In this document: one piece after another, positions 1 through 42,035 of the stretch
How the letters are laid out: each line of letters starts with the position of its first letter
Position numbering within the stretch: position 1 is the first letter of the stretch
NCBI GenBank assembly: GCA_019752535.1
Contig: JAIEMA010000014.1
Span: 1-42,035, forward strand
DNA: 42,035 nt
Reading direction: 5' to 3'
Source of the DNA: Bacteriovoracaceae bacterium
GTDB lineage: Bacteria; Bdellovibrionota; Bacteriovoracia; Bacteriovoracales; Bacteriovoracaceae
Notes under the pieces: model-generated
The model's input: the letters and a program-made list of their open reading frames with translations, nothing else
What the model was told of the DNA's origin: nothing
The model's database searches: none
Made by a program: the position numbers and the translations under genes

Positions 1-12
1 TATTTTAGTTGG

Positions 13-37
13 TACCCTTATCGGGTATGGATTTTTT
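13..37 (+). terminator. Possible intrinsic terminator of a gene left of the window
   Basis: A short hairpin (TACCC 13-17, GGGTA 23-27, 5-nt loop) is followed a few bases later by a run of seven T. A plus-strand TAG at 6-8 would fit a gene ending just before it. The stem has only five base pairs, so this is a weak call. Confidence 0.35.
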
Positions 38-240
38 TATGTCCCCTTTTTTGCAGACGATGAGACACTTGAGGCAGTCATTGAGCATTCAATATTGGCT
101 GTCTGAGCGAATTTTCGAGCTGCGCTTACCACATGATCTACGATTGGTTTCCCAAGAGCGGGACAAAGTGCCTTAGGGAGATCAATTTTTAAACGGGTGC
201 CTTTTCCAGCAGCCAAGATTGCAATACCAATTGTCGCCAT
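37..240 (-). pseudogene. Truncated GlmU-like sugar nucleotidyltransferase N-terminus
   Basis: Reading leftward from ATG 240, residues 1-45 match the start of NTP-transferase (GlmU/RfbA-type) enzymes. They contain the LAAGKGTRLK nucleotide-binding loop, then PKAL and GKPIVDHVV. After about residue 48 the sequence stops resembling the family, and the frame ends at residue 67, where family members run to 230-450 residues. Neither alternative frame restores recognisable sequence in the bases available, and both soon hit stops. A plus-strand terminator-like hairpin lies immediately beyond the stop, so the gene seems to be cut off by a neighbouring unit. I infer a remnant. A sequencing frameshift plus continuation left of the window is less likely but not excluded. 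Confidence 0.5.
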
Positions 241-475
241 GTGAAATTCCTTTAGTCGGGCAATAAGTGATTTTCCTCTCTAAAGAGAGATTTTTCAAGT
301 GCTTAGAGATAGCCGACACGAATGCAATGTTGCTCATTTTACTCGGTGATTATGCAAAAATACCTTTCGATTACCTTAAATTTCCTTAAAGCGCAGTCGC
401 AAAAGACCCGAATTGCTTAATAGAACTCAAGCTGTTCACGGTTGAACTTGCATAGGTCTTATAGGAGTACATTTC

Positions 476-2875
476 ATGGTGACCAATTACGAAGGCGATA
501 CGATCGAGTTCAAGGAAAGTCTGCCGCTTCTGCCGGTAAGAGACTTGGTAGTCTATCCCTTCATGATCCTGCCCCTGTTTGTTGGAAGAGAGACTTCAAT
601 CAAAGCTGTAGAGGAGGCGCTCAATCATACTGATCGTCTTATTCTGTTAGCTTCTCAGAAAGATATCTCTGCCGAAGCCCCTGCCCCGTCTGAAATTTAT
701 TCATTAGGCACGGTCGCTATGATCATGCGTATGCGTAAATTACCAGATGGAAGAATTAAAATTCTTATCCAGGGTTTAGCGAAGGCAAGAATTACTTCTT
801 TTGAGCACACAGAGCCTTTCTACAAGGTGAAAGTTGAAAAAGTAGTTGCCACTGAAATCGCTGCTTCATCATCAGATGTAGAAGCCACGATGAGAACAGT
901 AAGAGAAAAGCTTGAGAAAGTTATCTCTATGGGCAAAGTTCTTTCTCCAGATATTCTTATGGTACTTGAAGATATTCAAGACCCGGGAAGACTGGCCGAC
1001 TTGATTGCCTCCAACTTAAATTTAAAAGTCTCTGACGCACAAGTTGTGCTTGAAACCTTAGACGCTCATGAGAGATTGCAGAAAATTAATTCAATCCTAC
1101 AGCACGAGCTCGATGTCTTAGGTTCACAATCTAAAATGAAAAAGGATCAAGACTCAAAAGTTAAAGATTCATTCATTAGAGATCAGATCAAAGCACTTAA
1201 GGGTGACCTTGGTGACAATGAGTCTAAAGAAGCCGATGAGTTTGCAGAGATCAAAGAAAAATTAATTGCAAAAGAGCTACCTGCTGAAGCACACAAAGAA
1301 GCTATGAAGCAGTTAGGGCGCCTTGAAAGAATGCACCCCGATTCATCTGAATCAAGCATTTTGAGATCTTACCTTGAATGGGTCGTGGATCTTCCATGGA
1401 CTGAGCAAAACAAAGAGATTACCGATCTTAAGCATGCAAGAGCGGTGTTGGATGAAGAGCACTTTGATCTTGAAAAAATTAAAGAGCGCGTTCTTGAATA
1501 TTTAGCTGTCAGAACGCTAAAAGGTGGAGCACTCAAAGGTCCAATCCTTTGTTTCTCTGGACCTCCAGGGGTTGGTAAAACGTCTCTTGGAAAATCCATT
1601 GCGAAGGCTACCGGCAGAGAATTTGTAAGGATCTCGCTCGGTGGAGTCAAAGATGAGAGTGAAATTCGTGGACACCGCAGAACTTATGTTGGTGCAATGC
1701 CAGGAAGATTCATTCAAGCCATGAAACAAGTGAAGAGTATCAATCCAGTCATCATGCTAGATGAAATTGATAAACTTGGAAGTGATTTCAGGGGAGATCC
1801 ATCTGCGGCACTCTTAGAAGTTCTCGATCCTGAACAAAATAATAGTTTTAGAGATAACTACTTAAATGTTCCTTTTGATCTCTCAAATGTAATGTTTATT
1901 GCCACAGCAAATATGCTTGAAAATATTCCTGGTCCACTTCGTGACCGTATGGAAATTATCAATCTCAGTGGCTATAGTCATGAAGAGAAAGTTCAGATCT
2001 CTAAAAAATATCTTATCCCAAAACAAATGGATGAGAACGGTATTACTGATCAGCACATTGAATTCACTGATGAAGGTGTTGAAACTGTCATCAACGGATT
2101 TACAAGAGAGGCTGGTCTTAGAAATCTTGAAAGACAAATTGGCTCACTTTGCAGAAAAGTCGCTAAAAAAATTGCAAGCGGCAATCACTGTAAAACTCAT
2201 ATCTTCTCAACAACGGTTGAAGAGCTCTTGGGTCCTGCACCGTATGGACATGAGGAGATCAACGAGTTTGATGAAGTGGGTGTCGCTACTGGCTTGGCTT
2301 GGACAGCGGCAGGTGGTGAAATTCTTAAGATTGAAGCAACTAAGATGAAAGGAAGAGGAATAACTCTGACTGGTCAACTTGGTGAAGTCATGAAAGAGAG
2401 TGCTCAAGCGGCCATGGGATTTATTCGCTCAAATGCAGCAGCGCTTGGAATTGATGAAGACTTCTTTGAAAAACATGAAGTTCACGTCCATCTTCCGGCG
2501 GGTGCCATCCCAAAAGATGGCCCATCAGCGGGTATTACATTGGCGACAGTCGTTGTATCTCTTTTAACAAATACGGCCATCAGCAAAGACATTGCGATGA
2601 CGGGAGAAATCACTTTGACTGGAAAAGTTCTTCCAGTGGGTGGAATCAAAGAGAAGGCACTGGCTGCAATGAGAGCAGGAATTGAAACCATCATTATTCC
2701 TTGGAAAAACCAAAAGGATCTTTTGGATATTCCTGAGCAACATCGCAAGAAGATCAATTTCATTCCTGTAAAAAATATTTCTGAAGTGCTTGCGCTGGCT
2801 TTAGTTGACTGGAAGCCTCAAGTTGAGGCGGCACCAACTCCACCTCGCAAGAAAGACGGCCAAATTGCCGCATAA
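476..2875 (+). CDS. lon: ATP-dependent protease Lon
   Basis: Full-length (799 aa) cytoplasmic AAA+ serine protease that degrades misfolded and short-lived regulatory proteins. The N-terminal substrate-recognition (LAN) domain begins with LPLLPVRDLVVYP near residue 20 and is followed by a helical region to about 330. Walker A is GPPGVGKT at 362-369 and Walker B is VIMLDEID at 425-432. The proteolytic domain carries the Ser/Lys dyad: Ser684 in PKDGPSAG and Lys727 in GGIKEK. The start ATG 476 has AGGAG at 463-467, a good spacing. The C-terminal tail after about 785 is Pro/Lys-rich and variable. The gene stands alone, with a strong terminator after it. A second Lon C-terminus lies at the right edge of the window, so this genome has at least two Lon proteases. 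Confidence 0.97.
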   Translation: MVTNYEGDTIEFKESLPLLPVRDLVVYPFMILPLFVGRETSIKAVEEALNHTDRLILLASQKDISAEAPAPSEIYSLGTVAMIMRMRKLPDGRIKILIQGLAKARITSFEHTEPFYKVKVEKVVATEIAASSSDVEATMRTVREKLEKVISMGKVLSPDILMVLEDIQDPGRLADLIASNLNLKVSDAQVVLETLDAHERLQKINSILQHELDVLGSQSKMKKDQDSKVKDSFIRDQIKALKGDLGDNESKEADEFAEIKEKLIAKELPAEAHKEAMKQLGRLERMHPDSSESSILRSYLEWVVDLPWTEQNKEITDLKHARAVLDEEHFDLEKIKERVLEYLAVRTLKGGALKGPILCFSGPPGVGKTSLGKSIAKATGREFVRISLGGVKDESEIRGHRRTYVGAMPGRFIQAMKQVKSINPVIMLDEIDKLGSDFRGDPSAALLEVLDPEQNNSFRDNYLNVPFDLSNVMFIATANMLENIPGPLRDRMEIINLSGYSHEEKVQISKKYLIPKQMDENGITDQHIEFTDEGVETVINGFTREAGLRNLERQIGSLCRKVAKKIASGNHCKTHIFSTTVEELLGPAPYGHEEINEFDEVGVATGLAWTAAGGEILKIEATKMKGRGITLTGQLGEVMKESAQAAMGFIRSNAAALGIDEDFFEKHEVHVHLPAGAIPKDGPSAGITLATVVVSLLTNTAISKDIAMTGEITLTGKVLPVGGIKEKALAAMRAGIETIIIPWKNQKDLLDIPEQHRKKINFIPVKNISEVLALALVDWKPQVEAAPTPPRKKDGQIAA

Positions 2876-2880
2876 ATAAT

Positions 2881-2907
2881 GAAGGGCCTCAGGGCCCTTC
2901 TTTTTTT
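2881..2907 (+). terminator. Intrinsic terminator of lon
   Basis: A perfect 8-bp GC-rich stem (GAAGGGCC / GGCCCTTC, 4-nt loop) is followed by seven T, three bases after the lon stop codon. Confidence 0.93.
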
Positions 2908-2934
2908 GCTCCATCCGTCAGCTTTTGTTATCCT
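2906..2934 (+). promoter_or_regulatory. Possible sigma-70 promoter giving a leaderless mRNA
   Basis: TTGCTC (2906-2911), a 17-nt spacer and TATCCT (2929-2934) place the transcription start at about 2940, practically on the ATG at 2941 of the receiver gene. That gene has no Shine-Dalgarno sequence, which fits leaderless translation. Both hexamers are only 4/6 matches, so this is tentative. Confidence 0.35.
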
Positions 2935-2940
2935 TTATAA

Positions 2941-3339
2941 ATGAATACTTCCTCCATTTATAAAAACTATCGAATCCTCGTCGTTGATGATTCTGATTTC
3001 TCCCGATCGCAAATATCAGAACTTCTCACCTCGAATGGCTTTTCTGTATGCGGAGAAGCTGCAAATGCCAACGAGGCCCTAAGACTAATAAAAGAGAAAA
3101 AGCCTCATCTTGTTCTCACAGATATTGTCATGCCGGAAATGTCTGGAATTGAGCTGACTGAGAAGATTTCAACAAATTTTCAAAACGTTGGCGTCATTAT
3201 GATTTCTTCTCTTCATCATGAGCAAATTGTTCTAGAGGCCATCGCGGCTGGAGCCGTTGATTTTATCAATAAGCCTATAAATCCTCTTCAGATGTCTGAG
3301 GCCGTTGAGAAATTTTTAAGCACTTTACCAAAAGAGTAA
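2941..3339 (+). CDS. CheY-like single-domain response regulator
   Basis: A stand-alone receiver domain of 132 aa with no output domain, so it signals by protein-protein contact. The acidic pocket is D16-D17, the phospho-acceptor is D61 in LTDIVMPEMSG, the switch residue is S89 and the conserved lysine is K111 in INKP. It is the first gene of a three-gene operon and is followed after one base by a CheX-like phosphatase gene, whose product probably dephosphorylates it. No Shine-Dalgarno precedes ATG 2941. A role in motility or predation signalling is inference from the CheX pairing only. Confidence 0.93.
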   Translation: MNTSSIYKNYRILVVDDSDFSRSQISELLTSNGFSVCGEAANANEALRLIKEKKPHLVLTDIVMPEMSGIELTEKISTNFQNVGVIMISSLHHEQIVLEAIAAGAVDFINKPINPLQMSEAVEKFLSTLPKE

Positions 3340-3340
3340 T

Positions 3341-3763
3341 ATGCATATTGAATCTGAAAAAATTCAATCTTTTCTTCCAGAAATTGTCCCTATTTTTGGA
3401 GCCACTCGCTTAGAGAAAATACACAGCAGATCTGTTTCACTCAACGTAAAGACAATTGTTTCTATCCCGTTTATTGGTTCAGTGAGTGGCGTAATTAAGC
3501 TCAATTTTGATATTCAAATTCAAAAACTTAAAAATAATGAGAAAGCTTTTGTCAGAGGTATTCTCACTGAGGCTTCAAATATTTTAGCTGGTGTAACTAT
3601 AAGTGATTTAGCTGATGATTTAGAGGGCCACATTATGCTCGCTCCCCCTCAAATTCAAGATAATCTCAATTTAAAAGTGACGACAGGATCAGCCTATACG
3701 CTTCATATTTTAGATAAGGAATGTAACTGCTTAGTCGAGATTGATTTCAAGGGTGAATTATGA
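3341..3763 (+). CDS. CheX/CheC-type receiver phosphatase
   Basis: A 140-aa protein with the CheC/CheX/FliY fold signature E-x2-N-x3-G (E77, N80, G84 in LTEASNILAG). In CheX and CheC these acidic and amide residues hydrolyse the aspartyl phosphate of CheY-like receivers. The beta-rich SVSLNVKTIVSIPFIG segment before the motif and a second beta half after residue 105 fit a one-motif CheX-like protein. It starts one base after the receiver gene and its stop overlaps the next start (ATGA). The three genes therefore form a translationally coupled unit, in which this product probably switches off the partner receiver. Confidence 0.85.
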   Translation: MHIESEKIQSFLPEIVPIFGATRLEKIHSRSVSLNVKTIVSIPFIGSVSGVIKLNFDIQIQKLKNNEKAFVRGILTEASNILAGVTISDLADDLEGHIMLAPPQIQDNLNLKVTTGSAYTLHILDKECNCLVEIDFKGEL

Positions 3764-4071
3764 AAAAGATTTTTGCTGCTTTTAGCATTTTTGTCGCAAC
3801 GTACTTTCTTCTTTCAATCGATCTAAGTGGCCGCCCAGTGTTCTCTTATCTTTATGATCTCACATCACCCTTTTCAAAAAGCCTTCAGAAAAGTGTCGAG
3901 TCACTGATGGGAAAGGGCATTGTTGAATCAAAGGAAGTTGGAGGTAAGCTCTTCAATAACTCTCTTCCCAAAAAAGCCACTATACTTAAAAATGAAAAGG
4001 CCCCGGAGGAAAGTCTCTCCGAGGCCGAAAAAATTGAACTTAACTCTTTGATCAAAAACTACGCAAAGTAA
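3760..4071 (+). CDS. Small membrane-anchored protein of unknown function
   Basis: A 103-aa protein with a hydrophobic N-terminus (residues 3-20, a signal anchor or signal peptide). The hydrophilic, Lys/Glu-rich remainder ends in a predicted helix. No family recognised. It overlaps the CheX-like gene by four bases, so it is translated with the receiver/phosphatase pair. Its stop abuts the stop of a convergent small gene on the other strand, with no spacer. Confidence 0.75.
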   Translation: MKKIFAAFSIFVATYFLLSIDLSGRPVFSYLYDLTSPFSKSLQKSVESLMGKGIVESKEVGGKLFNNSLPKKATILKNEKAPEESLSEAEKIELNSLIKNYAK

Positions 4072-4242
4072 TTATTGACCAGATACTGCTGTTGAAGAAG
4101 TTTGAGCATTTGATGAACCTGCATCAGTTTTAGGATTCACGCGCTCAACACCGTCTGCCACTTGGCCGCACTTAGATTCAACTTCAGCTGCAACTGCTGC
4201 GAAAGTAGAAAGAGTGATCAAAATTGCGATAAAAGCTTTCAT
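4072..4242 (-). CDS. Tiny exported protein, single cysteine (56 aa)
   Basis: Found by eye on the minus strand: ATG 4242 to TAA 4072, 56 codons. GGGGAA lies just upstream as a ribosome-binding site. The product has a clear Sec signal peptide (MKAFIAILITLSTFAAVAA) followed by a short hydrophilic peptide with one Cys in ESKCGQVADGVERVNP and a C-terminus rich in Ser, Thr and Gln. A near-perfect sigma-54 promoter lies 41-56 bases upstream. The C-x2-V-x-DG-x-V pattern and the terminal VxGQ are shared with the 63-aa protein at 4756-4947, so the two look like paralogues. Function unknown. A secreted or periplasmic role is inferred. Confidence 0.75.
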   Translation of the reverse strand: MKAFIAILITLSTFAAVAAEVESKCGQVADGVERVNPKTDAGSSNAQTSSTAVSGQ

Positions 4243-4282
4243 AATATTCCCCTTGTTGGTTTATCTGTCTTACCTCTATAGA

Positions 4283-4298
4283 AGCAAGGCTTATGCCA
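4283..4298 (-). promoter_or_regulatory. Sigma-54 (-24/-12) promoter
   Basis: On the minus strand the site reads TGGCATAAGCCTTGCT. It matches the RpoN consensus TGGCAY-N5-TTGCW at every fixed position, with exactly ten bases between the GG and GC dinucleotides. The transcription start would be near 4273, about 30 bases before the 56-aa ORF. Confidence 0.8.
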
Positions 4299-4386
4299 AC
4301 ATTTCTTATCTCATTTCGGGGAGTTGGCCCCCCATCTGTGTTTAGTTTCTAGTCAGACTGTCTAAAATATAACAGACACTCTCGCT

Positions 4387-4566
4387 CTACAGGCCTGTCG
4401 CCGTAGAGACCTCTTCCTTCTCTTTAGACTTATCATCTAATGAAGCCTTTGTGTTTCCACGTTCTTCAGAGTGAAGTGTATAAGGACACTCTGAGGCTTG
4501 GTTCTCAGTCGCAAAGCTTGGGCTTAAAGAAGCAACAAGCAAAGTCAGTGCAAATAGAGTTTTCAT
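4387..4566 (-). CDS. Tiny exported protein, single cysteine (59 aa)
   Basis: Found by eye: ATG 4566 to TAG 4387, 59 codons, with AAGGGAGAA as a strong ribosome-binding site. It has a Sec signal peptide (MKTLFALTLLVASLSPSFA) and then a highly charged mature peptide of about 40 residues. That peptide has a single Cys in ASECPYTLHSEE and ends in a Lys/Glu-rich stretch and TATGL. A sigma-54 promoter lies 37-52 bases upstream. Similar size, layout and neighbourhood suggest it belongs to one set with the genes on either side, though sequence similarity in the mature part is weak. Function unknown. Confidence 0.75.
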   Translation of the reverse strand: MKTLFALTLLVASLSPSFATENQASECPYTLHSEERGNTKASLDDKSKEKEEVSTATGL

Positions 4567-4602
4567 AAAGTTCTCCCTTTTAAATCCATTTGATTATGTA
4601 TT

Positions 4603-4618
4603 TGCAGGGGGCGTGCCA
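4603..4618 (-). promoter_or_regulatory. Sigma-54 (-24/-12) promoter
   Basis: The minus strand reads TGGCACGCCCCCTGCA. This matches TGGCAC-N5-TTGCA with one mismatch (C for the first T of the -12 box) and the obligatory 10-base GG-to-GC spacing. The predicted start near 4592 gives a 26-base leader to the 59-aa ORF. Confidence 0.8.
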
Positions 4619-4705
4619 AAATTGGAATTATCTAAGAGTCTGAATTGAGGAGATGGGAGTGACTAGATTTTAGACAGGCTTGTATTAAGTGATCAAAAAA
4701 TAGGC

Positions 4706-4730
4706 AAAAAAAAACCCACCGTGAGGTGGG
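4706..4730 (-). terminator. Intrinsic terminator of the 63-aa exported protein gene
   Basis: On the minus strand a CCCACC / GGTGGG stem with a 4-nt loop is followed by nine T (the A-run 4706-4714 on the plus strand). It lies 25 bases past the stop at 4756. Confidence 0.88.
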
Positions 4731-4755
4731 TTCTCTATAGAAAATATAAAAACTA

Positions 4756-4947
4756 TTACTGACCAACTACATCTTTTGGAGCAACTGGTTGTTGAACCTG
4801 AGTTCCCGTAGGTACAACTTTTGGAACATTTCCATCGACAACCGCGCCTTCACAATCCTTTCCAGTTGCATTGTCGCCTTCTTGTTGCTCTTGAGCCCAT
4901 AAAGACATTGAGAGAGTGAGAGCTAAAATGACTAATATGTATTTCAT
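4756..4947 (-). CDS. Small exported protein, single cysteine (63 aa)
   Basis: The 63-aa product has a signal peptide (MKYILVILALTLSMSLWA, cleavage before QEQQ) and a Pro/Val/Gln-rich mature peptide. A single Cys lies in GKDCEGAVVDGNVPKVVP and the protein ends VVGQ. The Cys region and C-terminus resemble those of the 56-aa protein at 4072-4242. GGAG lies a few bases before ATG 4947, and the gene has its own terminator. Unlike its two neighbours it shows no sigma-54 site. A weak sigma-70-like TATGAT is the only candidate element. Function unknown. Confidence 0.75.
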   Translation of the reverse strand: MKYILVILALTLSMSLWAQEQQEGDNATGKDCEGAVVDGNVPKVVPTGTQVQQPVAPKDVVGQ

Positions 4948-5016
4948 AGTTTTCTCCGTTTCTTACCTGTAACCATCATAAACCCTTATCGTCAAAGCTC
5001 CAAATAACCTTAATTT

Positions 5017-5055
5017 TGGGCTTTTTTTGCCCCTACATGCCTCCTTTTGGAGGCA
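5017..5055 (-). terminator. Paired hairpins after the RHS-like gene
   Basis: A perfect 7-bp stem with a 4-base loop (TGCCTCC 5038-5044, GGAGGCA 5049-5055) begins directly at the stop codon of the gene ending at 5056. A GGGC / GCCC hairpin with an A/T loop follows at 5018-5032. There is no proper U-run, so this may be a transcript-stabilising end structure rather than a classical terminator. Confidence 0.5.
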
Positions 5056-6690
5056 CTACATATTAAGATTCACTCCAGCTGGCTTCACGATAGAGAGTAA
5101 GTTCTGGAAAGCTTGAGTGACCTGAAGGGCCATCTTATGACCAGCATCTGACTCTACTTTCTTGATCTCACCGTAGTTATCGTAAGCAACATTAATTTTA
5201 CCAACCTTCTCCATCTCAATCTCTACAGGTTTCCCGAGAGCATTGTATTTAAAGGAGAGAGTGCGTCTCTGATTAGTCTTTTTATCGTCATCAACCATCT
5301 TTGTGATCTTACCCTTAATATCGTAAAGAAGAAGTACTGCTTTACCCTTATCATTCTTAGCCGTCACGAGGTTACCTTGTTTATCGTATGTGAACTCAGT
5401 AGTTCCCTCGTTATTAGTGACCTTCTTAATTTTGTTAATGGCATTGTCATAGTCAATTTGGACAAAATCACCCTTGGTTGATGATTTTTTAATCAAGAGA
5501 CCTTTGTCGTTATATTCAAAATTAGTGACTTGCTTACCGCGAGCAATCTTTAAAGGAAGTGAGCAACACTCTGAATAGATCGTCTCCGTCTTGATACCAT
5601 TAATGTCAGTTACAATTCTGTAAGTGTAACGAGATCCATCAGGACGAGTCTTGAGTTCATACTCGTAACGATTTGAAGCAGGCTTTCCATCAAATCCATT
5701 CTTAATAACTGTCGTCCAATAATGATCATCCGGAGCTTTAGTGTCACTTCCGTATTCATACTTAGTGCTTTCACCATTGCGATCCATAATCTCAGTTACG
5801 AACAAAGTTTTTGGTTCGTACTTAATCGTCATTTTACTTTTATCGCTATAAGATATTTGAGTCAGGTTATGACTCTTGTCATAAGAATAATCGTAAGTAT
5901 TACCACCAACGTCTTTTGAGGAAACAAGATTATCTCCCTCGTATTTGTATTCTGCTTTTTTATCCCCCGCACTCCAAACTTCTTTCACTTTACCATCTGC
6001 GTACCAGCTTAAATAAATTTGTTTCGCCTGAGAATCTTTGATACTTTCAAGTTTTCCGTCTTTCCAAACAAAGGCAATGCTGTAACCCGTCTTGTCAGAA
6101 GACTTAACCAGATTACCCTTCATATCAAATTGTTCAGTCTTGCCGTCAGGATAAACTCGACGATAGCCATCCTTCTCCACAACTAACTCTTGAGCTCCAC
6201 GATCTGAAGAATAAAGAACAGTGCCCACAGCGACGTTGGTTTGAACTTTAAAATTTAAGGCGTATGTATGTCTAAGTTCAGCATTGGTTTTTAATTTTTC
6301 AATGAGTTGTTGAGCAGAACTTTCAGAAAGCTGTGTTCTCTTTCTCATCGCTTCAACGATCTTCTTTGCAGCAGCTTCTGCATCAACAGCTGTCTTAGGA
6401 GTGAAGCGAGTTTTTCCGCCGGCCCCATGCTCATGAATAACAACAGATCCATCCGCTGAAGTTTCAAGTTTTGTTTCGAAGTCTGAACCCCAGCCAAAAC
6501 CGAACCATCCAACCTCAGTGGCTTTAGAGTTATATGTTCGAGTGATCTCTAGTTTTTTACCACCGCCAGGAACGACAATATCAGTGTAAGAGATATAGAA
6601 GTTACCATTCTTTAAATTCACACCTGCAAGTACAGGCAACGCAAATAAAGCCAGAATGAAAAGGCTTGCGAAGCGTTTTAAAAAATTCAT
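5056..6690 (-). CDS. Exported RHS/YD-repeat protein
   Basis: A 544-aa exported protein. A signal peptide (residues 1-22, ending PVLAG) is followed by the N-terminal RHS module: NGNFYISYTDIVVPGGGKKL, ITRTYNSK and GWFGFGWGSDFET, the DUF6531-like start of many RHS/YD proteins. Degenerate YD repeats run from about residue 190 to 520 (YDKSHNLTQISYSD, YNDKGLLIKK, YDKQGNLVTAKND). It lacks the RHS core cage signature and any C-terminal toxin domain, so it is not a typical polymorphic toxin. I chose ATG 6690 because AGGTGG precedes it and it opens directly with the signal peptide; an upstream in-frame ATG at 6723 has no ribosome-binding site. It lies 76 bases downstream of tadB on the same strand and could be part of the pilus transcript. 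A cell-surface or periplasmic structural role is inferred. Confidence 0.82.
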   Translation of the reverse strand: MNFLKRFASLFILALFALPVLAGVNLKNGNFYISYTDIVVPGGGKKLEITRTYNSKATEVGWFGFGWGSDFETKLETSADGSVVIHEHGAGGKTRFTPKTAVDAEAAAKKIVEAMRKRTQLSESSAQQLIEKLKTNAELRHTYALNFKVQTNVAVGTVLYSSDRGAQELVVEKDGYRRVYPDGKTEQFDMKGNLVKSSDKTGYSIAFVWKDGKLESIKDSQAKQIYLSWYADGKVKEVWSAGDKKAEYKYEGDNLVSSKDVGGNTYDYSYDKSHNLTQISYSDKSKMTIKYEPKTLFVTEIMDRNGESTKYEYGSDTKAPDDHYWTTVIKNGFDGKPASNRYEYELKTRPDGSRYTYRIVTDINGIKTETIYSECCSLPLKIARGKQVTNFEYNDKGLLIKKSSTKGDFVQIDYDNAINKIKKVTNNEGTTEFTYDKQGNLVTAKNDKGKAVLLLYDIKGKITKMVDDDKKTNQRRTLSFKYNALGKPVEIEMEKVGKINVAYDNYGEIKKVESDAGHKMALQVTQAFQNLLSIVKPAGVNLNM

Positions 6691-6766
6691 GAGACCACCT
6701 TTTGGAAAAAACCTTTTTATCATCTTATACTAACTAGTTACGGATGGAAGCCGGCATATCTTTACG

Positions 6767-7753
6767 TTAGATTTTAATTGTAACAACCTTTGTGATAATC
6801 CAAAAGCCTGTACAACTGAGAGCTACAATCAGGATAAACATGATTATGCCTAGTGGAGTTGTAAATAGAACTCTCAAATAGTCAGGATCAGATGATCCAT
6901 TAATAGCAATCTGTGCGTAAGGCATGGCAAAAATCACAAGCCCCTGGAACATACCTTGGGCGACATAAGTCTCAATTTTTTGCTGCAGACGAACACGTTC
7001 TCTAATAACAAAAACAATTGTATCGAATACTTCAGCTAAGTTACCGCCTGTTTCGCGCAGAATATTAACCGAAGTCACAAACATTTCATTATCCTGAGTT
7101 TTGACTCTTTTGTTCAGATTCTCCAAAGCTTCCTCGAGGGGGACACCGATTTTTGCTTGCTGAAGAATAAGATTAAATTCCTGACTGACAGGAGCGGGCA
7201 TCTCATCTACAACCATGCCAACAGCTTGGGGCATTGAGAGACCAGCTCTAATTCCATTGGCCAACAAATTTAGTGCGTCTACCATTTGAGTTTGATATAG
7301 CTTCACTCTTCGTTGCTCCATGTAGTCAACAATGGGCTTAGGTAACTTCCAACCAATAAAAGCAAGCACACCACCCAAGAGTGCGCCACCTAGGAACATG
7401 CCAAAAAAGGCAAATATCCCGAAAACGAAAAAACCGAATCCGAAAGAAACACTTAAAAGCGCAATCGTCACTCTGGTGGGCGCGACTTCAATGTGCATAA
7501 TTTCAAATTTTTGAAGAATATAATCTCTTGTCCCATACGTTTGATCTTCAATCCAAGCAAACAACTTTTGTGAATATCTATACGTTACACCAAAAAAAAG
7601 TAACCCTATTGCTGCCAGTAAACCCTTTGACCCCAAGACATCCACGAGAAAGCTAAATGATTTCGTGACTGGCTCCTTAGGAGCAGGTTTGTCTTGTGCA
7701 AAAACCATCAAGGAGTAAAACAAATTTAAAATGATAAAAATTAATGTTTTCAT
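6767..7753 (-). CDS. tadB: Tad pilus inner-membrane platform protein TadB
   Basis: A 328-aa protein with a type II secretion F domain. The cytoplasmic half contains QMVDALNLLANGIRAGLSMPQA, then EFNLILQQAKIGVPLEEAL and the conserved ILRETGGNLAEVFDTI. Hydrophobic segments lie at about 45-60, 95-135, 265-285 and 300-322. It forms the membrane platform on which the TadA/CpaF ATPase acts to add Flp subunits. The N-terminus ([20 protein letters not shown]) looks like a cleavable signal peptide, which is unusual for this family. The start overlaps the CpaE-CpaF stop (ATGA). Most Tad loci carry two such proteins, TadB and TadC. Only this one is present here, so TadC is elsewhere or absent. Confidence 0.9.
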   Translation of the reverse strand: MKTLIFIILNLFYSLMVFAQDKPAPKEPVTKSFSFLVDVLGSKGLLAAIGLLFFGVTYRYSQKLFAWIEDQTYGTRDYILQKFEIMHIEVAPTRVTIALLSVSFGFGFFVFGIFAFFGMFLGGALLGGVLAFIGWKLPKPIVDYMEQRRVKLYQTQMVDALNLLANGIRAGLSMPQAVGMVVDEMPAPVSQEFNLILQQAKIGVPLEEALENLNKRVKTQDNEMFVTSVNILRETGGNLAEVFDTIVFVIRERVRLQQKIETYVAQGMFQGLVIFAMPYAQIAINGSSDPDYLRVLFTTPLGIIMFILIVALSCTGFWIITKVVTIKI

Positions 7754-9858
7754 TTGTTTATAAATAATCCTCTTGGAACTTTATAACCCTTAGCTTCAAG
7801 CTTCTCGATAAACTTAGGAATAAATCCTGTCGCCTGAAATTTACCAACAATTTTTCCATCTCTTCCAATACCCTCTTGCTTATACATAAAGATATCTTGA
7901 AGAGTGATGACATCTCCTTGGATGCCTCCAATTTCAGTAATATTCATGATCCTTCTTGATCCATCATCTAGTCTTGATTGCTGAACAACCATATGGACTG
8001 CAGAAGCAATCATTTCTCGAATGGCTCTTTGAGTGAGAGGAGCGCCAGAATACTGCACGAGCGTCTCAATTCGACTCATTGAATCGCGTGGCGTATTGGA
8101 GTGAACTGTTGTCATTGAGCCATCATGGCCAGTGTTCATCGCTTGCAACATATCTAATGTTTCACCGCCTCGACACTCACCAACCACGATTCGGTCTGGA
8201 CGCATTCGAAGAGTTTGCTTAACGAGACAGCGAATATCGATTTCTCCGTCGCCCTCTAATGAAGGGGGGCGAGTTTCAAGACGGACAACGTGATCCTGAG
8301 GAAAGTTTAATTCTGCCGAGTCTTCGCAAGTAATGATTCGCTCATTCGATTGAATAAAACCACCCAACATATTAATGAGTGTTGTTTTACCTGATCCAGT
8401 ACCACCAGAAACAACAATATTTCTATGGGCTTCAACTGATATTCGTAAAAAATCGGCCATCTCCTCAGTCATCGATCCGAACTTAACTAAGTCTTTATAA
8501 GTCAAACGCTTGTCAGGAAACTTTCGAATTGTGATGACACATCCATCAATCGCACAAGGTGGAATGATAGCGTGCACACGGGAACCATCTGCAAGTCGAG
8601 CATCGACATAAGGTGTTTTTTCATCAATACGTCTTCCAATCGGTGCCACAATTCGCTCAATCACATTTCTGACCTGCTGATCATTCGTAAAAATGACCTC
8701 TGACTTTTTCACCTTACCACTTTGTTCGTAGTAAATTTTCTTAGGTCCAACGACCATAATTTCTGAGATTGATTTATCGGCAAGCATATCTTCGAGCGGA
8801 CCAAGACCCAAGGCTTCGTCGAGAATTTCTTTTACAATCTTATTCATATCCTCGCGCGAAACCAAGACCGTTTTTGTATCTTCTTTTCCAAGAAGATCTA
8901 CGATAACTTTTTTAGTTTGCTCTCTGAGAATGATTTTGGCTTTGGGATCATTTTCATCTTGCTTCTTGAGGTCCATCTCTTCCACAAGAGCTCTATGAAT
9001 TCTGGATTTTAAATCCGTCCAGGCATCTTTAGCTTTCTTTTCGTCTAAAGCGGCATCACCCGTCGTGGAGGGCTTCTTTCCCGTATCCTGAGGTTTAACT
9101 AATTTTGCAAGAGTTGGAAGCACATTCTTTTGAATCAATTTACGAGCTAGATCAATAATTCCTGCAGCAAATGGCGCGTTTTTCGCCACCGTAATAACAG
9201 GAGCTGAACGAGTTAAGGCCGCTGTGCAATTTTGATCATCTCTTGGCACAACACCAAAAACGGCTTTGCCCATTTGCTTGCCAATAACATCAGGAGAGAC
9301 TGGATGACCATTTACAAATTGGTTTACAACAATTTGAACCATATCTTTTGGAAAGAGCATCGTGACCAAATCACCATACATTCTTCGAGCTTGATTCACT
9401 GCCAAGAGATCTGGTGTAACAACCATTAAAATAAGAGTTGAAAACTCTAAAGCTTTAAGGGTTAAAGGTGAGAGCTCACTTCCCCCATCAATGATTGTGA
9501 GCTGATATATATTAGTAATCGCTTTAAGTGATTTCCCCAACCCTTCTTCATTTATTTGTGAAGCGGCTGAAGCTTCAGTAGGCATACCAATATAAGAGAT
9601 TCCTGCTTTATGATCTGCCGTAAACAACATGATAGATTTAGGGTCAATCGCACCATTAAATTCTGCGAGATCTTTTATTGATTTCTTGGATCTTAAACCT
9701 GTTATTAAATTTTGATCGCCACAAGCCTTCTGATCAAAATCGAGCAACAAGACTTTTTGCCTAGACTCTCCGGCCCAAGCCAGAGCAAGATTGGCCGCGA
9801 GTTGCGACTTACCTACCCCTCCCTTACCGCCGATGATTGTAATAATATGTCCTGACAT
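7750..9858 (-). CDS. CpaE(TadZ)-CpaF(TadA) fusion, pilus assembly ATPase
   Basis: One 702-aa protein combines two normally separate Tad proteins. Residues 1-260 are a MinD/ParA-like P-loop ATPase (deviant Walker A KGGVGKS at 12-18, then VLLLDFD), as in CpaE/TadZ, which places the pilus machine at the pole. No receiver domain precedes it. A charged linker (about 260-340, [20 protein letters not shown]) leads into a secretion ATPase of the CpaF/TadA family. This has Walker A GGTGSGKT at 485-492, an Asp box ITCEDSAEL, Walker B-like VVGECRGGE and His box MTTVHSNTP. It powers Flp subunit assembly. The reading frame is continuous with no internal ribosome-binding site that stands out. The start ATG 9858 follows the secretin stop by 16 bases. 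Confidence 0.93.
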
Positions 9859-9874
9859 CCTGTCCCTTTAATCG

Positions 9875-11392
9875 CTAGTTAGATCTTCTTCTAAACTTTT
9901 TACGAATCTCTTCTGTTCCAGTAGAAGCCGATTCAATAATTTCTGGTGTTAAAAACATGACGTACTGATTTCTTGAAATCTGATGATTTTTTGAACGGAG
10001 AATTCTAAACAAGGCTTGAGGTGGAGCACCTCCTCCAGAAGCCTGACTTGGTGCTGGATCATCCTTATCATAAGAGGTGGTGGATTGGTTTTGCACAATA
10101 CCACCAATCGCCGCGGATTCTTTGCTTTTAATGACAACAGTGGTTTGAACTTTATTTGTTGTTGAAATGGGGGTTCCACTTGTCGATACTGATGCTGTAA
10201 GTTTCACATCAATACCCACACCAAGCTCAACTTTCTCTTGCTCTAAAATTTTTGGGGTTACATCCATCGCAAACCCAACACTCGCCGTCGACGCTCGAGT
10301 GAAATCACCTGTACCCACAGCAAACGGAATATCCGTTTGCTTATTGATATTGGCTTTGACTTGATCTTTCGTCACGACCATTCCCGATTGCACAATACGA
10401 GCATAGCCAGCAGAGCGAGCCGAATTTAGCTTTGGAAACAAATTAGATATTGTAGCGCTCAAGGTATTACTAGAGGTGCTCGTCACCCCCCCGGCAGAGT
10501 TTTGGCCAAAGCTAATAGCACTCTGATCTTGGCTCATCAAGGGAGCCCATTTAAATCCAAAAATTCGAGAATAATCTTTTGATAATTCCACAAATTGCGA
10601 AGTGATTTTTAACTGTTTTGGTGGAGGGGCAGGGTCTTTCTTTTCATTAACAGAAATAAAATCAATAATTGATTCTCTTTTTACAGAAGATAGACCTTTT
10701 GTATCCAAGCTAATTTTATCTGGAAGATACGCATTAGCGATTGCGACGGCGAGATCCTTCTTATCTTTTGAACTTACCACTCCCTCAAGCCAAAAAACTC
10801 CATTCACAACTCTTACAGTGACATCTTTAAGATTATTTCGAGCTAACTCATCCATCATCTTTCTAGCAATAACTCTTTGTGTCTGTGGGGAGAGAGTAAC
10901 TAGTCGCAGAATATCCTGGTATGTTTCAAGCACAGTATTAACTCGAGTGATATCACTGGGCACGACAATTTCTCCACCAACTACAACTTTACCGCCTTCG
11001 ATTTTAATTTCTAGCCCTTCTACATCACCAATTAATTCTCTAAGTTCTGTCACGACTTGAGATTTTCCACTTGCCGTCACAACGACGATGTAGCGAATTC
11101 TGACATCACCGACGTTGTCACGGATTGTGACAGATGTTCTTCCTGGTTTTCTACCCTTGAAAGTTATTTCTTTTTTTTGAGGGGCAAGCACCAAATCGAG
11201 TAATGATTCATTACCAATTTGAACTTTTGTATTGAAATCAAAGTCGAGTTTTACTATTTCATCTATACCAACAGCGACTTCCAATTCCTTTTCTTGACCA
11301 GCGGCATCCCCGCCTGCTGTCGCAGGATCATTCTGAGCCCAAGCAATAGAACTCAAAAGAAGAGTAAATATTAAAAGTGACCTAGCGACCAC
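9875..11392 (-). CDS. cpaC: Tad/Flp pilus outer-membrane secretin CpaC/RcpA
   Basis: A secretin of 505 aa that forms the outer-membrane pore for the Flp pilus. It has a signal peptide (VARSLLIFTLLLSSIAWAQ). The pilus-secretin N-terminal domain follows (VGIDEIVKLDF, GRKPGRTSVTIRD), then BON-like periplasmic modules (VTVRVVNGVFWLEGVV) and a secretin core with ILEQEKVELGVGIDVKLTAS, VQTTVVIKSKESAAIGGIV and the closing FLTPEII. I chose GTG 11392, preceded by a G-run and opening directly at the signal peptide. A start at 11494 would put 34 non-signal residues in front and overlap cpaB by over 110 bases. With GTG 11392 the overlap with cpaB is 11 bases. Same operon as the other tad genes. Confidence 0.9.
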   Translation of the reverse strand: MVARSLLIFTLLLSSIAWAQNDPATAGGDAAGQEKELEVAVGIDEIVKLDFDFNTKVQIGNESLLDLVLAPQKKEITFKGRKPGRTSVTIRDNVGDVRIRYIVVVTASGKSQVVTELRELIGDVEGLEIKIEGGKVVVGGEIVVPSDITRVNTVLETYQDILRLVTLSPQTQRVIARKMMDELARNNLKDVTVRVVNGVFWLEGVVSSKDKKDLAVAIANAYLPDKISLDTKGLSSVKRESIIDFISVNEKKDPAPPPKQLKITSQFVELSKDYSRIFGFKWAPLMSQDQSAISFGQNSAGGVTSTSSNTLSATISNLFPKLNSARSAGYARIVQSGMVVTKDQVKANINKQTDIPFAVGTGDFTRASTASVGFAMDVTPKILEQEKVELGVGIDVKLTASVSTSGTPISTTNKVQTTVVIKSKESAAIGGIVQNQSTTSYDKDDPAPSQASGGGAPPQALFRILRSKNHQISRNQYVMFLTPEIIESASTGTEEIRKKFRRRSN

Positions 11393-12218
11393 CTGGCCCC
11401 CCGGTTCTAGCTTTTTCTTTGTTTTGCTGATCAGCAAAATAAGTCTTCGCTTCTGCAGCGTCTTCACCCAGTACATCGAACAAACGTGTTCCACTTATTC
11501 TTTCAATGGCTTTATCATCGTTATTTCTTAGTGTGAGATAGATATTTCCGCCGGCGGTAACAAGGAAGATCATCTTCTGCACTTCAAACGGAGTTAACTC
11601 GAGAGTGACAGTGTTGAAATTGACGTACTTATTCATCTTCATCTCTCTCGATTCAGTCTCAGAAGTTTGAAGATTCACGATAGGAACGCTATTTGTAACA
11701 TACAGGCCAGTTGATAAAACCAAAACGTCTTGTAAAACCGTCTTCACTTTAATTCTTTCTTTTTTTCCACCGGCATAATCAATTGTCGCTAACACATCAA
11801 CGCGATCACCCGGCTTAATCAGTTTAGAGACGGCTTGTGATTCTTGAACTTGAACAGAAAGTGCACGCTTTCCGACTGAAATTTGTCTCGACAAACCTGA
11901 CTGGGCTCCAGGATAGGTAATACGAGGACGGGTAATTTGCTCACCAGTCTTAATTGGAACGGCAGCAATGGTGTTGTAGAGTTCTTCGATTTTCTTAAAA
12001 TGACCAGGCATCTGGAATTTGTTCGGAATATTTTCAATCTTCAACTTTCTATCATCGATCAATTCAAGTTCTTTGATATCAACTTTTGCCACAACAACCG
12101 GAGATGGATTTCCATATTCCTCAACGAACTGTGCTTCTCGTCCTTCCAAGAAAGAGTAGACCATAAACATCGCAATACCTGCGATCACTAAACTCAGTGT
12201 AAACGCACGACTATTCAT
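11382..12218 (-). CDS. cpaB: Flp pilus assembly protein CpaB/RcpC
   Basis: A 278-aa periplasmic protein with one N-terminal membrane segment (MNSRAFTLSLVIAGIAMFMV). A SAF domain (VVVAKVDIKELELIDDRKLK...) follows, with the CpaB signature SGLSRQISVGKRALSVQV and PGDRVDVLATI. It works with the secretin in the outer-membrane part of the Flp system. The start has AAGGAAG upstream. The stop lies inside the start region of the secretin gene. The C-terminal tail is Lys/Gly-rich and variable. An 80-base gap separates it from the preceding tadE-like gene, the longest gap inside the assembly part of the operon. Confidence 0.93.
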   Translation of the reverse strand: MNSRAFTLSLVIAGIAMFMVYSFLEGREAQFVEEYGNPSPVVVAKVDIKELELIDDRKLKIENIPNKFQMPGHFKKIEELYNTIAAVPIKTGEQITRPRITYPGAQSGLSRQISVGKRALSVQVQESQAVSKLIKPGDRVDVLATIDYAGGKKERIKVKTVLQDVLVLSTGLYVTNSVPIVNLQTSETESREMKMNKYVNFNTVTLELTPFEVQKMIFLVTAGGNIYLTLRNNDDKAIERISGTRLFDVLGEDAAEAKTYFADQQNKEKARTGGPGGR

Positions 12219-12298
12219 TCGTTCTTCCTTAAACGAGAGAGACCACTAATCAATATGATAGCATGATATTTATGAGATACAGGGGGGAAGGGATTACC

Positions 12299-12808
12299 TT
12301 ACTGAATGTAGCAACTACCTTCATCGATGGCTGATTCAATCGAGCTTCCGCTTGGGAGTTCAACAAAGTCATTGGGAGCACCACTGCGACGAAAAGTCGC
12401 TCCACAAGCACCATATACCGTTTCAACTCTTATAAATTGAGTGGTGACATCTGTATAAGTCTGATCACAAGAGTCTCCTGCTGCAGCTGCAAATGGTAAA
12501 TTTAATCGATAACAAGGGGCCAATGGATTTGCACCGTTTTGTAATTCATTTGCCCAGCCAATGAAAAAATGCCCAAAAGAGTTCCAGCTGTTATTCAGAA
12601 GAGATCCACCATCCCGTTGAGGTTTGGAGATTTGAGAATTATTTTGCATGCGAAAATAGAAATAAGCACGAGTCGCTTTTTGCTGATTAATCGATCCATG
12701 GATCGCATCACCAAGACTGACGACAACCGTGTACATCATTACCATAAAAGGTAAGAAAATAATAAATTCGACAAGGGCTTGGCCCTTTTGATTAGGTTTA
12801 GCATCCAT
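12299..12808 (-). CDS. TadE-like pseudopilin
   Basis: A 169-aa protein with a TadE-type N-terminus: a short basic leader, G|QALVEFIIFLPFMVMMYTV, then one membrane helix and a globular C-terminal part with several cysteines that could form disulfides. GQ(A/S)xxEF is the class III prepilin cleavage site. The enzyme is probably the CpaA-like peptidase encoded in this operon. ATG 12808 gives an 11-base overlap with the upstream tadE-like gene; a TTG two codons upstream (12814) is an alternative. It is expected to be a minor pilus component or initiation factor. Confidence 0.8.
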   Translation of the reverse strand: MDAKPNQKGQALVEFIIFLPFMVMMYTVVVSLGDAIHGSINQQKATRAYFYFRMQNNSQISKPQRDGGSLLNNSWNSFGHFFIGWANELQNGANPLAPCYRLNLPFAAAAGDSCDQTYTDVTTQFIRVETVYGACGATFRRSGAPNDFVELPSGSSIESAIDEGSCYIQ

Positions 12809-13370
12809 TATCAAACACCGTCATATCACTTTGATCCGTGCAGGTACCAGTACTGCCAGTAATGGATAAAACTATGGCCTGACAAGTTCTCTGCCAACAT
12901 TCGGTTCGAACAGGCTCTTTTCCTAAATATGACTCAGAAACATGCTTTGCTATTGTTCCACCAGCTACAGATTGAAAAAAAGAAAGTGGACGCTCAAAAA
13001 CGGTGTAGGCACCAACAAACAAAGCTGCATCACCAGACGATACCGTATGAAATGGATTTATGTGAAACCCATCATCAGAAGCACCAGGAGATTTTATACT
13101 GTCAGAGGGAATCCCCAAACTTTGGATTTTAAATCTTTGAAATGTAGTTAAAGCTGATTGACTCGCAATCGCATGAGACTGACCGGGATCCACACTGTGA
13201 GACTCAACTGTTAAGTAAGTTCTGCTGGCCATAAAAGTTGCATAATGGACCAAGTATCCAACAGAATAATTCATCGCAACGTTTACAAACAAAAAGACAA
13301 TACCCAAACCAAACATAAAAGTTAGGATGAATTCAATTGTTGATTGTCCCTTTTGATTATTCTTTTTCAT
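12798..13370 (-). CDS. TadE/TadF-like pseudopilin
   Basis: A 190-aa protein beginning MKKNNQKG|QSTIEFILTFMFGLG: a class III prepilin leader, a single hydrophobic helix, then a polar exported domain. That domain has cysteine pairs near the C-terminus (TECWQRTCQ, GTCTDQ, NGC). I chose ATG 13370, which overlaps the upstream pilin stop as ATGA. An ATG at 13424 would add 18 residues before the leader and lies inside the previous gene. Probably processed by the CpaA-like peptidase and incorporated as a minor pilin. Confidence 0.8.
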   Translation of the reverse strand: MKKNNQKGQSTIEFILTFMFGLGIVFLFVNVAMNYSVGYLVHYATFMASRTYLTVESHSVDPGQSHAIASQSALTTFQRFKIQSLGIPSDSIKSPGASDDGFHINPFHTVSSGDAALFVGAYTVFERPLSFFQSVAGGTIAKHVSESYLGKEPVRTECWQRTCQAIVLSITGSTGTCTDQSDMTVFDNGC

Positions 13371-13675
13371 GGATAATTCTTTAATGGACCAAAAAAGTGA
13401 GTTGAAGAGGTACTTGAATTCCAATAACTCGGATGAGTCGCATTAGAATAATTTATTTGAGAGTACGGTAGAACACCCTGTGAACCAAAACGATAATTCC
13501 ACTCCGTTGTGGCTTTCATTTTCTGAGCGAAAGTCCCATTTCTGCCTATGAACTGCTTAAATAGCGGTGAATTGATAACTATGTAGACGAGACTAATCAC
13601 CACTGCCAAAAGCAGAATGTATTCAACAGTACTTTGACCTGTCGCTTTTAAAAACTTATTAGATCGATTTCCCAT
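13367..13675 (-). CDS. Flp-type pilin, third copy
   Basis: A 102-aa Flp-like prepilin with a leader MGNRSNKFLKATG followed by QSTVEYILLLAVVISLVYIV, the typical Flp cleavage site plus hydrophobic helix. The polar C-terminus is longer than in ordinary Flp (about 65 residues, rich in Ser, Asn and aromatic residues), so it may be a minor or adhesive subunit. Candidate starts are ATG 13675 and ATGs at 13684 and 13690; 13675 was chosen for leader length. It overlaps the prepilin peptidase gene by 28 bases. Confidence 0.8.
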   Translation of the reverse strand: MGNRSNKFLKATGQSTVEYILLLAVVISLVYIVINSPLFKQFIGRNGTFAQKMKATTEWNYRFGSQGVLPYSQINYSNATHPSYWNSSTSSTHFFGPLKNYP

Positions 13676-14154
13676 CCTAACCATAACCATGCAAGAAGAA
13701 TGACTGGAGCAAATGAAAACTTTGTTCCAAAACTCTCCTTGATGACCTTTATATTTCTCGATTTAATTCCCAACATGATTTTTTCATAATTCTTAGCGAA
13801 ATTGGTAAAAAATAAAAATCCCCCAATCAGAATCGTTGAAAGAAGTAACAATACAAGTGCTCTTGGTTGTAAAAGAACTGGAATCAGTAAAAAAAATGAA
13901 AAAAGAAATTTTGAATCTCCTCCTCCCATAATTCTCAGCAGAAACAACCCAAAACCGACAAAGAGAAAAACAATTGAATAAAGAAATGTGCCCCATGCCA
14001 AGGGGTATTGCGCTGGCCAGAGAAGCAATAGAATCACAAAACAGATGAGATTAAGAATTGACCAGTAATTGGGAATTTTTTGGGTTTTAATATCACCCCA
14101 GGCCACGGCCAGAAGTTCTATGACAAGAAACCAATAAACTGCGACAGGGATCAA
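13648..14154 (-). CDS. cpaA: Prepilin peptidase CpaA/TadV
   Basis: A 168-aa polytopic membrane aspartyl protease that removes the leader of Flp pilins and TadE-like proteins. The two catalytic aspartates are visible: D21 in WGDIKTQKIPN and D80 in the GxGD-type motif MGGGDSKF. It lacks the N-methylation domain of larger type IV prepilin peptidases, as expected for the TadV type. Translation must begin at TTG 14154, since no ATG or GTG occurs before the first catalytic Asp. That TTG overlaps the upstream stop (TTGA) and has a G-run upstream, so translation is coupled. Confidence 0.92.
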   Translation of the reverse strand: MIPVAVYWFLVIELLAVAWGDIKTQKIPNYWSILNLICFVILLLLWPAQYPLAWGTFLYSIVFLFVGFGLFLLRIMGGGDSKFLFSFFLLIPVLLQPRALVLLLLSTILIGGFLFFTNFAKNYEKIMLGIKSRNIKVIKESFGTKFSFAPVILLAWLWLGWEIDLISF

Positions 14155-14369
14155 GGAGCCCCCGTATAACCATTTCCGTAACCAGCAAAGAAGCAGTTAG
14201 ACTTGCAAACACCTACTGAGAGATTTTGCGAGAGAACGTGACCTAAATTTCCGATTGAATCTCTAAAGAACGTATTGAAGCGAGCTGAAATCTTGGACGC
14301 AATGAGGACCATAAAGACGAGAACAAATAAATACTCGACGGCAGCTTGACCTGTGGATTTGTTTTTCAC
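14151..14369 (-). CDS. Flp-type pilin, second copy
   Basis: A 72-aa prepilin with a very short leader MKNKSTG, then QAAVEYLFVLVFMVLIASKI and a polar tail with two cysteines (GVCKSNCFF) that could form a disulfide. Start GTG 14369, with GGA a few bases upstream; no in-frame ATG is available. Its stop overlaps the TTG start of the peptidase gene. It differs from the main Flp in tail length and in the cysteine pair, so it may be a minor pilin. Confidence 0.8.
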   Translation of the reverse strand: MKNKSTGQAAVEYLFVLVFMVLIASKISARFNTFFRDSIGNLGHVLSQNLSVGVCKSNCFFAGYGNGYTGAP

Positions 14370-14415
14370 AATTCCATGGTAAGCTGCCGCCGTAATAGCG
14401 TCAAATTAAGCGATC

Positions 14416-14610
14416 TTAGTTAATGTTATCTAGGATCCCGTCTGCTTTAGAGAACACTTTGTTCACTAAGCCGTTACTTCCGACGAGTTTTTCCTCGATC
14501 ACACCTTTAAATTTAAAAATGACGAACGCCACAACCGCCACCAGGAGAATATACTCCGTCGACGTTTGCCCGCTTTCATCTTTAAGATACGCGGTGATCA
14601 TGTTTTTCAT
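14416..14610 (-). CDS. flp: Flp pilin, probable major subunit
   Basis: A 64-aa Flp prepilin: leader MKNMITAYLKDESG, cleavage before QTSTEYILLVAVVAFVIFKF, then a short polar tail. It is first in the locus and has the strongest ribosome-binding site (GGGGGAG). A sigma-28-like promoter lies about 32-59 bases upstream. Together with the two other Flp-like and two TadE-like genes, the locus encodes five candidate substrates of one peptidase. In Bdellovibrio an Flp pilin is required for predation; whether that holds here is inference. Confidence 0.92.
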   Translation of the reverse strand: MKNMITAYLKDESGQTSTEYILLVAVVAFVIFKFKGVIEEKLVGSNGLVNKVFSKADGILDNIN

Positions 14611-14641
14611 ACTGTCTCCCCCTGCATTAGGTTCTGATGTC

Positions 14642-14669
14642 TTATCGACAAAAACCTGCAGAAACTTTA
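14642..14669 (-). promoter_or_regulatory. Sigma-28 (FliA)-like promoter of the flp/tad operon
   Basis: On the minus strand the -35 box is TAAAGTTT (8/8 to the FliA consensus) and the -10 box is GTCGATAA (7/8), separated by 12 bases rather than the usual 11. The predicted start is about 25 bases before the flp ATG, a natural leader length. Confidence 0.65.
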
Positions 14670-14816
14670 AACGATAGAAAGAAAGTTAACTATTTTATTA
14701 TATCGCGACGCAGTATTCTACGCAAGCAGTCTAACTGTTTGTTTTATTTGAACTTCCTATACTTTCGGCAAAAGCTTTCCATGGCCCAAGGCCTGTAATA
14801 AGCGTAGAATTGGAGA

Positions 14817-14998
14817 TGGGTCTGGGTGGATCTTAAAGTTTCGCCCCTACGATTCAGTTATCGGGAGCAGTCCCTGGTCACGGTGTGCAAGCTCACCTGA
14901 TTTGAAAAAGTCAGATTGTGAGAAGCCTAAAGTGATTACTAACAGCGCCCACCTAAGTTTTTAGGGGCGCGAAACGAATCATCATCTATCCGGACCTT
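14817..14998 (+). ncRNA. ssrS: 6S RNA
   Basis: A regulatory RNA that binds sigma-70 RNA polymerase by mimicking an open promoter. Conserved 6S sequence is visible: GAGAAGCCTAAAG (14920-14932) followed by AGCGCCCACCT (14944-14954) and a CCTAA / TTAGG hairpin. This is the same order as in proteobacterial 6S RNAs. The ends pair over a long distance: GTTTCGCCCCTA (14838-14849) with TAGGGGCGCGAAAC (14962-14975, a two-base bulge), and GGTCTGG (14819-14825) with CCGGACC (14990-14996). An apical hairpin GCTCACCTGATTT... / ...GTCAGATTGTGAG lies in the middle. Length is about 180 nt, normal for 6S. A TAGAAT -10-like box at 14805-14810 fits the 5' end. The exact ends are estimates. Confidence 0.87.
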
Positions 14999-15060
14999 CT
15001 CTTACCCTCTAAATCCATCCAAAAGTTGACGTGTTGTATCGAGAGACTCATCATAAATAT

Positions 15061-15591
15061 ATGATCACAACACAAAATGAAAAATACGATACTGCTTGGA
15101 TTGAATCTTTGGCCCTTGAAGAGATCAATATGGAAGAGTCTGGTTATATCAGATTCACAGATGCAAGTGATCCAGCACGAGTGATTGAAGAATCTTCAAT
15201 CGCTCTTTTGAATAAAATCAAAGATCGTTTTGAATTTTATGTATCGCTGTTCAATCAATACAGAGTGAATCGTGATCAAGGAAGAATGATCAAAGTCTTC
15301 CGCATATCAAATACAATTAATGACTTCATGCTTTTTAGAAACACATTGAAACTCATCGTCGCCAGGCGTGGACCAGATGTGATTAGCGTTGGTTTTCTTT
15401 CCAACAGTGGTGGCCTTTTTGCTCCCCGTGTTCCAGGAGACCAGTCACCAGGTATTCCACAGATTCATGAATTGAAAGCTCACGTTGGCCCATTCAATCA
15501 CGTGACCTGGAGATATCAAGGTGAGCCAATTGAAGTTGAAACTTTGGTTCGTTTTTATCTTTCAGAATTTATTCGAAATTCAGCCCGTTAA
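15061..15591 (+). CDS. Hypothetical protein, 176 aa
   Basis: A soluble protein without signal peptide or membrane segment. No family recognised. Its centre (LLNKIKDRFEFYVSLFNQYR, VFRISNTINDFMLFRNTLKLIVARRG) looks alpha-helical, followed by a Gly/Pro-rich part (GDQSPGIPQIHELKAHVGPFNHVTW). I chose ATG 15061; a TTG at 15031 is also in frame. Neither has a convincing Shine-Dalgarno sequence. The codon choice and lack of internal stops support a real gene. It lies just after 6S RNA and overlaps the convergent SDR gene by 12 bases. Confidence 0.7.
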   Translation: MITTQNEKYDTAWIESLALEEINMEESGYIRFTDASDPARVIEESSIALLNKIKDRFEFYVSLFNQYRVNRDQGRMIKVFRISNTINDFMLFRNTLKLIVARRGPDVISVGFLSNSGGLFAPRVPGDQSPGIPQIHELKAHVGPFNHVTWRYQGEPIEVETLVRFYLSEFIRNSAR

Positions 15592-16494
15592 TCTCTTTTT
15601 TGTCGCCTTAAGAGATTCTTCGATACTAGGAAACTTCAGATTGAAGAATTCCTCTGCATTGGTTGTATTCATCTTATAGTGATATTTTTCAAGCGCTTTA
15701 CTTCTAAACTGAGAGTCATCTAAAGGGAGCGGCCATTGAGTTCTCGCTACAAGACTCTCATCCTTCTTAAAAATCTGGCAGTAGAGCTTTGAGAATTCAT
15801 ATCGACTAAGAACATCTCTGGAAGTGACCTGAAATAATCGATTGGTCACATTTTTCTCAATTGCTAGTTTAATTATTTTTGCCAGCAATTGAACGTCTAA
15901 GAATCCATGCAAAACATGGTCATCCATGTTCGCTGGCAAACCTTGTGAGATCACACCCTCGAGGGCCTCAAACCAATTCTTGCGCGTCGGATGATAGGCT
16001 CTCCCGTAGAGAGGACAACTTCTAAAAATAATATAATTTAAACATGATTTCTGAACATAAAACTCACTTGATGCAAGTGAGCCTCCATAAGACGTTCCAG
16101 GAAACGGAGTATCGCTCTCATTATAAACAATATCCTCACCACCTAGGACATAGCTTGAGGAGATAAAAACAAATTTCGATCCAAATCTCTCTGCTGAAGA
16201 GCACACATTGATAAGTCCCGCAGAATTAAGTGCATCGGCAAGCTTAGGGTTGGCATGACAGGCCGTAATGGATGAGAGACCAGCAGCATAGATTGTGACA
16301 TCGGGTCTAAATTGAGCAACTAACCTATTCACTGTATCTTTTTTTAGAACATCACAACGCAAAGTCAGAATACCCGGGATGCGTAATGGTGTTTCAAAAT
16401 AAGTTCCAATAATTCGATAATCATTTTTCAAAGATTCAATAAGGTTTGAACCAAGAAATGAGCTCGCGCCAAAAATAAGTAAGGTCTTTCGCAT
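15580..16494 (-). CDS. RmlD/epimerase-like extended SDR-fold protein
   Basis: A 304-aa Rossmann-fold protein of the RmlD/NAD-dependent epimerase type: GASSFLGSNL (9-18) for dinucleotide binding, CDVLKKD, YAAGLSS, then FVFISSSYVLGGE in the place of the RmlD STDYVFDG motif. The catalytic YxxxK motif appears as Y136-GGS-L140, so the lysine is missing and the usual reductase or epimerase chemistry is doubtful. It may be a binding or regulatory variant, or use a different residue. The family acts on nucleotide sugars for surface polysaccharides. Its placement beside flagellin genes leaves glycosylation as speculation. A flagellin terminator lies just upstream. Confidence 0.8.
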   Translation of the reverse strand: MRKTLLIFGASSFLGSNLIESLKNDYRIIGTYFETPLRIPGILTLRCDVLKKDTVNRLVAQFRPDVTIYAAGLSSITACHANPKLADALNSAGLINVCSSAERFGSKFVFISSSYVLGGEDIVYNESDTPFPGTSYGGSLASSEFYVQKSCLNYIIFRSCPLYGRAYHPTRKNWFEALEGVISQGLPANMDDHVLHGFLDVQLLAKIIKLAIEKNVTNRLFQVTSRDVLSRYEFSKLYCQIFKKDESLVARTQWPLPLDDSQFRSKALEKYHYKMNTTNAEEFFNLKFPSIEESLKATKKRLTG

Positions 16495-16520
16495 TTAATG
16501 ATTGTACCAAAGAAAATAGA

Positions 16521-16546
16521 AAAAGGTGGCCCCATTCGGGGCCACC
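16521..16546 (-). terminator. Intrinsic terminator after the flagellin pair
   Basis: A perfect 9-bp GC-rich stem (GGTGGCCCC / GGGGCCACC, 4-nt loop) on the minus strand is followed by TTTTTCTATTTTC. It lies about 15 bases past the stop of the flagellin gene ending at 16562. Confidence 0.93.
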
Positions 16547-16561
16547 TTACGTGGGTGTGAC

Positions 16562-17395
16562 TTACGAGAGCAATTTCAGTGCGAACTGCGGGGCGTTGTT
16601 TGCTTGAGCTAAAACCGACACAGATGCTTGGTTCAAAATATTGTTTCTTGCCAAGTCTGCCGTTTCCGCCGCTACATCAACATCCCTGATTCGCGAGTTA
16701 GCTGCACTAAGGTTTTCATCTGTAACCGCCAAGTTATTAACTGTCGATTGCAAACGGTTTTGTAGGGCACCGAGATTTGCTCGGACTCCACTAACCCTTG
16801 TAAGTGCATCATCAAGCTTCGCGAGCGATAGTTGCGCTCCTTCTTTACTGGCGATTGTTTCGCCAATAATTCCCAGTGAGGCAATGGTAGCGTCAGTTGA
16901 TGTTGAGTCGTATTTAATCCGGTCTTGAGTAGGATCATTATGAATCCCGACCTGAATATCGACCACACCGCCTGTGCCATCGAGGAGTTTTCTTCCATTG
17001 AAGTCCAAGCCTGTTGAGATCCTGTTGATCTCATCTTTGAGCTGTTGAAATTCGATGTCTGAAAATCCACGTTCCGTATCTCCCACTGTATCAGATGCTG
17101 CTTGCACTGATAACTCGCGAAGTCTGACAATAAGGTTAGAGATCTCAGATAATCCGCCTTCAGCTGTTTGTATGAGCGAAATACCATCATCTGCGTTCCT
17201 CTTAGCCTGTCGCATTCCGCGGATATGACCTTTCAACTTCTCGCTGATGGCCAAACCTGCTGCATCGTCAGATGCGCGGGTGATGCGTTCCCCTGAGGCT
17301 AACTTCCTCAGGTTATTGTCAGTGTTAAACTTATTAACTCCTAAACTACGTTGTGCTGATAAGCTTGCAACGTTTGTATTTATTCTTAAACCCAT
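16562..17395 (-). CDS. fliC: Flagellin (copy B)
   Basis: A 277-aa flagellin with both conserved ends that form the filament core: MGLRINTNVASLSAQRSL and ASDDAAGLAISEKLKGHIRG at the N-terminus, and ANSRIRDVDVAAETADLARN plus ASVSVLAQANN at the C-terminus. The variable surface-exposed centre is short (about 140-190). It is the downstream member of a pair and ends at a strong terminator. It has GGAG seven bases before ATG, but that signal lies inside a seven-codon ORF with a stronger ribosome-binding site. No clear promoter was found in the 180-base gap after copy A, so part or all of its transcript may come from there. Confidence 0.97.
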   Translation of the reverse strand: MGLRINTNVASLSAQRSLGVNKFNTDNNLRKLASGERITRASDDAAGLAISEKLKGHIRGMRQAKRNADDGISLIQTAEGGLSEISNLIVRLRELSVQAASDTVGDTERGFSDIEFQQLKDEINRISTGLDFNGRKLLDGTGGVVDIQVGIHNDPTQDRIKYDSTSTDATIASLGIIGETIASKEGAQLSLAKLDDALTRVSGVRANLGALQNRLQSTVNNLAVTDENLSAANSRIRDVDVAAETADLARNNILNQASVSVLAQANNAPQFALKLLS

Positions 17396-17397
17396 GA

Positions 17398-17421
17398 TTA
17401 GGCTCCGTTGTTAAATTTCAT
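17398..17421 (-). CDS. Seven-codon upstream ORF before flagellin B
   Basis: On the minus strand ATG 17421 opens MKFNNGA and stops at 17398-17400, two bases before the flagellin ATG at 17395. It has a strong AGGAGG five bases upstream, better than that of the flagellin itself, whose GGAG lies within this ORF. Spacing suggests a leader peptide whose translation is coupled to, or tunes, flagellin synthesis. Translation has not been shown. Confidence 0.45.
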   Translation of the reverse strand: MKFNNGA

Positions 17422-17576
17422 CTGAACCTCCTGTTCGTTTCGGTGGCATTCCTCGCCAGCCGGTGGTTATTGGACGCAATACGTCCTTTTAATTTCTACT
17501 GCACTCTTCAGTCACACCCACTTCAGAGTAACTGCAGGTTTTGGTCATCAAATCTCGATCAGATCCGGTCTCTCAC

Positions 17577-18425
17577 TTATCCATTAGCTGATGCATTGAT
17601 CAAGCTAAGGGCTGAAGTTGTTGACTGGTTCGCCTGAGCAAGGACTGAAGTACCAGCCTGCATCAAGATATTCGTTCTAGTCATTTCTGCTGTTGCTGCA
17701 GCTACATCTGTGTCGCGGACACGAGAATTTGCAGCAGACAAGTTTTCTGTACTGACCTGAATGTTATTCACTGTCGACTGAAGGCGGTTTTGAAGCGCAC
17801 CGAAGTCAGCACGAATACCAGAAACAGTTTGAATCGCTTGGTCGATCGCTGCCAATGAGTTCTGAGCAGAGATTTTGTCCGACACTGAAGCAAGGTTCAA
17901 ACCAAGAGCTGCAACGTTTACGTCTGCACTTGAAGCATCAAACGTTAATCTGTCAGCTAAAGGGTCATTTCGAGTACCAATTTGGATATCAAAGACTGAT
18001 CCAGTACCATTCAATAGTGGAACGCGGTTAAATTCAGTTGAGTTCGCAATACGATCAACTTCAGCTAACAACTGTTCAAATTCCACGTTCAAGAATTTAC
18101 GTTCAGTTGGCCCGATGGTGTCAGAAGCTGCCTGCACTGACAATTCACGTAGGCGAATCATAATGTTTGAGACTTCGGACATTGCGCCTTCAGCGATTTG
18201 CACTAATGAAATACCATCCTGCGCGTTTCGTTCCGCTTGGCCTAAGCCGCGGATCTGCGCTTTCAAGTTTTCAGAGATTGCCAATCCGGCAGCGTCATCA
18301 CCAGCGCGATTGATTCGCTGACCTGATGATAATTGCTCGAGAACTTTTTGCTGAGCGAGACGAGTCCCGTTCAAGTTCCTTTGAGCGTTGAGAGAAGAAA
18401 CGTTCGTGTTAATACGCAAACCCAT
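17577..18425 (-). CDS. fliC: Flagellin (copy A)
   Basis: A 282-aa flagellin, clearly paralogous to copy B (same MGLRINTNV start, DDAAGLAISE, RLRELSVQAASDT, LQNRLQSTVNN, and C-terminal ANSRVRDTDVAAATAEM). It lacks a large variable domain. I chose ATG 18425, with AAGGAGG seven bases upstream, because it begins exactly at the conserved flagellin N-terminus; an in-frame start 29 codons earlier is not plausible. A sigma-28-like promoter lies 71-97 bases upstream. The two flagellins probably form sections of one sheathed polar filament, as in Bdellovibrio, which has several. Confidence 0.97.
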   Translation of the reverse strand: MGLRINTNVSSLNAQRNLNGTRLAQQKVLEQLSSGQRINRAGDDAAGLAISENLKAQIRGLGQAERNAQDGISLVQIAEGAMSEVSNIMIRLRELSVQAASDTIGPTERKFLNVEFEQLLAEVDRIANSTEFNRVPLLNGTGSVFDIQIGTRNDPLADRLTFDASSADVNVAALGLNLASVSDKISAQNSLAAIDQAIQTVSGIRADFGALQNRLQSTVNNIQVSTENLSAANSRVRDTDVAAATAEMTRTNILMQAGTSVLAQANQSTTSALSLINASANG

Positions 18426-18495
18426 AAATCCTCCTTGATTTGGGTTCACACAACCATCATGGTGTGTGGGCGGAATGGCCGCCTCCATGACCAAC

Positions 18496-18522
18496 TTTTC
18501 GACACTCCCCAAAAGAACTTGA
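18496..18522 (-). promoter_or_regulatory. Sigma-28 (FliA)-like flagellin promoter
   Basis: On the minus strand TCAAGTTC and GTCGAAAA are separated by exactly 11 bases. Each is a 6/8 match to the FliA boxes TAAAGTTT and GCCGATAA. The predicted start gives a leader of about 64 bases for flagellin A. Confidence 0.6.
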
Positions 18523-18568
18523 GAGATAAGTGTAAAAAAAATTTACAAGGCCCATTACTCGACCTAGC

Positions 18569-19603
18569 ATGACCCTTATCCAGGGAGTTCCATTGACGTT
18601 TCACACTTATGAATACGCGCGCTTAGATGCCTTTCCCGAGTTCATTGATCAGACAAATTCACTCATAGAGGAAGCTTTTTCCTACCAAAAAAATTTTAAA
18701 TTTAATGTCGATTTTGCCCCATTAACGAATACAAAAAATGCAAGAAATAGACATCTATTGATAGATAAGAGCAAACATAAAGTTATTGCTCATGTGGGTG
18801 CACGTCACAAAAACTTCGTGTGGCAAGGCGAAGTCATACCCGTCACTCTCTTAGGCGGGATCGCTGTTGATTCTGAATACAGAGGACAGGGTCTATTTCA
18901 AATTCTTTTCGAAAAAGTTCTCGCTCAACTTCAATCACAATGTGCTTTCTTCCTGTTATGGAGTGATAAACATGAGCTTTATAATAAGTGGGATTTCTAT
19001 CTTGCAGGTAAACAGTGGTGCTATCGATCCCTAAAGCCCTCAACGCAGATTCAATCGACGCTTTATAAAGACATTTCAAAAGATCAGAAAGAGAAAATGG
19101 CAGTTCACTACCGCCAGTTCGTGAACCAAAACTATTTCTCACCTTTGAGAGATGACACTGACTGGGAAGAATTTAATGAAATAACTTCTTCTGATCTTCT
19201 TCTCACCCCAGAAGGTTATGCTTTCAAGAACAAAGGAATGGATCTTCAAGGCATTTTACATGACTTTGCGCACTCAAATGGTGTCACAGGATTACTTCAT
19301 GAACTAGGAAATGAAGGAGTCTTGTGGTCAGCCAAAAATGAAATTGTAGAAGATGATATACTACAAGATCTTCAACTCGTGGGCCTTTGGAAGCCAAACA
19401 CACATTCAATGGCTTTAAAAAAATTATCTCATCTTCTCGGGTTTGAGCTGCATTTCAGAGATAATATGTTTGTCGTCGATAAAGATGATCAAACTCTCAA
19501 GATGAATGCTGAAGATCTTTTAAATGAAATCTTTAATTACGGTAATTTTGGCTTAAGAAAAGACAATGTTCCAGTCTACATTGGTGGATTAGACTCTATT
19601 TAG
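18569..19603 (+). CDS. GNAT-type N-acetyltransferase with long C-terminal domain
   Basis: A 344-aa protein whose N-terminal half carries the acetyl-CoA-binding core of GNAT enzymes: VTLLGGIAVDSEYRGQGLFQIL (about 90-111), with the YRGQGL pyrophosphate loop. The C-terminal 170 residues (from about 175) have no recognised motif and may bind the substrate. ATG 18569 lacks a ribosome-binding site, whereas TTG 18593 (codon 9) follows AGGGAG by five bases and may be the true start. It is divergent from flagellin A across a 143-base gap. A link to flagellin modification is possible from position only. Its last 15 bases overlap a convergent gene. Confidence 0.82.
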   Translation: MTLIQGVPLTFHTYEYARLDAFPEFIDQTNSLIEEAFSYQKNFKFNVDFAPLTNTKNARNRHLLIDKSKHKVIAHVGARHKNFVWQGEVIPVTLLGGIAVDSEYRGQGLFQILFEKVLAQLQSQCAFFLLWSDKHELYNKWDFYLAGKQWCYRSLKPSTQIQSTLYKDISKDQKEKMAVHYRQFVNQNYFSPLRDDTDWEEFNEITSSDLLLTPEGYAFKNKGMDLQGILHDFAHSNGVTGLLHELGNEGVLWSAKNEIVEDDILQDLQLVGLWKPNTHSMALKKLSHLLGFELHFRDNMFVVDKDDQTLKMNAEDLLNEIFNYGNFGLRKDNVPVYIGGLDSI

Positions 19604-20020
19604 ATTCTTTTTAAGTTCTAAAACGTGAATAACAAAAACCAGCGACCAGGCAAAAGAAGAAATGAGATGAACAATCTTATTTGTATCTATCATGAAAGAT
19701 GATTGGGACACTTGTGATATGTAGCCTGAAAAAACCATTGGCAAAAAGAGTAAAACTAAAATCATTCCCGTTCTTTTTTTTCTCTTCTCCCGAATTTTAA
19801 TTTTTTTCCTAATATGCCCCTCCCATATTAAACCAATTGAGAATACCAGCAATGGAGAGAATAGAATGTGTGAAGCTTGTAAGTATTTCTGATAAGGATG
19901 ATTCATGACATCCCATTCATTTTCAGGGGCCATAAGATAAATCATCCAAGCATAAATTAAACCCGTAACGAGAGTTAGGATAAAGCTTATATAAAGATAT
20001 TTCTTATCCACATTATTCAT
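19589..20020 (-). CDS. Small membrane protein with paired histidines, possible cytochrome b-like
   Basis: A 143-aa protein with four predicted membrane helices (about 8-30, 47-68, 86-102 and 113-133). Histidines lie in or next to the helices: H51 and H69 around helix 2, and H118 and H132, 14 residues apart, in helix 4. This pattern resembles small di-heme b-type cytochromes such as DUF4405-like proteins, but I cannot confirm the family. The operon also encodes an FMN-binding-domain protein and ApbE, so a role in passing electrons from the quinone pool outward is a reasonable inference. I chose ATG 20020, eight codons inside the longest frame. It overlaps the preceding gene by eight bases and gives a normal membrane N-terminus. 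Confidence 0.7.
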   Translation of the reverse strand: MNNVDKKYLYISFILTLVTGLIYAWMIYLMAPENEWDVMNHPYQKYLQASHILFSPLLVFSIGLIWEGHIRKKIKIREKRKKRTGMILVLLFLPMVFSGYISQVSQSSFMIDTNKIVHLISSFAWSLVFVIHVLELKKNLNRV

Positions 20021-20528
20021 TCTTGGTCGCTTTATGAAGGGCAAGTATTAAGCGGACAGACTTCAAAGTCGCCTTAGAAGTCAGCGTTGCACCAGCGACA
20101 TGGGGGATAGCGTGTCCAACTTCTAGCTTATTATTCAAATTTTTATTATCAAATTGCTCATACCATTTTCTCTTGGGGATATATTCCTCGGGCTCATTAA
20201 AAGAGAGGAGTTCAACTCTACTAATGAGATCCTCTCTAATGATGACCATGAGTGCAGCCTGCTGCGTTCTTACAATTTGAGCATCAAAATAAATATAGGA
20301 TAGACCATTACTACAGGTCGCAATTCGCTGATTTAAAATTTTTGATTCTATTTGGAAACCGGCTTCAGCTTGTGCCACTTTTATCTGTTCTTCAGTTAAG
20401 AAAATATTGTTCTGCTTTATATTGCAGCCAGGAAAGTATTTGACGATAGACTGATCTATCGTCATGAATACTTTTGCATTCGCAAAACCAGATAAACATA
20501 TCGCAAGCATCAAGATTATAACTTTCAT
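20013..20528 (-). CDS. Exported FMN-binding-domain protein (ApbE substrate)
   Basis: A 171-aa protein with a signal peptide (MKVIILMLAICLSGFANA) and a C-terminal FMN_bind-type domain. The motif HVAGATLTS (143-151) matches the flavinylation motif of NqrC/RnfG proteins (D-x-x-S/T-G-A-T). T148 is the expected site to which ApbE links FMN by a phosphoester bond. The usual Asp and Ser/Thr of the motif are replaced by P142 and A145, so modification needs testing. The start is one base after the porin stop. An ApbE gene in the same operon strongly supports the role as a flavinylated periplasmic electron carrier. Confidence 0.82.
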   Translation of the reverse strand: MKVIILMLAICLSGFANAKVFMTIDQSIVKYFPGCNIKQNNIFLTEEQIKVAQAEAGFQIESKILNQRIATCSNGLSYIYFDAQIVRTQQAALMVIIREDLISRVELLSFNEPEEYIPKRKWYEQFDNKNLNNKLEVGHAIPHVAGATLTSKATLKSVRLILALHKATKNE

Positions 20529-20529
20529 T

Positions 20530-21795
20530 TTAAAAGTTAAATCCTAAGCCGAGATTGAAACTATCAACACCGGTGTTGGCACGCGTTTTCTCTTGCTCAT
20601 AGTCTGCCTTCACAATTACGTTTTGGTGTGGCTTGTAACTTATACCCAAAGTCGACTTAGTGACGTCATTGGCCGGATTTCTAGAAAATCCTGACGGAAC
20701 CTTTGCTTGAGTGTCATATTGAGAGAAACGGAAAAATGGCACAAACGCTTCACCATTAAGTCCCTGCCAGAAATCATATCCTAATTGTATATAATAACCT
20801 TTCAGCTCCTCTCCGATCGAAGCATTTCCTGTGGCTGGTGTTGTCTTTACGTTATTCAAACTTTTAACACCTGTATTTTTAGCCATCACACCTAAAAACC
20901 TCATCTCATATCCATTCTTCTTATATTCTATGTGGGTATCAACGATTGTCGTTTGGGCCGTCGCTTTCACACCATTTCTTTCAGTATCTTGATCCGTTCC
21001 GCCAAAATACCCGGATACACCGAATAGAGCTCCGGCATTGGGTTTATAATCCAATCGCCCCACCCAAGCGAGATCTTGGGCCGTTGCCTGAGCTCCTTTT
21101 TGTCTCCCAGACCTTAAACCTGTTGATGAAAAGTTTTCACCTTTAAATCCATTCACCACATAAGTTCTGTAAGTGAAATTATTAATATCTCCCCAAATGC
21201 CTAATCCATTTTCTCTCCATGTGGTTGGCAAAATCTTAGATTCAATATCGGGTCTATTCACACCATGAAATATAGTTGGCTCATGGAGTTCGTTCACAAA
21301 CCCCATAGGCATTAATAAAAGACCTGCCCTGATGTTAAGTTTAGGATCGTGAAGGTAATCCAAGTACGCAAACTCTGCTCCGGCAAAACCAGACCCTCCA
21401 TCAGCACCTACATGTTCAAATTCAAATTCGGTGTTGATGATAAATTTCTCATCAATCTTATAACCAACATAAAGTATCGCTCTTAAAACATCAGTGGTGT
21501 CTTTCACTCCTGAATCAGACCCATCCTGTTTTTTACTATCGACATTTTTGTAAATAATCTCCCCATAACCACCAATAGAGAGTCCTTGATTGACTCGGTA
21601 AATTTTCGAAGCTGCTGGAGAGAGTCCATACATAATCTGATCGGCTTTCACGGCCACATCGCCAAGCTTCATCTTTTCAATTTCTGAGGCCATGATATCT
21701 AGCCTTCTTTTTAGCTCCTCGATCTCTTTTTGAGTGTCATCAGCTCGAGAGACAAATGGACTCAGCACTAAAAGAAAAACAATTAATAACTTCAT
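20530..21795 (-). CDS. Outer-membrane beta-barrel (porin-like) protein
   Basis: A 421-aa protein. A signal peptide (MKLLIVFLLVLSPFVSRA) is followed by a short coiled coil (DTQKEIEELKRRLDIMASEI) that may anchor to peptidoglycan or trimerise. A barrel of alternating strands follows (IGGYGEIIYKN, LYVGYKIDEKFIINTEFEFEHV, AYLDYLHDPKLNIRAGLLLMP) and ends in the outer-membrane signature LGLGFNF with terminal Phe. I chose ATG 21795, with AAGGA eight bases upstream. An ATG at 21816 lies within the apbE gene. It sits between apbE and the FMN protein gene, so it may form the outer-membrane part of an electron-transfer route or a channel for an electron acceptor. Confidence 0.85.
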   Translation of the reverse strand: MKLLIVFLLVLSPFVSRADDTQKEIEELKRRLDIMASEIEKMKLGDVAVKADQIMYGLSPAASKIYRVNQGLSIGGYGEIIYKNVDSKKQDGSDSGVKDTTDVLRAILYVGYKIDEKFIINTEFEFEHVGADGGSGFAGAEFAYLDYLHDPKLNIRAGLLLMPMGFVNELHEPTIFHGVNRPDIESKILPTTWRENGLGIWGDINNFTYRTYVVNGFKGENFSSTGLRSGRQKGAQATAQDLAWVGRLDYKPNAGALFGVSGYFGGTDQDTERNGVKATAQTTIVDTHIEYKKNGYEMRFLGVMAKNTGVKSLNNVKTTPATGNASIGEELKGYYIQLGYDFWQGLNGEAFVPFFRFSQYDTQAKVPSGFSRNPANDVTKSTLGISYKPHQNVIVKADYEQEKTRANTGVDSFNLGLGFNF

Positions 21796-21806
21796 AACAT
21801 TATCCT

Positions 21807-22814
21807 TTATAAGCAATTATTTTTTATTTCAATCTGTGGGCTCAAAACTTTCATCTTTTGAGAAAGTCCACAGCTTGAGGTAATAAGAATTTTATTTTTT
21901 ACAACTTCTAAATTCATAAAATCTATCTCCGGATGTTTAAGAACCCACTCCTTAAAGATTTTTTTATTTTTTGATAATGAGAAGATTCCAGTTGAAAGAC
22001 AGTCGGCCAAAGCTGCACTCTTATGCACTACACTCAGAGAGCTGTTATCAGCGAGATACAGCATTCCTGTTTGAGGATTTATGATGTGTCCGTATCTCTT
22101 TCCATTTTTAAAATATGATTGATTGAAATTATTTGTCGTTGATATCGATCTTTCTTTAATCTTCAAACTTAAAATAATTTGTTTTTTATTTATAGGACTT
22201 GGAATAAGGACTTCTTGCTCATCTGACTCATAGATCTGACCAGAGAAAAAAACTCTAAGATTTTTGATTTTAAATTTCTGTGCCTTCTCTTTAATAAGAT
22301 CTATGGCAAAACCTTTGGCGATACCGCCCTCATCGAATTTCCATACTTTCGAATTCTTTCTTATTTCGTTTTTTCTCTTCTCAATCTGCGCCAATTTTAT
22401 TTCATGCACTCTATTTTTTAAGTCATCTTTTTTAGGAATCGAGAATTCATTTCGAAAGCCCCACATCTCCACTAAGCTTCCTAAGCCAGGCTCGAAATGT
22501 TGATCCGTCATGACAGAACATTCATCCGCTTTTTGAATAGTTTTTAAGACTAAATTGTCGACTTTAATCCATTCCATTGAGGACTCGTTCAATCGGCTTA
22601 CATCAGAACTTGGATTCCAGGATGAAATTTTTCTCTCATAGAAATTAAGCTCATCACCTATCGATTTATAAAACTCATCCAGTTGCTGCTGCTTCTGTGC
22701 TTCTGCATTCAAATTGAGATATGAGCCCATCAAAAAGAGCGTTTTCTGAAGAGTGGCCCCTTGTGTGGAAAAAGAGCAGAGAATAAATATGTTTAAAATC
22801 AGGCACTTATGCAT
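21807..22814 (-). CDS. apbE: FAD:protein FMN transferase ApbE
   Basis: A 335-aa exported flavin transferase (signal peptide to about residue 19). It uses FAD to attach FMN covalently to Thr/Ser in partner proteins. Family motifs are present: ERKISSWNPSSDVSRLN (60-76), the FAD-site motif DEGGIAKGFAID (161-172, usually DLGG), GHIINPQTG (242-250) and ADCLSTGIF (270-278). The likely substrate is the FMN-binding-domain protein encoded two genes downstream. The start ATG 22814 has no Shine-Dalgarno. It lies inside a perfect palindrome and at the predicted transcription start, so the mRNA may be leaderless. First gene of a four-gene operon. Confidence 0.92.
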   Translation of the reverse strand: MHKCLILNIFILCSFSTQGATLQKTLFLMGSYLNLNAEAQKQQQLDEFYKSIGDELNFYERKISSWNPSSDVSRLNESSMEWIKVDNLVLKTIQKADECSVMTDQHFEPGLGSLVEMWGFRNEFSIPKKDDLKNRVHEIKLAQIEKRKNEIRKNSKVWKFDEGGIAKGFAIDLIKEKAQKFKIKNLRVFFSGQIYESDEQEVLIPSPINKKQIILSLKIKERSISTTNNFNQSYFKNGKRYGHIINPQTGMLYLADNSSLSVVHKSAALADCLSTGIFSLSKNKKIFKEWVLKHPEIDFMNLEVVKNKILITSSCGLSQKMKVLSPQIEIKNNCL

Positions 22815-22851
22815 ATTGTTTTATATATCAAACAATATGTCATACTGGCAA
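22812..22851 (-). promoter_or_regulatory. apbE promoter with perfect 10-bp operator-like palindrome
   Basis: CATATTGTTT (22812-22821) and AAACAATATG (22830-22839) form a perfect inverted repeat around an 8-base AT spacer. A third half-site, AAACAAT, begins at 22850, 20 bp from the second. On the minus strand TTGCCA (22851-22846), an 18-base spacer and TATATA (22827-22822) make a sigma-70 promoter whose start would fall at about the apbE ATG. A protein bound to the palindrome would block both the -10 box and the start. Confidence 0.6.
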
Positions 22852-22883
22852 ACAATGGATGAGCATTTTTTAATGAGAGAGAG

Positions 22884-24599
22884 TCAATATTTCTTCAACC
22901 AAAAGGACCTAAACAAAGTGAGGGCTGCTAATCCCCAAAAAATCCAACTAATTGTCGGAACCTCTGCGATGTGTTGTGGCTCCTTACCTAAGATCGGTAG
23001 AGTTCCCACAATGATAAAAGTTCCAGACAAAAGTGATAAACCTAGAAAATAAAGAGAACGTGAAATGGAGCGTACGTAAGTGTCGGCTCCTTGAATTTTT
23101 AATTCAAAAGCATAACCTCTTCTGGCTTGCTCGCGCATAAACCATTTTAAATGCTTGGGAAGAATTCTCAGCGATGTAAGTACATCCTTTCCAATCCACA
23201 TTGCCTCTTCTTTCGCATTCTCCGCAGAAAGAACTTCACCTATAAGCTTTGGAATATCTTTTTCTAAAATTTTAAAAATATTCAGATCCAGGCCAACTGA
23301 TTTGCCTACACCATCCAATGTCATCAGGGCCCTAAAAATAATAAACCACTCTCTAGGAAGATAAAGTCTATGCTTAGAAAGAGTTTTAATTATTGCTCTT
23401 ACAAGCTCTGTGACGTTTGTTTCTTTGATGGAAAGACCTACAAAAGGTGAAAGATTATCCCTTATGTCTCGAATGAGTTCTTCATGGTCTGGTATCTCTT
23501 CATATTCAGCAACTTCTAAAAACTCGTACACCAAATTGTCATAGTTATAAGTGATGACTGCGTAGAGGACAGCAATAAGATTAGCCCGATTTTTTTTGGA
23601 GAGCGTACCCATTAGACCAAAGTCAATAAGACCTAATCTTTGATCGGGCATAATAAAGAAATTTCCACCGTGAAGGTCTGCGTGAAAGAAGCCATCCGCC
23701 AGAAGAGTATGCGCAAAGAGATCCACACTTCTCTCAAGCTTCTCAACCATCACTGGCCCTACTTCTTCAAGGGAGCGATAAGTATTGAAGGGTCGACCAT
23801 CCAAAAATTCCATTACCAAAACATTGGATGAGGAATATTCCCGATAAATCTTTGGAATATGAAAATCGTTATGCACATCAATTTTTGAAAGATTGATCGT
23901 CAGACGCTCACAGTTTTGAGCTTCAGTCATAAAGTTTAATTCAGACATTGTGGCCCTGAAAAAATCTTCAATGACTCGTGATAATCCTAGATATCGGATT
24001 CCGACTGAGACCTTTTCAACTTGCGCCACCATGAAACGCACAATTTCAAAATCTGTTTTTAAAATTTTTTCGATACCAGGACGCTTAACCTTAACAACGA
24101 CTTTTTCATCATTGAGTAGCGTCGCTCGATAGACAACGCCAATGGAAGCTGTGCCAATGGGGACTTCTTCAATTTTTTTGTAAACTTGTGAAATGGGTTT
24201 ACCTAGCGATTCTTGAATGACAGTTCGCGCTTCTTGAAAAGATATTGGCTTCACTTCATTTTGAAGTTTTTTTAATTCTCTGATCATCGCCGGATCAAAA
24301 AGATCTTCTCTTGTGGCGAGGAGTTGACCCATTTTTACGAAACTTGGTCCCAATTCCTCGAATGACTTTCTAAGTTTTGATCCTACTTGTCCCCACCACT
24401 CCTCTGAGTCATCAATAGTCTCTTCTGAGACATCATCCGTTTCTGTCGAAGGTGAGATTGAAGGCAGTCCAGTACTTAAACCTGATTTTGAAATGAGCGA
24501 ATGAAAACCGTTCTTGCTAAAAACAGTCAGGATCTCCCTGAATCGGGCGACGTTTTTGATTGTTTTTGTTAGACCAATTCCAGTCTTAATCAGGTCCAT
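22884..24599 (-). CDS. ubiB: UbiB/ABC1-family atypical kinase-like protein
   Basis: A 571-aa member of the UbiB (AarF/ADCK/Coq8) family, ATPases needed for ubiquinone synthesis. It has the diagnostic FVKMGQLLATR (KxGQ motif with K89), an Ala-rich-type loop GTASIGVVY (149-157), KVKRPG with the conserved lysine, HADLHGGN (306-313) and DFG (326-328). Two C-terminal membrane helices (about 523-570) anchor it. ATG 24599 has AAGGAAGAG upstream. It lies alone between the apbE set and a divergent operon. Which lipid or quinone it serves cannot be told from the sequence. Confidence 0.92.
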   Translation of the reverse strand: MDLIKTGIGLTKTIKNVARFREILTVFSKNGFHSLISKSGLSTGLPSISPSTETDDVSEETIDDSEEWWGQVGSKLRKSFEELGPSFVKMGQLLATREDLFDPAMIRELKKLQNEVKPISFQEARTVIQESLGKPISQVYKKIEEVPIGTASIGVVYRATLLNDEKVVVKVKRPGIEKILKTDFEIVRFMVAQVEKVSVGIRYLGLSRVIEDFFRATMSELNFMTEAQNCERLTINLSKIDVHNDFHIPKIYREYSSSNVLVMEFLDGRPFNTYRSLEEVGPVMVEKLERSVDLFAHTLLADGFFHADLHGGNFFIMPDQRLGLIDFGLMGTLSKKNRANLIAVLYAVITYNYDNLVYEFLEVAEYEEIPDHEELIRDIRDNLSPFVGLSIKETNVTELVRAIIKTLSKHRLYLPREWFIIFRALMTLDGVGKSVGLDLNIFKILEKDIPKLIGEVLSAENAKEEAMWIGKDVLTSLRILPKHLKWFMREQARRGYAFELKIQGADTYVRSISRSLYFLGLSLLSGTFIIVGTLPILGKEPQHIAEVPTISWIFWGLAALTLFRSFWLKKY

Positions 24600-24648
24600 A
24601 CTCTTCCTTGTACTTCCATGATACGCCCAGGCACTGTAAGCTCATAGG

Positions 24649-25164
24649 GTGCACAACATTGCCCTATTGGTTTTAATTCTTCATTTCTTCATTGCCCCTA
24701 TAGGGGTTGCTGCTGAATCATGTAGCCGTACGGCGATTGTAAATTACCAAGAAGTTTTAGTGGATGCGAGTTCTAGTAATCGTGGTGAGGGTCTGCGCTA
24801 TTATCTTCAAAGGGATCCAGTCGCAAAAAAACTTCTAGAGGAGTATCAAGAAACCAATCGTCCCAAGTGGCAACATGCTGCTCTTAGCACCTTCGGCAGC
24901 GCCATGATATTGGCCGGTATCTTAAGATCAAATGAAGGGAGTAATGAAACTTTCACGGGTCGATCGACTCTCATTTTTGGTGGCATGACTGTGGTGGCCG
25001 TAAGTTATTTGATTTCCCGAACAAATCAGTATAATAATGAATGGCTTTTGCAACGCTCCATAGATGAGCACAACAAAAGAAATACTCCCCGCATCTATTT
25101 TTCTGCTGATCCGTCAAAATCTCGCAATAGTGGCATGGGTGTAGGGATTTTGAAGGAGTTTTAG
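24649..25164 (+). CDS. Exported or membrane hypothetical protein
   Basis: A 171-aa protein starting at GTG 24649, with a signal peptide (IALLVLILHFFIAPIGVAA). Two weakly hydrophobic segments follow (about 80-97 and 107-123), the rest being polar. No family recognised. It is the first gene of a six-gene operon (to 29321) and is followed after one base by the zinc-ribbon gene. The 49-base gap to the divergent ubiB leaves room for short overlapping promoters but no clear box was seen. Confidence 0.7.
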   Translation: MHNIALLVLILHFFIAPIGVAAESCSRTAIVNYQEVLVDASSSNRGEGLRYYLQRDPVAKKLLEEYQETNRPKWQHAALSTFGSAMILAGILRSNEGSNETFTGRSTLIFGGMTVVAVSYLISRTNQYNNEWLLQRSIDEHNKRNTPRIYFSADPSKSRNSGMGVGILKEF

Positions 25165-25165
25165 C

Positions 25166-25453
25166 ATGGTTCCGTGTCCTAAATGTGGTAAGAATGTGCC
25201 CTATTTAGAAGCATTTCCACCAGGAAGAACGGATCAATGCACCCACTGCGGCTGTGATCTTAGAAGTTGTGTGGCATGCAAGCATTACGATAAAGCTGCC
25301 TATAATGAATGCCACGAACCTTCAGCCGACCGAGTAGTAGATAAGGAAAAAGCAAATTTTTGTGAGTGGTTTAAGTTCGGCCCAAAGCAGATTGGTGCGG
25401 GCACAACGAAAGAAGATATGTTAGAAAAGGCGAAATCGCTTTTTAAGAAATAG
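25166..25453 (+). CDS. Small cysteine-rich zinc-ribbon protein
   Basis: A 95-aa cytoplasmic protein with a zinc ribbon (CPKCGK at 4-9 and CTHCGCD at 25-31). A second Cys/His cluster follows: SCVACKHYDKAAYNECHEP and, later, DKEKANFCEWF. The NFCEWF-type ending is shared by small zinc proteins I recall from deltaproteobacteria, but I cannot give a function. AAGGAG upstream is strong. It ends seven bases before greA, a transcription factor gene, which makes a role in transcription or RNA metabolism possible but unproven. Confidence 0.78.
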   Translation: MVPCPKCGKNVPYLEAFPPGRTDQCTHCGCDLRSCVACKHYDKAAYNECHEPSADRVVDKEKANFCEWFKFGPKQIGAGTTKEDMLEKAKSLFKK

Positions 25454-25460
25454 AGGATCC

Positions 25461-25931
25461 ATGAACGAGTTTCCGATGACATTAAACGGTAAAAAGCTCT
25501 TAGAAACAGAGCTAGAGAGACTTATCAAAGTTGACCGTGAAAATATTAAACAAGCCATCTCAGAAGCTCGTGACCTGGGTGATCTTAAAGAGAATGCTGA
25601 ATATCATTCTGCTAAAGAGAGACAATCTCATATTGAAGGACGAATTCAAGAACTTCAGGCAAAACTTTCACGCGCTCGCGTCGTTGATATCAAAACAATT
25701 AGAACCGATAAAATCGTTTTTGGAGCAACAGTTTCTGTCACTGATCCCAAAGGTAATGATCTTACTTTTCAAATTGTTGGCGAAGACGAAGCGATGAACG
25801 ATGCAGCTAAAATTTCATTTAGCTCCCCCTTAGGAAAAGCCCTGATTGGCAAAGAAGCTGGTGATGAAGTGATCGTAAGAGCACCCAAAGGTGATATGAC
25901 CTATGAGGTCCAAACCGTCGACTACCGTTAG
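25461..25931 (+). CDS. greA: Transcript cleavage factor GreA
   Basis: A 156-aa elongation factor that enters the RNA polymerase secondary channel and stimulates cleavage of backtracked RNA. The N-terminal coiled coil carries the acidic tip GDLKENAEYHSAKE with D41 and E44, the catalytic pair at the same positions as in E. coli. The C-terminal FKBP-like domain ends in PKGDMTYEV. The start ATG 25461 follows GAGG. Its end overlaps the recG start by 29 bases, so the two are translationally coupled. Confidence 0.96.
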   Translation: MNEFPMTLNGKKLLETELERLIKVDRENIKQAISEARDLGDLKENAEYHSAKERQSHIEGRIQELQAKLSRARVVDIKTIRTDKIVFGATVSVTDPKGNDLTFQIVGEDEAMNDAAKISFSSPLGKALIGKEAGDEVIVRAPKGDMTYEVQTVDYR

Positions 25932-28020
25932 CCTCACGCTAAATTCACCTATCGATGTCCTTTCGAAAACTAAAGCTCCCTCGGCGCACTTGCTCACACT
26001 TAAAAGTGCGGGTGTTCTAACTCTCTCTGATTTACTGTGGCTTCTCCCTCTAAGAACTCTCCCGATGCCTAATCTAAAACCCTTTCGAGAGGCTAAAGAG
26101 AGTGAGCTTTTTCTAGGAACTGGAAAGATCATACATCGAGAAATCCGTCCTGCCTTTGGGAGAAAAACCAAAGGTCGATTTCTTCTCTATACGGGCTTTA
26201 TTGTAGTTAAAGAATTAAATGGCGACTCTACAATTCCTCTTAGATTTTTCAATCTTTATCCTCAGCAAAAAAAGCAAATTGAAGAATTAGATCAAATTTG
26301 GTTTTTGGGAAACCTTCAGGAATACAAAGCCCAATTGCAAATGGTTAACCCAAGAATTCACTCTCTGCTTGATCAAGATTGGGGAGAGAGTTTGGGCAAA
26401 TGGTTGGTTGAATATCCTACCGTCAATAAAGTCCCTGGCTCATATACTGGAAAACTTTTCTCACAACTCCCTGAAAATTTCTGGTCAAGCTTTTCATCTG
26501 AATTTGGTACTGATGAACTCAATGACACAACTCTTTCGTCGGCCTTCAGAACTCTTCATGCTCAAATAAGTCCGACTTCAGATTTTAAAAATTTAAGAAA
26601 AATGGCTGAAGAACGTCTAGCGTACGAAGAGTTTTTCATTGATCAATTAAAAATAACCACGCGTCGAAGATTTATTAAAAAAAAGGCAGGGCCAGTAATT
26701 GAAACTGATCAAGATGCCTTAAACGTGTTCCTCAAGGTTCTCCCCTATCAATTAACGGAAGATCAAAATAAGGCCATTCATCAGATCCTAGAAGATATGA
26801 AAAGTGGTCATCCGATGATGAGAATGCTTCAGGGAGATGTGGGTTGTGGAAAAACAATTGTCGCCTTTCTGGTTGCTCTACAAGTGATTCAGCAAGGTGG
26901 GCAAGTGGCATTCATGTGCCCAACTGAAGCTCTGGCCCAGCAGCATGCGAAGAGTCTCTCTGAAATTTTTGGTCATCTCCCTTTTTTAAAACCCGCACTT
27001 CTTCTTGGAAGTATGAAGAAAAAAGCCAAAGACTCCCTCAATAAAGCACTCATCAATGGAGAGGCTAATTTTGTGATTGGCACACACTCCTTGTTTCAAG
27101 AAAGCGTTCAATTTAAAAATCTCAATCTCGCTATCATCGATGAACAACATAAGTTTGGAGTCGAGCAACGGTTGATGCTGACATCTAAAGGTGCTGGCAC
27201 ACATTGTTTAATCATGTCGGCCACGCCTATTCCCAGAACTTTATCACTGGCTCAATATGGTGATCTTGATTTCACAACTATTAAAACCATGCCTGCCGGA
27301 CGAAAGGGCATAAAAACCAGGATCGTGGCGAAAGAGAATTATTCAAAGTATCTCGATTTTTTAAAACAAAGACTTCAGATGGGTGATCAAGGCTACATGG
27401 TTTTTCCGGCGATTGAAGAATCTGAAACCATGAATCTTCAAAATGTGACCGAAGCCTATGAAAAATACCAAAAAGATCTTCCTGGCGTCAGGATGGCGGT
27501 TCTTCATGGCAAGATGAAACCAGAGGATAAAGAAGCAACCGTCCAGCTCTTTACTGAAGGCAAAATTCAAATACTCATCTCAACGAGTGTCATTGAAGTG
27601 GGGATTAATATCCCTAATGCAACTTTCATGAGTATCTATGATCCAGATCGTTTTGGCTTAAGTTCGCTTCATCAATTGCGTGGCCGTGTAGGGAGAGGAA
27701 CGAAGGCTGGATTTTGCTTTTTAGTTTTAGGCAAAGATCTAGCACCGGCCAGTGTAGAGAGACTAGAGGTGATGGAAAAAACCAATGATGGTTTTGTTAT
27801 TGCAGAAGCCGATCTTCAAAATCGCGGCGAAGGCGATCTATTTGGAGTAGACCAGTCAGGAGTCGTTACCCGTCGCAGGATTGCAGACTTCATGAAACAT
27901 TCTCATATCCTAGAGAAAGTTTACCATGATGTTCAACAACTCATGAAAGAGCACCCAGAGAAAATTGATCCTCTTTTATTAAAATTAGCCCGTGACCAGA
28001 AGATTTTAGATACAATCTAG
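25903..28020 (+). CDS. recG: ATP-dependent DNA helicase RecG
   Basis: A 705-aa branch-migration helicase that remodels stalled replication forks and Holliday junctions. An N-terminal wedge domain with an OB fold (FLLYTGFIVVKEL... FFNLYPQQKKQIEE) precedes the superfamily 2 motor. The motor has Walker A GDVGCGKT at 311-318, DEQH at 413-416 (RecG uses DEQH), MSATPIPRTL, and the C-terminal STSVIEVGINIPNA and QLRGRVGRG. The start ATG 25903 has AAAGGTGAT just upstream and lies within greA. Length is normal for the family. Confidence 0.96.
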   Translation: MRSKPSTTVSLTLNSPIDVLSKTKAPSAHLLTLKSAGVLTLSDLLWLLPLRTLPMPNLKPFREAKESELFLGTGKIIHREIRPAFGRKTKGRFLLYTGFIVVKELNGDSTIPLRFFNLYPQQKKQIEELDQIWFLGNLQEYKAQLQMVNPRIHSLLDQDWGESLGKWLVEYPTVNKVPGSYTGKLFSQLPENFWSSFSSEFGTDELNDTTLSSAFRTLHAQISPTSDFKNLRKMAEERLAYEEFFIDQLKITTRRRFIKKKAGPVIETDQDALNVFLKVLPYQLTEDQNKAIHQILEDMKSGHPMMRMLQGDVGCGKTIVAFLVALQVIQQGGQVAFMCPTEALAQQHAKSLSEIFGHLPFLKPALLLGSMKKKAKDSLNKALINGEANFVIGTHSLFQESVQFKNLNLAIIDEQHKFGVEQRLMLTSKGAGTHCLIMSATPIPRTLSLAQYGDLDFTTIKTMPAGRKGIKTRIVAKENYSKYLDFLKQRLQMGDQGYMVFPAIEESETMNLQNVTEAYEKYQKDLPGVRMAVLHGKMKPEDKEATVQLFTEGKIQILISTSVIEVGINIPNATFMSIYDPDRFGLSSLHQLRGRVGRGTKAGFCFLVLGKDLAPASVERLEVMEKTNDGFVIAEADLQNRGEGDLFGVDQSGVVTRRRIADFMKHSHILEKVYHDVQQLMKEHPEKIDPLLLKLARDQKILDTI

Positions 28021-28022
28021 GC

Positions 28023-28427
28023 ATGTTAGAAATCACAGTCCTCAAAAGTGAAGATCCGGATTTTGAAGGCGTTTGGAGCTTTCAAAAAAACCAAATATAT
28101 TTTGGTCACCCAGATGGTGACATCGCTCCATCAGGACTCCCTAACTCGTTTACATTTATGCTTGAAGTTTTGCCTGAATTTCTCCAAGTTCATCCTCACC
28201 CTGACCTTGAATTCTGGTTACTCAATGGAAAGAGAGCAAGCAAGGGTAGAAAAGTGAAGATCGGTGATAATATCCAAGTTCAGAACATTGAATTCAAAAT
28301 AACAGCCGCAAAATTTCAGGAATTTAAAACCAAAAAGCAAATTTTGGATATGAAACTCAAGCAACTGATTTCAACCGAGGCTCCGATTCTGAACCTCATT
28401 CAACTGCTAAACGCGAAAACAAAGTAG
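28023..28427 (+). CDS. FHA-like domain protein
   Basis: A 134-aa protein with features of a forkhead-associated fold: QIYFGHPDGDI near 25-35 in the position of the IGRxxxxDI strand, WLLNGKRASKGRKVKIGDNIQVQNIEFKI (66-94) matching the late NG...L..GD.I.I....F.I strands, and a helical tail. The phosphothreonine-binding Arg, Ser and His are not evident, so phosphopeptide binding is uncertain. It begins two bases after recG. I regard the fold assignment as moderate. Confidence 0.6.
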   Translation: MLEITVLKSEDPDFEGVWSFQKNQIYFGHPDGDIAPSGLPNSFTFMLEVLPEFLQVHPHPDLEFWLLNGKRASKGRKVKIGDNIQVQNIEFKITAAKFQEFKTKKQILDMKLKQLISTEAPILNLIQLLNAKTK

Positions 28428-28433
28428 GTAGCA

Positions 28434-29321
28434 GTGCAACTCTATTCTAATTTTCATAAGACAACTGATGGAGAGCAACTTTTTTACACCACGAACTTCC
28501 CTATTGATTTTAAAACCTCACACAAGAAAGTGGTTCTCTTCAATTACGGTCTCGTTTGTAGCAACCTTCATTGGAAATTCCAACTTCAATGGTTTCATGA
28601 TGCTGGCTATAAAATTTTATTTCACGATTATCGAGGCCACTTTCAAAGCTCTGGTAAAGATAATCTTGAAAGAATCACCTTTGTAAGAATCGCAGAAGAT
28701 ATAAAAGAATTACTTGAGCACTTAAAGATCTCTGAAGTAGCTGTCATTGGTCACAGTATGGGAGTCAATATTACTCTGGAACTCGCGAGAAGAAACCCTG
28801 ATCTCGTGAAGGCCATGTGCCTACTCTCTGGAACCACACTTCCCGTCAAAGGCGTCATGTTTGACACTAATTTAATGGAATATATTCTTCCCGTGACAGA
28901 AGAAATTCTTAAGCGCTATCGCGAGGCTTTTCAATTCTTCTGGGATACACAAGCTATGAATCCACTAACTCTAAAGCTCATTCACAATCAAGGCTTTAAT
29001 GAGAAGCAAGTGGGAAGAGATTTCATTGAAGTTTATATGAATCGTGTCGCCCAACTAGGGCCTGATCTCTTCCTGCAACTCTTTATGGAAATGCAAAGGC
29101 ATGATGTCCTAGGAGATTTAGATACGATGACAATGCCTGCCTTGGTCATCGGCGGAGATAAAGACCGTGTCATTCCCTTTCATCTGCAGCACTTACTTCA
29201 CCAAAGATTAGCCAACTCTGAGCTGTATATCATTAAAGAGGGATCCCATGTCCCTCAGGTAGATTTTCCTGAATTTACAAATAATCGAATGCACTTATTT
29301 TTAGAAAATCACTTTAGCTAG
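28434..29321 (+). CDS. Alpha/beta hydrolase
   Basis: A 295-aa alpha/beta-hydrolase-fold enzyme with a complete catalytic triad: nucleophile S108 in GHSMG, D244 in GGDKDRVIP and H272 in GSHVPQVD. The oxyanion-hole region is FNYGLVCSN, and DYRGHFQSSG is the usual lid-proximal loop. No signal peptide, so it is cytoplasmic. The substrate is unknown; the family includes esterases, lipases and haloperoxidase-like enzymes. The start is GTG 28434 with AGG upstream. Last gene of the 24649-29321 operon. Its TAG stop overlaps the stop of the convergent gene in a shared CTAG. Confidence 0.9.
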   Translation: MQLYSNFHKTTDGEQLFYTTNFPIDFKTSHKKVVLFNYGLVCSNLHWKFQLQWFHDAGYKILFHDYRGHFQSSGKDNLERITFVRIAEDIKELLEHLKISEVAVIGHSMGVNITLELARRNPDLVKAMCLLSGTTLPVKGVMFDTNLMEYILPVTEEILKRYREAFQFFWDTQAMNPLTLKLIHNQGFNEKQVGRDFIEVYMNRVAQLGPDLFLQLFMEMQRHDVLGDLDTMTMPALVIGGDKDRVIPFHLQHLLHQRLANSELYIIKEGSHVPQVDFPEFTNNRMHLFLENHFS

Positions 29322-30550
29322 AGACCTTTAAGTTCTATTAATGGCTTAAAAATTCTTCGCATAGCAGATTTAATTTGAGATTTTTTATATTCTTGATGGC
29401 TTGCTTCGCCCTGAGTATTTTGTGAATGACTTTGCTCATCAGTGATTTGAACTTCAAATGGATAGAAGAATCTCACATCACGAGATATCGGAGTGGTATC
29501 GAGGGCCAAAAGTTGCTTCGAAATTGGATTTTCCCTATCTTGCAAAGCCGCTTTTCTGACTTCATTAAAATGGGCCATGAATGGATTTCTGTATTTAATT
29601 AACTGTCGACCAGTAAAATGAATGGCTCTGTACTCTTGTGAGGAATGTTGATTCCTTTCAATATTTGTATGGGGTGTGCATTGTTCGACCAACGCTTCTA
29701 ATTCTTTAACAAAACGCGGTTCATCCCAATTCTGGCGATAAGCAAGTTTCAAGAGTGTATGAGATTTCTTTTTTAAAAGATTTAAATCCACTAAGGTGTT
29801 TTGCGAGCGGCTTGGTTTAATATTGTTGATCATCACGACGTAATTCGTAACAAGGAACTTGAGTACTCTCAATGAATCCATTTTCGACTTCGTTACGATC
29901 CGAACACCGATTCTGTCAAAAAGCTCTTCTGCGACATTTTCTTGTTTATGCAAAAGTTTGATAATAATGGACTCTCTTGTTTTCTTCGCCTTTGTCTGGA
30001 AATCAACAAGGGGAACAGAGAAGCCTGAATCATTTTTTATAAAAAGATTATTTTCTTCGTCTCTGACAATATATTTGTAAAAGCGATCAAAGATTTGCTG
30101 TTGAACAACACTGAAATAGCGATAACGAAGATCTTTATCAGTATGCAAAATTGTATGCATCACTTTAAGAACAACACCTGACCAAAGCGACTCTTCAACG
30201 TTTGGTTTCTCGCCTTTCTTTCCAGTGGCGAGCAAAAAAAGTTCCGAGATATCAGTTAGAGTATAGAGGAAACTTGGAACGGAGAGAGGGAGTCCATCGG
30301 GATTACCTTCTTTCAGGAAATATCTTTTTATAAATTGTAGCGCCTCTTGATAAATTCCAAACAGTTCAGCGCTTTCAACAGGATTTTTTAAATCAAATCC
30401 ATAGCCCACTAAAAAGTCATAGACTTGATCACCACTATACATTTCCGTTAAATAATTTTTGGCATCGAGAGACGATTCTCCACTACAAACGAGATGAAGC
30501 GTTTCCCAATTAAAAAGATGCTGAGCGATAAAATCTGGACGTTGAGTCAC
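29318..30550 (-). CDS. RelA/SpoT-like nucleotidyltransferase-fold protein
   Basis: A 410-aa protein that I recall as a conserved family of Bdellovibrio and Myxococcus (TIGR04552-like). It was not looked up. The middle and C-terminal parts carry RSH-synthetase-like motifs: KTRESIIIK (190-198) like the RxKxxxSxxxK segment, FDRIGVRIV (211-219) like the DxxGxRIV strand with D212, EYRAIHFTG (306-314) like the YxSxH motif, and FEVQI (366-370) like the catalytic ExQ motif. This suggests a (p)ppGpp-type pyrophosphotransferase fold, though activity is unproven. No ACT or TGS domain is seen. The N-terminal 180 residues have a HTILHTDKDL stretch of unknown meaning. Start GTG 30550 with AGGA upstream. 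It is divergent from pgpA by 32 bases. Confidence 0.65.
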   Translation of the reverse strand: MTQRPDFIAQHLFNWETLHLVCSGESSLDAKNYLTEMYSGDQVYDFLVGYGFDLKNPVESAELFGIYQEALQFIKRYFLKEGNPDGLPLSVPSFLYTLTDISELFLLATGKKGEKPNVEESLWSGVVLKVMHTILHTDKDLRYRYFSVVQQQIFDRFYKYIVRDEENNLFIKNDSGFSVPLVDFQTKAKKTRESIIIKLLHKQENVAEELFDRIGVRIVTKSKMDSLRVLKFLVTNYVVMINNIKPSRSQNTLVDLNLLKKKSHTLLKLAYRQNWDEPRFVKELEALVEQCTPHTNIERNQHSSQEYRAIHFTGRQLIKYRNPFMAHFNEVRKAALQDRENPISKQLLALDTTPISRDVRFFYPFEVQITDEQSHSQNTQGEASHQEYKKSQIKSAMRRIFKPLIELKGL

Positions 30551-30582
30551 TATACTGAGTCCTAATGTTCGCGCTAAAATGA

Positions 30583-31098
30583 ATGAAAAAAGCTAACCTA
30601 GTTCATATGAAAGATCAAAATAACAAAACCCCAAATAGAATTTTACTTACTTATCTTTCGTGGTTTGGCTCTGGCTATGCACCAAAAGCCCCAGGAACAT
30701 TTGGAACACTCGCTTCTCTCCCTTTTATTTATGCCTGGAGTTTGTTGCACCTCAATATATGGATAAACTTAGGTGTCATTTTTTTAATGACTTTGCTCGC
30801 CTGCTTAGCTGCAGAGAACGTTCAGAAAAAACTTAATCTTCAAGATCCACAATGGATTGTCATTGATGAAGTGGTGGGAATGTTTCTCACTTGGGCGATC
30901 GTCAATCCTGCCAATTGGATGATGTGGCTAGCTTGCTTTGTGGCCTTTAGATTTTTTGATATCATCAAAATTTGGCCTGCGAGCTACTTCGATAAAAAAG
31001 TAAAAAATGGGGCCGGAACCATTCTGGATGATGTGGTTTCTGGTCTCTATGCAGGATGTTTAGTCCAAGCTGTGTCCATTTTTCTCCAACGCTTTTAG
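30583..31098 (+). CDS. pgpA: Phosphatidylglycerophosphatase A
   Basis: A 171-aa inner-membrane phosphatase that converts phosphatidylglycerophosphate to phosphatidylglycerol. Family motifs: GSGYAPKAPGTFGTLAS (29-45), VIDEVVGMF (about 98-106) and FRFFDIIKIWPASYFDKK followed by GAGTILDDVVSGLYAG. Four hydrophobic segments fit the family. ATG 30583 lacks a clear Shine-Dalgarno; ATG 30607 is an alternative start. It stands alone between a divergent RSH-like gene and recA. Confidence 0.93.
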   Translation: MKKANLVHMKDQNNKTPNRILLTYLSWFGSGYAPKAPGTFGTLASLPFIYAWSLLHLNIWINLGVIFLMTLLACLAAENVQKKLNLQDPQWIVIDEVVGMFLTWAIVNPANWMMWLACFVAFRFFDIIKIWPASYFDKKVKNGAGTILDDVVSGLYAGCLVQAVSIFLQRF

Positions 31099-31241
31099 TC
31101 AAATTTTCTAACCTTTTGATAACTTGGGCTTCCGTAATTTTTCCGTACATTTGCAGGAAAAGCGCTTGGCACTAACGCTATGGGGGTGTTAGCTTTGAGT
31201 TACACACACCTCCGAAATTATTGATTACAAGGGGAACTCGC

Positions 31242-32360
31242 ATGGCATTTAACAGTACGTTTGAAAACACCGGTGACGCAGCTAACAAGAAGAAAGCTCT
31301 CGATCTTGCTCTCTCAAGTATTGAGAAGCAATTCGGCAAAGGCGCCATCATGCGCTTGGGGACTGACCAAGTTCAAGAAAGAATCCCAGCAATTCCGACG
31401 GGCGCACTCGGCCTTGATCTTGCTCTTGGAATAGGTGGAATTCCTCAAGGAAGAATTGTTGAAATCTACGGCCCTGAATCTTCAGGTAAAACCACTCTCA
31501 CTCTTCACATTGCAGCTGAATGCCAAAAGATGGGAGGCACCGTTGCTTTCGTTGATGCAGAACATGCACTTGATACCTCTTACGCCTCAAAACTTGGTGT
31601 CGATGTTTCAAACACACTTATCTCTCAACCAGATTCTGGTGAACAAGCTCTCGAGATCGCCGACATGCTCGTGCGCTCTGGCGCCGTTAATCTTTTGATT
31701 GTTGACTCAGTAGCAGCCCTCACGCCGAAAGCTGAACTTGAAGGCGAGATGGGCGATAGCCACATGGGACTTCAGGCTCGCTTGATGAGCCAAGCCCTTC
31801 GTAAACTTACTGGTTCAATCTCTCGCTCAAACTGTACTGTAATCTTCATCAACCAACTCCGTATGAAAATTGGTGTGATGTTTGGAAATCCTGAGACAAC
31901 GACAGGTGGTAACGCTCTTAAGTTTTATGCTTCCGTTCGTATGGATATCCGTCGTATCGGCGCCATTAAAGATGGCGAAGTCACAACTGGGGCTCGTACA
32001 AGAATCAAAGTCGTAAAAAACAAAGTCTCACCTCCATTTAAAGAAGTTGAATTCGACATCATGTACGGAGAGGGAATTTCTAAGACAGGTGATCTAGTTG
32101 ATATCGCCGCTAATGAAGGTATCATTGAGAAAGCTGGCGCTTGGTATTCATACAACAATGGAAAGATGGGTCAAGGCCGCGAACAAGCAAAAACATTCTT
32201 GAAAGAGAATCCATCTATTATGGAAGAAATTCGTCAGAAGGTTTTCGCTAAGCACGGCATCGTTCGCCCAACTGAAATTGCTAAAGTTGATATGGCGACT
32301 GGTGAAATTAAGGAAGAGTCAGAGACAACAAAACCGGCTCGTGGAAAAAAAGTTCAATAG
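31242..32360 (+). CDS. recA: Recombinase RecA
   Basis: A 372-aa DNA strand-exchange ATPase and LexA co-protease. Walker A is GPESSGKT at 77-84, Walker [13 protein letters not shown], with the DNA-binding loops and the [15 protein letters not shown] region intact. I chose ATG 31242, with AAGGGG upstream; seven extra codons from 31221 have no ribosome-binding site. The C-terminus is acidic then basic and variable, as is usual. The upstream 140 bases hold a CTAAC-N11-GTTAG dyad (31172-31192), but no recognised LexA box. recX and alaS follow, the classical proteobacterial order. Confidence 0.98.
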
Positions 32361-32371
32361 AACTCATAAAA

Positions 32372-32399
32372 GGGGCCACTTGTTGGCCCCTTCTTTTTT
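32372..32399 (+). terminator. recA terminator and recA-recX attenuator
   Basis: GGGGCCA / TGGCCCC (7-bp stem, 5-nt loop) is followed by TTCTTTTTT. The recX ATG comes immediately after this T-run at 32400, so recX can only be expressed by read-through or from an internal start. Confidence 0.92.
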
Positions 32400-32915
32400 A
32401 TGCAAGAACACTATCAGAAATTTGAAAAACCAAAGCCAAAATCAACAGCGTACCAATACGCTCTCTACTTACTTTCAGGTCAGGATTATTCTGCTTTTAA
32501 ATTAAAGCAAAAATTAAAACTGAAGGGTTATGAGGTTGATGAAATTGAGACCACACTCTCCCTCCTTATCGAGAAAAATTACCTAAGAGAGAGTGAATAC
32601 AAAAGACTTCTTGCAAAGCGTTGGATTAGTAAGGGCTATTCGGATCAAATGATCAAGCGTCGTGGTGAACAGGAAGCGCTGACCTTTGATTCTGAAGAAC
32701 TCAAGGATTGGCGAAATGAGTCAGGATCTCAATCTGAAGATGTCATTGAAAAGCTGGTTCAAAAAAAGCTACGGGGACAAACAATCCCCAGTGATCGTTT
32801 AGCTCAGCAAAAATTGCGCGATAAAGTCACTCGTTTTTTGCTTTCCAAGGGTTATGGATTTGATGAAATTAAACGTGCTGTCCAATTAGCACTTAAACCT
32901 GAATCTCACGATTAA
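32400..32915 (+). CDS. recX: RecA regulator RecX
   Basis: A 171-aa RecX-type protein that blocks RecA filament growth. It is built of tandem three-helix repeats: YQYALYLLSGQDYSAFKLKQKLKLKGY, EIETTLSLLIEKNYLRESEY and the final KVTRFLLSKGYGFDEIKRAV. The position between recA and alaS supports the call. ATG 32400 touches the recA terminator T-run and no Shine-Dalgarno is present, because the terminator stem occupies that place. Low expression through read-through is the expected outcome. Confidence 0.88.
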   Translation: MQEHYQKFEKPKPKSTAYQYALYLLSGQDYSAFKLKQKLKLKGYEVDEIETTLSLLIEKNYLRESEYKRLLAKRWISKGYSDQMIKRRGEQEALTFDSEELKDWRNESGSQSEDVIEKLVQKKLRGQTIPSDRLAQQKLRDKVTRFLLSKGYGFDEIKRAVQLALKPESHD

Positions 32916-33005
32916 TACACGCTGCGCAATACCTTCTAAAATTCTCATTAGTCTCTGCCATTAGGTCGTGCTATTTTTGAGCCTTAATTTTAGTGAGGTT
33001 CATTC

Positions 33006-35615
33006 ATGCGCGCTCAAGAAATTCGCAACATATTTTCAGACTATTTCCGCCGCCAAGGCCATGACAAACACAAGTCTTCATCGCTTGTTCCACACAACGA
33101 TAATACTTTGCTTTTTGCTAACGCTGGAATGAATCAGTTTAAAGATTTCTTTACTGGCAAAGCTGTCCCCTCTAATCGCAGAGCCGTCACGATTCAAAAA
33201 TGTGTGCGCGCTGGTGGAAAACATAACGATCTAGAAAACGTCGGTTTCACAGCAAGACATCACACCTATTTCGAAATGATGGGTAACTTTAGTTTCGGTG
33301 ATTATTTTAAAAAAGATGCCATTAAATTCGCTTGGGAACTACTTACTGTTGAGCTAAAAATTCCAAAAGAGAAATTAAGAGTTACTGTGCATGAGAGTGA
33401 TGATGAAGCACTCATGATTTGGCACAAAGAGATGGGTGTTCCCCTTGAATGGATTTATAAGCTTGGAGATAAGTCGAACTTTTGGGAAATGGGTGATGTC
33501 GGCCCTTGTGGCCCATGTACTGAAATTTTCTTCGATCACGGTGAAGCGAAATCCACAGGAACACCAGCGGGATGCCAAGAGATTGATGATGAGGGACGCT
33601 TTGTTGAAATTTGGAACTTGGTGTTCATGCAGTTTGAAAAATATCGCGAAGGCGATGAGATTAAGCGCAAACCATTGCCAAAGCCTTCAGTCGACACTGG
33701 TGGTGGCCTAGAGAGATTTGCAGCAGCTCTTCAAGGTAAATATTTTAATTACGACACTGACCTCTTTGAACCGATTATGAATTCAATCGGAAAGCTTTCA
33801 GGAAAGAATTATTACACGACTAAAAGCGAAGATGAAAAATCTTCCTTTAGAGTGGTGGCCGATCACATTCGCTCAAGCACAATGCTCATCACAGATGGAG
33901 TCATTCCATCAAATGATGGACGAGGCTATGTATTACGTCGAATCATTCGCAGAGCTGTTCGCCATCTTGAGCTCTTAGGAATTAAAGAGATTAGTTTTTA
34001 TAAACTAGTTCCCTCTGTTTTTGAAAGTTTAGGACAAGAGTATCCTGATAATGCGTCTAATGCCGCCTTAGCTGAGAAATTACTAAAATTAGAAGAAGAA
34101 AAATTCCGCAAAACTTTGAGTACTGGCCTTGAACTTATTAAGACTGAGCTCGCTGCTCTAAAGCCTGGGCAAGCCTTTTCGGGGGATGTTGCTTTCCGAC
34201 TCTATGACACATTCGGATTTCCACTAGATTTGACTGAAGTGATTTTAAGAGAAAAAAATCTCACGCTTGATACCAAAGCTTTTGATGAGGCCATGGCCAA
34301 GCAGCGCGAACTCTCAAAGAAAGGCGGAAAGTTTAAGGTTCAAGAAGACAACTTAAAGCTGTTCTATTCAATCAAAGAGAAAAACGGTGAAACTCAATTC
34401 ACCGGTTATACAGAAACAAGTTCCAAGGCAAAGCTCATCGCCAAAGAAGAAATCAACGGCGTCTATCATCTCATCTTTGATCGCACTCCTTTCTATGGAG
34501 AGGGCGGAGGACAAGTTGGGGATACCGGAGAGGTCTTTGGTAAAGAAGGGAAACTTGCGACGATCACTGATACCCAAAAGCCCGTTGATGGCTTACACGA
34601 TCATCTCTCTGAGGATGCTGATGCCTTGGAGCTAGGTGGTGAGTATGAATTGAAAGTGAATCGTGAGCTCAGAGAGCTAACGAAGAGAAATCACTCGGCC
34701 ACCCATTTATTACAATCAGCGCTTATTAAAGTCTTGGGCTCCCATATTAAACAAGCTGGCTCAAGCGTGGGGCCAGATCGTCTTCGCTTTGATTTCACTC
34801 ACAATGAAGCTCTCAAGCCAAGTGAGATCACTCAAGTAGAAGAACTGGTTAATCAAGCGATCTCTCGTCGTCTGACTGTCAATGCAGATGTCATGAGCAA
34901 AGATCAAGCCACTCAAAAAGGGGCCATGGCCCTTTTTGGAGAAAAGTATGGTGACCAGGTAAGAGTTCTCACCATGGGAGATTTCTCGATTGAACTTTGT
35001 GGAGGGACACATGTTTCCAATACAGGTGATATTGGTGCGTTTAAAATTGTTGTAGAAACCTCTCTTGCCAGTGGAGTGAGACGAATTGAAGCGATCACCT
35101 CAACCACTGCTATGGAATGGCTTCTTAAGCGTTCATCTCTTCTCTCAGAGCTTGAAAAAGAATTTGGGGCCAAAGAGGAGAAAGTTCTTGAGAAGATTTC
35201 TGCTCTCCAGCTAGAAAACAAAAATAAAGCAAAAATGATTGAGCAGTTGCAAGAACAAGCCATGGCAGCCAGTGTAGGCAATCTCTTTAAGCCATCTGGC
35301 AAAATTGGGACTTGTGAGTTCTATATGGCCGATGCGTCTTCTCAAGACGTTTCAGGCTTGAAGAAGCTGGCAGATCTCTTTAGTGACAAATACTCATCTG
35401 GAATTGCTCTCATTACTCATACGGATGGCGAGAGAACGACCGTCGTTCTTAAATCACCTAGAGATTCTAAAGAATTTGATTGTGGAAAGACTCTTAAAGA
35501 ACTCCTTCCTTTAATGGAAGGACGAGGTGGAGGAAAACCCGATATGGCCCAAGGTTCAGGACTTTCTTCAAAATCAGCTCTATTTATCACAGCAATCAAA
35601 AAGATGGTGAAGTAA
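33006..35615 (+). CDS. alaS: Alanyl-tRNA synthetase
   Basis: A full-length (869 aa) class II synthetase that charges tRNA-Ala. The catalytic domain has the motif 1 region NAGMNQFKDFF and motif 2 (CVRAGGKHNDLENVG, ARHHTYFEMMGNFSFGDYF). The editing domain has the zinc ligands H563-SAT-H567 and C665-GGT-H669. The C-terminal oligomerisation and tRNA-binding domain follows a coiled coil (KEEKVLEKISALQLENKNKA). ATG 33006 has GTGAGG upstream. Confidence 0.97.
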   Translation: MRAQEIRNIFSDYFRRQGHDKHKSSSLVPHNDNTLLFANAGMNQFKDFFTGKAVPSNRRAVTIQKCVRAGGKHNDLENVGFTARHHTYFEMMGNFSFGDYFKKDAIKFAWELLTVELKIPKEKLRVTVHESDDEALMIWHKEMGVPLEWIYKLGDKSNFWEMGDVGPCGPCTEIFFDHGEAKSTGTPAGCQEIDDEGRFVEIWNLVFMQFEKYREGDEIKRKPLPKPSVDTGGGLERFAAALQGKYFNYDTDLFEPIMNSIGKLSGKNYYTTKSEDEKSSFRVVADHIRSSTMLITDGVIPSNDGRGYVLRRIIRRAVRHLELLGIKEISFYKLVPSVFESLGQEYPDNASNAALAEKLLKLEEEKFRKTLSTGLELIKTELAALKPGQAFSGDVAFRLYDTFGFPLDLTEVILREKNLTLDTKAFDEAMAKQRELSKKGGKFKVQEDNLKLFYSIKEKNGETQFTGYTETSSKAKLIAKEEINGVYHLIFDRTPFYGEGGGQVGDTGEVFGKEGKLATITDTQKPVDGLHDHLSEDADALELGGEYELKVNRELRELTKRNHSATHLLQSALIKVLGSHIKQAGSSVGPDRLRFDFTHNEALKPSEITQVEELVNQAISRRLTVNADVMSKDQATQKGAMALFGEKYGDQVRVLTMGDFSIELCGGTHVSNTGDIGAFKIVVETSLASGVRRIEAITSTTAMEWLLKRSSLLSELEKEFGAKEEKVLEKISALQLENKNKAKMIEQLQEQAMAASVGNLFKPSGKIGTCEFYMADASSQDVSGLKKLADLFSDKYSSGIALITHTDGERTTVVLKSPRDSKEFDCGKTLKELLPLMEGRGGGKPDMAQGSGLSSKSALFITAIKKMVK

Positions 35616-37339
35616 TGAAATTCTTAAGTCTCATATTATTTTTCGTTCTGATCCAATCCTGCACGAGTAAAAAAGAATCAAGTGCCAAAGAGCTCTTCAT
35701 TTCAATCGGTGCGGAAATATCAACACTTGACCCTGCGACCTGTTATGACACTGTTTGCAGTGCGATCATATCGAACTCCTATGAGACTCTTTATGAGTAT
35801 GAATATCTCAAACGTCCTTATCAGCTTAGACCTCTCATCGCTGAAGATATGCCTCAGATTGAAGAAGGCGGAAAAAAAATAACAATTAAAATCAAAAAAG
35901 GTATCCCCTATCACCCACAAGATTTTTTACCAAAAGATCGCCATGTGACAGCACAAGACTTTATTGTTGCGATCAAGAGACAAGCTTTTATTCCTACTCA
36001 GGGCAAGGGTTGGTGGCTTTTTGAAAATAAAATAGTGGGACTTGATCAGTGGAGAAAAAAAGTAGGATCGAATTTTGAATCGATTCTTACGACTGATATT
36101 GAAGGCCTTAAAGCTATTGATGACAACACACTCGTCATTAAATTGGTCCGTCCCTTTCCTCAACTTCAATTCGCTCTGGCCATGACATTCACTTCTCCTA
36201 TTCCTGCAGAAGCGCTATTGCATAGTAAAAATGATTTGAACCTCTATATGGTCGCCACAGGCCCTTTCATTCTCAAAGACTATAATCCAAATCAACAAGC
36301 GATTTTTGATAAAAACCCTGCCTACCACACCAGTGTCTACCCTACACAAGGCGATCGCTTTGCAAATGAGCAGGGCCTCCTCAAAGATGCGGGCAAGAGT
36401 CTTCCCTTTGTTGAGAAGCTTTCAATTGTTGTCATGAAAGAGCAGCAGACAAGCTGGCTCAATTTCATGAGTGGAAAAATTGATCTGCTCACACTAACAA
36501 AAGATTATTACCAAGCCGCCTTGGGGCCTGACGGAAAACTACTTCCAGAGTTGGTTAAAAAGAAAATTCAAATGCAAGTCGCCCCAACGCTCATCTATTG
36601 GTGGCTTTCATTTAATATGAAAGATCCAGTCGTAGGGAAGAACTTAACATTGAGACAAGCCATTGCTTATGGTGTTGATACTGAAAAATTTGTAAAGCTA
36701 TTCACTAGCAACGTGGGACAAAAAGCCAATTCAATTTATCCACCGGGTATCCCAGGTTATAATCCCTCAGCCGAGCTACCGTATAAGTACGATCTGAAAA
36801 AGGCTAAAGAGTTATTGGCCAAGGCCGGTTATCCTGAAGGCAAAGGCTTAGCGGAAATCACATTTGATGTACGAGGTAACTCAACTCTTCACCGCCAGAT
36901 TGCAGAGTTCGTTGTGCAGGAGCTCCAGGCGATTGGGATTAAATCCAAAGCAAGCTTAAATACATTCCCAGTGTTTCTTGAAAGGTCTCGTCGTGGAGAA
37001 CTCCAATTCTGGAATGGTGGCTGGGTTCTTGATTATCCTGATGCTGAAAACATTATTCAGCTGTTAACTTCTGATAATTTTCCTCCAGGTCCAAATTACG
37101 CTCACTACTCTAATAAAAAAGTGGACCAACTTTTCGAAAAAATTCGTTACCTAGAAGATTCCCCTGAGAAATTTAAGCTCATGGAAGAAGTAGAAAATGA
37201 AGTAAACAGAGATCTGCCTTGGGTCATGCTTTATTACACTAGAAACTACATTCTCTCTCAGTCCAAGGTAGGGAATTTTAGATATTCAGACATCATTGCT
37301 AATAATAACAAATATATCAAAATAGTTGACCAACCTTAG
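35615..37339 (+). CDS. OppA-type peptide-binding lipoprotein
   Basis: A 574-aa family 5 solute-binding protein. The lipobox LIQS|C16 shows it is a lipoprotein. The body has the SBP_bac_5 hallmarks: ISTLDPATCYDT, SYETLYEYEY, then KIKKGIPYHP and HVTAQDFIVAIKRQ, and a C-terminal DYPDAENIIQLL with QLFEKIRYLEDSPEK. It would capture oligopeptides in the periplasm for an Opp/Dpp-type ABC transporter. No permease or ATPase genes are here, so the partner transporter is encoded elsewhere. The ATG overlaps the alaS stop (TAATG), so it is coupled to alaS, an unusual neighbour. For a predator, peptide uptake is a natural role. Confidence 0.93.
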   Translation: MKFLSLILFFVLIQSCTSKKESSAKELFISIGAEISTLDPATCYDTVCSAIISNSYETLYEYEYLKRPYQLRPLIAEDMPQIEEGGKKITIKIKKGIPYHPQDFLPKDRHVTAQDFIVAIKRQAFIPTQGKGWWLFENKIVGLDQWRKKVGSNFESILTTDIEGLKAIDDNTLVIKLVRPFPQLQFALAMTFTSPIPAEALLHSKNDLNLYMVATGPFILKDYNPNQQAIFDKNPAYHTSVYPTQGDRFANEQGLLKDAGKSLPFVEKLSIVVMKEQQTSWLNFMSGKIDLLTLTKDYYQAALGPDGKLLPELVKKKIQMQVAPTLIYWWLSFNMKDPVVGKNLTLRQAIAYGVDTEKFVKLFTSNVGQKANSIYPPGIPGYNPSAELPYKYDLKKAKELLAKAGYPEGKGLAEITFDVRGNSTLHRQIAEFVVQELQAIGIKSKASLNTFPVFLERSRRGELQFWNGGWVLDYPDAENIIQLLTSDNFPPGPNYAHYSNKKVDQLFEKIRYLEDSPEKFKLMEEVENEVNRDLPWVMLYYTRNYILSQSKVGNFRYSDIIANNNKYIKIVDQP

Positions 37340-37352
37340 CGGTTTTCAGTCT

Positions 37353-37416
37353 CACCTTGCAGCTCAGGTTTCGGAAAGTTTTGCCGAAAAGCCATCAAGA
37401 ACCTCCCTGCAAGGTG
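37353..37416 (+). promoter_or_regulatory. Leader stem-loop covering the ribosome-binding site of the FlgT-like gene
   Basis: A perfect 10-bp inverted repeat (CACCTTGCAG 37353-37362, CTGCAAGGTG 37407-37416) brackets an inner hairpin GGTTTCGG (37367-37374) / CCGAAAAGCC (37384-37393). The 3' arm contains the AGGTGG ribosome-binding site (37412-37417) of the gene starting at 37422. No T-run follows, so it is not a terminator. It looks like a translational control element such as an RNA thermometer or ligand-sensing leader, although no known riboswitch class was recognised. Confidence 0.6.
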
Positions 37417-37421
37417 GATAT

Positions 37422-37811
37422 ATGAAGACAGCTTTTACCATTCTCACCATACTTTTTGCCCTTCACGCGCAGTCAGTCTCAGCGCGAACCTATATGATTT
37501 TCAGTGTGGCCATGGATCTTCCAATGGGTGAAGAAAATGAAGTTTTAAAGAAAAACTTCTATGTAAACATTGGCACTAATCAGGGAGTAAAAAAGGGAAC
37601 ACTACTCGATGTCTTTCGAGTGATTTCCGTCCTCGACCCCTATGACAATAGAAAGCGTGTAAATTATAGAGTCAAAATTGGTGAATTAAAGGTCCTAGAA
37701 GCCAATGAAGATGCAGCGATCTCAGTGTTTCATAAAAATAAAGCCGATGTTCCCGTTTTAGACTTAGATAAGTTCATTGTCGGTGATCATGTGGCCGTCA
37801 ACGTCGACTAG
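37422..37811 (+). CDS. Exported protein with FlgT C-terminal-like domain
   Basis: A 129-aa exported protein (signal peptide MKTAFTILTILFALHAQSVSA). Its mature part resembles the small beta-barrel-like C-terminal domain of flagellar protein FlgT: FYVNIGTNQGVKKGTLLDVFRV, then YRVKIGELKVLEANEDAAISVF and IVGDHVAV. FlgT belongs to the flagellar H-ring of Vibrio; here the domain stands alone, so a role in flagella or envelope is only suggested. I chose ATG 37422, with AGGTGG five bases upstream; the longer frame from 37326 has no signal peptide at its start. The ribosome-binding site is buried in a stem-loop. Confidence 0.78.
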   Translation: MKTAFTILTILFALHAQSVSARTYMIFSVAMDLPMGEENEVLKKNFYVNIGTNQGVKKGTLLDVFRVISVLDPYDNRKRVNYRVKIGELKVLEANEDAAISVFHKNKADVPVLDLDKFIVGDHVAVNVD

Positions 37812-37820
37812 TTCCCTCGT

Positions 37821-38054
37821 TCAAATTCTTTTAACCTTAAGTGCTCTTCCAAAGAGCACTTTTTTATTAATTTCAACTGCGTTAAGATAAATCAAATACC
37901 CCTCTCCCTTGATCCACTTAATCCCATCCGGCGCCCATATATCCAGGGATCGAATTTCACTGCCAAGATAATATCCATGAAAGTTAAATTCTGCCCTTTG
38001 TGACTCTTGTGATTTAACCTTGCTACAATAAGAGATAACTATAATTGATTTCAT
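37821..38054 (-). CDS. Small hypothetical protein, 77 aa
   Basis: A minus-strand ORF (ATG 38054) in a 360-base gap otherwise without a gene. The product looks protein-like: short beta-rich stretches such as EFNFHGYYLGSEIRSLDIW, GIKWIKGEGYLIYLN and VLFGRALKVKRI, with a balanced composition. No signal peptide, no recognised family, and no strong ribosome-binding site. Its 3' end encodes VLFGRALK across the stem of the terminator that serves the opposite-strand gene. Considered probable rather than certain. Confidence 0.5.
   Translation of the reverse strand: MKSIIVISYCSKVKSQESQRAEFNFHGYYLGSEIRSLDIWAPDGIKWIKGEGYLIYLNAVEINKKVLFGRALKVKRI
37839..37865 (+). terminator. Intrinsic terminator after the FlgT-like gene
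   Basis: A perfect 10-bp stem AAGTGCTCTT / AAGAGCACTT with a 3-nt loop is followed by TTTT, 27 bases past the stop. Confidence 0.88.
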
Positions 38055-38171
38055 TGGTGCTATTTGTGCAAATTTTTAGCCCAACAAGTGTTGTGACAAG
38101 ACATTGAATTAATTAAAATTATTTTTACGACTCGATTTTATTTTCCTGTCGATGGTTCAAAAAGGGATGCG

Positions 38172-39986
38172 ATGAAAGAGAATTCACTGGGACGCTTATT
38201 ACTAAAAAGAGTGCAACTTTCAGCAGATCATAATGCTATTGGCTGGATTGAATCACACGAAGTAAAAAGTTTAAGCTTTAAAGCCTACAAAATTCAAATT
38301 GAGCAACTTGCACTTGCTCTTCAAAAACATGGGTTAGTTGTCGGTGATAGAGTTGCTATCCTGGCCCAGACTTCAAAAGAGTGGCACTTTCTCGACATGG
38401 CCGTAATGTGCTCTCGAGGAGTAGTTGTTCCAATTTATCCAAGCTATCTCGGTCATGAAATCAAATATATTTTCAATCATTCAGAATCAAAAATTTTGGT
38501 TATCGAAAATGACTCACAATTTGAAAAGCTCGCTTCACTCTTAGGTGAGATGCCTCAACTGCGACTCATTGTCGCTCTCAATGAACTTAACGAAGAAAAT
38601 AAAAAGAAATTTAGAAATCATATAACTTACATAACATTCAAAGACCTTCTTCGCGAAGGACAAGAAGAACTCAAAACACATCCTGACCAATTTGAGGAAG
38701 GTATCAAGCAGCAAAAACCTGAAGAGGTGGCCTCAATTGTTTATACATCTGGAACAACAGGTGAGCCCAAGGGAGCAGTCATTACTCATTCAGGCTTTAC
38801 CGCGATGTTAGATAATGTGAACAGCTTTATTAAGGGAGCATTTGGACCCAATGATCGTACACTTACTTTCCTTCCTCTCTCTCACGTCCTAGGTCGATGC
38901 GATTCTCTTCTCCCTCTAATTTTCGGATGGGAAACTGTTTATGCTGAAGGCTTAGATAAAATCACAGACAATCTTCAGCTGGTCAAACCTACTCTTATGA
39001 TGGCTGTCCCTAGAATTTTTGAAAAAATTTATGCAAAAATTAATGACCAAGTTTCACACTCTCCACTCTGGAAACAACAAGCTTTCAAATTAGCCGTCCA
39101 AGCCGGAGAAATATATTTTTCTAAAATTGATTCTGATCGCTCTCCAGGAGCTGGAGAACTTCTGGCCTATAAAGCCGCACAAAAAGTTGTATTCGCTCAA
39201 ATCTATCAAAAGTTTGGTGGAAAAATTCGCTATTTTGTCTCTGGTGGCGCTCCCCTTTCTCCAGACATCATTCGATTCCTTCGCTACGCCAACCTCACGG
39301 TACTCGAGGGTTACGGACTTACCGAAACGATTGCTCCCTGTGCTCTTAATCCCCTCATTCGGCAGGTTCCCGGTACAGTTGGTAAACCGATGGGAGATGT
39401 TGAGTTTCGATTTGCAGAAGATGGTGAAATTTTGATTAAAACTCAGGCCATGTTTAAAGAATATTATCAAAATCCAGAAGCCACCAAAGAAGCATTTACA
39501 GAAGATGGATGGTTTAGAAGCGGAGATATTGGCCATTTCACTGTTGATGGTTATCTTCAGATTACAGATCGAAAAAAAGATCTCATCATCACCAGTGGTG
39601 GAAAAAATGTGGCCCCTCAAAAAATTGAAAACATGCTCAAGTCTCAAAAATGGATCTCTCATGCAGTCGTGATTGGAGATAAGAGAAAATTTCTCACGGC
39701 CATTATTGGAATCGAAAAAGAGCGCTTTCAAGGGCAACTTGAATCAATGGGACTAAGCCCAGATTGCTCCCTTGAAGAGCTTGCAGGCCACCCTAAGGTC
39801 CACGAGCTCATTCAATCCGATATTGATGCTGTAAACCAGGATTTGGCCCAATATGAGACGATTAAGCGCTTTAATGTTTCGAGTCATGAGTTTTCTACCG
39901 CAAATTTCCTGACTCCAAGCCTTAAAATTAAGCGAAAACTGGTGACCCAGCACTATGTCAAAGAAATTGAAGCAATGTATCAATAG
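38172..39986 (+). CDS. Long-chain acyl-CoA synthetase (AMP-forming)
   Basis: A 604-aa adenylate-forming enzyme of the long-chain acyl-CoA synthetase (FadD15-like) type. It activates fatty acids to acyl-CoA through an acyl-AMP intermediate. Motifs: YTSGTTGEPKG at 191-201 (P-loop-like), YGLTET for adenine binding, WFRSGDIGHF (A7) and ITDRKKDLIITSGGKNV with the C-terminal catalytic lysine near the KLK/KIKRK end. The start ATG 38172 follows AGGGATG. It is a single gene followed by rpoZ. No transporter or beta-oxidation genes lie nearby. In a predator it would help use fatty acids from prey. Confidence 0.93.
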   Translation: MKENSLGRLLLKRVQLSADHNAIGWIESHEVKSLSFKAYKIQIEQLALALQKHGLVVGDRVAILAQTSKEWHFLDMAVMCSRGVVVPIYPSYLGHEIKYIFNHSESKILVIENDSQFEKLASLLGEMPQLRLIVALNELNEENKKKFRNHITYITFKDLLREGQEELKTHPDQFEEGIKQQKPEEVASIVYTSGTTGEPKGAVITHSGFTAMLDNVNSFIKGAFGPNDRTLTFLPLSHVLGRCDSLLPLIFGWETVYAEGLDKITDNLQLVKPTLMMAVPRIFEKIYAKINDQVSHSPLWKQQAFKLAVQAGEIYFSKIDSDRSPGAGELLAYKAAQKVVFAQIYQKFGGKIRYFVSGGAPLSPDIIRFLRYANLTVLEGYGLTETIAPCALNPLIRQVPGTVGKPMGDVEFRFAEDGEILIKTQAMFKEYYQNPEATKEAFTEDGWFRSGDIGHFTVDGYLQITDRKKDLIITSGGKNVAPQKIENMLKSQKWISHAVVIGDKRKFLTAIIGIEKERFQGQLESMGLSPDCSLEELAGHPKVHELIQSDIDAVNQDLAQYETIKRFNVSSHEFSTANFLTPSLKIKRKLVTQHYVKEIEAMYQ

Positions 39987-39992
39987 TTTCTT

Positions 39993-40021
39993 TTGACAAG
40001 CGCTTATAACCCCTCTAAAAA
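39993..40021 (+). promoter_or_regulatory. Sigma-70 promoter of rpoZ
   Basis: A perfect -35 TTGACA (39993-39998), a 17-base spacer and a -10-like TAAAAA (40016-40021) start transcription near 40029, just before the rpoZ ribosome-binding site. It lies six bases after the acyl-CoA synthetase stop. Confidence 0.65.
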
Positions 40022-40051
40022 TGAGGTTTCATTCTAAATCGGAGAAATCCT

Positions 40052-40264
40052 ATGGCCCGCGTAACCGTCGAAGATTGCCTAGAGCAAGTTGAGAATCGCT
40101 ATGAGCTCGTTCATTTAACTGCAAAGCGTGTAAAGCAGCTTCGTGAAGGTCAAGACCCTGAAGTAAAGTCACGTAACAAAGAAATCGTGACAGCCCTTCG
40201 TGAGATCGCTGCTGGTAAGGTTAAGCACGTAATGCAAGCTGAGTACGATTCAGACGAATTCTAG
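40052..40264 (+). CDS. rpoZ: RNA polymerase omega subunit
   Basis: A 70-aa omega subunit that binds beta' and helps RNA polymerase assembly. It has the family pattern [20 protein letters not shown], then [12 protein letters not shown] and [16 protein letters not shown], and is close to the usual size. CGGAG lies seven bases before ATG 40052. It has its own promoter and terminator and so is a single-gene unit. In many bacteria omega also mediates ppGpp effects, but here rpoZ is not adjacent to spoT. Confidence 0.96.
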
Positions 40265-40291
40265 ATTCCGACCATAAACTTAGATTTATTC

Positions 40292-40320
40292 AAAAAAGCC
40301 CCTAAATAAGGGGCTTTTTT
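40292..40320 (+). terminator. Bidirectional terminator after rpoZ
   Basis: The stem GCCCC / GGGGC (7-nt loop) is flanked by AAAAAA on the left and TTTTTT on the right, so it can also extend as an A-T stem and act on both strands. Confidence 0.9.
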
Positions 40321-40379
40321 GTGTGTATTTTTTTCAATTTATCACTCTCAAAAAATCCTCGAGCTATATTCCCTGTCCT

Positions 40380-41813
40380 ATGAAGATATTAGTCCTATTA
40401 GCTGGATTGATGCTCGCCTGCTCAAGCTTCTCCCAGTCGAGTGCTCCCACCCAACAAAAGCTCTCCTTTTGGGATAAGTTGATGAATCTTCTGAAGGTTG
40501 GAGACACCTACATCTATGGGGACATTGATAGCTATGGCCTTTCATTTCGGGCGTTAGGAAAGAGAAGCCGTTTTTCATGGTATGGCCTGAGAAGAAAGCT
40601 GCGCTCAGAAGTAAAAAAATCCGCCTGCCAAGACTTGGATTGTCCAGACTACTACTCAGACTTTTCATCAATAACAAATTCTCGAAAAGCCAAAGCTAAA
40701 GAGATTCAATGGCTCACAGATATGCCTACTGCATTTGCCAAGCGGTGGGAGTTAATAAGTAAAGCCGAGAGATCCGTCTATATTCTTACCTGGGGTGTAT
40801 ACGATGACATCACAGGCACAACCATGGCCGAAAAAATATTAGATCGCCTTCGTGAAGTCCCAGATCTCGATGTAAGGATCATCGTTGATCAAAAAGTTGC
40901 CATCCTCGAGAAGCATCGAGCTGTGCTTGAACGGTTAGAGCGAGAGTCTGAGGGCAAGGTCAAAATCATCCGCTGGAACACAACTCAATACAGACTGCAT
41001 GTGAATCACAGAAAATTGATGGTCACAGATGGCGAACATATCATTTTGGGTGGAACTAATTACGGAGACAATTACTCCCATTTGGCCGGACATCAATATT
41101 GGCGAGATATTGATGCTTATATTCACGGTTTTGGTGTTGCCTCTCAAGCTCAAGCTCAATTTGCTGAAGTATGGAACGAACAAATTATAGAGAATGAAGA
41201 AGTAAAACATTTTACAAAAATTCAAACGGAGATTTTTCCTGATGATGGAGATATTCCCGTTCAGCTTTTAGACCATAATCCAGGAAATAAAACTCGAAAC
41301 AGCGATCATAATATTGTGAGTGGTGTCTACAAGCTTATCGTGAATGCTAAGAAAACTATCGATATTGAAAATGCCTATGTCGTCTTAGATCCTATACTAA
41401 GAGAAGGGTTAAAAAAGGCTGTTAAAAAAGGAGTCAAAGTCAGACTCTTTACAAATTCGAATGAAAGTATTGATGTTCCATTTCTTGGAAATTTTGTTGC
41501 GAGCTCAGCAAAGAAAGCACTTAGTTATGGGGTTGATGTTTATTTAAAGAAGGGTACAACCCTTCACTCAAAATTCATGATCATTGATGACAAAATAACC
41601 ATGATGGGAAGTCACAATTTACACCCCCGCTCCCAAGCTCTTGATGGAGAGAATGTTATTGTGGTGTTTGATAAAAAACTATCTCTCGACCTAAAAAAGC
41701 ATTTTGAAAATGGAATTGCAGAAGCTCTTCATCCAACCAAAGAAAGTGACATCGACGTCCATAAAGCTCTTATCGATTTCATCTACGGCTCTCTACTATT
41801 TGATCATCTATAA
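40380..41813 (+). CDS. Exported phospholipase D-family protein
   Basis: A 477-aa protein with two HKD motifs of the phospholipase D/cardiolipin synthase superfamily: H210-RKLMVT-D217 followed by GGTNYGDNY, and H396-SKFMII-D403 followed by GSHNLHPRS. Both are complete, so it is likely an active phosphodiesterase or phosphatidyltransferase. A signal sequence (MKILVLLAGLMLACSSFSQ) shows export. The Cys at 14 could be lipidated but the LAC box is poor. I chose ATG 40380, since a GTG at 40323 would put 19 residues before the signal. No Shine-Dalgarno is visible. In a predator an exported PLD could act on prey lipids or nucleic acids, which is speculation. Confidence 0.88.
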   Translation: MKILVLLAGLMLACSSFSQSSAPTQQKLSFWDKLMNLLKVGDTYIYGDIDSYGLSFRALGKRSRFSWYGLRRKLRSEVKKSACQDLDCPDYYSDFSSITNSRKAKAKEIQWLTDMPTAFAKRWELISKAERSVYILTWGVYDDITGTTMAEKILDRLREVPDLDVRIIVDQKVAILEKHRAVLERLERESEGKVKIIRWNTTQYRLHVNHRKLMVTDGEHIILGGTNYGDNYSHLAGHQYWRDIDAYIHGFGVASQAQAQFAEVWNEQIIENEEVKHFTKIQTEIFPDDGDIPVQLLDHNPGNKTRNSDHNIVSGVYKLIVNAKKTIDIENAYVVLDPILREGLKKAVKKGVKVRLFTNSNESIDVPFLGNFVASSAKKALSYGVDVYLKKGTTLHSKFMIIDDKITMMGSHNLHPRSQALDGENVIVVFDKKLSLDLKKHFENGIAEALHPTKESDIDVHKALIDFIYGSLLFDHL

Positions 41814-41841
41814 AAAAAAAGCCCCTCTTTTGAGGGGCTTT
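41811..41841 (-). terminator. Bidirectional terminator between PLD and second Lon
   Basis: GCCCCTC / GAGGGGC (7-bp stem, 4-nt loop) is flanked on the plus strand by a long A-run before and TTT after. On the minus strand it forms a strong terminator for the Lon gene ending at 41847. It can also end the plus-strand PLD transcript. Confidence 0.9.
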
Positions 41842-41846
41842 AAGAA

Positions 41847-42035
41847 CTACTTTCTAAGTGCAATTTTTAAAACTTCACTAAAGTTTCTAACTGGATAAAA
41901 CTTCATCCCTTTACGGTGACGCTCAGGCACTTCTTTTAAATCTTTTTCATTTTGCCACGGGAGAATTATTGTTTTAATTCCTGCTCTTTTAGCTGCAAGA
42001 ACCTTTTCTTTAATTCCGCCGACAGGAAGAACTTT
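41847..42035 (-). CDS. lon: Second Lon protease, C-terminal 62 residues (partial)
   Basis: Found by eye: the minus strand is open from the right edge to TAG at 41847. The translation begins [20 protein letters not shown], which contains the catalytic lysine region of the Lon protease domain (GGIKEK), and continues [20 protein letters not shown] to the end. It aligns well with residues 717-777 of the Lon encoded at 476-2875 but is clearly a different gene (about half to two thirds identical by eye) and lacks the C-terminal Pro-rich tail. The rest lies right of the window. Confidence 0.93.

Follow-up and report, generated by a model that had tools for sequence, protein, structure and literature searches.

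The window, which is the whole 42,035-nucleotide stretch of DNA analysed here, probably holds the predatory hit locus in its Bacteriovoracaceae form, together with a sigma-54 arm of exported micro-proteins, which would serve as a feedback counter-ligand; we put the probability of this reading at about 60%. A preliminary description of the sequence had pointed to three tandem small open reading frames (ORFs), here termed m1, m2 and m3. That observation is confirmed, and it is larger than was stated: the three ORFs exist on the minus strand, their homologues are conserved in relatives, and they stand among the following features.

3760-4071, plus strand: 103-aa membrane-anchored protein, convergent, which abuts m1 and closes the array; same place and orientation in many genera
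4072-4242, minus strand: m1 (window gene 1), 56-aa exported protein with one Cys, at precursor residue 25
4387-4566, minus strand: m2 (window gene 2), 59-aa exported protein with one Cys, at residue 27
4709-4736, minus strand: predicted intrinsic terminator of m3, hairpin and T-run, fold -16.9 kcal/mol, z -5.1
4756-4947, minus strand: m3 (window gene 3), 63-aa exported protein with one Cys, at residue 33, in the hit/Bd0108 position
5056-6723, minus strand: exported RHS/YD-repeat protein of 555 aa (Pfam RHS_repeat), homologue of Bd0109
6767-9858, minus strand: TadC-like and TadA-like pilus genes upstream of the RHS gene (Pfam T2SSF for 6767-7753), in an order conserved in nearly all loci

Each of m1, m2 and m3 starts with a hydrophobic Sec-type signal that ends in A-x-A and places its single Cys beyond that site, in agreement with the earlier reading of a signal peptide and one mature-part Cys per ORF. 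The scoring of signal peptides and promoters relied on simple schemes of our own, and for promoters and dyads it was controlled by shuffles. No Pfam or NCBIfam model reached its cut-off on m1-m3. The proteins are not lipoproteins, the Cys lying well past the A-x-A site and not at +1 of a lipobox; nor are they type IV pilins, as their signals are of the Sec type with A-x-A, show no prepilin-type cleavage motif and match no Pfam pilin family. A GspI match scored 13 bits, far under the cut-off of 44. We also rejected membership of m3 in the Bd0108 protein family by sequence: the NF053838 (hit_Bd0108) model gave 13.7 bits, under its cut-off of 40, and matched residues 1-39, which are largely signal peptide. 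Given this score, m3 is a positional counterpart of Bd0108 and not a member of its family. The terminator hairpin sits between m3 and m2 and parts the predicted m3 transcript from m2; a mechanical terminator scan did not list it, though it folds well.

The surroundings of m3 are those of a hit locus, in that an exported RHS/YD-repeat protein adjoins tad genes and the RHS gene has a small exported protein, m3, as its immediate neighbour. The published arrangement in Bdellovibrio bacteriovorus puts Bd0109, an RHS protein, between the tad genes and hit (Bd0108); for this pair it is known that Bd0108 binds Bd0109 and that pili and growth mode are affected (PMC4267844, PMC3818213). The preliminary description had hinted at the hit gene while claiming no sequence similarity, and by synteny the hint was right: what separates the micro-genes from tad is the homologue of RHS/Bd0109, and on the Bdellovibrio side hit itself occupies the first micro-gene position. 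The RHS protein is widespread, being present in 108/115 genomes of the family and 271/291 of the phylum, and its AlphaFold model (pLDDT 85) matches RHS cores (8qja, 4igl). On the other flank, a single-domain response regulator is followed at window positions 3341-3763 by a CheX/CheC-like protein that does not reach the Pfam cut-off; a protein of this kind was seen in that place only within the genus and, weakly, in a single genome outside it.

Upstream of the micro-genes we recognized the following elements.

4299-4283, minus strand: predicted sigma-54 promoter of m1, TTGGCATAAGCCTTGCT, 40 nt before the ATG, predicted start about 4272
4338-4356, minus strand: enhancer-like dyad of m1, CTGACTAGAAACTAAACAC, 11/14 positions, 38 nt from the promoter
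4619-4603, minus strand: predicted sigma-54 promoter of m2, TTGGCACGCCCCCTGCA, 36 nt before the ATG, predicted start about 4592
4659-4677, minus strand: enhancer-like dyad of m2, CTGTCTAAAATCTAGTCAC, 12/14 positions, 39 nt from the promoter
4986-5013, minus strand: FliA (sigma-28)-like promoter of m3, TTAAGGTT-N12-GACGATAA, above the 99% shuffle level

The -24/-12 sites of m1 and m2 are of the TGGCAC/TTGC type with the GG-N10-GC spacing of sigma-54 promoters, exactly as had been read for two of the three genes. Since a loose sigma-54 pattern occurred 36 times in the window against 29 expected, which is near chance, the evidence from the window alone is modest and a comparison was needed. No sigma-54 site was found upstream of m3, which has the FliA-like promoter instead. 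The top-scoring set for this FliA-like site consisted of exactly the window and loci L056 and L057, above the 99% shuffle level; a further site could be made out by reading before the first gene of L055, so that all four species of the window's genus that have the locus carry such a promoter. As a general rule for first micro-genes it was rejected, the promoter being restricted to the window's genus and lacking in other genera. This restriction suggests that the hit-type gene has been rewired there.

For the comparison, loci around the RHS gene were taken from about 60 Bacteriovoracaceae genomes, giving 65 loci from about 45 genera, in which the order TadA-TadC-RHS protein-micro-genes recurs; in most of them a convergent protein of the 103-aa type, a response regulator and Lon follow. 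The first micro-gene comes directly after the RHS gene (2-140 nt in nearly all loci) and encodes 1-9 Cys. One to three later micro-genes per locus, mostly of 50-70 aa, nearly always encode one Cys, and m1 and m2 belong to this later, sigma-54 type. Searching related genomes, as had been suggested, recovered homologues of m1, m2 and m3 at syntenic positions in three further species of the genus (G002, G003 and G004 for m1/m2); no micro-gene homologue was found in the fourth (G001). The sigma-54 site of m1 is kept ahead of its orthologues too. Where dS was measurable, dN/dS was 0.11-0.69 for m1 and m2 together, mostly below 0.5, and 0.11-0.27 for m2.

The promoters separate the two kinds of gene sharply. 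A sigma-54 site above the 99% shuffle level precedes 86/99 later micro-genes (72/99 above 99.9%), mostly 29-54 nt ahead of the ATG, whereas none of 63 first micro-genes reaches the 99% level. The set of 99 was conditioned on having a Cys; a second, unconditioned scan was therefore started from sigma-54 sites alone, and in it 84/87 small exported ORFs behind such a site have exactly one Cys, in 55/65 loci. Other strong sigma-54 sites sampled in the genome precede unrelated genes, with no further single-Cys micro-genes seen among them. The genomes are phylogenetically related and the counts overstate independence, but chance is implausible all the same because the pattern is spread over about 45 genera. 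At two loci of one genus (L091 and L113), inspection by eye showed, between the two sigma-54 micro-genes, an ORF that looks like the C-terminal portion of an aldehyde dehydrogenase.

The enhancer-like repeats that the preliminary description had advised looking for are present, as a helically phased dyad. Upstream of the sigma-54 sites, k-mer enrichment found TGTCTAA/TTAGACA in 36/93 sequences against 1.7 expected, and the dyad CTGTCTA-N5-TAGACAG was matched at >=10/14 positions (that is, at least 10) in 75/93 upstream sequences compared with 4.4% of shuffles. Its distance from the promoter is quantised at 38, 48, 57, 67 and 77 nt, with a period of about 9.7 nt and a vector length R of 0.81, against 0.36 at the 99.9% level for random positions. 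By this measure the spacing is the pattern expected of activator sites on one helical face, the upstream arrangement looked for at a sigma-54 promoter. The TGTC half-sites may resemble PilR sites. The genome encodes RpoN as well as about ten clear enhancer-binding ATPases and, together with the conserved sites and the phased dyad, these strongly support the independent sigma-54 control that had been proposed for m1 and m2. A second dyad, GTCTCA-N3-TGAGAC-like, lies near the promoter in four Bdellovibrio loci (L221, L224, L225 and L227).

The CTGTCTA-N5-TAGACAG dyad with a sigma-54 site at 38-39 nt also stands before other exported proteins of the genome of the window (G000 C4:16463, C1:140322, C3:136439 and C21:1285; L249, L252, L255 and L258), so that the micro-genes are part of a larger regulon for exported proteins. 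One could then regard the micro-proteins as general envelope proteins of this sigma-54 regulon, without any special link to hit. We consider this distinctly improbable, given that the micro-genes keep their place all the way from Bdellovibrio to the window and that the level of the hit-locus RNA in strain HD100 follows the bd0108 genotype (PMC3818213).

That RNA bears directly on how the sigma-54 genes should be understood. Capeness et al. (2013) described a 261-nt small non-coding RNA at HD100 96455-96716, with predicted targets, which was raised in all bd0108 mutants and not in strains with wild-type bd0108 (PMC3818213). The order of RHS gene, first micro-gene and sigma-54 micro-gene also holds in other families. 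At two Bdellovibrio loci (L221 and L224) the 101-aa protein after the RHS gene is hit, because it contains the exact published Bd0108 primer sequence. About 500 nt past hit, each locus has an exported 66-aa ORF with one Cys, and a sigma-54 site goes with it. L221 matches exactly the two primers that the paper gives for the sRNA, as well as five others from the hit locus, and both sRNA primers fall within the 66-codon ORF. On published coordinates the HD100 ORF (96483-96683) is wholly inside the RNA (L281 756-1017; L221), and its sigma-54 site lies at 96743-96759 with a predicted start near 96732.

Counted at codon positions 1/2/3, this ORF differs between close strain pairs by, for example, 0/0/15, 1/0/12 and 2/1/15, with dN/dS of 0.00-0.04 in those pairs and up to 0.10 among all close Bdellovibrio pairs. 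Since the changes are almost all synonymous, the region is protein-coding; as judged from its sequence it encodes an exported protein behind a sigma-54 promoter, and the PCR leaves the strand of the RNA unspecified. We similarly weighed the published view for the whole array, namely that the transcripts are regulatory RNAs and the ORFs incidental. The description of the Bdellovibrio molecule as a small non-coding RNA with predicted targets speaks for it; against it, besides the third-position changes and the dN/dS of 0.00-0.10, the signal peptide, ribosome-binding site and one Cys of the sigma-54 micro-gene are kept across families, and no Rfam family reached its gathering score in the loci of five relatives or came close to it in the window region. 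We thus hold this view to be highly improbable. The m1 and m2 proteins have no sequence similarity to the Bdellovibrio 66-aa protein.

What first and later micro-proteins have in common within a genome is their end. They are alike in the last three to six residues and unlike elsewhere (z about 9.7; 0/500 genome permutations reach it), and internal segments of first against later proteins gave no sharing signal. Because the tail codons differ and the 3' UTRs of first and later genes are unrelated, gene conversion was rejected as the source of the shared tails, and selection acts on the protein sequence of the tail. In one genome (G094) three micro-proteins end in [ST][ST]IDG, a motif found before a stop only there in the whole genome. 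Outside the Bacteriovoracaceae, 12 pairs gave a weaker tail signal, with P 0.002 when five residues are compared and about 0.1 with three or four. As hit-type and sigma-54-type proteins share lineage-specific tails, they probably bind one partner, which is perhaps the RHS shell.

Only two Cys occur in the RHS protein; they form a vicinal pair at 386-387 (SECCSL), which is kept in 46/64 relatives. One clade has lost the pair, and its first micro-proteins mostly have four Cys. We considered universal pairing of the micro-protein Cys with the vicinal pair and found it inconsistent with the data: two loci without the pair (L105 and L109) keep single-Cys micro-proteins, which makes a universal mixed disulfide unlikely.

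The micro-proteins might alternatively be secreted, pheromone-like peptide signals, specific to a lineage and sensed through the envelope, and not RHS ligands at all. They are small, exported and fast-diverging between genera, near-identical mature cores recur within some genomes (L058, L093 and L097), and PMC4267844 remarks that prey-independent growth is quorum-sensing-like in character. The neighbourhood of RHS and tad genes is, however, fixed in nearly all genera and the tails are common with the hit-type protein, both of which point to a local partner; moreover, the signal is of the Sec type and no receptor or exporter-protease was identified. We therefore judge a peptide signal to be unlikely.

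We favour the reading of a hit locus with a sigma-54 arm, and propose that it would work as follows. The m3 gene occupies the place of hit (Bd0108), directly behind the Bd0109-type RHS protein, and m2 and m1 would supply exported micro-proteins built to a common general plan, with a separate sigma-54 promoter for each. A putative enhancer-binding protein acting on CTGTCTA-N5-TAGACAG at helically phased distances would drive both; Bdellovibrio has one such gene, inside the RNA described as the non-coding hit-locus sRNA. Once mature, the products, each with one Cys in about 35-45 residues that are probably disordered, would go to the periplasm or the cell surface. Because both kinds share lineage-specific tails, the micro-proteins would most likely act on the partner of the hit protein, with a possible part for the Cys. 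The likeliest partner would be the RHS shell at the Tad/type IV pilus, which Bd0108 binds in Bdellovibrio, and the two arms may compete for it, or load it, through their tails. In Bdellovibrio the sigma-54 transcript goes up when hit is lost; therefore the array is probably an inducible counter-ligand forming a feedback loop on pilus state and growth mode, and in the window's organism the sigma-54 arm may likewise be induced when the hit arm fails. The micro-genes may also have a role in predation by that organism.

More tentatively, and with rather less confidence than in the reading of the locus itself, the micro-proteins could be ligands or cargo, encoded in trans, of an RHS shell that has no toxin, recognized by the lineage-specific tails they share with the hit protein, and could form the inducible feedback arm of the predatory/prey-independent switch throughout Bdellovibrionota, the hit-locus sRNA being the messenger of one of them. 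The small RNA of the hit locus was the proposed link between hit loss and release from obligate predation, and the sigma-54 single-Cys gene type adjoins RHS-tad genes across Bdellovibrionota. The exact promoter and activator sites and the C-terminal tail are now given as mutation targets, which makes the question directly testable.

The closest known system is the hit locus of B. bacteriovorus, which likewise has an RHS protein by tad, a small exported Cys-bearing neighbour and then a sigma-54 single-Cys micro-gene. The window differs from it in that m3 falls short of the Bd0108 family cut-off and has no CxxC, in having two sigma-54 micro-genes where Bdellovibrio has one, and in the FliA-like promoter of m3 found in the window's genus. 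The sRNA of Capeness et al. (2013) occupies the same place behind hit and contains the 66-codon exported single-Cys ORF with its sigma-54 site, and it was published as non-coding. In B. marinus SJ (Halobacteriovorax marinus SJ), BMS_0183 and BMS_0184 were noted as two small genes next to BMS_0182, the homologue of Bd0109, their products having putative signal peptides and no similarity to Bd0108 (PMC4267844); the passage in question is one sentence, which does not extend to promoter, Cys pattern, conservation or a link to the sRNA. Lastly, the RHS protein of the window, as modelled, shares its fold with the RHS cores of T6SS effectors and Tc toxins (8qja, 4igl). Unlike those systems, the 555-aa protein shows no apparent autoprotease and no apparent toxin tip, and its proposed cargo would be separate micro-proteins.

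Follow-up and report, generated by a model that had tools for sequence, protein, structure and literature searches.

A conserved FliA-type promoter site in front of the Tad/Flp pilus operon of a Bacteriovoracaceae bacterium

We found that the minus-strand sequence 14669–14642 of a 42,035-nucleotide stretch of a Bacteriovoracaceae genome (the window; contig JAIEMA010000014.1, assembly GCA_019752535.1) is very probably a genuine promoter for FliA (sigma28). Transcription from it would cover flp1 and the Tad genes behind it, with the pilus made together with flagellin in the attack phase. This reading draws on comparative sequence data and on analogy with published systems. The initial annotation had proposed a FliA-like promoter before the Flp operon, and the proposal is supported by conservation of the site in the family and the wider phylum, by the FliA gene of the genome and by published reporter data on homologous promoters. 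The window genome belongs to the sister group of Bdellovibrio, not to Bdellovibrio itself; most of its named close relatives are metagenome drafts of Bacteriovoracaceae. A FliA–Tad link has already been published in kind, so the idea itself is not novel.

The genes behind the site form one run that holds a flp pilin, a prepilin peptidase, RcpC, RcpA, TadA and TadB/C, which identifies it as a Tad/Flp (type IVb) pilus operon:

14416–14610, minus strand: flp1, a Flp/Fap-type pilin of 64 aa (PF04964, E 2.7e-4, below the curated cut-off; KDESGQTSTEYILLVAVVA motif common to relatives)
14151–14369, minus strand: second Flp-like pilin (GQAAVEY motif; no Pfam match)
13648–14154, minus strand: TadV-like prepilin peptidase (PF01478)
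13367–13690, minus strand: third Flp-like pilin ORF (GQSTVEY motif; no Pfam match)
12299–13424, minus strand: two minor pilin-like ORFs (12299–12814 TadE-like, PF07811 below cut-off; 12798–13424 without a Pfam match)
11382–12218, minus strand: RcpC/CpaB (PF16976)
9875–11494, minus strand: RcpA/CpaC secretin (PF00263)
7750–9858, minus strand: ParA-like (TadZ/CpaE-like) domain fused to a TadA-type ATPase (PF01656/PF13614 and PF00437, one frame)
6767–7753, minus strand: TadB/TadC-type inner-membrane protein (PF00482)

The fusion of the ParA/TadZ-like domain to the TadA ATPase at 7750–9858 (minus strand) is a single 702-aa frame. Directly behind the operon, on the same strand, lies a gene for an RHS-repeat protein (5056–6723).

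Read from the window, the minus strand from 14669 to 14642 is TAAAGTTT-CTGCAGGTTTTT-GTCGATAA, and the elements in front of flp1 are as follows:

14662–14669, minus strand: FliA-type −35 box TAAAGTTT, from the sequence (TAAAGTT invariant in four genus members)
14642–14649, minus strand: FliA-type −10 box GTCGATAA, from the sequence (CGA core common across the family)
14616–14622, minus strand: Shine-Dalgarno-like GGGGGAG preceding the flp1 ATG, from the sequence

The E. coli sigma28 consensus is TAAAGTTT-N11-GCCGATAA, with a spacer of 11 bases. Scored against this consensus, the −35 box matches at 8/8 positions and the −10 box at 7/8, for a total of 15/16 with a spacer of 12 bases. The exact −35 box and 7/8 −10 box originally claimed at 14642–14669 are therefore present, on the minus strand. 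The distance to flp was also correctly described as natural: 31 nt separate the −10 box from the flp1 ATG (14610), and transcription may reasonably be expected to start near 14635.

One alternative holds that an AT-rich consensus has been matched here by chance, the flp operon being unrelated to FliA. Consistent with this alternative, the exact string is not enriched in the genome, a draft of 3.49 Mb in 76 contigs: scanning for the box pair, as had been suggested, with TAAAGTTTN{10,13}GNCGATAA gave one match and one in the reversed control, and so showed no excess. Relaxing the search did not produce an excess in this genome either, with 77 matches to a looser pattern against 78 in the reversed control and 200 matches to a 0–2-mismatch pattern against 192. 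We therefore rejected genome-wide counting as proof, since the exact, 0–1-mismatch and 0–2-mismatch patterns all stand at the level of their reversed controls. A narrower pattern, THAAGNTTN{11,12}NMCGAWAA, matched 188 times against 63 in the reversed controls of 18 genomes, and 11 times against 4 in the genome of the window. Within the window, three sites had up to three mismatches, against 0.61 expected, and among the three only the flp site had none. Because the exact match only equals its control count, the string alone is not decisive; it stands at chance level genome-wide, and it is position and conservation that decide.

To assess conservation, we used cpaB, which was found in 89 of the 95 family genomes, and collected its upstream sequences. 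This gave 89 loci, two of which come from one genome. We located flp1 in 78 loci and not in the other 11, some of which are cut by a contig end; together with the window this gave 79 Bacteriovoracaceae loci. Within the 160 nt preceding flp1, 64 of the 79 loci had a match of at least 12/16, and 15 loci had no match of 12/16 or better. The reverse strand gave 6 such loci, and 30 shuffled sets averaged 5.6, with 10 as the highest value. A site with the CGA core, scoring at least 11/16 and lying 10–65 nt before the ATG, was present in 71 of the 79. The 79 include L086 (G027:C76), a short contig in a genome of another genus whose cpaB is 90% identical to that of the window's genus; this contig is perhaps a binning contaminant. 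We also examined 40 loci belonging to other families in the phylum, picked among the listed matches to spread over families, and took the first pilin-like ORF as the flp1-like gene, which was present in 38. Of these loci outside the order, 34 had a match of at least 11/16 (reverse strand 7, shuffled mean 8.7) and 22 a match of at least 12/16 (reverse strand 0, shuffled mean 1.8); one of them, L392, has TAAAGAGA-N12-TCCGATAT, an 11/16 match 21 nt before flp1. Because it is conserved before flp1 both in the family and in the wider phylum, the FliA-type site is, as judged from these comparisons, old and selected. A chance match is hardly credible for a site that is kept before flp1 at these frequencies and retains its CGA core and spacer, and whose homologous promoters are reported to respond to FliA (PMC5430801).

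Two further elements lie upstream of the FliA-type site:

14697–14725, minus strand: sigma70-like promoter TTGCGT-N17-TATAAT, in tandem with the FliA-type site (genus conservation)
14816–15000, plus strand: 6S RNA gene, divergent from flp1 (Rfam RF00013, 64.9 bits; gathering score 46.4)

A sigma70 promoter scan overlooked the TATAAT element because its −35 box is weak (TTGCGT, 3/6). The element was revealed by the genus alignment, in which TATAAT is invariant and its flanks diverge. An exact TATAAT on the flp strand was present in 62 of the 79 family loci, compared with 8 on the reverse strand, and other AT-rich hexamers in these loci were about equally common on both strands. Pairs of the form TTG..-N16–18-TATAAT-like with a score of at least 9 occurred in 50 of the 79 loci, against 14.2 per shuffled set. 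The Tad operon in this order thus probably has tandem promoters. It is possible that the upstream promoter (14725–14697) mainly drives flp1 and that the FliA-type site has a minor share. The invariance, strand bias and pairing of TATAAT argue for this possibility, which we nevertheless consider unlikely: the −35 box is weak, TATAAT is rare outside the order (6 of 37 loci, reverse strand 2), where the FliA-type site is present, and in B. bacteriovorus HD100 the flp1 promoter is reported to respond to FliA and flp1 to be confined to the attack phase (PMC5430801). The conserved same-strand TATAAT promoter upstream does suggest that FliA need not be the sole driver of the Tad operon.

The 6S RNA scan covered 80 of the 89 family loci, and 61 of the 80 scored above the gathering score (19, 14, 13 and 15 in groups of 20). 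By our reading of the orientation in which the loci were fetched, the 6S RNA lies on the strand opposite the operon in every positive family locus, and it was found in none of the 40 loci outside the order. It also lies beside the operon where flp1 was not found (L115, L141, L122, L139, L108 and L114). The order along the region is the divergent 6S RNA gene, the TATAAT promoter, the FliA-type site and flp1. The presence of 6S RNA in most loci, including these six, raises the alternative that the region is conserved chiefly for the sake of the 6S RNA gene, with flp1 just sharing its upstream region. This is very improbable, as the FliA-type site and the TATAAT element are both oriented toward flp1, and the FliA-type site occurs outside the order without 6S RNA. 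The arrangement of 6S RNA and tandem promoters, which the initial annotation had missed, is the freshest part of this work; we found no report of it in the open-access literature searched.

The flagellin genes of the window offer a comparison. Two of them lie on the same strand, about 2.8–3.8 kb upstream of flp1, and a FliA-type site precedes the upstream one:

17577–18425, minus strand: upstream flagellin gene (PF00669, PF00700; ATG at 18425)
18496–18522, minus strand: FliA-type site of the upstream flagellin gene, TCAAGTTC-N11-GTCGAAAA, 12/16

This site ends 70 nt upstream of the flagellin start codon (18425), and a similar site occurs at the same place in the genus. The similar pair of boxes reported for flagellin at 18496–18522 is therefore real, but only the upstream flagellin has it. 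We rejected the downstream flagellin gene (16562–17395) as a second FliA target, its best match being 9/16. The spacers differ between the two classes of target. Of the 71 kept family flp1 sites, 52 have a spacer of 12, 18 a spacer of 11 and 1 a spacer of 13, whereas among 28 upstream flagellins, counted by eye, the spacer is 11 in 20 (2 of which score just 10/16), 12 in 2 and 13 in 1, with no CGA-core site at 70–101 nt in the remaining 5. The difference between 52:18 and 2:20 gives a Fisher p of 5e-8 on related genomes that are not independent, and is suggestive only. Mapped attack-phase promoters of B. bacteriovorus are reported to have the form TTAAG-N16-CCGATA (PMC3627812), which by our own counting corresponds to a 12-base spacer, as at flp1.

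The genome of the window encodes a full-length FliA (G000:C11:11226–11894; 272 bits against a TIGR02479 cut-off of 189.6). Among 129 genomes of the order, five had no flagellin, namely G028 and four genomes of the genus g32 (G032, G065, G076 and G084). The same five, all drafts of 88–99% completeness, had no match to the flagellar rod family, and each encodes a full-length FliA (271–276 bits). On a CpaB tree of 43 rows the flagellum-less genomes need two changes, so flagella were probably lost twice. In G028 (L101) a FliA-type site is kept, 27 nt upstream of flp1; the Tad locus of g32 lacks flp1. We found no support for the idea that FliA was kept in g32 because of the Tad operon, since its four genomes have no GQTSTEY-type flp1 beside the Tad genes; in one of the four (L122) a good FliA-type site precedes the gene before the pilins. 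The flagellated relatives G003, G041 and G048 also lack a GQTSTEY-type flp1, so the loss of flp1 is not tied to that of the flagellum.

The narrower pattern matched 41 times in the five flagellum-less genomes, compared with 21 in the control, with no excess in G032 and G065 (5 against 6 in each). We inspected 31 of the 41 matches, favouring stronger ones in two genomes. In g32, 19 of 22 lie 6–45 nt upstream of an ATG that opens a frame of 40 codons or more, as do 4 of 9 in G028, both counts being without a matched control. Among the candidate targets are relatives of one sigma54 activator, present in both flagellum-less lineages, and, in g32, a PilZ-GAF protein. In L329, L332 and L345 the FliA-type site precedes the ATG of the sigma54-activator gene by about 30 nt, the site in L332 being read from the sequence. 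In g32, a gene for an FlhF-like GTPase adjoins fliA.

As previously reported, FliA activates Tad/flp promoters of B. bacteriovorus HD100 and B. exovorus JSS (Avidan et al. 2017; PMC5430801). The evidence for FliA control of the TAD operons came from lacZ reporters in ΔfliA E. coli; fliA itself could not be deleted. The same paper reports that HD100 flp1 is expressed in the attack phase only, from a promoter that responds to FliA, and that promoter sequences suggest FliA–TAD control in other predators of the group; Bacteriovoracaceae genomes are among those it includes. In B. bacteriovorus, FliA is described as a global attack-phase regulator (PMC3627812). The initial annotation had coupled the pilus to the flagellar programme and explained this by a motile attack phase that must also attach. 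The coupling is largely right, although published; the rationale is weak, because HD100 flp mutants are reported to be unable to prey but still to bind prey (PMC5430801), which makes attachment an unlikely reason for it.

By analogy, FliA would read the flp1 site in the uncultured organism of the window. In the attack phase, polymerase carrying FliA would most likely begin transcribing the Tad operon near 14635. The housekeeping TATAAT promoter may provide basal or early transcription, with FliA taking over in the attack phase while 6S RNA perhaps holds back the sigma70 polymerase. We tentatively extend this to a broader proposal, which is possible but on present evidence rather doubtful: in Bacteriovoracales, the Tad operon and the 6S RNA gene would form one sigma-factor switch, in which 6S RNA of the attack phase restrains the sigma70 polymerase, the TATAAT promoter falls silent, FliA takes over and the pilus marks the change of polymerase; FliA would then be a flagellum-independent attack-phase regulator, kept through two losses of the flagellum. 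These results extend the FliA–Tad link from two Bdellovibrio species to a sister order and suggest an ancestral origin of the link in these predators. With its 6S RNA, TATAAT promoter and FliA-type site, the region is a small and testable system for studying how sigma factors compete when the life cycle switches. Lineages that have lost the flagellum but kept FliA allow the role of FliA in predation to be separated naturally from motility.

Compared with known systems, the flp1 site resembles the E. coli sigma28 class 3 promoters in both boxes; here the spacer is 12 rather than 11 and the target is a pilus operon. The attack-phase promoters of B. bacteriovorus have the same boxes and the longer spacer, but they come from mapped transcripts (PMC3627812), whereas the site here is read from sequence. 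In non-flagellated Legionella oakridgensis, from an unrelated group, FliA and FlgM are reported to be kept, so that FliA outlives the flagellum as it does in the flagellum-less Bacteriovoracales (PMC5655016). The closest systems are the flp1 promoters of HD100 (bd0119) and JSS (A11q_2366), which are likewise FliA-type, with the same strand logic and a similar distance to the ATG (PMC5430801). Here, by contrast, the genome is that of a Bacteriovoracaceae bacterium and the site lies nearer to the E. coli consensus (15/16, compared with 11/16 in L392). TadV is present, and the operon is preceded by a TATAAT promoter, seldom found in other orders, and by a divergent 6S RNA gene, which was absent from all 40 loci outside the order.
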